Of a DNA stretch of 46,745 bases, positions 1 to 46,745 are shown piece by piece. The DNA comes from a bacterium (GTDB taxonomy: Bacteria; Desulfobacterota; Deferrisomatia; Deferrisomatales; Deferrisomataceae). The notes under the pieces were generated by a model. The model was not told where the DNA came from. It searched no databases and was given only the letters and a program-made list of their open reading frames with translations. Position 1 is the first letter of the stretch, and each line of letters begins with the position of its first letter. The stretch lies in contig JALUTY010000041.1 of the NCBI GenBank assembly GCA_027021615.1, forward strand, positions 1-46,745. Direction: 5' to 3'. The translations under genes were made by a program, and so were the position numbers.

Positions 1-2259
<2,259 letters not shown>

Positions 2260-2291
2260 GACACCGTCTCTTCAAGGCCCCGGGGGCTCGA

Positions 2292-2798
<507 letters not shown>

Positions 2799-3170
2799 CT
2801 ACTTGGGCTTCTTGGCGCCGTACTTGGACCGCCCCTGCCGGCGCTTGTCCACGCCCGAGGCGTCCAGGGTACCGCGGACGATGTGGTAGCGAACGCCGGG
2901 AAGGTCCTTGACCCGGCCGCCCCGGATGAGCACCACGGAGTGCTCCTGGAGGTTGTGCCCCTCGCCGGGGATGTAGGCCGTGACCTCCTTGCCGGTGGTC
3001 AGCCGCACACGGGCGACCTTCCGGAGCGCCGAGTTCGGCTTCTTCGGGGTGGTGGTGTACACGCGGGTGCACACTCCCCGCTTCTGGGGGCAGGCCTCCA
3101 GGGCCGGAGACGCCGTCCGCTTCTTCACCTTCTTGCGGCCCTTGCGCACGAGCTGGTTGATCGTGGGCAT
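2799..3170 (-). CDS. rpsL: 30S ribosomal protein S12
   Basis: The 123-residue protein is the decoding-centre protein S12. It starts [19 protein letters not shown] at an ATG preceded by GAGGAGGG. An upstream in-frame GTG/ATG extension would add 33 unrelated residues and is rejected. The decoding motifs [11 protein letters not shown] and [13 protein letters not shown] are present, with lysines at the two positions (about 42 and 87) where substitutions give streptomycin resistance, so this is the sensitive-type sequence. It is the first gene of the operon, preceded by a leader of about 210 bases. Confidence 0.97.
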
Positions 3171-3188
3171 CCACACCCTCCTCGACGG

Positions 3189-3209
3189 TTTCGGGCGCCC
3201 AACCCGAAA
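3189..3209 (-). promoter_or_regulatory. Hairpin just upstream of the rpsL ribosome binding site
   Basis: On the minus strand the leader contains a perfect 7-bp stem TTTCGGG/CCCGAAA with a 7-base loop (3189-3195 pairs with 3203-3209). It ends about 10 bases before the GAGGAGGG SD of rpsL. A hairpin this close to the SD could modulate initiation, for example as a ribosomal-protein autoregulatory site. That role is inferred from position only. Confidence 0.45.
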
Positions 3210-3388
3210 ACAATACGCGCACCTGCCGGCCGACCCGGCCGCAGCACCGGGCGGGCACCGACAGGCCAACCACTCTCAAGTCGTTACGGTCGACGAACGT
3301 GTCCGGTTCGGCGAGCTGTTCGGCGGCTCGTACCCCGAGGGAGGCAGCGGAGCCGTTGGGGAGCGCTCTCCCCCAAAAGGGAACGCGG

Positions 3389-3417
3389 AGGCTATCACAC
3401 CGGCCCAGGCGGTGCAA
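3389..3417 (-). promoter_or_regulatory. Sigma-70-type promoter for the rpsL-rpsG-fusA-tuf operon
   Basis: Read on the minus strand, TTGCAC (3412-3417) is separated by exactly 17 bases from TAGCCT (3389-3394). It lies between the end of rpoD and rpsL and gives a predicted leader of roughly 210 bases. A second hairpin, TTGGGG...CCCCAA, lies just downstream around 3355-3380. No experimental start is available. Confidence 0.55.
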
Positions 3418-3438
3418 GGGGCACTAAGCGATTTTTTC

Positions 3439-3456
3439 GGCGGGGCAGGCCCCGCC
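3439..3456 (-). other. GC-rich hairpin immediately after rpoD
   Basis: A perfect 8-bp inverted repeat, GGCGGGGC/GCCCCGCC with a 2-base centre, starts 8 bases after the rpoD stop. On the minus strand it is followed by A6, not T6, so it is not a textbook intrinsic terminator for rpoD. It may act as a 3' stabilising structure. Confidence 0.35.
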
Positions 3457-3464
3457 CCTGACGG

Positions 3465-5273
3465 TCACTTCAGGAAGGTTCGGAGCTTCCGGCTCCGGGT
3501 GGGATGGCGCAGCTTGTGCAGGGCCTTGGCCTCGATCTGCCGGATCCGCTCCCGGGTCACGGCGAAGTCCCGGCCCACCTCCTCCAGGGTATGGTCCGAC
3601 TTCTCGTCGATGCCGAAGCGCATCCGCAGCACCTTCTCCTCCCGGGGGGTCAGGGTGGACAGGACCTCCCGGGTTTTCTCGGCCAGGTTGGAGTGCTCGG
3701 CCGCCTCGTCCGGGAGGACCGCGTTCTTGTCCTCGATGAAGTCCCCCAGGTGGCTGTCCTCCTCGTCCCCGATCGGGGTCTCCAGGCTGATCGGCTCCTT
3801 GGCGATCCGCAGGACCTTACGAACCTTGGCCACGCTCATGTCCATACGCTCGGCGATCTCCTCGGGCTTGGGCTCGCGGCCCAGCTCCTGCACCAGGTAC
3901 CGGCTGGTGCGCACCAGCTTGTTGATCGTCTCCACCATGTGCACCGGCACCCGGATGGTCCGGGCCTGATCCGCGATGGCCCGGGTGATGGCCTGGCGGA
4001 TCCACCAGGTGGCGTAGGTGGAGAACTTGTAGCCCCGCTGGTACTCGAACTTGTCCACCGCCTTCATCAGGCCGATGTTCCCCTCCTGGATCAGGTCCAG
4101 AAACTGGAGCCCCCGGTTCGTGTACTTCTTGGCGATGCTCACCACGAGCCGCAGGTTGGCCTCGATCAGCTCGGTCTTGGCAATCTTGGCCCGCATCTGG
4201 CCTGAACGGATTCTCTTCACCTTGTCGAACAGGGCCTGCCGGCTGAGCCCCGTGCGCTCCTCGGCCTCGCGGATCGCGTCCAGATGCTCGCGGATCTCCT
4301 TGCGCAGCCGCTTGACCTGGTCGGGCCGGCGCCCCATCTCCTCGCAGATGGCCCGCAGGTTCTTGCCCTCCCACATGACCAGGAACTCCTGGGGCGACAT
4401 GCCGATCTCGGCCTCGATGGCCCGCATCCCCCTCTCGGCGGCCCGGACTCGGTCGGCCAGCTCGAAGTACCGGCCCACGATCTCGTCCACCACGGCGTCC
4501 TTGAGCCCCAGCGACCGGAAGTGACGCACCATCTCCCTCTGGATGGCCGAGATCTCGGCCTCCACCTCCTCGCCCGCCGCCTGCCGAGCCCGGAGCTCGG
4601 CCCGGCGGCGGTCGAGGTCCCGGATCGTCTCGATCACCGCGAGCACCCGGTCCACCTGGTTCTCATGGGAGACCGGGGACGCGGGCGGGGCCGGTTCGCC
4701 CTCCTCGGCGGCCTCCTCAGGCTCCTCGGCCTCGCCGAGGTCCTCGCTCAGATCCATCACGCTCCGCAGGCTCACCTCGCCGGCGCGCAGCCTCTCCCCC
4801 AGGGTCACGATCTCATCCACGGCCAGGGAGCCGCTGAACGCGGCATCGAACGCCTCGTTCAGGCCCGCCTCGATGCGCTTGGCGATCTCCACCTCGCCCT
4901 CCCGGGTGAGAAGCGACACCGACCCCATCTCCCGGAGGTACATGCGCACCGGGTCGTTGGTGCGCTCGAACAGGGCCTCGTAGTCCGCGCGCTCCTCCTC
5001 CTCAGCGGGCTCCTCCCGGGTCTTGACCTCCTTGCCCTCCTCCTCGGCGGGCGGCGAGAACTCCCCATCCTCCCGGGCCACGGACTCCACCGCCTCCTCC
5101 TCCACCACCTCGATGTCGAGGTCCCGGAGCGTCATGATCAGCTCGTCGATCGCCTCGGGATCCACGTACTCGTCGGGAAGGAAGTCGTTGAGCTCCCGGT
5201 AGGTCACGTACCCCCGGTCTCGCCCCTCCTCGATGAGCTCCTCGAACTCCTCAAGCCGAAAGCCTCTGCTCAT
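3465..5273 (-). CDS. rpoD: RNA polymerase primary sigma factor (sigma-70)
   Basis: The 602-residue protein is the housekeeping sigma factor. It has an N-terminal region 1.1 (roughly residues 1-60), an acidic linker, region 1.2 ([20 protein letters not shown]), a non-conserved region, and region 2 ([20 protein letters not shown], then [19 protein letters not shown]). Regions 3 and 4 follow, with the helix-turn-helix [20 protein letters not shown], and the protein ends RKLRTFLK. The ATG has an AGGGAGAG SD. It is 42 bases after dnaG, matching the widespread dnaG-rpoD arrangement. Confidence 0.97.
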
Positions 5274-5315
5274 TGGTCTGCACTCTCCCTGGAGAAAAAT
5301 CTCGAGAGGCGCCCG

Positions 5316-7028
5316 TCAGCCGCCGAGCCGGGCGACCTCCCGGTCCAGCTCGGCCTTCCGCCGCAGCAACCCCGCGACCCGTTCTGCGTCGCCCACCCGC
5401 TCCGCTCGCCGGAGCTGGCGCAGCACCTCGGCCGCCTCCTGCCGCGCCGCCCGCAGGCGCATCCGACGCACCAGCTCCCCAAGCTCGGGCAGCCCGGCCC
5501 CGTCCTCCACCACCACACGGGCCACAACCGGGCGGACGGGCTCCGGCGCCTCGGCCAGGCGCAGCGCGTCCGGCTGACCGGACACCCACCGGGCCGCCTC
5601 CCGCAGGGGGCCCGGTCCGAAACACTCGTCGAGGCCCTCGTCCCGGAACGCCTGCCGGGCCGTGGGCCGGTGCACCAGGCAGGCCACCACCGCCCGCTCC
5701 AACGGATCGTCCGGCGTCTCAGCGGACGCCGCCTCTCGGGCCGGCTCCCCGCCGGCCCACCGGGGGATCCGAGCCCGTAGCCGGGCCTCGTCCACCCCCA
5801 GGGCCTCGGCCGTCCGGCGGGCGTACAGGTCCCGGGCCAGGGGGTCGGACACCGCGGCCAGAACCCGAGCCGCCTCGTCGGCCGCCCGCAGGCGGCCGGG
5901 CACCGAGGTCAGGTCGAGCCGGGACATCAGGTCCTCCAAGAACCCGTCGAACAGGGGGGTGGCCCCGGCCACGAGCCGTTCCAGGTCGCCGCCCTCCCGC
6001 ACGAACGAATCGGGATCATGCCCTGGCGGAAGGAACACGGCCCGACAGTCGACCCCCTCGGCCAGGAACACCTCGAGGCTCCGCACCGCGGCCCGCCGGC
6101 CGGCCTCGTCGCCGTCGTAGAGCAGCACCACCCGGTCCACCCGGCGGCGCAGCTCCCGAAGGTGATCCGGCCCCAGGGCCGTGCCCAGGGTGGCCACCGC
6201 CCGGGGATAGCCCCGGCCATGAAGGCTCACCACGTCCATGTACCCTTCCACCACCCAGGCCTCCCGGCGCTTGCGCAGGGCCCCGGCCGCCTGGTGCAGC
6301 CCATAGAGCAGCCTGCGCTTCCGGAACACCGGGGTCTCGGGGCCGTTCAGGTACTTCGGCTCCCCCGAGTCCACCACCCGGCCGCCGAACCCCACTACCC
6401 GGCCCGATGCGTCGTGGATCGGGAACATAAGCCGGTCCCGAAACCGGTCGTACCAGTCCCCCCCCTCCCGGGCCTTGAGCAGGCCTGCCCGCTCCGCCAT
6501 CCCGAGGTCCCATCCCCGGCTCTTGAGGAACCGGGTCAGGTTGTCCCAGCCCCGGGGCGCGTACCCCAGCCCGAACGCTTCGGACAGCTCCGCCGAGATG
6601 CCCCGGCCCTCCAGATAGGCCCGGGCCCGCTCCCCGGCCCGGCCCTGGGTGAGCTGGTGCCGAAAGTACCGGGCGGCCAGGCCCAGGACCTCCAGCAACT
6701 CCGCCCGGTCGTCCGGGGCCCCCCGGTCCTTTGCCCCTTTCTCCGGCAGGGGGACCCCGGCCTGGCGGGCCAGGCGCTCCACCGCTTCCCGGAACCCCAG
6801 GCCCTCCACCTCCATCACGAACCGGAACAGGTCCCCGCCCGCCCCGCATCCGAAACAGTGGTACACCCCCTTCTCGTCGTTCACCACGAAGCTGGGGGTG
6901 CGCTCGTCGTGGAACGGACACAGACCCTTCCAGTTCTTCCCGGCCTGGCGTAGCGCCACGTAGGGGCCCACCACGTCCAAAATCGACACCCGGGCCCGGA
7001 TCTCCTGGAGCAGATCGTCGTAGCGCAT
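5316..7028 (-). CDS. dnaG: DNA primase
   Basis: The 570-residue enzyme makes RNA primers at the replication fork. The start chosen is MRYDDLLQEIRARVSILDVV. The N-terminal zinc ribbon is visible as CPFH (C37, H40) and CFGC (C58, C61). The TOPRIM core is present (VVEGYMDVVSLHGRG, then VVLLYDGDEAGRRA with the acidic DGD). The C-terminal third is more divergent, as expected for the helicase-binding domain. In-frame sequence upstream of this start is low-complexity and lies inside mutS2. It follows mutS2 by 17 bases and precedes rpoD. Confidence 0.95.
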   Translation of the reverse strand: MRYDDLLQEIRARVSILDVVGPYVALRQAGKNWKGLCPFHDERTPSFVVNDEKGVYHCFGCGAGGDLFRFVMEVEGLGFREAVERLARQAGVPLPEKGAKDRGAPDDRAELLEVLGLAARYFRHQLTQGRAGERARAYLEGRGISAELSEAFGLGYAPRGWDNLTRFLKSRGWDLGMAERAGLLKAREGGDWYDRFRDRLMFPIHDASGRVVGFGGRVVDSGEPKYLNGPETPVFRKRRLLYGLHQAAGALRKRREAWVVEGYMDVVSLHGRGYPRAVATLGTALGPDHLRELRRRVDRVVLLYDGDEAGRRAAVRSLEVFLAEGVDCRAVFLPPGHDPDSFVREGGDLERLVAGATPLFDGFLEDLMSRLDLTSVPGRLRAADEAARVLAAVSDPLARDLYARRTAEALGVDEARLRARIPRWAGGEPAREAASAETPDDPLERAVVACLVHRPTARQAFRDEGLDECFGPGPLREAARWVSGQPDALRLAEAPEPVRPVVARVVVEDGAGLPELGELVRRMRLRAARQEAAEVLRQLRRAERVGDAERVAGLLRRKAELDREVARLGG

Positions 7029-7045
7029 GGCCGTCCCGCCAGCCG

Positions 7046-9448
7046 TCAACCCCGCAGCTCCACCACCGTGACCGCGTCCCCCTCCTGGGCCTGCCACTCC
7101 TCCACCCGCGGGTCGGACGAGAGGCGCTCGCGCACGGCCCGGCGCAGCGCGCCGGTGCCGCGGCCGTGGACCACCCGCAGCGACCCTGCGTCCGCCAGGA
7201 CCGCTCCGTCCAGGGCCCGGTCCAACCTTCGGAGGGCCTCGTCCACCCGGCACCCCACCAGAACGAGGTCGGTGGGCGCCCTGGCCTCGGCCTCCACCCG
7301 CACGCCTCCGCTCCGAGCCTCCAGGGTTCTCGGCGCCTCCTCCCGAACCTCCAGTTGGGCCGGCGCCACGGTCACTCGCAGCCCCCCCACATCGACCACG
7401 GCCTGGCCGTCCTTGAGCGCCACGATCCGGCCCTCCCGCCCCAGCGGCTGAACCCGGACCCACAGCCCCTCCCGGAGGGGCTCGGCCGTACGGGAGGGCT
7501 CAGGAGCCGGCCGGACCAGGGCCCGTTCCAGGGCCTGCGCGATCCGGGCGACCTCGGTCTGGGCCTCCTTCTGGGGGATCTCTCGCCGGGAGAACCGGCG
7601 GATCGCCCGGGCCAGGGCCCTGCGGGCCCGTGTGATCTCGGCCCGAGCCTCGGCCCAGGCCGCCTCCCGAGCCCGGCGGCGGTCCTCCTCGGCCTGACGC
7701 AACCGCCGCTGCGCCTCGGCCAGCCGGCGCCGCGCCTCGTCCTCGGCCGCCCGGGCCCGGGCCCGGGCCTCCAAGGCCTCGTCCCGGGCCCGCTCCAGGT
7801 CCTGGAGGAAGCCGGCCCCCGGCTCCTCACCGCCGACGGCGTAGGCCCGGGCTCGGGCCAGCACCTCCAGCGGGAACCCCAAGCGCTCGGCCACGTCCAG
7901 GGCGTTGGACCGGCCCGTCCGGCCGTAGATCAACCGGTAGAGGGGCCGGCCGGTCTCCCGGTCGAAGGCCACGGCCGCATTCTCGGCCTCGGGCCGGGCA
8001 TATGCGAACCCCTTCAGGCCCTCCAGGTGGGTGGTCCCGATCACGGTGGCCCCGGCCTCCATGAGAGCCTCGAGCACGGCAAGGGCCAGGGCGGCCCCCT
8101 CCCGGGGGTCGGTGCCGGCCCCCAGCTCGTCGAGCAGCACCAATGTCCCGGGGGCCGCCCCCTCCAGAGCCTCCCGGAGCCTCGTCACGTGGCCCGTGAA
8201 CGTGGACAGGTGGCGGTCCAGGTCCTGCTCGTCGCCGATGTCGGCGAACACCGGGTCGAACCAGCCCACCCGGCTGCCCTCGGCAGCGGACACGAACAAC
8301 CCGCTGCGAGCCATCAGGGTCAGCAGCCCGGCGGTCTTAAGGGCCACGGTCTTGCCGCCGGCGTTGGCCCCGGTGATAAGCAGAAGCCGGGGTCCGCTTT
8401 CCCCCCTGCAGCCCACCCTGAGGTCCACCGGCACCACCCCGTGGTCCGGGTGGAGCACCAGCAAAGGGTGCCGGGCGGCTTCCAGGCGGAGCTCGGGCCG
8501 GTCGACGATCTGGGGCCGCGCGGCACCGAGCCGCCGGGCTAAGCCCCACTTGGCCGACACCAGGTCCAGATGGGCGGCCACAGCCACGTTGGCGGCGATG
8601 GCCCCGGCCTCCCGGCCCACCTGGGCCGTAAGGTCGGTCAAGATGCGCCGGATCTCGGCTTCCTCCTCCTCCCGGAGGGTCCCCAGGCGGTTGTTGAGCT
8701 CCACCACCTCCAAGGGCTCCACGAAGAACGTGTTGCCCGTGCGGGACCGGTCGTGGACGATGCCGTCCAGATACCCCCGGAAGTCCGTGCGCAGGGGCAC
8801 CACGTACCGGCCGTCGCGGACCGTGACGAAGTCGTCCCGCACGGCCGGAGCCAGGTCCCGCTCCCTCAGCAGGGCCTCCAGCCGGGACCGGATCCGCTGC
8901 CGCAGGCGCCTGAGCTCGGCCCGGATCGCTGCCAGCTGGGGGCTGGCCCCATCCAGGATCTCACCCCGGGGGCCGAAGGTCCGGGCGAATCGGTCCACCA
9001 GGAGATCCAACGGCCTCATGCGGGCCGCGTACTCCCCCAGGGGGGAGCCTTCGGCCGCGGCGTCCTCCAGGTACTCCAGCACCCGGGCGCAGGTCTCCAC
9101 CGTGTCCCGGATCTCCAGGAGCGCCTCCGCAGCCAGAGTCATGCCGGGCCGACGGGCGTCCTTCAGATGAACCGAGATCTCCCGGAGCCCCCCCACGGGG
9201 GGAAGCCCCAGGTCCGGCTCTCGGCGGCCCAGCTCCTCCACCTCGGCCAGGGCCCGGCGGGCGGCCTCCGCATCGGGGAGCGGCCGCAAGGCGGCGCACA
9301 GGGCCTTCCCCTGAGGGGATCGACCCTCTTCGGCCAAGGCCTCGAGGATCCGGAAGAAATCGAGAACCTGGAGGGTCCGCGCATCCGCCCCCACCCCGCT
9401 GCCGCGCTCGGCGGGGCCGGGGCGCCGCGCAAGGGAAGGAACGGTCAA
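7046..9448 (-). CDS. mutS2: MutS2 family ATPase/endonuclease
   Basis: This 800-residue protein has the MutS2 architecture: a core/lever region, the ABC-type ATPase with Walker A TGANAGGKT at about residue 355, Walker B LVLLDELGAGTDPREG, a long coiled-coil rich in Ala/Arg/Glu (about residues 530-620), and a C-terminal Smr domain with HGRGTGALR. Unlike MutS it has no N-terminal mismatch-binding domain. MutS2 proteins act in recombination control or ribosome rescue. The Smr motif normally written LDLRG reads LVLVG here. Its start overlaps the yqeY stop by 4 bases (ATGA), so the two are coupled. Confidence 0.93.
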   Translation of the reverse strand: MTVPSLARRPGPAERGSGVGADARTLQVLDFFRILEALAEEGRSPQGKALCAALRPLPDAEAARRALAEVEELGRREPDLGLPPVGGLREISVHLKDARRPGMTLAAEALLEIRDTVETCARVLEYLEDAAAEGSPLGEYAARMRPLDLLVDRFARTFGPRGEILDGASPQLAAIRAELRRLRQRIRSRLEALLRERDLAPAVRDDFVTVRDGRYVVPLRTDFRGYLDGIVHDRSRTGNTFFVEPLEVVELNNRLGTLREEEEAEIRRILTDLTAQVGREAGAIAANVAVAAHLDLVSAKWGLARRLGAARPQIVDRPELRLEAARHPLLVLHPDHGVVPVDLRVGCRGESGPRLLLITGANAGGKTVALKTAGLLTLMARSGLFVSAAEGSRVGWFDPVFADIGDEQDLDRHLSTFTGHVTRLREALEGAAPGTLVLLDELGAGTDPREGAALALAVLEALMEAGATVIGTTHLEGLKGFAYARPEAENAAVAFDRETGRPLYRLIYGRTGRSNALDVAERLGFPLEVLARARAYAVGGEEPGAGFLQDLERARDEALEARARARAAEDEARRRLAEAQRRLRQAEEDRRRAREAAWAEARAEITRARRALARAIRRFSRREIPQKEAQTEVARIAQALERALVRPAPEPSRTAEPLREGLWVRVQPLGREGRIVALKDGQAVVDVGGLRVTVAPAQLEVREEAPRTLEARSGGVRVEAEARAPTDLVLVGCRVDEALRRLDRALDGAVLADAGSLRVVHGRGTGALRRAVRERLSSDPRVEEWQAQEGDAVTVVELRG

Positions 9449-9912
9449 CTTCGCTCCCCGGCAAGGAGCTCGCGCACCCGGGCGCTCACCCGGCCTCCGG
9501 CTGCCCGGCCCCGCACCCGGGGCATCAGCACCTTCATCACCCGGCCCATGTCCCGGGGGCCGGTCGCGCCCACCTCCTCCACGGCCCGGGCCGCCTCGGC
9601 CCGCAGCTCCTCTTCGCTCAACGGGGCCGGCAGGAACTCCTCAATCACCGCCAGATCCGCCTCCTCCTTGGCGACCAGGTCCTCCCGGCCAGCGGCGCGA
9701 AACTGGGCGATGCTCTCCCGGCGCTGCTTAGCCAGGGTGCCCAGGGCGGCCAGCACCTCGTCCTCGCCCAACGGCGCCCGCTTCTCGATCCGGCGCCGTT
9801 GCAGCTCGGCCCGGACGTTCCGGAGGGCGGCCACACGGGCTGCATCCCGGGCCTTCATCGCCTGCGTCAGAGCCCCATCGATCCGCTGCTCCAGGGTGCT
9901 CACCTCAGCCAT
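9445..9912 (-). CDS. GatB/YqeY domain protein
   Basis: This is a 155-residue protein of the YqeY family, related to the tRNA-binding tail of GatB; its exact role is not settled. Family features are the N-terminal ALTQAMKARDAARVAALRNV and the C-terminal PRDMGRVMKVLMPRVRGRA. I chose the ATG at 9912 because GGTGGAGG sits 5 bases before it. An in-frame GTG four codons upstream would place the SD inside the gene. It heads yqeY-mutS2-dnaG-rpoD, resembling the common rpsU-yqeY-dnaG-rpoD order, although no rpsU is present here. Confidence 0.88.
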   Translation of the reverse strand: MAEVSTLEQRIDGALTQAMKARDAARVAALRNVRAELQRRRIEKRAPLGEDEVLAALGTLAKQRRESIAQFRAAGREDLVAKEEADLAVIEEFLPAPLSEEELRAEAARAVEEVGATGPRDMGRVMKVLMPRVRGRAAGGRVSARVRELLAGERS

Positions 9913-9938
9913 CGCCGCCTCCACCGGGAACGAACCGT

Positions 9939-9976
9939 ATCATACACAACATTCAGGCAGCCCAGCCGGTTGTCAA
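9939..9976 (-). promoter_or_regulatory. Possible promoter region upstream of yqeY (poor spacing)
   Basis: The 66-base gap between the SPOR gene and yqeY contains TTGACA (9971-9976) and TATGAT (9939-9944) on the minus strand. Each is a near-consensus hexamer, but they are 26 bases apart, too far for one sigma-70 site. Either one of them works with a weak partner, or the gap is not a promoter. Confidence 0.25.
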
Positions 9977-9978
9977 GG

Positions 9979-10581
9979 TCACCGGGTGGTCACGAACCCC
10001 TGAATCCCCTTTCCCTTCAGCACCGAGTCCTGAAACTTTCCGGCCGCGGCCCGGCTTCGGAACCGACCGGCCTGGACTCGGTACCAGGTGCGGCCGGCCA
10101 CCGAGGCCTCCACGATCTGGGCCTCCACCCCCTGCTGCCGGATCCGGGCCAGGAACCGCTCTGCGTCGGCCCGGCTGCGAAACGATCCCACCTGCACCGT
10201 GAACACAGGCGGAGGAGCCTCGGCCGCGCTCGTCCGGGGTGGGGCCGGCGGAGGCGGGGCGGGCGGGGTCTCGGCACGCGGCGCGACCGGCGCCTGCCGA
10301 GCCGACTGAGCCGACGGGCTTTTGAGGTCTCGGTAGAACGAGAGTTCCGGCTGGGGGAGGGGCTCCTCCTGGGGCGGGGAGGACGTCGGCCGGGGAGCCG
10401 GCCGCTCCGACACCTCCAACTCCGGGGGGAGAGGCCGGGGCGCCCAGAGGGAACGGCCCACGAACACACCCAGGAGGAACACCAGCACCAGGACGAGCCC
10501 GCCCCCCAGGACCGCTACGGTGAGGCGCCCCGCATCGAAGCTGATCACATGCCGGTCCTCCACCTGCCGACGGTCGGCCAT
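9979..10581 (-). CDS. SPOR-domain inner-membrane protein
   Basis: The 200-residue protein has a short cytoplasmic N-terminus, one transmembrane helix (about residues 19-43), a Pro-rich periplasmic linker (about 50-120) and a C-terminal SPOR domain (FTVQVGSFRSRADAERF through WYRVQAGRFRSRAAAGKF). SPOR domains bind denuded septal peptidoglycan, so a cell-division or envelope role is likely; FtsN-like proteins share this layout. It starts 4 bases after the argS stop, so it is probably in the argS operon. Confidence 0.9.
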   Translation of the reverse strand: MADRRQVEDRHVISFDAGRLTVAVLGGGLVLVLVFLLGVFVGRSLWAPRPLPPELEVSERPAPRPTSSPPQEEPLPQPELSFYRDLKSPSAQSARQAPVAPRAETPPAPPPPAPPRTSAAEAPPPVFTVQVGSFRSRADAERFLARIRQQGVEAQIVEASVAGRTWYRVQAGRFRSRAAAGKFQDSVLKGKGIQGFVTTR

Positions 10582-10585
10582 GCCC

Positions 10586-12253
10586 TCACATCGAGTCGGG
10601 CGCGTCCACGCCCAGGATCCCGAGCCCGTTGGCGATGATCCGTTGCACCGCGGCCGCCAGGCACAATCGGGCCCGGGCCAGATCGGGGTCGTTCACGAGG
10701 AACCGATGGCGGTTGTAGTAGCCGTGGAACCGGGCCGCCAGGTCCTGAAGGTAGAAGGTCAGCCGGTGGGGCTCGCGCTGGAGCGCGGCCTCCTCCACCA
10801 CCTCGGGGAACAGGTACAGCATCTTCAACAGCTCCCGTTCCTCCTCCACGCACAGGCGCGACAGGTCCGCCTCGGCCGCCCGAGGCCGTGCGAACCCCGC
10901 CTTGGCCGCCTCCCGAAACACGCTCGAGACCCGGGCGTGGGCGTACTGCACGTAGAACACCGGGTTGTCGGCGGTCTGGGCCTTGGCCACCTCGAGGTCG
11001 AAGTCCAGGGGCGCGTCGCACGACCGGGTCAGGAACAGGAACCGGGCCGCGTCCCGGCCCACCTCCTCCACCACCTCCCGCAGGGTCACGAACTCCCCGG
11101 CCCGGGTGGACATGCCCACGGGCTTGCCCGCCCGCAGCAGGTTCACGAACTGGACCAGGAGCACCTCCAGCCGATCCGGGTCCTCCCCCAGGGCGGCCAG
11201 GGAGGCCTTCATGCGGGGCACGTACCCGTGGTGATCGGCCCCCCAGATGTCCACCACCCGGTCGAAGCCCCGGGCCAGCTTGTCCATGTGGTAGGCGATG
11301 TCCGCGGCGAAGTACGTGAGGCTACCGTCCCGCTTGACCAGCACCCGGTCCTTCTCGTCGCCATGGGCCGTGGTGCGCAGCCAAAGGGCTCCGTCGGCTC
11401 GGTACGCCTCCCCCCGCTCCTCGAGAAGCTGCAGGGTCTCCTCCACCGCCCCCTCCTCGTGAAGGGACCGCTCCGAGAACCAGCGGTCGAACCGCACCCC
11501 AAACGCCTCGAGGTCTTGGCGGATTCCGTCGAGGATCTTCGCGCCGGCCCAGCGCCCCAACCGCTCCACGGCCTTTTGCTCGGACCACCCCTTCCACTCC
11601 GAACCGAACACCCCCAGGGCCTCCCGGGCCAGGTCCCGGACGTACTCGCCCCGGTAGTGGTCCTCGGGGAACGTCACCGCCTCGCCCGCGAGCTCGCGAC
11701 ACCGGAGCCACACCGAGCGTCCCAAGATCCTCATCTGATTGCCGGCGTCGTTGACGTAGTACTCGCGCTCCACCCGGAACCCGGCGAACTCCAGCAGCCG
11801 GGCCAGGACGTCGCCCACGGCCGCCCCCCTGCCGTGACCCACGTGGAGGGGCCCCGTGGGGTTGGCCGACACGAACTCCACCTGCACCTTCCGGCCCCGT
11901 CCCACGCCGGAGCGGCCGTACCCAGCCCCCTCCCGCTCCACCTCGACCAGCACCCGGGTCCAGGCCAGGGGGTCGAGGCGCACGTTCAGGAACCCCGGCC
12001 CGGCCACCTCGGTCGAGGCCACCAGCCCCTCCGGATCCTCCAGGTGGGCCTTCAGGATCTCGGCGACCCGACGCGGGGGCATGTGCACGGCCGCGCCCAG
12101 GACCAGGGCGAGATTGGTGGCAAAGTCTCCGTGGTCCGGGTTCCGGGGCAGCTCCACCTTCCAGTGGACCTGCCGATCCGGCCGGGGCAGGTCTCCGCTG
12201 GTCACGGCCCGCTCCAAGGCCTGGGAAAACAGGTCGGTCAAGGTACGGCGCAC
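10586..12253 (-). CDS. argS: Arginyl-tRNA synthetase
   Basis: The 555-residue class I synthetase charges tRNA-Arg. The HIGH-type motif is in VSANPTGPLHVGHGRGAA. The KMSK-equivalent loop reads MSTRAGEFVTL, which is normal for ArgS. The C-terminal anticodon-binding domain ends ANGLGILGVDAPDSM. The start is a GTG (protein VRRTLTDLFSQAL) with AGGGAGAG just upstream. In-frame sequence before it is low-complexity and overlaps the neighbouring Cys-rich gene. It is 85 bases after that gene and directly before the SPOR gene. Confidence 0.95.
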   Translation of the reverse strand: MRRTLTDLFSQALERAVTSGDLPRPDRQVHWKVELPRNPDHGDFATNLALVLGAAVHMPPRRVAEILKAHLEDPEGLVASTEVAGPGFLNVRLDPLAWTRVLVEVEREGAGYGRSGVGRGRKVQVEFVSANPTGPLHVGHGRGAAVGDVLARLLEFAGFRVEREYYVNDAGNQMRILGRSVWLRCRELAGEAVTFPEDHYRGEYVRDLAREALGVFGSEWKGWSEQKAVERLGRWAGAKILDGIRQDLEAFGVRFDRWFSERSLHEEGAVEETLQLLEERGEAYRADGALWLRTTAHGDEKDRVLVKRDGSLTYFAADIAYHMDKLARGFDRVVDIWGADHHGYVPRMKASLAALGEDPDRLEVLLVQFVNLLRAGKPVGMSTRAGEFVTLREVVEEVGRDAARFLFLTRSCDAPLDFDLEVAKAQTADNPVFYVQYAHARVSSVFREAAKAGFARPRAAEADLSRLCVEEERELLKMLYLFPEVVEEAALQREPHRLTFYLQDLAARFHGYYNRHRFLVNDPDLARARLCLAAAVQRIIANGLGILGVDAPDSM

Positions 12254-12338
12254 GGTCTCTCCCTGTGTCGGAGAAGGCAGGGGGCTGGACGCTTGGGTCC
12301 CCATAGGTCCCGGACGTGGGCGAAGGAGGCCGGGGGCC

Positions 12339-12530
12339 TCAGGAGTCGCCGAACACGTCCTCCACCTTCTTGTGACGCTCCTGGGGTTCGGCGGGCTCGT
12401 CCTCGGGTCCGAGGGCCGCATCCCGGCAGAAGTCCGGGCAGTGGAGCACGGTCTCGCGCATGGTGTGTTTTTTGGTGCAGGTCTCTCGCCATGCGCACAC
12501 GGCACACTGGGTGCGTACGTCCAAGGTCAC
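12339..12530 (-). CDS. Small Cys-rich protein of unknown function
   Basis: This is a 63-residue protein starting at a GTG that overlaps the stop of the nitrilase-fold gene as GTGA. Five cysteines are spaced C9-x2-C12-x5-C18-x12-C31-x3-C35 and may bind zinc or an Fe-S cluster. The C-terminus is charged (PEDEPAEPQERHKKVEDVF). I do not recognise a named family. Evidence that it is real: tight coupling to the gene upstream, the ordered cysteine pattern, and non-repetitive composition unlike the shadow frames around it. It lies between the nitrilase-fold gene and argS. Confidence 0.7.
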   Translation of the reverse strand: MTLDVRTQCAVCAWRETCTKKHTMRETVLHCPDFCRDAALGPEDEPAEPQERHKKVEDVFGDS

Positions 12531-13396
12531 GATGCTTCCTCCTCGGCCGGGTCGGGAAGGCTGCGGGGCGTCTCCGGCCAGGCCACGCCGGCCACGGCCG
12601 CGTACTGTCGGGGCCTCCGGTCCGCCAGAAACGGCCAGGTACGCCGGGCCCACTCCACCGTGGAGGGGTCGACCTCGGCCAGCAACACCCCCTCGGCCAT
12701 GCCCAGGGGCTCGGCAGCCAGGTCCCCGTCGGGCCGAACTACGTAAGAGTGGCCGTAAAAGTCCAGCCCGTCCTCGCTGCCCACCCGGTTGACCCGTACC
12801 AGGTAGCACCCGTTGGTCACCGCGTGGCTCACGCCCATGGCGAGCCACCGCTCCTGGCTCGCGTAGGCGGCCGCGGTGGGCACGAACACCACCTGGGCCC
12901 CGGCCAGGGCCAGGCACCGGAACCCCTCGGGGAAGAACTGGTCCCACCCCAGCTGGATGCCGACCCGCAACGGCCCCACCTCGAACACCGGAAACCCTAT
13001 GTCGCCCGGTGCAAACAGCCTGCGCTCAGCCCAGCCGGGGATGTCGGGCAGGTGAACCTTCCGGTACAGTCCCTGCACCCGCCCCCCGGCGTCGACGAGG
13101 AGGGCGCTGTTGTGGTACACGCCCTCGGCACGGCGCTCACAGAACGGAAGCACGATCGCGATGCCGATCTTCCTTGCCGTCTCCGAGACCCAGGCGGCCA
13201 GCCTCCCCGAGGCGGGCTGGGCGTGGGCGGACGGATCTGCCGAACCGTCGCGTGGAAACCAGGGATGGAGGGCCAGCTCCGGCAGGCACGCGATCTCGGC
13301 GCCCCGGGCACGGGCCGCCTGGAGGAACTGCTCCACCCGGGCCCGCACTCGATCGGGCTCTAGCTGGTAGGCGACCTGTACGGCGGCGATCTTCAC
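12527..13396 (-). CDS. Nitrilase-superfamily protein lacking the catalytic cysteine
   Basis: The 289-residue protein has the carbon-nitrogen hydrolase fold. The first two triad residues are visible: Glu40 in CLPELALHP and Lys113 in LYRKVHLPD. At the nucleophile position, where N-carbamoylputrescine amidase-type enzymes read ICWDQWFPE, this protein reads LGWDQFFPE, with Gly150 (codon GGG) in place of Cys. The surrounding fold looks intact, so it is probably a pseudoenzyme with a binding or regulatory role. The start is a GTG with GAGGA 8 bases upstream. It is first in the operon leading to argS. Confidence 0.88.
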   Translation of the reverse strand: MKIAAVQVAYQLEPDRVRARVEQFLQAARARGAEIACLPELALHPWFPRDGSADPSAHAQPASGRLAAWVSETARKIGIAIVLPFCERRAEGVYHNSALLVDAGGRVQGLYRKVHLPDIPGWAERRLFAPGDIGFPVFEVGPLRVGIQLGWDQFFPEGFRCLALAGAQVVFVPTAAAYASQERWLAMGVSHAVTNGCYLVRVNRVGSEDGLDFYGHSYVVRPDGDLAAEPLGMAEGVLLAEVDPSTVEWARRTWPFLADRRPRQYAAVAGVAWPETPRSLPDPAEEEAS

Positions 13397-13452
13397 GGGA
13401 TGGTCCTCGGCGGGGCAGCAGCGGAACCGGCGTTTTCGAGAAAAGGCGTGAT

Positions 13453-13482
13453 ATCCTATGGGCCCTCCGGGGTCCGGGTCAA
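13453..13482 (-). promoter_or_regulatory. Sigma-70-type promoter for the nitrilase-fold/argS operon
   Basis: On the minus strand TTGACC (13477-13482) is 18 bases from TAGGAT (13453-13458), predicting a leader of about 50 bases before the GTG at 13396. The -35 hexamer abuts the SD of the divergent creatininase-family gene, so the two transcription units share this 96-base gap. Confidence 0.55.
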
Positions 13483-13492
13483 GGAGTTTCCC

Positions 13493-14215
13493 ATGCGTGT
13501 GGACCGGATGACCATGACCGAGTTCGAGCAGGCGGTGCGCGCCCTCCGGGTGGCCCTGGTGCCGTTTGGGAGCGTGGAGGAGCACGGCCGCCACCTTCCC
13601 TTGTCCACCGACACGCTCCAGGTGTGGCAGGTGGCCCTGGAGGCAGCCCGCAGGGTGCCCTTCCTTGTCTGCCCGCCGGTGCACTACGGGTACTGCCGCA
13701 GCACCCGGGACCACCCGGGAACCCTTTCGATCCGCCCCTCCACCCTGCGCCGGATCGCCTTCGACCTGGCGGAGAGCCTCCACCGCCAGGGTGCGCGGGG
13801 GGTGATCCTGGCCTCGGGTCACGCCGGCGGAGTCCACATGGCGGCGCTGGAGGAGGCGGCCGAGGCCCTGGTCGACGCCTTCCCTGACCTGGATCTCGCC
13901 GTGGTGTGCGAGTACCGGTGGGCCCAGGAGGCCGGACGGGGCGGGGTGGTGTCCACGGTCGACGACGGCCACGCCGGCGAGATCGAGACGAGCCGAGTCC
14001 AGGCCCTGGATCCCGACCTGGTGAAGGGCCTCTCCCCCGAGGAGTACCCCCGGTTTGAGAAGCCCTTCGTGGCCCGGGACAAGAGGGCCCAGTGGCCCGG
14101 AGGGGTGTGGGGAAACCCAGCCGCGGCCACGCCGGAGAAGGGCTGGGTCCTCTTCGAGGCATCGGTCGGACGACTGGTGGGGCTGGTCACCCAGATGCGG
14201 GCCCGCGTGGCCTAG
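13493..14215 (+). CDS. Creatininase-family amidohydrolase
   Basis: This 240-residue protein belongs to the creatinine amidohydrolase/MftE-like metal-dependent family. The metal-binding signature PFGSVEEHGRHLPLSTD supplies Glu29, His31 and Asp40. A second block, SGHAGGVHMAAL, and the later DGHAGEIETSRV match the family core. The ATG has AAGGAG 6 bases upstream; an upstream in-frame start adds a non-family extension over the intergenic region. The substrate cannot be told from sequence. It is divergent from the nitrilase-fold gene, another amide-hydrolase relative, and converges on the kinase with 9 bases between. Confidence 0.85.
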   Translation: MRVDRMTMTEFEQAVRALRVALVPFGSVEEHGRHLPLSTDTLQVWQVALEAARRVPFLVCPPVHYGYCRSTRDHPGTLSIRPSTLRRIAFDLAESLHRQGARGVILASGHAGGVHMAALEEAAEALVDAFPDLDLAVVCEYRWAQEAGRGGVVSTVDDGHAGEIETSRVQALDPDLVKGLSPEEYPRFEKPFVARDKRAQWPGGVWGNPAAATPEKGWVLFEASVGRLVGLVTQMRARVA

Positions 14216-14224
14216 CCGCCCGGA

Positions 14225-17200
14225 TCACCCGCCCCGGGCCTCCTGGATTCCGGGGCCCAGCGCCCGGCTCACCGCCGCCTCCAGGTCGGCCAGGCGAAAC
14301 GGCTTGTGGAGGAACATCGTCCCCTCCATCTCCAGATCGTCCACCTGATCGCCGGCGTGGCCCGAGACCAGAACGGCCGGCACCCCTGGCCACCGGTCGC
14401 GCAGGCGAGACAGGAGCTCTGGCCCCCGCATGCCCGGCATCACCACGTCGGTGACCAGAAGATCCAGTCGGGTCTCGCCGGCCAGCCCCTTCTCGGCCTC
14501 CTCCCCCGAGGCGAAGGCCAGCACCCGGTACCCCAGGTCCCGCAGGCACTCGGCCGCCAGGTCGCGCACGGCCGGGTCGTCCTCCACGAGAGCCACGGCC
14601 CGCCCCCCCCCGGCCGTCACGGTCTCGGAGGGCTCGGCCGGTGACTCCGCAGCACAGGCATCGGCCGAGGGCCACAGCACCCGGAACAGGCTGCCCTCAC
14701 CCGGGCGGGAGTCCACATCGATCCGACCACCTGCCTGGCTCACGATGCCGTAGACCGTGGCCAGGCCGAGCCCGGTTCCTTTCTCCTCCCCCTTGGTGGT
14801 GAAGAACGGCTCGAAGATGTGGTCCATCACCGCGGGGTCGATGCCGGTGCCCGTGTCCTCCACCTCGATCATGGCCACCGCCTTCCCCTCGTCGACCCCC
14901 TTCAGGGTGCGCACCCACAGGTCGCCGCCCTGGGGCATGGCGTCCCGGGCGTTCACCACCAGGTTCAGCACCACCTGCTCCAGCTGGCCCGGGTCGGCCC
15001 GGACCTTGCCGACCCCCACCCCCAGCTCCAGATGAAGCCGCACGTCCTCGCCCAGCAGCCGCTCCAACATGCCGGTCAGATCCTGCAGGGCCTCGTTCAG
15101 GCGCAGGACCCGGGGCTCCACCTTCTGGCGCCGGCTGAAGGTCAGCAGCTGGCGGGTCAGCTCGGCAGCCCGGTCCACCGCTTTGAGGATCTCACGGGCG
15201 GCCCGCTCCCCCTTCGGGTCATCGCGCACCCGCCGTCCGAGCATCTCGGCGTAACCGGACACGGCCGTGAGAAGGTTGTTGAAGTCGTGGGCCACCCCTC
15301 CGGCGAGCCGGCCCAGAGCCTCCATGCGCTGGCTGTGGGTGAGCTGGGCCTCCAGGGTCCGGCGCTCCGTCACGTCGAACAGGATACCCTCTAACCGCCG
15401 GTCGGCAGGCCCTTCCACTGCCCGGCCCACGTCCAGGACCCACCGCAGCCCACCTTGGGCGTCCTGGACCCGGTACTCCACTTCGTAGGGCTCGCCCCTC
15501 GCCACCGAGGCCGTGATCTCCCGCCACACCCGCGGCCGGTCATCGGGGACCACGGGCTCGGCCAACCCCTTGGTGGGGTCTCCCAAAACGACGGGATCGG
15601 GCTCGCCGAACACCCGGGCCGCCCCAGGGCTCAGGAACTCCACGGGAGCTCGCGAGGGCACGCATCCGCACCGGTAGGCCGCTCCCGGAAGGTTGTCGAT
15701 CAGCGTGCTCAGAGCACGTCGGGTCTCGGCCAGACGGGTCTCGGTCCTGAGCCGCTCCATTTCTCCGCCGACCCGGCGGGCATAGAGGGCCAACAGCTCC
15801 CGCTCAGCCCCTCCCACCCGAAGAGGGCGGTCGTGGAACACGCACACGATGCCGATCAGCTGGCCCGAGCTGTCGGTCACCGGGACGCCGGCGTAGGCCA
15901 CGAAGTCGTGCTCTCGGAAAAACTCGCTGCCCGGAAACGCACTTTGGAGCCCCCGCTCAAACACCACCAGTTCGTTGCGGCTAGCCACCTCTCCGCACGG
16001 TGTGTCGCTCAGGACGAAGGCCGGTCGCTCCACGAGCTCCTCGCCCACCACGGCGGCCAAGGGCTCTCCCCTCCCCTTCACGAGATTCACCCGGCTCAAC
16101 AGCGCGGCCCGTGCCCCGAACTCGCGAGCCAAGGCCGTGACTACGGCCCGAAACAGCTCCGGGCCGGTGAGGGCGGCGGTGGCTTCGTGGAGCCGCCGCA
16201 ACCGCTCCTCGGCCCGGCGCCGCACCCGGGCCTCGGTCTGAAACGCCTCGAGCGCGGCCACCCGTTCCAAAGCCACTCCGGCCATGTGTCCCAGGGTCTC
16301 CAGCGCCTCCCGATCGTCGCACGAGAAGGTGCGGCCGGTGGGGAACACCAGAGTCAGGACCCCGAGGGTGCGTCCCTCGGCCCGCAGCGGCACCGCAGCC
16401 ACGGCATCGGCTCCGAGGAGGTCCGCTGCCTCGGGCACGGCCGCCGGATGGTTCCGGTAGTCCTCCACCACGAGGACGGCCTCGCCCTCAAGCACCCGCC
16501 CCGTCACCCCGTGATCCCGGGGGATCCGGCCGAACCGGTTCCGAAAAGCCAGAGGAAGGTTCCTCCCGGCTGCCAAGAACAGCTGGTGCCGTTCCTCGTC
16601 GAGCCGATACAGGGTCGCGGCCGTGGCGCCAAAGGCGTCCAGTGCCCCCTCGCTTACGGTGTGGAGCACGTCCTCCTCGTTCTGGGCCAGGGTGAGCTGG
16701 CTGGCCAGCCGGTAGAGCCCGTCCAGCCGCTGGGCCCGCCGGGCGAGCTCGGTCTCCCAGCGCTTGCGCTCGGTGATATCCCGGAGCACCCCGGCCACCC
16801 CCCGGATCGCTCCCGAGACGTCCCGGATGGGAATTCGGGACGCCAGGAACACCCGGCTCTCGCCAGCCACGGGGAAGACCTCCTCCGCTTGGACCGGGCG
16901 GCCCGCACGCAGGACCTCGCGGTCGTGGGCCTCGACCACGGTCGCGAACTCGGGGGGGAGGAAGTCCCGGGGCCTCCGGTCCACCGCTGCCTCGGGCGAG
17001 ACCCCCAGCAGGCGGGCTCCCACGGGGTTCACCATCTCGTACCGGCCCTCGGTGTCCTTCAAGAACACCGCGTCCTCGGAGCCCCTGGCCAGGGCCTGGA
17101 GCCGCTCCTCCGAGGTGCGAACCTCCTCCAGCAGCTGCCTGTGCCGCCGGCCGGCCCAGGCCCACCACGCCCCCAGCCAGGCCAGCCCCACGCACAGCGC

Positions 17201-18130
17201 CGCCAGACCGGTTAAGGCCGCCTCCCACCGGGCGGTCCGTCGCCACGGAGCCAGGGCCGCATCCCGATCGCTGGCCACCACGAGGCCCCAGCCGGCCTCG
17301 GAGATCCACCGGACCGCTGCGATGACCCTGCGGCCACCCGGCCCCAGGAACGAGCCCTCGGTCTCCCGGCTCTCCAGGGCTGCCTCAACCACCGATCCGG
17401 GCCGGGACTCGGTGTAGCGCAACGGGTCGCCCGGGCCGGGCCGGATCACCTCGGCACCTACGTCGCCCGAGGGGCGGCGGCGCACCAGGTACACCTCGAC
17501 CTCGGCCGAGTCGGAAGCGGTCCTCAGGAGAGGGAACAGGGTGGAACGGGCATCCAGATACACCCCAACCACCCCCAAAACGGGGGCGTCGGCAGGCCGA
17601 TCGGCCGGATCGGCCCGCCGGAACACCGGGGCCAGGACACCGAGCACGGGGTCTCCGGCCGCGTCGAAATGAAGATCGTGCACCAGCACCCGGTGCTCCC
17701 GGGCCACCCGGCGCACCATAGGGGGCACGGCAGCGTGCGGCGGTGCGCTGCCCTCGCCCTCGAGCAGCAGGTCCCCCTGGGGCGTGAACAGGTAGGCGCC
17801 GAGAACCCCCCCGAACAGACGCAGGTTGGTGAGGTGAAGCCGCGGATGAGCCAGACCCGCCCCCTTGGGGCACGTCTCCGCGATGCACAGGTTCACCAGG
17901 TCGGGGTCCCAGGCCAGCACCTCCGCATCGGCCCGGCGCTCGGCCAACCACGCCAGCAGCGAGGCCTTTCGGGCGTCGGCCACCGAGGCCAGCCGGGAAC
18001 GGACCCCGGCTTCGTACCCATCGAGCTCGGTGGTCCTTTTCCAGAGGAAGGTCCCTCCCCCGGCGGCCGCCCCAAGCACAAGGACGATGCCCCCCCAAAC
18101 CCACCACGACCGGTACCGTCGTAAGATCAA
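14225..18130 (-). CDS. Membrane hybrid histidine kinase (Cache-like sensor, PAS, 2 GAF, PAS, HisKA, HATPase, REC)
   Basis: The 1301-residue sensor kinase has TM1 at about 10-30, an extracytoplasmic Cache-like domain at about 35-300 and TM2 at about 303-326. PAS (about 340-455), GAF (about 470-625), a second GAF (about 650-795) and PAS (about 805-925) follow. The HisKA phospho-His is His948 in [11 protein letters not shown], the ATPase has EDTGTGID and [11 protein letters not shown], and the C-terminal receiver has Asp1228 in VTDVVMPGM. The start codon is TTG with GGAAG 5 bases upstream; no better start is in frame. It is preceded by a 418-base gap and converges on the creatininase gene. The output partner is unknown, but the HD-GYP regulator upstream is a candidate. 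Confidence 0.92.
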
Positions 18131-18161
18131 GAACGCTTCCTCACCGAGCGGTTGGGGGTGA

Positions 18162-18181
18162 GGTGGGGGTTATCCCCCACC
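18162..18181. promoter_or_regulatory. Perfect 8-bp palindromic hairpin upstream of the hybrid kinase
   Basis: GGTGGGGG (18162-18169) pairs with CCCCCACC (18174-18181) around a 4-base loop. It lies 31 bases upstream of the TTG start of the kinase, so it would be in that gene's leader. It could be an operator or an RNA hairpin. No U tract follows it on either strand. Confidence 0.4.
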
Positions 18182-18223
18182 CGTGAGGAGCACGCGCGTT
18201 TTCCCCCATTCGCCGTGCTTTTT

Positions 18224-18422
18224 GTTAAACCGGCGTCCAGGCGGGAGCGATTCCCTCCAGGGAAAAGAGCCTATGTTGTCACCGGGTTAACGATGATCCG
18301 ATGGGCGAACAGACGCACCTGTCTCTCTAACTGGGGGCCCAAGCCCCAGCGCCGGAACAGCGCACCTACTGTCCGCCGGTTTGACAGGCCACCCGGCCGC
18401 CAAACGCCCAACCGTTTTTTTT
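18224..18422 (+). ncRNA. Candidate structured non-coding RNA
   Basis: This lies in a 418-base gap (18131-18548) with no convincing gene. A 12-bp long-range stem closes the locus: GTTAAACCGGCG (18224-18235) pairs with CGCCGGTTTGAC (18374-18385). The one non-Watson-Crick pair is G-U on the plus strand but C-A on the minus strand, which favours plus-strand RNA. Inside, CTGGGG/CCCCAG (18331-18349) forms a hairpin. Downstream, GTTTG and GGCC arms (18380-18405) precede a run of eight T (18415-18422), resembling a terminator. I could not match it to 6S, SRP, tmRNA, RNase P or a c-di-GMP riboswitch. A small mobile element with 12-bp inverted ends is the alternative. Confidence 0.4.
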
Positions 18423-18548
18423 CTGAAGATGGTCCTCTCCCCCCGGCCCCTAGGACCCCGGGCACACCTGCCAACCGAGCCTCACCGTCCCCCTGGCTCC
18501 GGGCTCTCTCCGGGATGACGCAAACCCCATTCCTTCGCAGTCCATCCA

Positions 18549-19856
18549 TCAGGCCCCGCCCCCCGGGCTGCGGTACACGTACGCGCAGGGGTCCGTGGGG
18601 TAGAGCTCACGGAAGTTGCGGATCTTCTCGAGGTACGACGACCGGAGGGGCTCATCCTTGGGCACCAAAAGGATCCCGTTCTGGGTGCGCAGGTCCCGAG
18701 ACAGGACCATCCCTTCCCGCAGCTCATCCAGAGGCACTTTGCGCTCGCGGGTGGAGTCGTAAGCGTCCCGGCGCTCCTCGAGCACGTCGAGCAGGGCGTT
18801 GAACACGGCGCCGTCGAAGTGCCGCCCTACCTGCCGATCCATGGCATCCAGCACCAGCCTTTCCTCTGCACCTTTGCGCACCCCTCCGCGGGTCAGGCGG
18901 TCGTAGGCATCGACCACCCGGATCACCCGGGCGGCCACGGGGATCTCGTCGCCCGCCAGGCCGTCCGGAAATCCCGAGCCGTCCACGTTCTCGTGGTGGT
19001 GGCGCACCGCCCGGGCCACCCCCACGAGCCCGTCGATCACCTGGATTTGCCCCTCGCCGATGACCGGATGCTTGCGCACCTCCTCCCGGTCGGTCGAACC
19101 CAGGTGGGCTGGCTCCTTCAAAAGCACCCCGTCGGGCAGACCGATTTTTCCGATGTCGTGGAGCAGGGCGGCCACGATGGCATCCTGCACGGTTTCCTTG
19201 TCCCGCACCCCGAGCCTGGCGCACACCTTGGGCACCAGCCCAGCCACCCGCCGGCAGTGGGCCCCCAGGGTCTGGTTGCGCAGGTCCAGGAGACTCGCGA
19301 ACGCCTTGATGGTGGCGAGGTTCTGTTTGCGCAGGCTCTCGTTGAGCTCCTCCGACATCTTAAGGGCCATCTGGAGCTCGTTGGTGCGCTCACGCACCCG
19401 CCGCTCCAGCGTGGCGTTGAGCTCTCGTAGCTCCTCGTTCTGGTGGCGCACCCGCTCCTGGAGGGCGGCGTGCTCGCGCCTCAGGTCCAGCTCGGCCAGG
19501 GCTTCAGCTACCACGTCCAACAGGGCCTGATCGTCCCAGGGTTTGGGCAGGAACCGGTACACCCGGCCGTCGTTGATCGCCTCCATGGCCGCGGCCACGT
19601 CGGCGTACCCGGTCAGGACGATCCGCACTGCCTCGGGCCGGATCTCCCGGGCCCGGGCCAGAAGCTCGGTGCCGGTCATGCCGGGCATCCGCTGGTCGGA
19701 GAGAATGAGAGACACGGGCCGATCCGCCAGGATCTCGATGGCCTCGCGGCCGCTTCGGGCCGTGAGGACCTCGTGCTCGGTCCGGTGAAACAGCCGGGTG
19801 AGGGCCTTGAGGATGTTCTCCTCGTCGTCCACGAACAACAGGGTGTGCCGGGCCAT
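18549..19856 (-). CDS. HD-GYP response regulator (probable c-di-GMP phosphodiesterase)
   Basis: The 435-residue protein has a receiver domain (residues about 5-120; phospho-acceptor Asp54 in SDQRMPGMTG; KPWDD at about 105), a coiled-coil linker (about 125-180) and an HD-GYP domain. The HD-GYP domain has His233-Asp234 in LLHDIGKIGLPD and HHENVDGSGFPDGL, where GYP is replaced by GFP. HD-GYP proteins hydrolyse cyclic di-GMP, as in RpfG. A C-terminal segment of about 70 residues is extra. It starts 3 bases after the stop of the REC-PAS regulator, so the two are cotranscribed with the upstream kinase. Confidence 0.92.
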   Translation of the reverse strand: MARHTLLFVDDEENILKALTRLFHRTEHEVLTARSGREAIEILADRPVSLILSDQRMPGMTGTELLARAREIRPEAVRIVLTGYADVAAAMEAINDGRVYRFLPKPWDDQALLDVVAEALAELDLRREHAALQERVRHQNEELRELNATLERRVRERTNELQMALKMSEELNESLRKQNLATIKAFASLLDLRNQTLGAHCRRVAGLVPKVCARLGVRDKETVQDAIVAALLHDIGKIGLPDGVLLKEPAHLGSTDREEVRKHPVIGEGQIQVIDGLVGVARAVRHHHENVDGSGFPDGLAGDEIPVAARVIRVVDAYDRLTRGGVRKGAEERLVLDAMDRQVGRHFDGAVFNALLDVLEERRDAYDSTRERKVPLDELREGMVLSRDLRTQNGILLVPKDEPLRSSYLEKIRNFRELYPTDPCAYVYRSPGGGA

Positions 19857-19859
19857 GAA

Positions 19860-20585
19860 TCACGCCTCCCCAATAAGGAGCACCGTTCCTTCCCACCCCG
19901 GGGCCTCTACCCCTGCGGACGCGGCCACCCGGATCCCGGGGGGGGCGTGCCACGGAGCCCCCAGCCGAATCGCATCCTCCAGCAGATCCCGCGCCGCGCG
20001 GTTGGCCAGCGCCACGGTGCCGTCGGTCCCCACCGCCACCAGGGGTGCTGGCGCTACTTCCAAGAGTGCGCAGGCCAAGCCGATGCTCCGGGCCTCGAGC
20101 CCCTCGCGGATCGCCAGCTCCAAGCAGCGGTTGATGGCCGCGAGTTCGGCGTTCTGGGCCTCGACCCGCGCCCGGAGCGCCTCGTTCTGGCGCCGCAGGG
20201 CCACCCCTTCGGCCGCTTCCGCCACCGAGGTCCGCAGCACTTCGTCGTCCCAAGGTTTGGTAAGAAACTTGTAGATCGCCCCCTCGTTGACCGCCTCGAT
20301 CACGGCGTTCACGTCCGTGTGGCCGGAGAGCACGATCCGAACGCACTGGGGCCGCACGGCCCGTAACCGACGGAGGAGTTCCACCCCCGTCATCCCCGGC
20401 ATCCGCTGGTCGGAAACCACGACGTCGTAGGGGCCGTCGCGCTCGAACACCTCCAGGGCCTCGGCCCCCGAGCGGGCGAACCCCAATGTCCACGGCTCCC
20501 TGCGGAACAGGCGACGCAACGCCCGGAGCACATTCTCCTCGTCGTCCACGAACAGGATGCGAGGTCTGTCGGGCTCAAGCGTCAT
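19860..20585 (-). CDS. Response regulator with PAS-like output (RpfG-type receiver)
   Basis: The 241-residue protein starts MTLEPDRPRILFVDDEENV. Its receiver (Asp59 in VSDQRMPGMTG, then KPWDDE) is strikingly like that of the next gene's HD-GYP regulator. A coiled coil (about 125-165) and a PAS-like segment (LVAVGTDGTVALANRAARDL) follow instead of HD-GYP. It has no DNA-binding or enzymatic domain, so it may act as an adaptor. It overlaps the 3' end of the upstream REC-PAS-PAS kinase by 11 bases, which argues that kinase is its partner. Confidence 0.85.
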   Translation of the reverse strand: MTLEPDRPRILFVDDEENVLRALRRLFRREPWTLGFARSGAEALEVFERDGPYDVVVSDQRMPGMTGVELLRRLRAVRPQCVRIVLSGHTDVNAVIEAVNEGAIYKFLTKPWDDEVLRTSVAEAAEGVALRRQNEALRARVEAQNAELAAINRCLELAIREGLEARSIGLACALLEVAPAPLVAVGTDGTVALANRAARDLLEDAIRLGAPWHAPPGIRVAASAGVEAPGWEGTVLLIGEA

Positions 20586-22611
20586 CGCGTGCCCCTCGCT
20601 CCTCGGCCCCGGGGGGCGTGAGGGGCAGCACCAGCCGGAACGTGCTGCCCTCGCCCGGGATGCTCTCCACCTGGATCTCACCGCCGTGGGCATGGACGAT
20701 TCCCGCGGCCAGGTGCAGCCCCAGGCCGGTGCCCTTGCCCACCGGCTTCGTGGTGAAGAAGGGGTCGAAGATCTTTCGCAGGTGCTCGGCGCGAATGCCC
20801 ACGCCGGTATCCGCGATCTCCAGCACGACCCGATCGTCCTCCTGCCGGGTCGCCACCCGGACCTTCCCGTAACCCTCCCCCTTCTCCTTGACGGCGTGGG
20901 CCGCATTCACGAGGAGGTTCAGGAACACCTGGTTGAGCTGCTGGGGCCGGCACAGGACCTGGGGCAGGTCACCGAAGGCCCGCTCCACCTCGCAGTCGTA
21001 CTTGAGCTCGTTCCAGGCGATGTTGAGGGTGCTCTCCAGACACCGGTTGAGGTCAGCGTACTCCCAGTCGTCCCCCCCGGGATGGCTGAACGTCTTGAGG
21101 TCGGTGACGATCTTGCGGATCCGCTCCGCCCCCTCCCGGCAGTCCTCCACGATCTCGGCCACGTCCTCCAGGAGGAAGTCCAGGTCGGCCTCCTGCCGGG
21201 CATGCCGGTAGGCTTCCCACGCCTCCCGAGCTTCCATCCGGCCCTCCAGGGTCGAAGAGACCAAGTCGGAGGTACGACGGCCGAACCGGTCCAGCTCGGA
21301 GGCGTACTCGACCAAACGGTTCAGGTTGGAGAGGATGAAGCCCACGGGGTTGTTGATCTCGTGGGCGATACCCGCGGCGAGCTGTCCCACACTCGCCATC
21401 TTCTCGCTTTGGATCAGCCGGTGTTCCAGCTCCCGCTCTGCCGTGACGTCCTGGTACCGGATCACCACCTGTTCCACCCGACCCCGCTTGAAGATCGGAA
21501 ACAGCCGAATCTTGAAGATGGTGCCCATCCGGTCGTGGTACTCGGCTTGGGCTGGCTCGCCCGTTGCAAACACCTCCCCCACGAGGGTCCCCACCCGGCT
21601 CGGGGCTCCGGGGACGCCCACCTCGGAAAGGGCATGGCCCAACAGGTCCTCGAACGGTCGCTTGACCATGTGGGAGAAGGCCCGGTTGGCCCGGGCGATC
21701 CGGCCGTCGCGCCCCACCACGGCCGTGGGATCGGTGATCGAGTCGAACACCGCCTCGATCTCCTGCTTAGCCTGAAACACCCGGATCTCCAGGTCTTTCT
21801 TTTCGGTGACGTCGATGAACGAAGCCACGCACCCAGACCCCCCTTCTTCAATCCGCACCTCCTCACAGGACCACAGGAGCTGGCGCCGGAGCCCCCATCG
21901 GTTCCGCACCTCGAGCTCTCGATTTCGGCATCGGGGGCCCCCTCCCTCGGCAACCGCACAGCCGCTACCCCGGCAGGGGACCCCCACCGCCTCGGCCCGA
22001 GCCCCCACCAGCTGGCTCTGCTCCACCCCAAGGATCAACGCCGCCGCCCGGTTGGCCCGCGAGACCGTTCCATCCCCGTCCACGGCCAGTACCCCTGCGG
22101 GCAGCGCGTCGAGCAGGCTCTCCAGGAACGCTCCGGTACGGGCAAGCTCCCGGGACTGATCCTTCACCATCCGTTCCAGCTCGGTTCGGAACGCCTCGTT
22201 TTCCCGCACCAGCCGCCGGTAGGCCAAGGCCTGGTCCACGGCGTTCCGGAGAACAGGAGCGGGAAACGGCTTCACCAAGAACCGGAACACCTCGGCCCGT
22301 GTGGTGGCATCCTCAGCGATCCGGGGATCCACCACGCCGGTGTAGAGGATCCGAACGACGTCGGGCCAGCGATGCCGGACCTCGGTCAGCAGATCCACAC
22401 CCGTGGTTTCGGGCATGGCGTGGTCGCACACGATCACGTCCACTGCCTCGGTCTCCAGCAGCCGCCGGGCCTCGACCGCGCTGCCAGCCTCGACCACCCG
22501 GTAGCCGGCGGGCTCCAGGAACCCCCGGCAGATCGTCACGATGCTCGCCTCGTCGTCAACGACCAGGACGGTGGGATCCCGGCCGAGGTCTGGAACATTC
22601 TGAATCGCCAT
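20575..22611 (-). CDS. Soluble REC-PAS-PAS histidine kinase
   Basis: The 678-residue protein has no transmembrane segment. Domain order: receiver (about 14-130, Asp63 in VCDHAMPETTG), coiled coil, PAS1 (about 165-270), PAS2 (about 285-395), HisKA with His417 in AAGIAHEINNPVGF, and HATPase with ADTGVGI and GKGTGLGLHLA. PAS1 holds cysteines C213, C218, C228, C249 and C261, which could bind a metal or sense redox. The ATG is preceded by GGAGGGGG. It is first of a three-gene unit with the REC-PAS and HD-GYP regulators, probably controlling c-di-GMP turnover. Confidence 0.9.
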   Translation of the reverse strand: MAIQNVPDLGRDPTVLVVDDEASIVTICRGFLEPAGYRVVEAGSAVEARRLLETEAVDVIVCDHAMPETTGVDLLTEVRHRWPDVVRILYTGVVDPRIAEDATTRAEVFRFLVKPFPAPVLRNAVDQALAYRRLVRENEAFRTELERMVKDQSRELARTGAFLESLLDALPAGVLAVDGDGTVSRANRAAALILGVEQSQLVGARAEAVGVPCRGSGCAVAEGGGPRCRNRELEVRNRWGLRRQLLWSCEEVRIEEGGSGCVASFIDVTEKKDLEIRVFQAKQEIEAVFDSITDPTAVVGRDGRIARANRAFSHMVKRPFEDLLGHALSEVGVPGAPSRVGTLVGEVFATGEPAQAEYHDRMGTIFKIRLFPIFKRGRVEQVVIRYQDVTAERELEHRLIQSEKMASVGQLAAGIAHEINNPVGFILSNLNRLVEYASELDRFGRRTSDLVSSTLEGRMEAREAWEAYRHARQEADLDFLLEDVAEIVEDCREGAERIRKIVTDLKTFSHPGGDDWEYADLNRCLESTLNIAWNELKYDCEVERAFGDLPQVLCRPQQLNQVFLNLLVNAAHAVKEKGEGYGKVRVATRQEDDRVVLEIADTGVGIRAEHLRKIFDPFFTTKPVGKGTGLGLHLAAGIVHAHGGEIQVESIPGEGSTFRLVLPLTPPGAEERGARDDA

Positions 22612-22720
22612 GTCCCCCTCCGGTGTGGAGTCTCGGCATGTCGCCGGATCACCTTTCGGCAGAGGAGAACCTGGGCTTGAGGGAAAACGCGGTGAGGGAA
22701 GGGGAAAAGGGGGATCGAGT

Positions 22721-23854
22721 TCAACGAACCGGTCCGGCTCGGGGAACCCTCAGGGCGAACACGCTGCCGCCCCCGATCCGGGGCCGGTAGGACACGGTGC
22801 CGCCGTGGGCGGCAGCGATCGCCCGGGCCAGGGGCAGCCCCACCCCGAGCCCGCCGCCGCCGAACTCGTGGGAGGAGCTGCGGTGGTGACGCACGTCCCC
22901 GGCCTCGTAGAACGGGTCGAAGATCGTCTCGGCATCCTCAGGGCAGATCCCCACGCCCGTGTCGGCCACCTCCAAAAGCAGGTCGTCCCGGTCGAAGGTC
23001 AGCCCCACCTCGATCCGGCCTCCGTCGGGCGTGAACTTCACGGCGTTCTGGATCAACGCCCCGGCGGCCCGGGCCCATTTCCGCAGGTCCAACACCACCG
23101 GGTCAGTAGCCGGGTCTGGCACCCGGACTGAGATCTCCAGGGATCGGAGCTCCCGGTAAAGGTCGCACAGATCCACCACGGCCCGCCCGACGGCCTCCAG
23201 GGGCTCGGACACGGGCCGCACGGGGATGCCTTTGCCCTGGGCTGCGGCCAGATCGCCCAGATCCTCCACCACCTCCTTGAGCCGCCGCAGAGCACGGTCG
23301 GCCCCGGCCACGAACCCCCGGAACTCCTCCGGGAGCTCCCTGGCCCGGGCCGACAGCAGCGAAACCAGGCCGGCAGCAACGGTGGTGGGGGTGCGCAGCT
23401 CGTGGTTCGCGATGGCGATGAACTTCTCGCGCCGCTCGTTGAGCTTCCGGAGTTCCTCTACCACCCGCCGCAGCTCCCGGTTGTCCCGGGCGAACCGGAT
23501 GCGCTCGTCGCAGTGTCGGATCACCAGATCGAGCTGGGCCAGGCGAACCGGCTTCAGCAAGAAGTCGTAGGCGCCCTCCCGGAGGGCCTCCACCGCGTCG
23601 TCGATGGTGCCGTAGCCGGTGATCAATACCACCTCGGTGGCCGGCCACCGCTCCCGCACCCTCCGCAGCACCTCAAGGCCGGAGATCCCAGGCATCTTAA
23701 GGTCGGTGATCACCAGGTCGGCCGCGCTCTCCTCCAGAAGGAACAGCCCGGCCTCCCCCCCCCCGACGGTGCGGACCTGGTGCCCCTCCTCCTCCAGATG
23801 CTCCCCCAGGGTCTCGCGCACCGACGGTTCGTCGTCGATCAGCAGGATCTTCAT
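22721..23854 (-). CDS. REC-histidine kinase
   Basis: The 377-residue soluble protein has an N-terminal receiver (Asp51 in VITDLKMPGISG), a short coiled coil, HisKA with His151 in IAIANHELRTP, and HATPase with VADTGVGI and GGGGLGVGLPLA. I chose the internal ATG (MKILLIDDEPSV) because upstream in-frame sequence is not receiver-like. It lies 109 bases before the REC-PAS-PAS kinase gene, same strand. Having input receivers but no sensor, both kinases probably act inside a phosphorelay fed by another sensor. Confidence 0.9.
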   Translation of the reverse strand: MKILLIDDEPSVRETLGEHLEEEGHQVRTVGGGEAGLFLLEESAADLVITDLKMPGISGLEVLRRVRERWPATEVVLITGYGTIDDAVEALREGAYDFLLKPVRLAQLDLVIRHCDERIRFARDNRELRRVVEELRKLNERREKFIAIANHELRTPTTVAAGLVSLLSARARELPEEFRGFVAGADRALRRLKEVVEDLGDLAAAQGKGIPVRPVSEPLEAVGRAVVDLCDLYRELRSLEISVRVPDPATDPVVLDLRKWARAAGALIQNAVKFTPDGGRIEVGLTFDRDDLLLEVADTGVGICPEDAETIFDPFYEAGDVRHHRSSSHEFGGGGLGVGLPLARAIAAAHGGTVSYRPRIGGGSVFALRVPRAGPVR

Positions 23855-23992
23855 GGCGGACAGGATACCTCGCGGGGATGCCCTTTTCATCGAGGCAGCA
23901 GGGAGCCGGGGCACGCCATTGTAGACATCCCCCCTCCTCGCCCCCAGCACGTTCCCCTTTACGGCTCGCTGCCCCGAGAGCTTGAGCCCCCC

Positions 23993-24493
23993 TCACGCAT
24001 GCGCGCCCCGGTACCGGTGCCGCACCCGCCCCAGCCATCGGTTCACGGGATGGGATCGGGGGAGGAAGCGCACGACAGGGGGCTTTCGGACCCCCATCGC
24101 CTCCATCTGCCTGCGGAGCACCGGATGGGCCGGGGCCCTGCGGATCCCTTCCCGCAGCACGCGGTAGGCCCGGGCTCGATCCCCCGAGGCCAGCAGTAGG
24201 GTGACCAGCACGGCATAGAGATCCGGGCCCGAGGCCCCCCGCCGCAACGCCTCGAAACACGGGCGAACCCCGAGTTGGGGCCGTCCGGCCAGCAGGGCCG
24301 ACGCGGCCTCCCGAAGCGCCAAAACCCACGGACCGGCCTCCGCCAACGCCAGGGCGTCCAGGCAGCGACGGTAAGCACCCCGGTAGAACGCCGAAAGGGC
24401 CTGCTCCACCGCGTCCGCCTCCGCACACCGAACCCTGCCGCCCACCAGCTGTTCCAACCTCTTCTCGAAGTCGTCCAAGGGAATGTCGCTCAT
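23993..24493 (-). CDS. Tetratricopeptide-like protein of unknown function
   Basis: This 166-residue, Ala/Arg-rich helical protein starts at MSDIPLDDFEKRLEQL. Helix pairs such as AFYRGAYRRCLDALALAEAG and LLASGDRARAYRVLREGIRR resemble degenerate TPR repeats. The C-terminus (FLPRSHPVNRWLGRVRHRY) is basic and conserved-looking. No enzymatic motif is visible. It follows the P-II gene by 43 bases on the same strand. The 138 bases downstream, before the REC-kinase, hold nothing I can identify. Confidence 0.7.
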   Translation of the reverse strand: MSDIPLDDFEKRLEQLVGGRVRCAEADAVEQALSAFYRGAYRRCLDALALAEAGPWVLALREAASALLAGRPQLGVRPCFEALRRGASGPDLYAVLVTLLLASGDRARAYRVLREGIRRAPAHPVLRRQMEAMGVRKPPVVRFLPRSHPVNRWLGRVRHRYRGAHA

Positions 24494-24536
24494 GGGACCA
24501 CACCTTGCGGCCCTGGCAAGTCCGACGCACGTGGGA

Positions 24537-25371
<835 letters not shown>

Positions 25372-25408
25372 GGAAAGGCTCCGGTCGGAGGTGGGGTTCG
25401 TCGGCTCC

Positions 25409-25437
25409 ATCCTAGCCCAACCTCTGGCCGGGGCAAA
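25409..25437 (-). promoter_or_regulatory. Candidate promoter for the CMD-like/P-II operon
   Basis: On the minus strand TTTGCC (25432-25437) lies 17 bases from TAGGAT (25409-25414) in the 155-base divergent gap with gltB. The -35 is weak. The -10 matches the TAGGNT form seen at other promoters in this window. I see no sigma-54 -24/-12 element in the gap. Confidence 0.4.
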
Positions 25438-25526
25438 CCCCCTTTTCACGGGCCCCGTTCTGGGGCTAGACTCAAGGCGTTTTCACAAAGAGAACAAAGT
25501 CCCCCCTCCCCTCCGAGGTCGATCCG

Positions 25527-28500
25527 ATGGAGCACACGGATTCCTGCGGCATCGTGGCCCGCATCCGGAAGGACGGCACCCCCACCCACGGTACCTTAAA
25601 ACGCACCTTGGAGGCTCTGGTGGCCTTGGGGCACAGGGGCGGGGAGATCGAGGGCGAGGGGGACGGGGCCGGGGTCCTGGTGGATCTGCCCCGGGAGCTG
25701 TGGGCCCGGAGGTTGATCCGAGCCGGCAGGCGTGAGGAAGCCGTGCGTGCCGGTGGATTCTTCGTGGCCCACGTGCTGATCCCCCGGCCCCTTAGGCCCT
25801 CCTCGGCCGAGGTGAAGAGCGCGGTTCGCAACCTTTGGGCCGCAGCCGGCCTGGAGATCCTGACCGAGGCCCAGCACCCGGTGTCCCCCGAGGTCCTGGG
25901 CCCCCGTGCCCGGGAGGACGAGCCCGAGTTCTGGCAGGTGGCCGGGGTTGATCCCCTCCACGCCGACCCGGCCGAGCGCGATGCGTTCCTGGACGGCCTG
26001 GCCCGCCGGACCGAGGACCTGGGGGTCCACGTAGCAAGCCTGGCCGCAGACCGATGCGTCTATAAGGTCCACGGCAGCCCAGCCCTACTGCGCCGGTACT
26101 ACCCCGACCTGCGCAGCCCCCTGCTGCGCACGGCCTCGGCCGTGGGCCACTCCCGGTACTCCACGAACACCCTGCCCACCGTGCTGCGGGCCCAGCCGTT
26201 TTCGTGTCTGGCCCACAACGGCGAGATCAACACGATCGAGCGCCTGCGCAGAGAGGCCCGGACGCTGGGAGCCCAGATCCCGCCGGGGGGGTCCGACTCT
26301 CAGGATCTGGACCGGATCGTTCGGTTCCTGATCCACCGGTGGGGGCTCACCCTGGCCGAGGCGACGGAGCTCCTGTTCCCTCCGGTTCACCACGAGATCC
26401 TCTACTCTCCCGAGGTGCTCCGCAGCCTGTACGCGGCCATGCGCCGGGCCTTCGACGCCTCGGCCCAGGGGCCGGCCGCCCTCATTCTGCGCCACGGCGA
26501 CGAGTTCGTGTTCAGCGTGGACGCCCTGGGGCTTCGGCCCCTGTGGGTGTGCGAGACGACCCGGGAGATCGTGGCCACCTCGGAACCCGGCGTGGTGCCA
26601 GTGGAGGAGCTGGAGACCGACCCCAAGCCTATGGCTCCGGGCGAGAAGGTAGCCGTGCGGTTTACCGACGGCCGTGCATCGGTCGTGCCCCACAGCCGGT
26701 TTCAAAAGGAGGTGCTGGCCCGTTTTGCCCGCCGGATCGACCTCGACGCCTGCTGGGCCTGCCTGGGCCTGGTGAGGGGGGAGCACACGCTGTCCAGCGG
26801 CGGCACCGAGCCGAGCCCCCCCTCCGGCTCCCTGGAGGGACGGAAGGCCCGAGCTGGCTGGACCTCCCACGACGAGGAGCTGCTCGCCCCCATGGTGAGA
26901 GACGGATCCGATCCGGTGGGCAGCATGGGGTGGGACGGCCCCCTGGCCGCGCTGGACCCGGACGCGGCTCTGCTGGCCGACTTCCTCCAGGAGGACGTGG
27001 CCGTGGTCACCAACCCCGCCATCGACCCCAAACGGGAGGGGGAGCACTTCTCCACCCGGGTGCGGCTGGGGCCCCGGTTGGAGCCCGGAGCCGAACCACC
27101 CTACCCACCCTGGGTGTCCGTGGAGATCCCCCTCCTGCTCGCGGGGGTGCCAGAGGAGGCGGCCCGCCAGGCGGCTCGGAAACACGAGACCGCGCTCCTG
27201 GCCGACGTGGCAGCCCACCTGGGCTCGGAGCAGGTCCGGACCCTTCTCCTCGCCCGGGACCCGGCCCGGTCCCTGGCCGACGATCTCGAGACCCTGGCGG
27301 GCGAGGCCCGGCGTGCCGCGGAAAGGGGGGCTCCCCTGCTGATCCTGGCCGACCCCGACGACGGCCCGGGGCTGGACCCCCTGCTGGCGGTGGCCGAGGT
27401 GGATCGGGCCCTGCGTACCCGGTCGGGCCGGGCCGGAGGATGCCCGCGGCGGCGCATTAGCCTGGTGGTGGCTTCGGACGCCCTGCGCAATCTTCACGAC
27501 TGCATGTGCTGCCTGGGGCTGGGGGCCGACGCCTTGGCGCCTTGGCTCCTGTTCCAGGCCGCCTGGAAGACCCGAGGGGCCGAGGGGCTCGACCGGCTGC
27601 TCACCGCGCTCACCGCCGGCATGCGCACTGTGATCTCCACCATGGGGATCCACGAGATCTCCGGTTACGGCCGGGTATTCTCGGCCCTGGGCCTCGGCGA
27701 CGACCTGTCCCACAGGCTGGGGGTGAGAAACCGATGCGGGGGCTCGAACGGCCTCACCTTGGAGGAGCTCGACCGGAGGTGGGCCCGGCTCCGCAAGGCC
27801 CCTGCGAAGGGCCGTCCGTTCCGAGCCACCCCCCGGCTCGCCCGTTGGGTCCGGGCCGTGGCCGAAGGAGGCACTCCCTACCGCGAGCTGGCCGAGCGAG
27901 CCGCGGCTCTGGAGGCGGAGCGGCCCGTGGCCCTCCGCCACCTGCTGGACCTTCGGGTCCCCGACCAAAGCCGCCCGGTGCCCCCCGAGCGGGTGGACCC
28001 CTCGGTGGGCCGCCACCGTTACCCCCTGTTCATCTGCCCCATGAGCTTCGGAAGCCAGGGGGAGACCGCGTTCCGCATCTACGCCGAGGCGGCTCGGCGT
28101 GTCGGCGTCCCTTGCATGAACGGCGAGGGCGGCGAGCTGCCGGATCTGCTCGGCCGGTACCGGGCAGTGCGCAGTCAGCAGGTGGCCTCGGGGCGGTTCG
28201 GGGTCCATGCCGAGATGCTCAACAGCGTGGACCTGATCGAGATCAAGATCGGCCAGGGAGCCAAGCCCGGGGAGGGGGGCCACCTGCCCGGCCCCAAGGT
28301 CACCGAGAAGGTGGCCCGGGCCCGGAGTGCCGTGCCGGGGATCTCGCTGATCAGCCCATCGAACCACCACGACGTGTACTCCATCGAGGACCTGGCCCAG
28401 CTGATCGAGGAGCTACGCACCGTGAACCCCCGGGCCCGGATCTCGGTGAAGGTGCCCGTGGTCTCCGGGATCGCAACCATCGGCCTGGGCGTGGTCAAGG

Positions 28501-29984
28501 CCGGGGCCGACATCCTGACCCTCTCGGGGTTCGACGGAGGCACCGGAGCGGCCCGGCTCCACGCTCTGCGCAGGGTGGGGCTTCCCGTGGAGGTGGGCAT
28601 CTTCGAGGTGCACGACGCCCTGGTGGAGGCCGGGCTGCGCGACCGGGTCGAGCTGTGGGCCGACGGGGGTCTGCGCACGGCGGCGGACGTGGTGAAATGC
28701 CTGTGTCTGGGGGCCGACCGGGCGGGGTTCGGCACCCTGGCCCTGCTGGGCATCGGGTGCATTGCGTGCCGCCGGTGCCACCGGGACGCCTGCCCACGGG
28801 GCATCGCCACCCAGGTGGAGACCCCCGATGAGGCCGCCCGCCGGGGCATTCGGGGGTTCGAGCCCCGGGACCCGAAGCAGGGGGTAGAAAACCTCGTCCG
28901 GCTCCTTCGGAAGACCGGAGAGGAGGTCCGGCGTCTCACGGCACGGCTGGGGTTCCGGCGGGTCCAGGAGTTGGTGGGCCGAAGGGACCTCCTGGTGCAG
29001 GCCCGGGGCACCGAGCGGCTGGATCTGTCGGCCCTTCTGGTGTCTGCCGGAGTCCGGATGACCGGGCCGGAGGGCCCGGTCACGGTACGCCGGCCCCTGT
29101 CGTACCTGACCCGGGTGGTCACCCAGGAAGTCACCTCGGCCGTGGACCGTGGCGCCGGGGCGGTCGTGTACGAGGACGACCGGGTGCTTTCCTCGGACCG
29201 AGCCTTGGGCACCCACCTGTCCGGAGAGGCCGTGCGGCGCCGAACGGGCCCGGCCAAGGGGTGCCCGTGGCAGGCCCGGCTCCATCTGGGCCCGGGCTCG
29301 GTGCCGGGCAGCGGCATGGGCGCGTTCAACGTGGACGAGGTGGAGATCCGGGTGGAAGGGGGCAGCCAGGACGGGGTGGCCAAGTGCGCCCGGGGAGGCC
29401 GGGTGGTGGTGCTCAAGGGGGAGAACCACGACGGCCAGCCGGTGGGAGGGTGCGTGGGCAAGGGGTTCGCCTACGGGGCCCAAGCCGGCCTGTTTCTGGT
29501 GCAGGGGGACGCCGACAGCCGGTGCGGCGTTCGGCTATCCGGCGCGGACGTGGTGATCGGAGGCCGGATGGGCGAGCCCAGGGTCGACGCCCTGGGGTTC
29601 CTGGCGGACCGGGCCAACCTCAAGGGATTCGCATTCGAGTACATGACCGCGGGTCGGGCCGTGGTGCTCGGGGACCCGGGCCCCTGGCTGTGCTCGGGCA
29701 TGACCGGCGGGGTGGTGTACGTCCGGCTCGACCCCGGCCTGGGGCTCGACCGGGACGCGGTGCGACGGCGTCTGGCCCTGGGATCTCCCGTGGAGATCCG
29801 GGACCTTGACGAGGAGGGAGAGGCCGATCTGAGGGAGCTGCTCGGTGCTTACGTGGCCGAGCTGAGGAGCAGCCCGTACACCGGGGGGGAGGCCGAGGCC
29901 CGGTGGGTGGAGGGGCTGCTCCGGGATCCGGCCCGACACTTCATTGCCCTGCGTCCCGCCAGAGAAGCGGGGCAGCGACCGTGA
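25527..29984 (+). CDS. gltB: Glutamate synthase large subunit
   Basis: The 1485-residue enzyme makes glutamate from glutamine and 2-oxoglutarate. It begins MEHTDSCGIVARI, so the amidotransferase nucleophile is Cys7 after a short propeptide. Type II amidotransferase motifs LGHRGG, HSRYSTNT and HNGEINT follow. The central domain has RNLHDCMCCLGLGADA, and the FMN domain has PMSFGS, IGQGAKPGEGGHLPG and LSGFDGGTGA. The 3Fe-4S cysteines are C1078-x5-C1084-x4-C1089. The GXGXG domain (GSGMGAFNVDEVE onward) ends the protein. No gltD adjoins it; a radical SAM gene overlaps its stop instead, so the electron donor (small subunit or ferredoxin) is not shown here. Confidence 0.95.
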   Translation: MEHTDSCGIVARIRKDGTPTHGTLKRTLEALVALGHRGGEIEGEGDGAGVLVDLPRELWARRLIRAGRREEAVRAGGFFVAHVLIPRPLRPSSAEVKSAVRNLWAAAGLEILTEAQHPVSPEVLGPRAREDEPEFWQVAGVDPLHADPAERDAFLDGLARRTEDLGVHVASLAADRCVYKVHGSPALLRRYYPDLRSPLLRTASAVGHSRYSTNTLPTVLRAQPFSCLAHNGEINTIERLRREARTLGAQIPPGGSDSQDLDRIVRFLIHRWGLTLAEATELLFPPVHHEILYSPEVLRSLYAAMRRAFDASAQGPAALILRHGDEFVFSVDALGLRPLWVCETTREIVATSEPGVVPVEELETDPKPMAPGEKVAVRFTDGRASVVPHSRFQKEVLARFARRIDLDACWACLGLVRGEHTLSSGGTEPSPPSGSLEGRKARAGWTSHDEELLAPMVRDGSDPVGSMGWDGPLAALDPDAALLADFLQEDVAVVTNPAIDPKREGEHFSTRVRLGPRLEPGAEPPYPPWVSVEIPLLLAGVPEEAARQAARKHETALLADVAAHLGSEQVRTLLLARDPARSLADDLETLAGEARRAAERGAPLLILADPDDGPGLDPLLAVAEVDRALRTRSGRAGGCPRRRISLVVASDALRNLHDCMCCLGLGADALAPWLLFQAAWKTRGAEGLDRLLTALTAGMRTVISTMGIHEISGYGRVFSALGLGDDLSHRLGVRNRCGGSNGLTLEELDRRWARLRKAPAKGRPFRATPRLARWVRAVAEGGTPYRELAERAAALEAERPVALRHLLDLRVPDQSRPVPPERVDPSVGRHRYPLFICPMSFGSQGETAFRIYAEAARRVGVPCMNGEGGELPDLLGRYRAVRSQQVASGRFGVHAEMLNSVDLIEIKIGQGAKPGEGGHLPGPKVTEKVARARSAVPGISLISPSNHHDVYSIEDLAQLIEELRTVNPRARISVKVPVVSGIATIGLGVVKAGADILTLSGFDGGTGAARLHALRRVGLPVEVGIFEVHDALVEAGLRDRVELWADGGLRTAADVVKCLCLGADRAGFGTLALLGIGCIACRRCHRDACPRGIATQVETPDEAARRGIRGFEPRDPKQGVENLVRLLRKTGEEVRRLTARLGFRRVQELVGRRDLLVQARGTERLDLSALLVSAGVRMTGPEGPVTVRRPLSYLTRVVTQEVTSAVDRGAGAVVYEDDRVLSSDRALGTHLSGEAVRRRTGPAKGCPWQARLHLGPGSVPGSGMGAFNVDEVEIRVEGGSQDGVAKCARGGRVVVLKGENHDGQPVGGCVGKGFAYGAQAGLFLVQGDADSRCGVRLSGADVVIGGRMGEPRVDALGFLADRANLKGFAFEYMTAGRAVVLGDPGPWLCSGMTGGVVYVRLDPGLGLDRDAVRRRLALGSPVEIRDLDEEGEADLRELLGAYVAELRSSPYTGGEAEARWVEGLLRDPARHFIALRPAREAGQRP

Positions 29985-31582
29985 TCGGACCCGGCCTGAT
30001 CATCATTCCTCCGGTGGCCAAGCCCACCGAGCCCACCCCCGGCGCCCTGGCCGTGGCGACTTACCTGCGCGGCCGGGGGATGGACGCAGAGGTGCTGGAC
30101 CTGAACCTCGCGTTCCACCGACACCTGTGGTCGGCCCCGGCCAGAACGGGCACGGGGAGGGGGCCGGGGGCCACCCGGGCCCGGCGGGCCCGAACCCGGT
30201 CGCCCCGGGCCGCGGCCGCCTTGGCAGGTCCGGAGGGGTACCGAGACGCCATGGCATACCGGCAGGCCCTGGCAGACCTGCTCCTCGCCTACCGGGCCAG
30301 CGGGGATGCCCTGGGCGTGCGTCTGAGCCCGGCCGACCTGGAGATACCCGGATGGTCGCCCCTGGCGTCCGGGCACCTGGCTCGGGCGGCCCGGGACCCC
30401 GGCACGCTCCCCATCGGGGGGCTGCTCCTCCCCCTGGCCCGGCGGGTCCTGGAACAGGATCCGTCCTGGATCGGGGTGTCCGTGACGTTCCTCAGCCAAG
30501 CCCTGCCCGCCTTCGGTTTGGCGGGGTGGCTGCGCCGGGAGGGGTTTCAGGGGCGCCTGGTCCTCGGCGGGGCCCTGGTCGGGGCGTGGAGACGCCGGCT
30601 CGGGCCGGGCTCCTTGGTGTTCCGGTGCTGGGACGCGCTGGTGGCTGGCCCGGGGGAGGCCGCGGCCGAGGCCCTGGCTCGGGGGGTGTGGGACGCCCCC
30701 GGCGTCATGGCCCCGGCCCGGGGGGTGTGGCGTCCTCCGGGCCCGCTGCCGAACGACTGGGCCTCCCATCCGCCCCCGGCCCGGCCGGAACCCGGGTACT
30801 TGGCGCCGGGCCCCGTGGCCCCTCTGGCGCTCAGCCGAGGGTGCTACTGGAGGCGGTGTGCCTTCTGCCCCGAGGCAACCCAGGGAGGGCCGCCGTTTCG
30901 CGCGGCCAACCCCACACGGGCGGTCGCTGCCGCGGCCCTCCCCCAGTACTCGTGGGTACACCTAACGGACGAGGCCGTCCCGCCCCGGACCTTGGCGGCA
31001 CTGGCAAGGGCGGCCCCAGGCGAACGTCCTCCTTGGTACGGGTTCGTCCGCCCCGAGCCCGCCCTCCTGGATCCCCGGCTTGCCCGGGGCCTGGCCGCCG
31101 GAGGCTGCCGACTCCTTCGGCTCGGGGTCGAGTCGGCGTGTCAGGCCTTGCTCGACCGGGCCGGAAAGGGAACCCGCGCCGAGCACCTGGGCCCGATCCT
31201 CCGCAACCTGCGGGGCGCCGGCATCCGGACCCACGTGTACCTCCTGTTCGGCCTCCCCGGCCAGACCCTGACCGAGGCCGAGGGCACCCTGGAGTGGGTT
31301 CGACACCACGCCGACGCGATCACGTTCCTGAACCTGGCCCTGTTCCACCTGCCCGGGGGCAGTCGGTGGGAAGCCGAGCTGTCCGGTCGGGGGCTCCTGG
31401 GAGACCACCCGCCGGAGGAGGACCTGTCCCTGTACCGGCCGTTCGACGATCCGAAATGGCCCCGGCGCGACGTGCGACGGTTTTTGGCCGACGCGCGCAC
31501 CGATCCCCTGCTGGGGAAGATTCTTCGACGTACTCCCGCCGGCCTCACCGCCAACCACGCCCCGTTCGTCCCCCTGGATTGA
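29981..31582 (+). CDS. B12-binding-type radical SAM protein
   Basis: The 533-residue protein starts at a GTG overlapping the gltB stop (GTGA). The N-terminus (LIIIPPVAKPTEPTPGALAV) resembles the cobalamin-binding-like domain of class B radical SAM enzymes, though no DxHxxG cobalamin motif is seen. The radical SAM site is RGCYWRRCAFC (C288, C293, C296), a CX4CX2C spacing rather than CX3CX2C. The SAM-binding core follows (LRLGVESACQALLDRAGKGT, then THVYLLFGLPGQT). The substrate is unknown. Translational coupling to gltB suggests coexpression with ammonia assimilation. Confidence 0.88.
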   Translation: MIGPGLIIIPPVAKPTEPTPGALAVATYLRGRGMDAEVLDLNLAFHRHLWSAPARTGTGRGPGATRARRARTRSPRAAAALAGPEGYRDAMAYRQALADLLLAYRASGDALGVRLSPADLEIPGWSPLASGHLARAARDPGTLPIGGLLLPLARRVLEQDPSWIGVSVTFLSQALPAFGLAGWLRREGFQGRLVLGGALVGAWRRRLGPGSLVFRCWDALVAGPGEAAAEALARGVWDAPGVMAPARGVWRPPGPLPNDWASHPPPARPEPGYLAPGPVAPLALSRGCYWRRCAFCPEATQGGPPFRAANPTRAVAAAALPQYSWVHLTDEAVPPRTLAALARAAPGERPPWYGFVRPEPALLDPRLARGLAAGGCRLLRLGVESACQALLDRAGKGTRAEHLGPILRNLRGAGIRTHVYLLFGLPGQTLTEAEGTLEWVRHHADAITFLNLALFHLPGGSRWEAELSGRGLLGDHPPEEDLSLYRPFDDPKWPRRDVRRFLADARTDPLLGKILRRTPAGLTANHAPFVPLD

Positions 31583-31607
31583 AGACCGTCAGACCCCGTG
31601 CTAGGGT
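31579..31607 (+). promoter_or_regulatory. Sigma-70-type promoter for the solute-binding protein/HD-GYP pair
   Basis: TTGAAG (31579-31584) and TAGGGT (31602-31607) are 17 bases apart and overlap the end of the radical SAM gene. They predict a start about 50 bases before the GTG of the lipoprotein gene. Confidence 0.5.
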
Positions 31608-31662
31608 AGCCCGCGTTTCGTGATCTCCGTTGCAAGGGGGGTTGGAAAGGACCGTCCACCCC

Positions 31663-32517
31663 GTGCGCAGACTCCTGCTTCTCGTCGCCGCGTTCCTCCT
31701 GCCCGGGGCCGCGGCGTTTTTCGCCTGCACCCGTGCCGACGAGACCCCGGCCGGGCCGGCCGATCTGCCCCCCGAGCCCGAGATCCGGGTCTCGGGCTCG
31801 GAGACGGCGTTCCCGGTTCTGGAACGCCTGATCCAGGTCTACACCGGGGAGAACCCCCGGGCGAGGGTCCGGATCCTGCCGGGCACCAGCACGGCCGGGG
31901 GCGTGGCCGGCGTGCGCTCCGGAGCCCTCGACCTGGGCACCTGCTCGCGGCCGCTGCGGCGGGACGAGACCGCGGGCCTGGCTTACCACCTCCTGGGGTA
32001 CGACCCTATCGCGTTCGCCGTCCACCCCGCGGGTGGGGCCCCCAAGCTCGGCGCCGAAACGGTACGCGAGATCTACGGGGGATCGATCCGCAACTGGGCC
32101 CAGGTGGACGGGGTGGACCACGAGATCCTGCCCCTGGACCGGAGGCCCGACCAAAGCGTCCGTCGAGCCCTCATGGAGGGGTTCTTCGGACCCGGGTTCC
32201 AGATGAGCGAGGCCGCCGTGGTGCTGGACCGGCCGGCCGACATGACCCGGGCCCTGGCCACTACGCCTTACACCATCGGGTATGCCGGCCGGGCCGAGCT
32301 ACGCAGTCTGGGCCTGGAGGTGCGCACGGTCCCCCCTGGGGGCCGATGGCCACGGCCCGACGAGGTCCGATCGGGGACGTTTCGGCTCGTCATTCCCCTG
32401 GGCGTGGTCAGCCGGCCATCACCCCGTCCGGAAGTGGCGCGATTTCTCGCCTTCTTAACGGGCTCCCGGGCCGCGGCGGTGCTCGACGCCCTAGGTGCCG
32501 TTCCGGCCGCCCCCTGA
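31663..32517 (+). CDS. PstS-like periplasmic solute-binding lipoprotein
   Basis: The 284-residue protein has a lipoprotein signal peptide (VRRLLLLVAAFLLPG, then a lipobox at AFFAC). The mature part matches the phosphate-binding-like family: VSGSETAFPVLERLI, LPGTSTAGGVAGVRSGALDLG and IYGGSIRNWAQV. It probably binds a small anion at the inner-membrane face, but the ligand is not predictable. The start is the GTG at 31663; a TTG 11 codons earlier would spoil the signal peptide. No Pst transporter is nearby. Its stop is followed after 1 base by the ATG of the HD-GYP membrane protein, which suggests it is a sensory partner. Confidence 0.85.
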   Translation: MRRLLLLVAAFLLPGAAAFFACTRADETPAGPADLPPEPEIRVSGSETAFPVLERLIQVYTGENPRARVRILPGTSTAGGVAGVRSGALDLGTCSRPLRRDETAGLAYHLLGYDPIAFAVHPAGGAPKLGAETVREIYGGSIRNWAQVDGVDHEILPLDRRPDQSVRRALMEGFFGPGFQMSEAAVVLDRPADMTRALATTPYTIGYAGRAELRSLGLEVRTVPPGGRWPRPDEVRSGTFRLVIPLGVVSRPSPRPEVARFLAFLTGSRAAAVLDALGAVPAAP

Positions 32518-32518
32518 G

Positions 32519-34771
32519 ATGATCCCGACACTGCGTGCCCAGATCCTTGCGGTCCCGCTCCTTCTGACGGCTCTTGCGTTCGCTGTGCTCGGTACGGCCG
32601 CCTACCGCTTCGCCTCCCGGCTCATTCTGGCCGGCGAGGACCGGGCCCTGCAGACCCAGCTGGCCCAGGCCAAGGCGTTCTTCGAAGCCCAGACCCAAGG
32701 GTTGGCGGACCGAGCCCGGGAGCTGTCGGACCGAGTGGACCTGTGGAGCCACGTGGGCCGGGAAGGGATCGATCACTCGGTGGTCCAGGACCTGCTGCCG
32801 TGGAAGGTCCGCTGGGATCTCGACTGGATCGAGCTGGTGGATCCCCAGGGCTGGGAGAGGGCTCGGATGGACGAGGCCGCGACCCCGGTCAGCGGGTTCG
32901 AACCGCCCCCCCGGGCCGAGCCCGAGGTGGAGGCCTTGGCGCGGTTGGGGCTGAGCGGCATCACGTTGGGTTCGGTGCTCCGCACCGGGGGCCGAACCCT
33001 GCTGGTGGGGGTGGCACCGGTACGGCGGCCGTCCGATGCCAGAATCACGGGCGTGCTGTTGGTGGGCCGCGGCGTCGACGGCAAGATGATGAAACGGCTC
33101 GCCCGCCTCTTGGGGACCCGGGTGGCCCTGTTCGGGCCCGGGGGAGAGCCCGTGGCACGCTCCGACCCGCGGTTCGCCCCGGACTGCGCCCGGTGCCACG
33201 GCCGGCCCGAAGCCGTGCGCACCCAAGGGTTCCACTCCACCTTCGTGGCTGTTCCTACCCGGAATCCCCTGCTACCGGGCGACCGGCGCCTCGGGATGGC
33301 CGCCCTCACCCTCGGCGGCGCCCCCTTGGGCATCCTGGTGGCCGAGCACGAACTCGCCCCGGCGTTCACCAGCCTCCGCCGGGCGGTGGCCACCATGGGG
33401 ATGGTGGCCGGTCTCTTTTTCCTGGCCGGTCTCCTGGCCCTGGACCGAGCGGTGAGGTGGATCGTGGGCCCCGTGCGCGCCCTAGCCACGGCCGCCCGGC
33501 GCCGGGCCGTCGGCGACATGACGAGCGAGGTGGCCGTGCAGGGGGCCCGGGAGATCCGCGTGCTGGCCGAGGCGTTCAACGTCATGACCCGCCGGCTGGA
33601 CCAAGCCAACCAGGAGCAGCTCGAGCTGCGGCAGGCCCTGGAGGTCCGGGTGCGGGAGCGGACCCGCGCCCTGGAGGAAGCCGTGGAGCGGCTCATCACG
33701 GTCCGGGAGCTAGGGCGCCACCTTCCCCGGACCGCGGATCCGCTGGGGGTCCTGCGGGCCGCGGTCCGGCTGGCGGCCGAGGCGGTGGGTGCCCAGAGGG
33801 CGTGCGTGCTGGCCCGGTCGGAGACGGATCCGGATCGATGGGGCATGGCGGGCGCGTACGGTCGGATCGAGCCCGCCGGCCGGGACGTCCGATTTTCTTC
33901 GGAGCTCCCCTTGGCCCAGCGGGCCACCCCCAGCGGGGTGGTGCTGGACCCTGGACCCGGCGCCGGGTTGCTCGACCCGGTATCTGGAAGCCGGGTTCGA
34001 ACCTTGGCCGCCGTTCCCATCCCACTACCCGAGCAGGATCGGCCCGAGGCCTTGCTGCTCCTCTACGATCCTGAAGGAAGGTCGGCCTTCGGCCGAAGGG
34101 ACCTGGACGTGCTCCTGCCGTTCGGCCGGGAGGTGGGAGCCGTGTACCAGACAGCCAGACTGCACCTGGCCCAACAGAGGGCAACCCTGGAGATCGTGCA
34201 GTCGCTGGTGAACGCGATCGAGGCTAAGGATCCTTACACCCGGGGTCACTCCCAAAGGGTGACCCGGCTCGCCCTGGCCACGGCCCAGGAGATGGGCCTC
34301 GGGACCCAGGCCACGGAGGTCCTCCGCCAGGCCGCCATGCTCCACGACATCGGCAAGATCGCGGTGCGCCACGAGGTGCTCCACAAGCCCTCGGGCCTCG
34401 ACCCGGATGAGATCGACCTGGTACGTCAGCACCCGCTGACCGGAGCCCGAATCCTGGAGCCGCTGTCGTGGCTCGAGGACGTGGCCCAAGTAGTGCTGCA
34501 GCACCACGAACGGCCCGACGGGAAAGGCTACCCCTTGGGGATCGGGGGAGGGGACCTGCGGGTGGAGAGTCGGATCCTGGCCGTGGCGGACGCCTACGAC
34601 GCGATGACAAGCGACCGCCCCTACCGCCGAGGGCTCGGTCGGGGCGAGGCCCTGGCCGAGCTGTACAAAGGGGCCGGGACCCAGTTCGACCCTGCCGCCG
34701 TGGGGGCCCTAGAGGAGGTCCTTCACGGCGAAGACTTTAAGAACCACCCGGGCCGGGGGGCCACAGCCTGA
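32519..34771 (+). CDS. Membrane HD-GYP protein with CxxCH periplasmic sensor, HAMP and GAF
   Basis: The 750-residue protein has TM1 (about 5-25), a periplasmic sensor (about 30-285) and TM2 (about 290-310). HAMP (about 315-370), coiled coil, GAF (about 405-555) and HD-GYP (about 565-740) follow. Within the sensor, Cys223-Ala-Arg-Cys226-His227 is a c-type haem attachment motif. The HD-GYP core is intact: HDIGKIAVRHEVL and HHERPDGKGYPLG. It should hydrolyse c-di-GMP in response to a redox, gas or ligand signal, perhaps through the adjacent lipoprotein. There is no clear SD, so translation is probably coupled. Its 3' end overlaps the convergent MBL gene by 35 bases. Confidence 0.9.
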   Translation: MIPTLRAQILAVPLLLTALAFAVLGTAAYRFASRLILAGEDRALQTQLAQAKAFFEAQTQGLADRARELSDRVDLWSHVGREGIDHSVVQDLLPWKVRWDLDWIELVDPQGWERARMDEAATPVSGFEPPPRAEPEVEALARLGLSGITLGSVLRTGGRTLLVGVAPVRRPSDARITGVLLVGRGVDGKMMKRLARLLGTRVALFGPGGEPVARSDPRFAPDCARCHGRPEAVRTQGFHSTFVAVPTRNPLLPGDRRLGMAALTLGGAPLGILVAEHELAPAFTSLRRAVATMGMVAGLFFLAGLLALDRAVRWIVGPVRALATAARRRAVGDMTSEVAVQGAREIRVLAEAFNVMTRRLDQANQEQLELRQALEVRVRERTRALEEAVERLITVRELGRHLPRTADPLGVLRAAVRLAAEAVGAQRACVLARSETDPDRWGMAGAYGRIEPAGRDVRFSSELPLAQRATPSGVVLDPGPGAGLLDPVSGSRVRTLAAVPIPLPEQDRPEALLLLYDPEGRSAFGRRDLDVLLPFGREVGAVYQTARLHLAQQRATLEIVQSLVNAIEAKDPYTRGHSQRVTRLALATAQEMGLGTQATEVLRQAAMLHDIGKIAVRHEVLHKPSGLDPDEIDLVRQHPLTGARILEPLSWLEDVAQVVLQHHERPDGKGYPLGIGGGDLRVESRILAVADAYDAMTSDRPYRRGLGRGEALAELYKGAGTQFDPAAVGALEEVLHGEDFKNHPGRGATA

Positions 34772-35531
34772 GCCCGTCCCGGGCCACCACCACCGGCCCC
34801 TCGAAGGCCTTGCGGGCATGGCGGGCCGGGGCGGCGCGGTCGGCCGACGGGTACAGGTGGTGGAGCACAAGACGCCCCGCCCCGGCCTCCCGGGCCAGGG
34901 CCCCCGCCTGGCGGGCCGTCAGGTGCCGGTCGAAGGCCTCGCCTTCCGGCAGGCTCGCCTCGGCGACGAGGAGGTCCGCCCCTCGGGCAAACCCGGCGAG
35001 CGCGGGATGAGGGCCGGTGTCCCCGGTGAACACCGCGCTGAACCCCTTGCGTTCCCACCGCAGGGCGAGGCTCGACGGATGGTGGGCCGCCGGGGCGGTG
35101 CGCACCTGCCAGGGCCCCAGTCCGAACGTGGCAAGCGGCCTCACCTCCTTCCACTCCAGGCGGTACCCTGCGGGCTCGATCCACCCCTCGTAGGCCCGGT
35201 CCAGGGCCTTCCGGAACCCTTCCAACCCCGGCCCCCCCAACAAGGCCAAGGGTCGGATCCGGGGAGCCTCGTCGTACCGGGCCGCGAACAGCAGGGAGAC
35301 CAGCTCTGCCGTGTGGTCCGGATGGAGGTGAGTGAACACGACCGCGTTCAGCTCGGTGTGGCGCACTCCGGCCGCAAGGAGCCCATGGAGTGCCCCCAGG
35401 CCCAGGTCTACAGCCACCCGGAACCCCTCACACTCCAGCAAGGTGCAGGGCCCCCGCCGGTCCAAGCGGGGCACGCAGGTCCCGGTGCCCACGGCCACGA
35501 TGCGGGGCACCGACGTCGTCGTCAGGGGCAT
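34737..35531 (-). CDS. Metallo-beta-lactamase-fold hydrolase (RNase Z-like)
   Basis: The 264-residue protein has the MBL signature FTHLHPDHT, giving metal ligands His68, His70, Asp72 and His73. Later ligands are seen in AAHHPSSLALRW, FTGDTGPHP and LVLHHLYPS. The overall pattern is closest to RNase Z/phosphodiesterase-type members, but the substrate is unknown and the tRNase Z exosite arm is not evident. The start MPLTTTSVPRIVAVGTGTC is the only reasonable ATG. It converges on the HD-GYP gene with a 35-base overlap, and is 42 bases downstream of the flavodoxin-fold gene on the same strand. Confidence 0.85.
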   Translation of the reverse strand: MPLTTTSVPRIVAVGTGTCVPRLDRRGPCTLLECEGFRVAVDLGLGALHGLLAAGVRHTELNAVVFTHLHPDHTAELVSLLFAARYDEAPRIRPLALLGGPGLEGFRKALDRAYEGWIEPAGYRLEWKEVRPLATFGLGPWQVRTAPAAHHPSSLALRWERKGFSAVFTGDTGPHPALAGFARGADLLVAEASLPEGEAFDRHLTARQAGALAREAGAGRLVLHHLYPSADRAAPARHARKAFEGPVVVARDGLRLWPPGPGGS

Positions 35532-35573
35532 GGCTTCAGTGCCGTGGGGGCAGCACCCCGGCCGGGGCAGGCT

Positions 35574-36059
35574 CTACCCCGCCCCGAGCCGCCGGGCCAC
35601 GTCCGCCACCCGGGCCCCCAAGAGTTCGCCGGCCCGCTCGTCATCCGCGGACGGAGCTCCCAGGCAGGCCACCCCGTAGTGCCCCCCCGTCTCGATGGGG
35701 TCGCCCACCACCACCATCTCGTGGATCAGAAAGGCCATCAGCATGCTGAGCAGGGTGGTCTCCTTGCCCCCGGTGTGGTGGCCGCCGGTGGTGAACGCAG
35801 CGCCCACCTTGTTGCGCAGCTTTCGCCGGGCCCCCACGCTCCGGTCGATCAGATCCTTCATCTCGGCGGTGACCGTTCCGAAGTACACGGGGCTGCCCAG
35901 GACGATGCCGTCGGCCGCCAGAAGATCCTCCTTCGTGGTATCGGAGGCCCGCTTGCACACCACCCGGGCCCCTGCCTGTTCAGCCCCCCTGGCCACGGCC
36001 CGGGCCAACTTCTCGGTGTTTCCGGAACGGCTGGAGTACGACACCAGGATCTGGACCAT
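35574..36059 (-). CDS. Flavodoxin-fold (WrbA/NADPH:quinone reductase-like) protein
   Basis: The 161-residue FMN-binding protein begins [19 protein letters not shown], whose SSRSGNTE loop binds the FMN phosphate. [19 protein letters not shown] and [14 protein letters not shown] match WrbA-like family members. It probably transfers electrons from NAD(P)H to quinones or an unknown acceptor. A strong GAGGAGG SD precedes the ATG. It is divergent from purM and cotranscribed with the MBL-fold gene, a pairing that does not itself reveal function. Confidence 0.88.
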
Positions 36060-36187
36060 GGGAAATCCTCCTCGTGGTTCTCGGCCGAAAGGACGCGCCA
36101 CGTCACGGGGCCGGCAGCACGGTCGACGTGCGGGAATCGATGGCATTGTACGGACGGCGCCGGAACCCGGCAACCGGGGTAGGCAGA

Positions 36188-36216
36188 TTGACACCCCCGG
36201 GGGCTTTGGCTAGGCT
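36188..36216 (+). promoter_or_regulatory. Sigma-70-type promoter of purM-purN
   Basis: A consensus TTGACA (36188-36193) and TAGGCT (36211-36216) are separated by exactly 17 bases, upstream of purM. The predicted start leaves a leader of about 30 bases before the GTG at 36254. I saw no purine riboswitch in that space. Confidence 0.7.
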
Positions 36217-36253
36217 ACCGGCTTCGTTTTCGGGGGGGTTGGGAGGTGAACCC

Positions 36254-37300
36254 GTGAAGAAACCCCTGACCTACCGGGATGCGGGAGTGGACATCGACGC
36301 GGCCAACGGTCTGGTGGATCGGATCCGCGAGTTCGTGAAGCCCACCCTTCGGCCCGAGGTGATGAGCGACGTGGGCGGGTTCGGCGCGGCCGTTTCCTTG
36401 GCCGAGTTCCCGCTGGAGAACCCCGTGCTCGTGAGCGCCACGGACGGGGTCGGCACCAAGCTGAGGATCGCGTTCCAGACCGGGGTCCACGACACGGTGG
36501 GCATCGATCTGGTGGCCATGTGCGCCAACGACGTTGTGGTCCAGGGCGCAGAGCCCCTGTTCTTCCTGGATTACTTCGCCACGGGCCGGTTGGAGCCGGG
36601 CGTGGCCGAGACCGTGATCCGGGGCATTGCGGCGGGCTGCCAGGAGGCCCGGTGCAGCCTGGTGGGGGGTGAGACCGCCGAACTGCCGGGCATGTATCCC
36701 GAAGGGGAGTACGACCTGGCCGGGTTCTGCGTGGGCGTGGTGGATCGAGATCGGATGATCGACGGATCGAGCATCACGGTGGGAGATCGGATCATTGGGT
36801 TGGGCTCCACGGGGCTCCACAGCAACGGGTACTCGCTGGCCCGCAAGATCCTTCTCGAAGGAAGCCGGTTCGGCCTGGATCACGTGTTCCCCGAGTTGGG
36901 GCGCCCCCTGGGGGAGGTGCTCCTCACCCCCACCCGCATCTACGTGCGCACCGTGCTGAACCTTATGCGGGACTTCACGGTAAAGGGCATGGCCCACATC
37001 ACGGGAGGGGGCATCCCCGAGAACCTGCCCCGCATTCTCCCCCATGGATGCCGGGCCGTGGTGGACCGAGGCGCCTGGGAGATGCCTCCGTTGTTCCGGC
37101 TGCTCCAGGAGCTGGGCCCCGTTCCCGAGGAGGAGATGTACCGCACGTTCAACTGCGGCGTGGGCCTGGTGGTGATCGTGCCCCCCGAGGAGGAGGAGGA
37201 GACCCTGGCCCGTCTCGTGGCCCTGGGCGAAACCGCGTGGGTCATCGGCACCATTGAGGAGCGGGCCGAGGATCAGTCCCCCCTGGAGTGGGCCGCGTGA
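36254..37300 (+). CDS. purM: Phosphoribosylformylglycinamidine cyclo-ligase (AIR synthetase)
   Basis: The 348-residue enzyme closes the imidazole ring of purines using ATP. Diagnostic segments are [69 protein letters not shown] and [15 protein letters not shown]. It starts at a GTG (protein [11 protein letters not shown]) with GGGAGG upstream. An in-frame upstream ATG would precede the promoter and is rejected. It overlaps purN by 4 bases as GTGA, the usual purM-purN pair. Confidence 0.96.
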
Positions 37301-37950
37301 GCCTGCGGCTCGGGGTGCTCGTGTCGGGCAGCGGCTCGAACCTCCAGGCCATCCTGGACGCGAGCCGCGAAGGCCAGCTGGACGCCGAGGTCCGGGTGGT
37401 GGTGAGCGATAGCCCCGGGGCCTACGGGCTGGAGCGGGCCCGCCGGGCCGACGTGCCGGCCCGGGTGGTGCCCTGGGAGCCCGGCCGGCCCCGTCAGGAG
37501 CACGACCGGGCGGTGGTCGAGGTGCTGCGCGGCCACGGGGTGGACACCGTGGTCCTGGCCGGGTACATGCGCCTCGTCACCGGCGAACTGCTGGCCGCGT
37601 TCCCCGGCCGGGTCGTGAACATCCATCCGGCCCTGCTGCCGGCGTTCCCGGGGTTGCACGTGCACGAGAAGGTGCTGGCCCACGGGGCCAAGTTCTCGGG
37701 GTGCACGGTCCACTTCGTGGACGAGGGCACCGACACCGGCCCCATCATCTGCCAGGCCGTGGTGCCCGTGCGCGACGACGACACCCCGGAGACGCTCGCC
37801 GCCCGGATCCTCCGGGAGGAGCACCGGATCTATCCCCAGGCCCTCCAGTACCTGGCCGAGGGCCGCCTGCGGGTGGAGGGCCGCCGGGTGTTTCTGGACC
37901 CGTCGAGCCCGGGCTCGGGCACTCTCCACAACCCCAGCGTCCGGTTCTGA
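37297..37950 (+). CDS. purN: Phosphoribosylglycinamide formyltransferase
   Basis: The 217-residue enzyme transfers a formyl group from 10-formyl-THF to GAR in purine synthesis. Motifs: [15 protein letters not shown] for the phosphate site, [14 protein letters not shown] with the catalytic Asn and His, and [13 protein letters not shown] with the catalytic Asp. The GTG start overlaps the purM stop (GTGA). An in-frame GTG three codons earlier is less likely because it lacks the overlap. It is the last gene before a 333-base repeat-bearing gap. Confidence 0.95.
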
Positions 37951-37960
37951 GCGCTAACTT

Positions 37961-38002
37961 CGGTCTACGCTCGTCGGTCTACGGTCAACGGTCGCCGGTC
38001 TG
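37961..38002. repeat. Six degenerate 7-base tandem repeats
   Basis: Consecutive heptamers CGGTCTA, CGCTCGT, CGGTCTA, CGGTCAA, CGGTCGC and CGGTCTG start 11 bases after the purN stop. They are non-coding and too short and irregular to be a CRISPR array. Function unknown. Confidence 0.6.
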
Positions 38003-38048
38003 GGGCCCTCGGCCCGCCGGGCGACTCTCGAACCGCGCCAAAGCTCGG

Positions 38049-38200
38049 GGGGCATGGGTTTCAGGGGCCAGAATTCAGAAGTCGGTGGACAAGGAGAAGG
38101 CTCTTCGGTCCCCCGAGAGGACCGCCCCGGGAACCTAAACTGCTTTTCGGGATTTCCTGTCTCCTGTCCGCTGAATTCCGGTTCCTGGAACCCATGCCCC
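38049..38200. repeat. Imperfect palindromic element with arms of about 52 bases
   Basis: The left arm (38049-38100) and the reverse complement of the right arm (38149-38200) share GGGCATGGGTT, CAGG, GAATTCAG and GGACA-GGAGA blocks in the same order with scattered mismatches. They flank a 48-base centre. This could be a repetitive extragenic element or a transposon remnant folding into a long hairpin. The remaining parts of the 37951-38283 gap contain no gene or terminator I can support. Confidence 0.5.
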
Positions 38201-38283
38201 GCCGCCGGCAATGGCCCCAGACCAGCGGAAGTTACCCTTCCCCGTTGCCCGGCCCTGCAGGGCCTGTGAGGGACCGTCAAGGG

Positions 38284-40119
38284 TCAAGAGCCTCTACCGT
38301 GGGCCATCACCTCCTCCACCACCGCCAGGATCTCGTCGGGGGTAAGCGGCTTGAGCACCACCCGATCCGCGGCAGCGATCCGCCCGGTCCCGGCACCGCC
38401 ACCGGTGCAGAGAATCGTGCGAAGATCGGGGCGCAGCTCCCTGGCTGCGGACAGAAACGCGTCTCCACACATCCCGGGCATGGACCGATCGGCCATCACC
38501 AGGTCGTATCGGTGGGGCTCCCGCCGGATCCGCTCCAGGGCCTCCCGGGGGTCGGCACACGCGTCCACCCGGTGGCCGGCCCGCTCCAGCACAACGAGGC
38601 CGTAGCGCAGAAGGGCTACCTCGTCGTCCACCAGCAGGATGGAGAGGACCCCGACCCGGCGGCCGGGCGGGACCGGCTCAGGCGCCGCCCCGTCCGGGCA
38701 CGGCGGCAGGAACACCCGGAACGTGGACCCTCCGCCCGGGGTGCTCTCCACCTCCACCCGCCCTCCCATCCCTTTCACCACACCGTGGACCACGCTGAGT
38801 CCCAGGCCCGTGCCCTGCCCCACCGGCTTGGTGGTGAAGAAGGGCTCGAAGGCCCGCTCGCGCACCCCCGGGGGCATGCCGCAACCCGTGTCGGCCACCT
38901 CGATGCACACCTCCTCGCCCCCGCCGGGGGCCGGCCGGCGGCCGGCTCGGATCCGCACCTCCCCTCCCTTCTCTCCGAGGGCATGGACCGCGTTCTGGCA
39001 CAGGTTCAGGAGCACCTGGTGCAGGCCGGCCGGGTCCCCCTCCACCCGAAGGTCCTCCACCTCCACCTCCTCGACCCACCTCACGCCGGGCGGCAACGAA
39101 CCGGCCAGGACCGCCCCTACCTCGGAGACCACCTTGCGCAGGCTCACCGGTCCCCGGGGGCCCTCGGCTCCCCTGGAGAACGCCAGGATCCGGCGCACCA
39201 GGTCCCGGGCCCGCCGGGCGGTGGAGGCCACGAGCTCGAGCCCCTCCCGGGCTGTGCTCTCCGGCGGGAGCTGGGCCAGGGCCAGATCGGTGAACCCGAT
39301 GATCGGAACCAGCAGGTTGTTGAAGTCGTGGGCGATCCCCCCGGCCAGGGTGCCCAGGGCCTCAAGCTTCTCGACCTGGCGGAGCCGGCGTTCCAGCTCG
39401 GTCTCGCGCGTGATGTCCTGCACCGTGCCCCTGACGCCCCCTCCCGGCCCGCCCACGGCCCGATGCCGGACCCACAGCCGGGTGCCGTCGGGCCGGACGA
39501 GGGCGTGGTCCACGGGGTCGGCCTCCCCACCGCTGCCGGCGGTGTCCCACAACGCCAGGACCCGCGGCCGATCTTCGTCGGGCACCGCTTCCAGGAACGA
39601 CCGCGCGGTCTCCTCGGGCCGGCCCACCATCCGCCGAAGCTCCTCCGACCAGGCCATCCGGCCCGTGTCAGGCGCGAGTACCCAGCTCCCCAGCCGGGCC
39701 ACCCGCTGGGCGTCGGCCAGATCCCGGGCGATTCGGCTCGCCCGGAGCATGTAGCGCAGGCGCTGGGCCAAAACGATCCAGTTGGCCGGCTTGGTGGCAA
39801 AATCGGTGGCGCCCAGGCCGTATGCCCTGGCGATGGAGTCCAGGTCATCCAGGCTGGTCAGCACCAGCACCGGAACGTCCCGTCCCCAGGGCTCTTCACG
39901 CAGGCGCCGGAGCACCTCGAACCCGTCCATTCGGGGCATCAGAAGGTCGAGCACCACCAGGTCCGGCATCCGCCGAACGCACCGCTCCCACGCCTCGACT
40001 CCGTCGGCGGCCGCCTCCACCCCGAACCCTTCGCCCGCAAGCACCTCCTCGGCCAGCAGCCGGTCCACCGGATCGTCGTCCGCCACCAACACCCGGGCCT
40101 TCGGTTCGCTCCCCGTCAT
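38284..40119 (-). CDS. REC-PAS-HisKA-HATPase-REC hybrid kinase
   Basis: The 611-residue soluble protein starts MTGSEPKARVLVADDD. It has receiver 1 (Asp58 in VVLDLLMPRMDG), PAS (about 135-240), HisKA with His264 in [13 protein letters not shown], HATPase (VADTGCGMPPG; GQGTGLGLSVVHG) and a C-terminal receiver 2 (Asp544 in MADRSMPGM). Its ATG overlaps the stop of the upstream CHASE8-type kinase gene as ATGA. Since that kinase carries an Hpt domain, phosphate could pass from Hpt His684 to receiver 1 here. No DNA-binding output is seen. Confidence 0.92.
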   Translation of the reverse strand: MTGSEPKARVLVADDDPVDRLLAEEVLAGEGFGVEAAADGVEAWERCVRRMPDLVVLDLLMPRMDGFEVLRRLREEPWGRDVPVLVLTSLDDLDSIARAYGLGATDFATKPANWIVLAQRLRYMLRASRIARDLADAQRVARLGSWVLAPDTGRMAWSEELRRMVGRPEETARSFLEAVPDEDRPRVLALWDTAGSGGEADPVDHALVRPDGTRLWVRHRAVGGPGGGVRGTVQDITRETELERRLRQVEKLEALGTLAGGIAHDFNNLLVPIIGFTDLALAQLPPESTAREGLELVASTARRARDLVRRILAFSRGAEGPRGPVSLRKVVSEVGAVLAGSLPPGVRWVEEVEVEDLRVEGDPAGLHQVLLNLCQNAVHALGEKGGEVRIRAGRRPAPGGGEEVCIEVADTGCGMPPGVRERAFEPFFTTKPVGQGTGLGLSVVHGVVKGMGGRVEVESTPGGGSTFRVFLPPCPDGAAPEPVPPGRRVGVLSILLVDDEVALLRYGLVVLERAGHRVDACADPREALERIRREPHRYDLVMADRSMPGMCGDAFLSAARELRPDLRTILCTGGGAGTGRIAAADRVVLKPLTPDEILAVVEEVMAHGRGS

Positions 40120-42347
40120 GCCACCCTCCCGTAAGCCCGCTCCAACGCGCGGAGCGTCGCCTCCAGCCCTGCGGCCAGACGGTCCGCCCCGGCGGCCACC
40201 CCCTCCAGATCTCCCTTCGTTGCCAGCTGGCAGATCTCGGCACACACCCGGGCCACCCCCCGGGCACCCGCGTTCAGGCTGACCGACTTGAGCGCATGGG
40301 CCGCACGATGGACCGCCTCGGCGTCCCCCTCGGACACCGCCCGTCTCAGCGCTTCCAAGAGCCGCTCGGTCTCCCCCCGGTAGGTCTCTAGGACCCGGCC
40401 TGCCAGGCCCGTGCCCCGAGCCGCGTCCAGGGACAGCACCCTTCCCACCACATCAAGATCCACGTCGGCGGGGTGACGGGCCGCGCCCAGGGCGCAGGCG
40501 AGGTCCTCAGCTCCGAAGGGCTTGAGCACGACCCCGTCCATGCCGGCTTGGCGACACCGCTCCCGATCCTCGGGACTGCCGTACGCCGTGCAGGCCACAA
40601 TCCACGTCCTGCCTCCCCCACGCGCAGCCTCTTTCCCTCGGATCCGGCGAGCCACCTCGAACCCGTCCATCCCGGGCATTTGGCAGTCGAGCAGAACGGC
40701 GTCGAAGCCCCCGGCCTCCCAGGCCCGGAGAGCCGTCTCGCCGTCTGGCACCTCCTCCACTCGGCAACCCAAAGTTTCCAGGAAGGCCCGGACCAGATCT
40801 CGATTCATCGGGTTGTCCTCCACCACGAGGACCCTCATCCCCTGCACGTCCCCTGGCTGCACTCCGGGCTCGGCCGCTAACGGAAGCTCGACCCGGAACC
40901 GGGCGCCACCGCCGGCCCCCTCCCCCAGCCGAACGGTTCCTCCCATCAGGACTACCAGGTTTCGGCAGATGGTGAGCCCGAGCCCGGTTCCCCCGTGGCG
41001 TCTGCGGTCGGGCGGCTCGATCTGCTCGAACGGGCGGAACACCCGTCCTCGGTCGTCGGGTAAGATCCCGGGCCCCGTGTCTTCCACGTCGAAGCGCACC
41101 CCGTGCCCCTCAGGGCCGGCGGAACACCGCACCTCCACCCCGCCGCGCTCCGTGAACTTCACCGCGTTGTCCACCAGGTTCCACAGGATCTGACGAACCC
41201 GCAGGGGATCCCCCCGCACGGTGGGCGGCAAGCCGGGCTCCGCGGCAAGCCGTACGCTCAGCCCCCTGGCCGCCGCCCGGGGCCGAAACGCGTCCACCAC
41301 CTCCCGAGCCGTGGCCAACGGGGAGAAGGGCCGATCGTCCAGCCGCAGATCCCCCGCCTCGATCCGGCCCACGTCCGGAAGGTCCTCCACGAGTGCCTTC
41401 AGTGCGTGGGCTGCCGAGCGGATCTGCTCCAGCCTACCGGCCGCCTCCTCCGGTTCCTCCTGGGACAGCAGCTCCAGGTGCCCTAAAATGCCGTTGAGGG
41501 GGGTGAGCAGCTCGTGGCTCACCAGGGCCAGGAACCGGCTTTTGGCCCGGCTGGCCTGCTCGGCCTCTTTCTTCGCCAGCCGCAGCTCCCGGGTCCTGTC
41601 GGCCACCAGCTCCTCCAGGCGAGCACGGTGGCACCTCAGATCCTCCTGCCGTGCCTCGACCGTCTCCAGGAGGTGGTTCACCCCCGCGGCAAGCACCCCC
41701 ACCTCGTCGCGGCCGGCGACCCCGACCCTCTCTCCGTAGTCCCCTTGACTCGCCGCCCGTTCCACCACGCCGGCCACGGTTCGAATTCGGTCCGAAACCA
41801 ACCGGTGGAGCACCCATGCCACGCCCAGCGCGGCCGCCACCGCCGCGGCGAGGGCCGCGCCCGCCACGGCCGCATACCTGGCCAGCCTCGTGCGCAGGCT
41901 CGCCAGGTCGCTTCGTATCCACAGCCACCCCACCGGATCGGCCTCGAGCACCACCGGCCGGGTCACCTCCAACCCCCCATGGCGGAACCGCCCTCCCGCA
42001 CCGGCCGGCGGCCCAGGCGGCTGAAACGCCCCGGGCCGGCACGACAGCCGGGCGAACTCGCGGCCGGTCCTCGTCCACAGCACCGCACCCTCCACGTCCG
42101 GGATCTCCCGAAGGGGCAGGAGCACCTGCCGGGCCGCCGCCGGGTCGTCGAAGGCAACGGCAGGGGCCGCGTTAAAAGCGAGGACCGTGGCCATCCCCTC
42201 CAGGGCCTCGACGGCCTGCCTGCGGGCGGTGCGGATCTCCCAGGCCACGAACACGGCCGAAGCCGCGCTCACCACCAACAGGCTCCCCCCGAGGATCAGC
42301 CCAGCCACCTTCCGGTGGATCGGAGCATCCCACAGCCACCGCCTCAC
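40116..42347 (-). CDS. CHASE8-type membrane hybrid kinase with REC and Hpt (BarA-like layout)
   Basis: The 743-residue protein has TM1 (about 13-36), a short periplasmic domain typical of CHASE8 (ATVLAFNAAPAVAFDDPAAA), TM2 (about 158-180) and HAMP (about 181-235). HisKA with His278 in ALVSHELLTPLNG, HATPase (VEDTGPGI; GGTGLGLTICRN), REC (Asp554 in LLDCQMPGMDG) and Hpt (His684 in AAHALKS) follow. The GTG start overlaps the yfiR-family stop (GTGA) and has GAGGAGG upstream. CHASE8 domains are known partners of YfiR in diguanylate cyclases such as YfiN; here the output is a phosphorelay instead. Confidence 0.9.
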   Translation of the reverse strand: MRRWLWDAPIHRKVAGLILGGSLLVVSAASAVFVAWEIRTARRQAVEALEGMATVLAFNAAPAVAFDDPAAARQVLLPLREIPDVEGAVLWTRTGREFARLSCRPGAFQPPGPPAGAGGRFRHGGLEVTRPVVLEADPVGWLWIRSDLASLRTRLARYAAVAGAALAAAVAAALGVAWVLHRLVSDRIRTVAGVVERAASQGDYGERVGVAGRDEVGVLAAGVNHLLETVEARQEDLRCHRARLEELVADRTRELRLAKKEAEQASRAKSRFLALVSHELLTPLNGILGHLELLSQEEPEEAAGRLEQIRSAAHALKALVEDLPDVGRIEAGDLRLDDRPFSPLATAREVVDAFRPRAAARGLSVRLAAEPGLPPTVRGDPLRVRQILWNLVDNAVKFTERGGVEVRCSAGPEGHGVRFDVEDTGPGILPDDRGRVFRPFEQIEPPDRRRHGGTGLGLTICRNLVVLMGGTVRLGEGAGGGARFRVELPLAAEPGVQPGDVQGMRVLVVEDNPMNRDLVRAFLETLGCRVEEVPDGETALRAWEAGGFDAVLLDCQMPGMDGFEVARRIRGKEAARGGGRTWIVACTAYGSPEDRERCRQAGMDGVVLKPFGAEDLACALGAARHPADVDLDVVGRVLSLDAARGTGLAGRVLETYRGETERLLEALRRAVSEGDAEAVHRAAHALKSVSLNAGARGVARVCAEICQLATKGDLEGVAAGADRLAAGLEATLRALERAYGRVA

Positions 42348-42853
42348 GGGAGCACCTCCTCGGCCAGGGCCAACAGCCGCGCGTCGAACCTCAGGCCGGC
42401 CCGGGCGGCCCGACCCCGGTGGATGCGGAACCGAAGTCTCCCCTGCCGCTTCACCAGCTCGATCATGCCCCCCCGATCGGCGAACCCCGGGATGTCGCTC
42501 ACGGTGAGTACGCCAAGGCCCAGGGCGGCCAGGTCGGTTTGCAGTCGGCCGGCCTCGCTTCGTCCCACGTACACCACCTCGCACCCGCACCGTCGGCCGG
42601 GCGCACACGTTCCGGTGCGCACCCCCCGGCCCCCCACCGCCTTGCCCTGCAGGGCCGCGAGCGCCTCGGCCACCGGATCGTCACCCAGCAGACAGACGTC
42701 CAACGGCCTGTCGGGCAGGTCCTCGGTCCAGGTGGTGAGCTGGGCGAAGTGGTACACGAAGGCAGCCTTCACGCGGATCTCCAGGTCCGGGGCGTGGGCC
42801 GCCCCACATCCGAGCAGCAGCAGAAGGACCGCCCACCCCCTTCGCAGCCCCAT
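42344..42853 (-). CDS. YfiR/DUF4154-family periplasmic protein
   Basis: The 169-residue protein has a signal peptide (MGLRRGWAVLLLLLGCGAAHA). The family pattern follows: IRVKAAFVYHFAQLTTW, a central CLLGDDPVAEAL, a Cys-rich segment with CEVVYVGRSEA, and VLTVSDIPGFADRGGMIELV. In Pseudomonas, YfiR represses the CHASE8 diguanylate cyclase YfiN from the periplasm. The GTGA overlap with a CHASE8-type kinase implies it gates that kinase. Its SD (GGAGGGG) lies within the final codons of the decayed TonB receptor, so it was once coupled to that gene. Confidence 0.88.
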   Translation of the reverse strand: MGLRRGWAVLLLLLGCGAAHAPDLEIRVKAAFVYHFAQLTTWTEDLPDRPLDVCLLGDDPVAEALAALQGKAVGGRGVRTGTCAPGRRCGCEVVYVGRSEAGRLQTDLAALGLGVLTVSDIPGFADRGGMIELVKRQGRLRFRIHRGRAARAGLRFDARLLALAEEVLP

Positions 42854-42860
42854 CGCCCCT

Positions 42861-44751
42861 CCAAAACCTCGGCCGGACCACCGCGTAAACCGACCGTTCC
42901 GGCTCGGAGGTCTCGAGGCGGAGGAAATCCTCCCGCGGAAACTCGGGGTGGGAGGGCTCCAGCAGGTCCCGGCCCACCACGGCGAGCTCGACCCCTTCGG
43001 TGGGCTCCCACGCCAACTGGACGTCCAGCCCCCAATAGGGGGGAATGTCCCGGCGGTCCAGGCTGCCCACATACCGGAGCCCCAGATCCAGCCTCCACCC
43101 GAAAGGCAGGTCCGCGAAGGACCGCAGATCCAGCTGGTGGCGGGGGGTCTTCCCCTCCCCGAACTCCGCCGAGAAGTCCGTGGACCGCGCCGGGTCGATG
43201 TCGAGGAGGAACCAGGTGTAGGCGACCCGAAGCTCCTAGGGCGGAACCACCCGCCACCGAGCCTCGGCCTCGAACCCCTTGGACACGGCGTCCGCCCGGT
43301 TCTCCGGCGCCCCCGTACCCGTGAGCCAACCCGGGTGCAGCGGGTCCGGGGCGAGCTCCTGGGGCTCAATGGTCCGGAGATGCCGGTACCGGCTCACGAA
43401 CCCCGCCAGATCGGTGGAGAACGTCCCGGTCCACCGGGCCCGGTACCCCACCTGCCAGGACACCACGGTCTCGCTCCCGAATCCGTCGTCCCCGCGGAAA
43501 TCGGGCCGCAGCACCACCGGCAGGGGGTTGGCGGGGTTGGCGGGGCCGAGCACGTACCCGGCCATCGCCGCGTCGGCCTCGGCCCGGCTCGGGGTGCGCA
43601 CGGCCCGGGACACGGCGGCCCACAGGGTGTGCCCGGAGGTCACCGCCAAAGCGCCCGGGCATCGGGCTGCCACTCGACCCCGGTGTAGTCGTTGTGCTCG
43701 ACCCGCAGGCCCAGGAGGAGGTGGAACCGGTCGGGCACCAGGGCGATCTCGTTCTGCAGAAAGGCGCTCCACAACCGGTCCGTGCGGCGGGGTGGGTCGA
43801 ACCGGATGACCCGGGTGCCGTCGATCCGGTCCTGGGTAAGCCGCACCCCGCCCCCCCACACCACGTCGTGCCGGGTACCCAGGGAGAACCGGTGCTGGAG
43901 GTCCAGGTCCCACACCTCCCGCTCGTCCCGGCCGATGGGCTCGTCCCGGGACGAGCGGTCGTAGTACGCCTGGACTTGGAACCGGCCGGCCGCCCCCAGG
44001 TCCCGTTCCCAGCGCTCCAGGAGGTTTCCGCCCCAGAGCACGGAATCCTCGGCCCAGGTCTCCATCCGGTCGGGTCCTCGGTAGGCACCGTGTACACCGC
44101 GCCCGAACGGCCCCGGTAGAGCTCGCCCTGGAGGGTCCAGGCGGCCCCGCCCCGGTCCGCGTCCAGCCGGAACCCACCCCGCACCTGGCTCCAGTCGTCG
44201 GGCGCCTCACCCCCTTCCGGGGCGTGCCCTCCATCCCGGTCGAACTCCTTGGCCCACCACCGGCCGAACACTCCCGGCGCCAACTCGGCTCCGTAGCGCA
44301 CCGCCCCGAACCCCCGCTCCTCGGCACCGCCCCCCACCTCCGCGTAGCCCCCCAGGGTGTCGGCCGCCCGCTTCGTGATCACGTGGATCACCCCGTTCAC
44401 CGCGTTGGCCCCCCATATCGCGGCGCCCGGGCCCCGGTTCACCTCGATCCGTTCCACGTCCTCCAGAAGCACGTCCTGGGCGTCCCAGAACACCCCTGAG
44501 AAGAGCGGTGAGTACACGGTGCGGCCGTCGATCATCACCAGCAGCTTGTTGGCCCACCGGCCGTCGAACCCCCGCACCGAGAGCGCCCAGGTGTTAGCGT
44601 TGATCCGCCCCACGTGGACACCGGGCACCATGCGCAGGGCCTCGGCCAGGGTCTCGGAGCCCCTCGCCGGCCGGGGTGGGCAAAGCAGGCAGAGCGCCAT
44701 CACCCAGAGCAGCAGCCGGCTCCGGGCCCAGGGACGGTACGGGTCGGCCAT
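42861..44751 (-). pseudogene. TonB-dependent outer-membrane receptor, decayed
   Basis: This would encode a TonB-dependent receptor of the YfiR-associated type. It begins MADPYRPWARSR with a signal peptide, then the plug domain (ALRMVPGVHVGRINANTWAL; WGANAVNGVIHVITKRA) and the beta-barrel. Two apparent 1-base deletions shift the frame, one between about 44060 and 44095 and one at about 43644 (WR*, then VTSGHTLWAAVSRAVRT in the next frame). An in-frame TAG follows at 43236-43238, after RWRVVPP, with reading continuing as ELRVAYTWFLLDI. The final VYAVVRPRF is followed by TGG where a stop is expected. About 50 residues between the signal peptide and plug are also missing. Transport of a specific ligand cannot be inferred. 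Confidence 0.88.
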
Positions 44752-44833
44752 GATCCCCCCTCCGGGGTGGGGCCGGAGACAGGGCCGGCCCCCGTCACGG
44801 TTTCGTGTTCGCGTTTCGGTGGCGTTCCGGCGG

Positions 44834-44863
44834 GTTTTACCCCAGGGCGCCCCGGCGACACAA
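44834..44863 (-). promoter_or_regulatory. Possible promoter of the decayed receptor/yfiR/kinase unit
   Basis: On the minus strand TTGTGT (44858-44863) lies 18 bases from TAAAAC (44834-44839), about 80 bases upstream of the receptor start. If active it would still drive the intact yfiR and kinase genes through the pseudogene. It shares the 181-base gap with the divergent TraB-family promoter. Confidence 0.35.
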
Positions 44864-44872
44864 CCGCCGGCC

Positions 44873-44901
44873 TTGGCCTCGGGACGGCGCACCCCTACAA
44901 T
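44873..44901 (+). promoter_or_regulatory. Sigma-70-type promoter of the TraB-family gene
   Basis: TTGGCC (44873-44878) and TACAAT (44896-44901) are separated by 17 bases. They place a start about 25 bases before the ATG at 44933, whose SD is GAGGAGG. Confidence 0.55.
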
Positions 44902-44932
44902 GGCCGCCCCCACCCCCGCCCGAGGAGGCTCC

Positions 44933-46099
44933 ATGGATCCCCAATGGACCCGGATCGAACTGGAGGACCGGGAGGTGTTCCTCCTGGGAACCGCCCACGT
45001 GTCCCGCCGTTCGGTGGAGGCCGTGCGCCGGGCCGTGGCCGAGCTCGGGCCAAACCGGGTGTGTGTGGAGCTCGATCCGGACCGCCTCCGGGCCCTGAGG
45101 GATCCGGACCGGTGGCGCCGGCTGGACCTGGTCAAGGCCCTTCGGAAGGGCCAGGGGCCCGTCCTTCTGGCAAACCTCGCCCTGGCCGCGTTCCAGAAGC
45201 GGATCGGGCTCGCCACCGACGTGAGGCCTGGAGAGGAGCTTCTGGCCGCCGTGGAAGAGGCCGAGGCCCGGGGGACCGCGGTCGACCTGGTGGATCGGCC
45301 GATCCGGCTCACCCTGCTCCGAGCCTGGCGCCGGACCCGGTTCTGGCGGAAGCTCGGGCTGTTCGGGGCCTTGGTGGCCAGCGCCTTCGAGGACGCGGAA
45401 CTGGACGAGGAGGATCTGGCGCGGCTTCGGTCCACCGACACGCTCTCGGGGCTGCTCGAGGAGATGGCCCGGGCCGCGCCCGAGGCCAAGGAGGTGTTGG
45501 TGGACGAGCGAGACCGCTACATGGCGGCCCGCATCCTCGGCGTTGGGGGGCGGCGAGTGTTGGCCGTGGTGGGCGCGGCCCACGTGCCGGGCATCGCCCG
45601 GATCCTGCGGGAGGGCTCCGACCCGGGGGACCCCTCCCGCCTCGAAGAGCTGCCCCCCCGGGGGATCGTGTCCCGAGCGCTTCCCTGGGTGCTCCCCGCG
45701 ATCGTGTTGGCCCTGTTCGCGGCCGGGTTCGCGGCCGGCGACACGGCCACCCTCCGGCAGGCGGCCTGGGCCTGGGTGCTCGCGAACGGGACCCTCGCCG
45801 CGGCCGGAGCGGCCGCGGCCCTGGGCCACCCGCTGACCGTGACCTCGGCGTTCGTGGCCGCCCCCCTGACCTCGCTCAACCCCACCGTGGGAGCGGGCAT
45901 GGTCACCGGCCTGGTGCAGGCCTGGGCCCAGCGCCCCCGGGTCCGGGACCTGGAAGGGCTGCTGGACGACCTGGTCCACTGGCAGGGCTGGTGGAGAAAT
46001 CGGGTGGCCCGGGTGCTCCTGGTGTTCCTCTTTTCCAACCTGGGCAGCGCCCTGGGAACCTTCGTGGCCTTCGGGTGGCTCAAGAACCTGGTGGGGTGA
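44933..46099 (+). CDS. TraB/PrgY-family membrane protein
   Basis: The 388-residue protein has the TraB N-terminal pattern: VFLLGTAHVSRRSVEAV (GTAH at residues 19-22), VCVELDPDRLRAL and, near residue 215, VVGAAHVPGIARIL. The C-terminal third has about three or more membrane helices, including LPWVLPAIVLALFAAGFA and LTSLNPTVGAGMVTGLVQAW. PrgY in Enterococcus dampens peptide pheromone. TraB-fold proteins are thought to be metalloprotease-like, and the chromosomal function is unknown. Start MDPQWTRIELEDREV follows a GAGGAGG SD. The end overlaps the convergent glycosyltransferase by 20 bases. Confidence 0.88.
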   Translation: MDPQWTRIELEDREVFLLGTAHVSRRSVEAVRRAVAELGPNRVCVELDPDRLRALRDPDRWRRLDLVKALRKGQGPVLLANLALAAFQKRIGLATDVRPGEELLAAVEEAEARGTAVDLVDRPIRLTLLRAWRRTRFWRKLGLFGALVASAFEDAELDEEDLARLRSTDTLSGLLEEMARAAPEAKEVLVDERDRYMAARILGVGGRRVLAVVGAAHVPGIARILREGSDPGDPSRLEELPPRGIVSRALPWVLPAIVLALFAAGFAAGDTATLRQAAWAWVLANGTLAAAGAAAALGHPLTVTSAFVAAPLTSLNPTVGAGMVTGLVQAWAQRPRVRDLEGLLDDLVHWQGWWRNRVARVLLVFLFSNLGSALGTFVAFGWLKNLVG

Positions 46100-46745
46100 G
46101 GGCTTCCACGCGACACGTTTCGGCCCGCCAGGGCATCCGTTTCCGGTCTCCGAGAAGAGCGTTTGTCCAGAGAGCACATGGGCGGGAAAGAAGCAGGCAG
46201 AGCAACCCGACCAGTGGGCCTCCCATGGCGTCGGGCACTGGTACGGACCTTGAGAGCCTCCCGGCCGCCAGCCCCAGGAGCAAGAGCCCCGCGGCGGTTC
46301 GCCCCGGCCGATGCCTCGCGTGGGCCCGAAGGACCGTTCCGGCCGATCGGGCCACGTAGCGCCACATGCTCGGGCACAACCGCGATTCCCGGGTGTTCGG
46401 GTTCGTCCGCACCGGCACCGTGGAGACTTTGATCCCCTGCGCCCCCGCCTGGATGAGTGTCTCCAAGGTGTAGGTGAACCGGTCCCTCACTTCGAAGACC
46501 TGCGCCACCTCGCGCGAAAAGGCCCGAAACCCGCTCGCGGCATCCCCAACGTCCAGCCCGGAAACCTTCGACACGACCCAGGACCCCAGCTTCTGAAGCC
46601 CCTTCTTCACGGGCGAAAACTCCTCCACCCCCTCTCCCCACCGCTCCCCCACCACCATGTCGGCCCGCCCTTCCAGAATCGGTCGGACGAGGGGCTCGAC
46701 CGCTCCGCCGTCGTACTGGTTGTCGCCGTCCGTATTGACGATCAC
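46080..46745 (-). CDS. Family-2 glycosyltransferase, C-terminal part (cut by window edge)
   Basis: The visible 221 residues lack the N-terminus, which lies past the right edge. The DxD-type metal/sugar-nucleotide site is near the visible start (NTDGDNQYDGG). VVGERWGEGVEEFSPVKKG, VGDAASGFRAFSREVA and YTLETLIQAGAQGIKV match dolichol-phosphate-mannose-synthase-like GT2 enzymes, which move sugars onto lipid carriers. Two hydrophobic segments near the C-terminus (AAGLLLLGLAAG; GPLVGLLCLLL) suggest membrane anchoring. The tail after them looks unusual for the family and may be altered. Confidence 0.85.
   Translation of the reverse strand: MIVNTDGDNQYDGGAVEPLVRPILEGRADMVVGERWGEGVEEFSPVKKGLQKLGSWVVSKVSGLDVGDAASGFRAFSREVAQVFEVRDRFTYTLETLIQAGAQGIKVSTVPVRTNPNTRESRLCPSMWRYVARSAGTVLRAHARHRPGRTAAGLLLLGLAAGRLSRSVPVPDAMGGPLVGLLCLLLSRPCALWTNALLGDRKRMPWRAETCRVEALTPPGS

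Follow-up and report, generated by a model that had tools for sequence, protein, structure and literature searches.

Haem attachment through a CxxCH motif is already known from periplasmic Cache-type sensors, a recently described class that is close to the protein analysed here. The sCache_heme family (DUF3365/Tll0287) was defined in a 2026 preprint; it shows strict conservation of CxxCH, and NO-sensor behaviour is described for a member that has a signalling architecture (PMC12889525). For the Geobacter proteins GSU0582 and GSU0935, the redox change is accompanied by a switch of the distal haem ligand, His-water or His-Met (PMC8396549). One CHASE4 domain, which exerts control over a diguanylate cyclase, has also been described as binding haem, in this case of the b type (PMC13277305). 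This study concerns an HD-GYP membrane sensor with a periplasmic CxxCH, encoded in a window of 46,745 nucleotides (the whole stretch of DNA that was analysed), together with its congeneric homologs, its gene neighbour and related sensors in 395 genomes of the phylum.

Topology and fold of the HD-GYP sensor

The gene (32519..34771, + strand; ATG start at 32519, stop at 34771) encodes a protein of 750 aa, organized as TM1, a periplasmic domain of ~250 aa, TM2, HAMP, GAF and HD-GYP. TM1 (32543..32623, +; about aa 9-35) was placed by hydropathy, which locates it near residues 1-32, and by a helix in the structural model; TM2 (33380..33451, +; about aa 288-311) was placed by hydropathy, which locates it near residues 288-312. 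The remaining domains were assigned by Pfam, namely, HAMP (33452..33601, +; aa 312-361; PF00672, E 2.5e-12), GAF (33740..34135, +; aa 408-539; PF01590, E 3.4e-6) and the HD-GYP phosphodiesterase domain (34205..34696, +; aa 563-726; HD_5, 135 bits). These three are necessarily cytoplasmic, which places the sequence from TM1 to TM2 in the periplasm, and that sequence contains the putative haem-attachment motif CARCH (33185..33199, +; residues 223-227, with C223, C226 and H227). C223 and C226 are the sole cysteines N-terminal to HAMP, and C429 is the only other cysteine of the protein. Hydropathy and Pfam domain order thus agree with the earlier note on this DNA, which had placed Cys223-x2-Cys226-His227 between the two TM helices on the periplasmic side.

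The same note had called the HD-GYP active site intact, and indeed the metal ligands and the GYP motif are found: alignment to 5z7c, together with matches to 4mcw (both solved structures), identifies E568, H577, H609/D610, K613, H638, H662/H663, D667, GYP and D691. The closest solved sequence, 5z7c, is a 3'3'-cGAMP-specific enzyme. The protein is predicted to be a one-component membrane sensor with phosphodiesterase activity on a cyclic dinucleotide, possibly c-di-GMP or cGAMP. A second HD-GYP protein within the window is a response regulator with REC and HD_5 domains (18552-19856, -).

The periplasmic domain (32624..33373, +; about aa 36-285) is, according to profile alignment and model superposition, a two-lobed, CHASE4-like Cache domain with the CxxCH in its membrane-proximal lobe. 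Pfam CHASE4 (PF05228) was matched below threshold at aa 100-202 (23.6 bits vs the gathering cut-off of 26.2), for which reason the domain is termed CHASE4-like only. With hhalign, the match to 34 CHASE4 sensors from the phylum reached P=97 (E 3e-11) over aa 97-342; without the TM segments and with the CxxCH masked it was P=95, carried by lobe 1, and lobe 2 alone was unmatched to the CHASE4 alignment. The sensor taken alone gave no convincing sequence match in the PDB. AlphaFold2 modelling with a 38-row CHASE4 alignment gave a pLDDT of 74 (30-58 in the CxxCH loop), and with the three congeners only a pLDDT of 36. The model superposes on LuxQ (Z 15.7, the best fold match) and on the CHASE4 domain of IsmP (8wct; Z 15.2 and rmsd 4.3 over 196 residues, with a poorly modelled lobe 2).

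Three arguments were considered and dropped. One, drawn from a haem pocket in the model, was abandoned because of the low pLDDT of the CxxCH loop. Another, that the CxxCH segment is an insertion, had in its favour ~13 additional residues relative to Pfam-type CHASE4, but binding-protein-linked kinases have a similar loop length. Lastly, an origin from a cytochrome fragment was not upheld: the closest flanking match is a multihaem segment at L034 from the same family (APLCAGCHGRPE), and that locus was retrieved with this very segment, hence the match is no evidence.

Conservation of the CxxCH segment

CARCH is kept in both other congeneric species compared (L017 and L018), of which the sensors are ~91% identical; the within-genus comparison covers three species in all, and a search for congener contigs gave one congener only, its contig being that of G001. 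In this three-species comparison, no other part of the sensor is as well conserved as the CxxCH segment. Over residues 211-264 of the membrane-proximal lobe (33149..33310, +; 54 aa), dN is 0, with 0 non-synonymous differences over ~115 N sites in both comparisons, next to 5 and 12 synonymous differences, respectively. In the flanking parts of the sensor and in TM2/HAMP, dN is ~0.06, at which rate ~7 non-synonymous changes would be expected in residues 211-264 (our own arithmetic), in a stretch that was picked post hoc and in two comparisons that share ancestry and of which one has a low dS there. H239, M260 and H277 are conserved in the congener alignment and are candidate distal haem ligands.

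Conservation in close homologs, to which the earlier note had tied its reading, was therefore found within the genus, whereas outside the genus none of 60 sensors of the CHASE4 family from the phylum contained CxxCH. Likewise, no carrier was found outside the genus in the 395 phylum genomes, within the sensitivity of single-protein searches. Weak matches to a lobe-2 query outside the genus proved to be cytochromes, ORFs in the wrong frame, or CHASE4-like lobes that lack CxxCH. In the sequences compared, the motif in this sensor appears to be confined to one genus.

The adjacent binding protein and competing readings

Directly upstream lies a gene for a PstS-like periplasmic solute-binding protein (31630..32517, +; PBP_like_2, 295 aa; Pfam PF12849, E 4.6e-20), whose stop codon ends 1 nt before the HD-GYP ATG, an arrangement common to the three species. 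Homologues of this protein are encoded directly upstream of membrane sensors at four other loci, i.e., the paralogous C67 in this genome, G003 C99, G005 C142 and G239 C24. The partner is a two-lobed histidine kinase at C67, G003 C99 and G005 C142 and a CHASE4/PAS kinase at G239 C24, and none of the partner sensors at the four loci contains CxxCH. The binding-protein-linked kinases and the HD-GYP sensor have the same lobe-2 start, GxxVALxGxxG...S, with a modest profile match (P about 66-80). Binding-protein genes of the C67 type have an extra phosphonate-binding domain. More widely in the phylum, PstS-like binding proteins, some of them phosphonate-domain fusions, recur upstream of two-lobed sensors (31630-32517 (+), G000:C67:13612-14352, L192, L194, L195, L196 and L197). 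Such pairs may represent a little-described family of binding-protein-coupled sensors. By analogy with known pairs, the PstS-like protein most likely docks on the sensor domain and provides a second, solute input.

Because PstS-like homologues stand beside CxxCH-free two-lobed sensors both here and in sister lineages, the motif seems to have been added later, at the level of the genus; the simplest history would be that the pair of binding protein and sensor is older and that CxxCH was added within the genus. The same observation means that solute input needs no haem, and together with the 1-nt spacing kept in three species it speaks for the best-surviving alternative, namely, that haem is attached yet is structural or a side acquisition, the true signal being a solute that the PstS-like protein senses, in the manner of LuxPQ or AioX/AioS. 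However, strongest conservation within the sensor falls on the CxxCH segment, which is beyond the needs of a passive graft, and this alternative is considered unlikely.

The capacity of the host to attach haem bears on the next alternative. At the DNA level, the codon pattern for CxxCH is matched 667 times in the genome vs 130 times for a reversed control, and the genome encodes haem-attachment proteins of the CcsB, CcmF and CcmC types. Given these genes and the abundance of CxxCH, a periplasmic CxxCH in this cell, including that of the HD-GYP sensor, would very plausibly receive haem. Separately, dense runs of CxxCH codons at G000:C2:44566-46224 (-; 24 listed matches) and G000:C18:37292-38347 (+; at least 16 listed matches) indicate large multihaem cytochromes, which are to be expected in a metal-reducing bacterium; the host, rich in haem-c motifs, is probably a metal reducer.

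Periplasmic CxxC pairs can form disulfides. The pair might thus serve, without haem, as a periplasmic thiol/disulfide switch or as a metal (zinc) site, an option to which the poorly modelled local fold leaves room; conservation of the exact CxxCH, including the His, in a host well equipped with haem-c motifs and attachment genes argues against it and makes it somewhat less probable still than a solute-only signal. That the motif is a roleless product of chance in an ordinary CHASE4-like HD-GYP sensor, as its presence in one genus only and the many opportunities for CxxCH among the proteins of a genome could suggest, is highly improbable, as ~8e-4 CxxCH are expected per 250 aa (local Cys 1.17%, His 2.23%), and the motif is kept in three species amid 54 unchanged residues.

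The reading preferred over these alternatives is one in which a single periplasmic, covalently bound haem c, responsive to redox state or NO, modulates HD-GYP activity, with the binding protein as a second input; we infer haem attachment, ligands, signal, docking and substrate, and regard the whole as moderately probable. What speaks against it is that the 60 CHASE4 relatives from outside the genus lack the motif, that pLDDT is low in the CxxCH loop, and that the comparison within the genus covers only three species. In this mechanism, the cytochrome c maturation machinery would attach one haem c to C223 and C226 in the membrane-proximal lobe, with H227 as the proximal ligand. Reduction, or binding of an NO-type ligand, would change the haem ligation, possibly with H239, M260, H277 or water being exchanged at the distal position. 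This change would shift the last strand and the helix that leads into TM2, and subsequently HAMP and GAF, and the shift of TM2/HAMP would alter cyclic-dinucleotide hydrolysis by the cytoplasmic HD-GYP domain. The PstS-like protein would dock on the sensor domain in LuxPQ or AioX/AioS fashion to convey the presence of a solute. Compared with the earlier note, which had proposed a covalent periplasmic haem that senses redox state or gas and controls c-di-GMP hydrolysis, the motif, topology, intact HD-GYP domain and close-homolog conservation are retained; the syntenic PstS-like partner and the sCache_heme precedent had been missed.

Comparison with sCache_heme and other sensors

Like sCache_heme proteins (PF11845; GSU0582, GSU0935, Tll0287), the HD-GYP sensor has CxxCH in a periplasmic Cache-type sensor that is fused to a signalling output. 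However, sCache_heme is a single Cache domain, whereas the sensor described here is two-lobed. In sCache_heme, the CxxCH element is inserted between strands 3 and 4 of the Cache module; the sensor model puts it after strand 2 and ahead of the later strands of lobe 2, a low-confidence placement with a pLDDT of 30-58. The PF11845 profile had no match to the sensor up to E 1, although it does match L087 and L202. An hhalign comparison with 24 sCache_heme members gave P=79-93, which fell below 20 when residues 221-229 were masked; the similarity thus stems from the motif alone, and membership of sCache_heme was rejected. None of GSU0582, GSU0935 and Tll0287 was among the fold-search matches listed, an absence that carries no weight.

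The sCache_heme family occurs in 206 of the 395 phylum genomes, including that of the host at C17:122902. This host member (L087; G000:C17:122902-123384, -) belongs to a 376-aa ORF with the C-terminal cysteine pairs CSVCKK...CPQC and no usual signalling output. At L202:1387-2880 (+), a genuine sCache_heme (PF11845)/HAMP/HD-GYP (HD_5) protein is encoded, with a second HD-GYP gene just upstream. With L202 as a precedent, the predicted combination of covalent haem and HD-GYP is not unique to the present sensor.

If haem is attached, covalent haem would have been gained more than once by Cache-type sensors. Tentatively, and with somewhat less confidence than the mechanism itself, the locus can be read as showing that Cache-type sensors recruited a haem-c attachment motif a second time, independently: a CHASE4-like two-lobed domain ancestrally paired with a PstS-like protein would have gained CxxCH in its membrane-proximal lobe within one genus, giving rise to a dual-input switch (solute and redox/NO) on HD-GYP. 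The haem-motif sensor and its haem-free relative, which have like binding-protein partners in one genus, would then form a natural before/after pair for testing how a solute sensor comes to respond to gas or redox state as well. Attached haem would further provide, in a bacterium rich in haem c, a direct link from periplasmic redox state to the turnover of cyclic dinucleotides; in Geobacter, this turnover reportedly affects extracellular electron transfer (PMC12285248, PMC6456294).

Other described systems resemble the locus in part. The CHASE4 c-di-GMP sensors of P. aeruginosa (IsmP PA2072; PA14_53310) have the two-lobed CHASE4 fold in common with it and control c-di-GMP enzymes (PMC10904736, PMC13277305), but their ligands are iron, copper or non-covalent b-type haem, their outputs are GGDEF/EAL, and attachment via CxxCH is not reported for them. 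In LuxP/LuxQ and AioX/AioS, a binding protein is likewise encoded with a two-component-type membrane sensor (PMC5908839); those sensors have kinase outputs and no haem motif, whereas the pairing proposed here is drawn from gene order alone. The globin-coupled HD-GYP protein of Vibrio fluvialis also places a haem-based sensor over an HD-GYP phosphodiesterase, the sensor being a globin domain there and a periplasmic, CxxCH-bearing Cache domain here (PMC10882959). Relative to all of these, what appears to be new is the different sensor scaffold, the gain of the motif, observed in this genus only, and the probable partnership with a binding protein.
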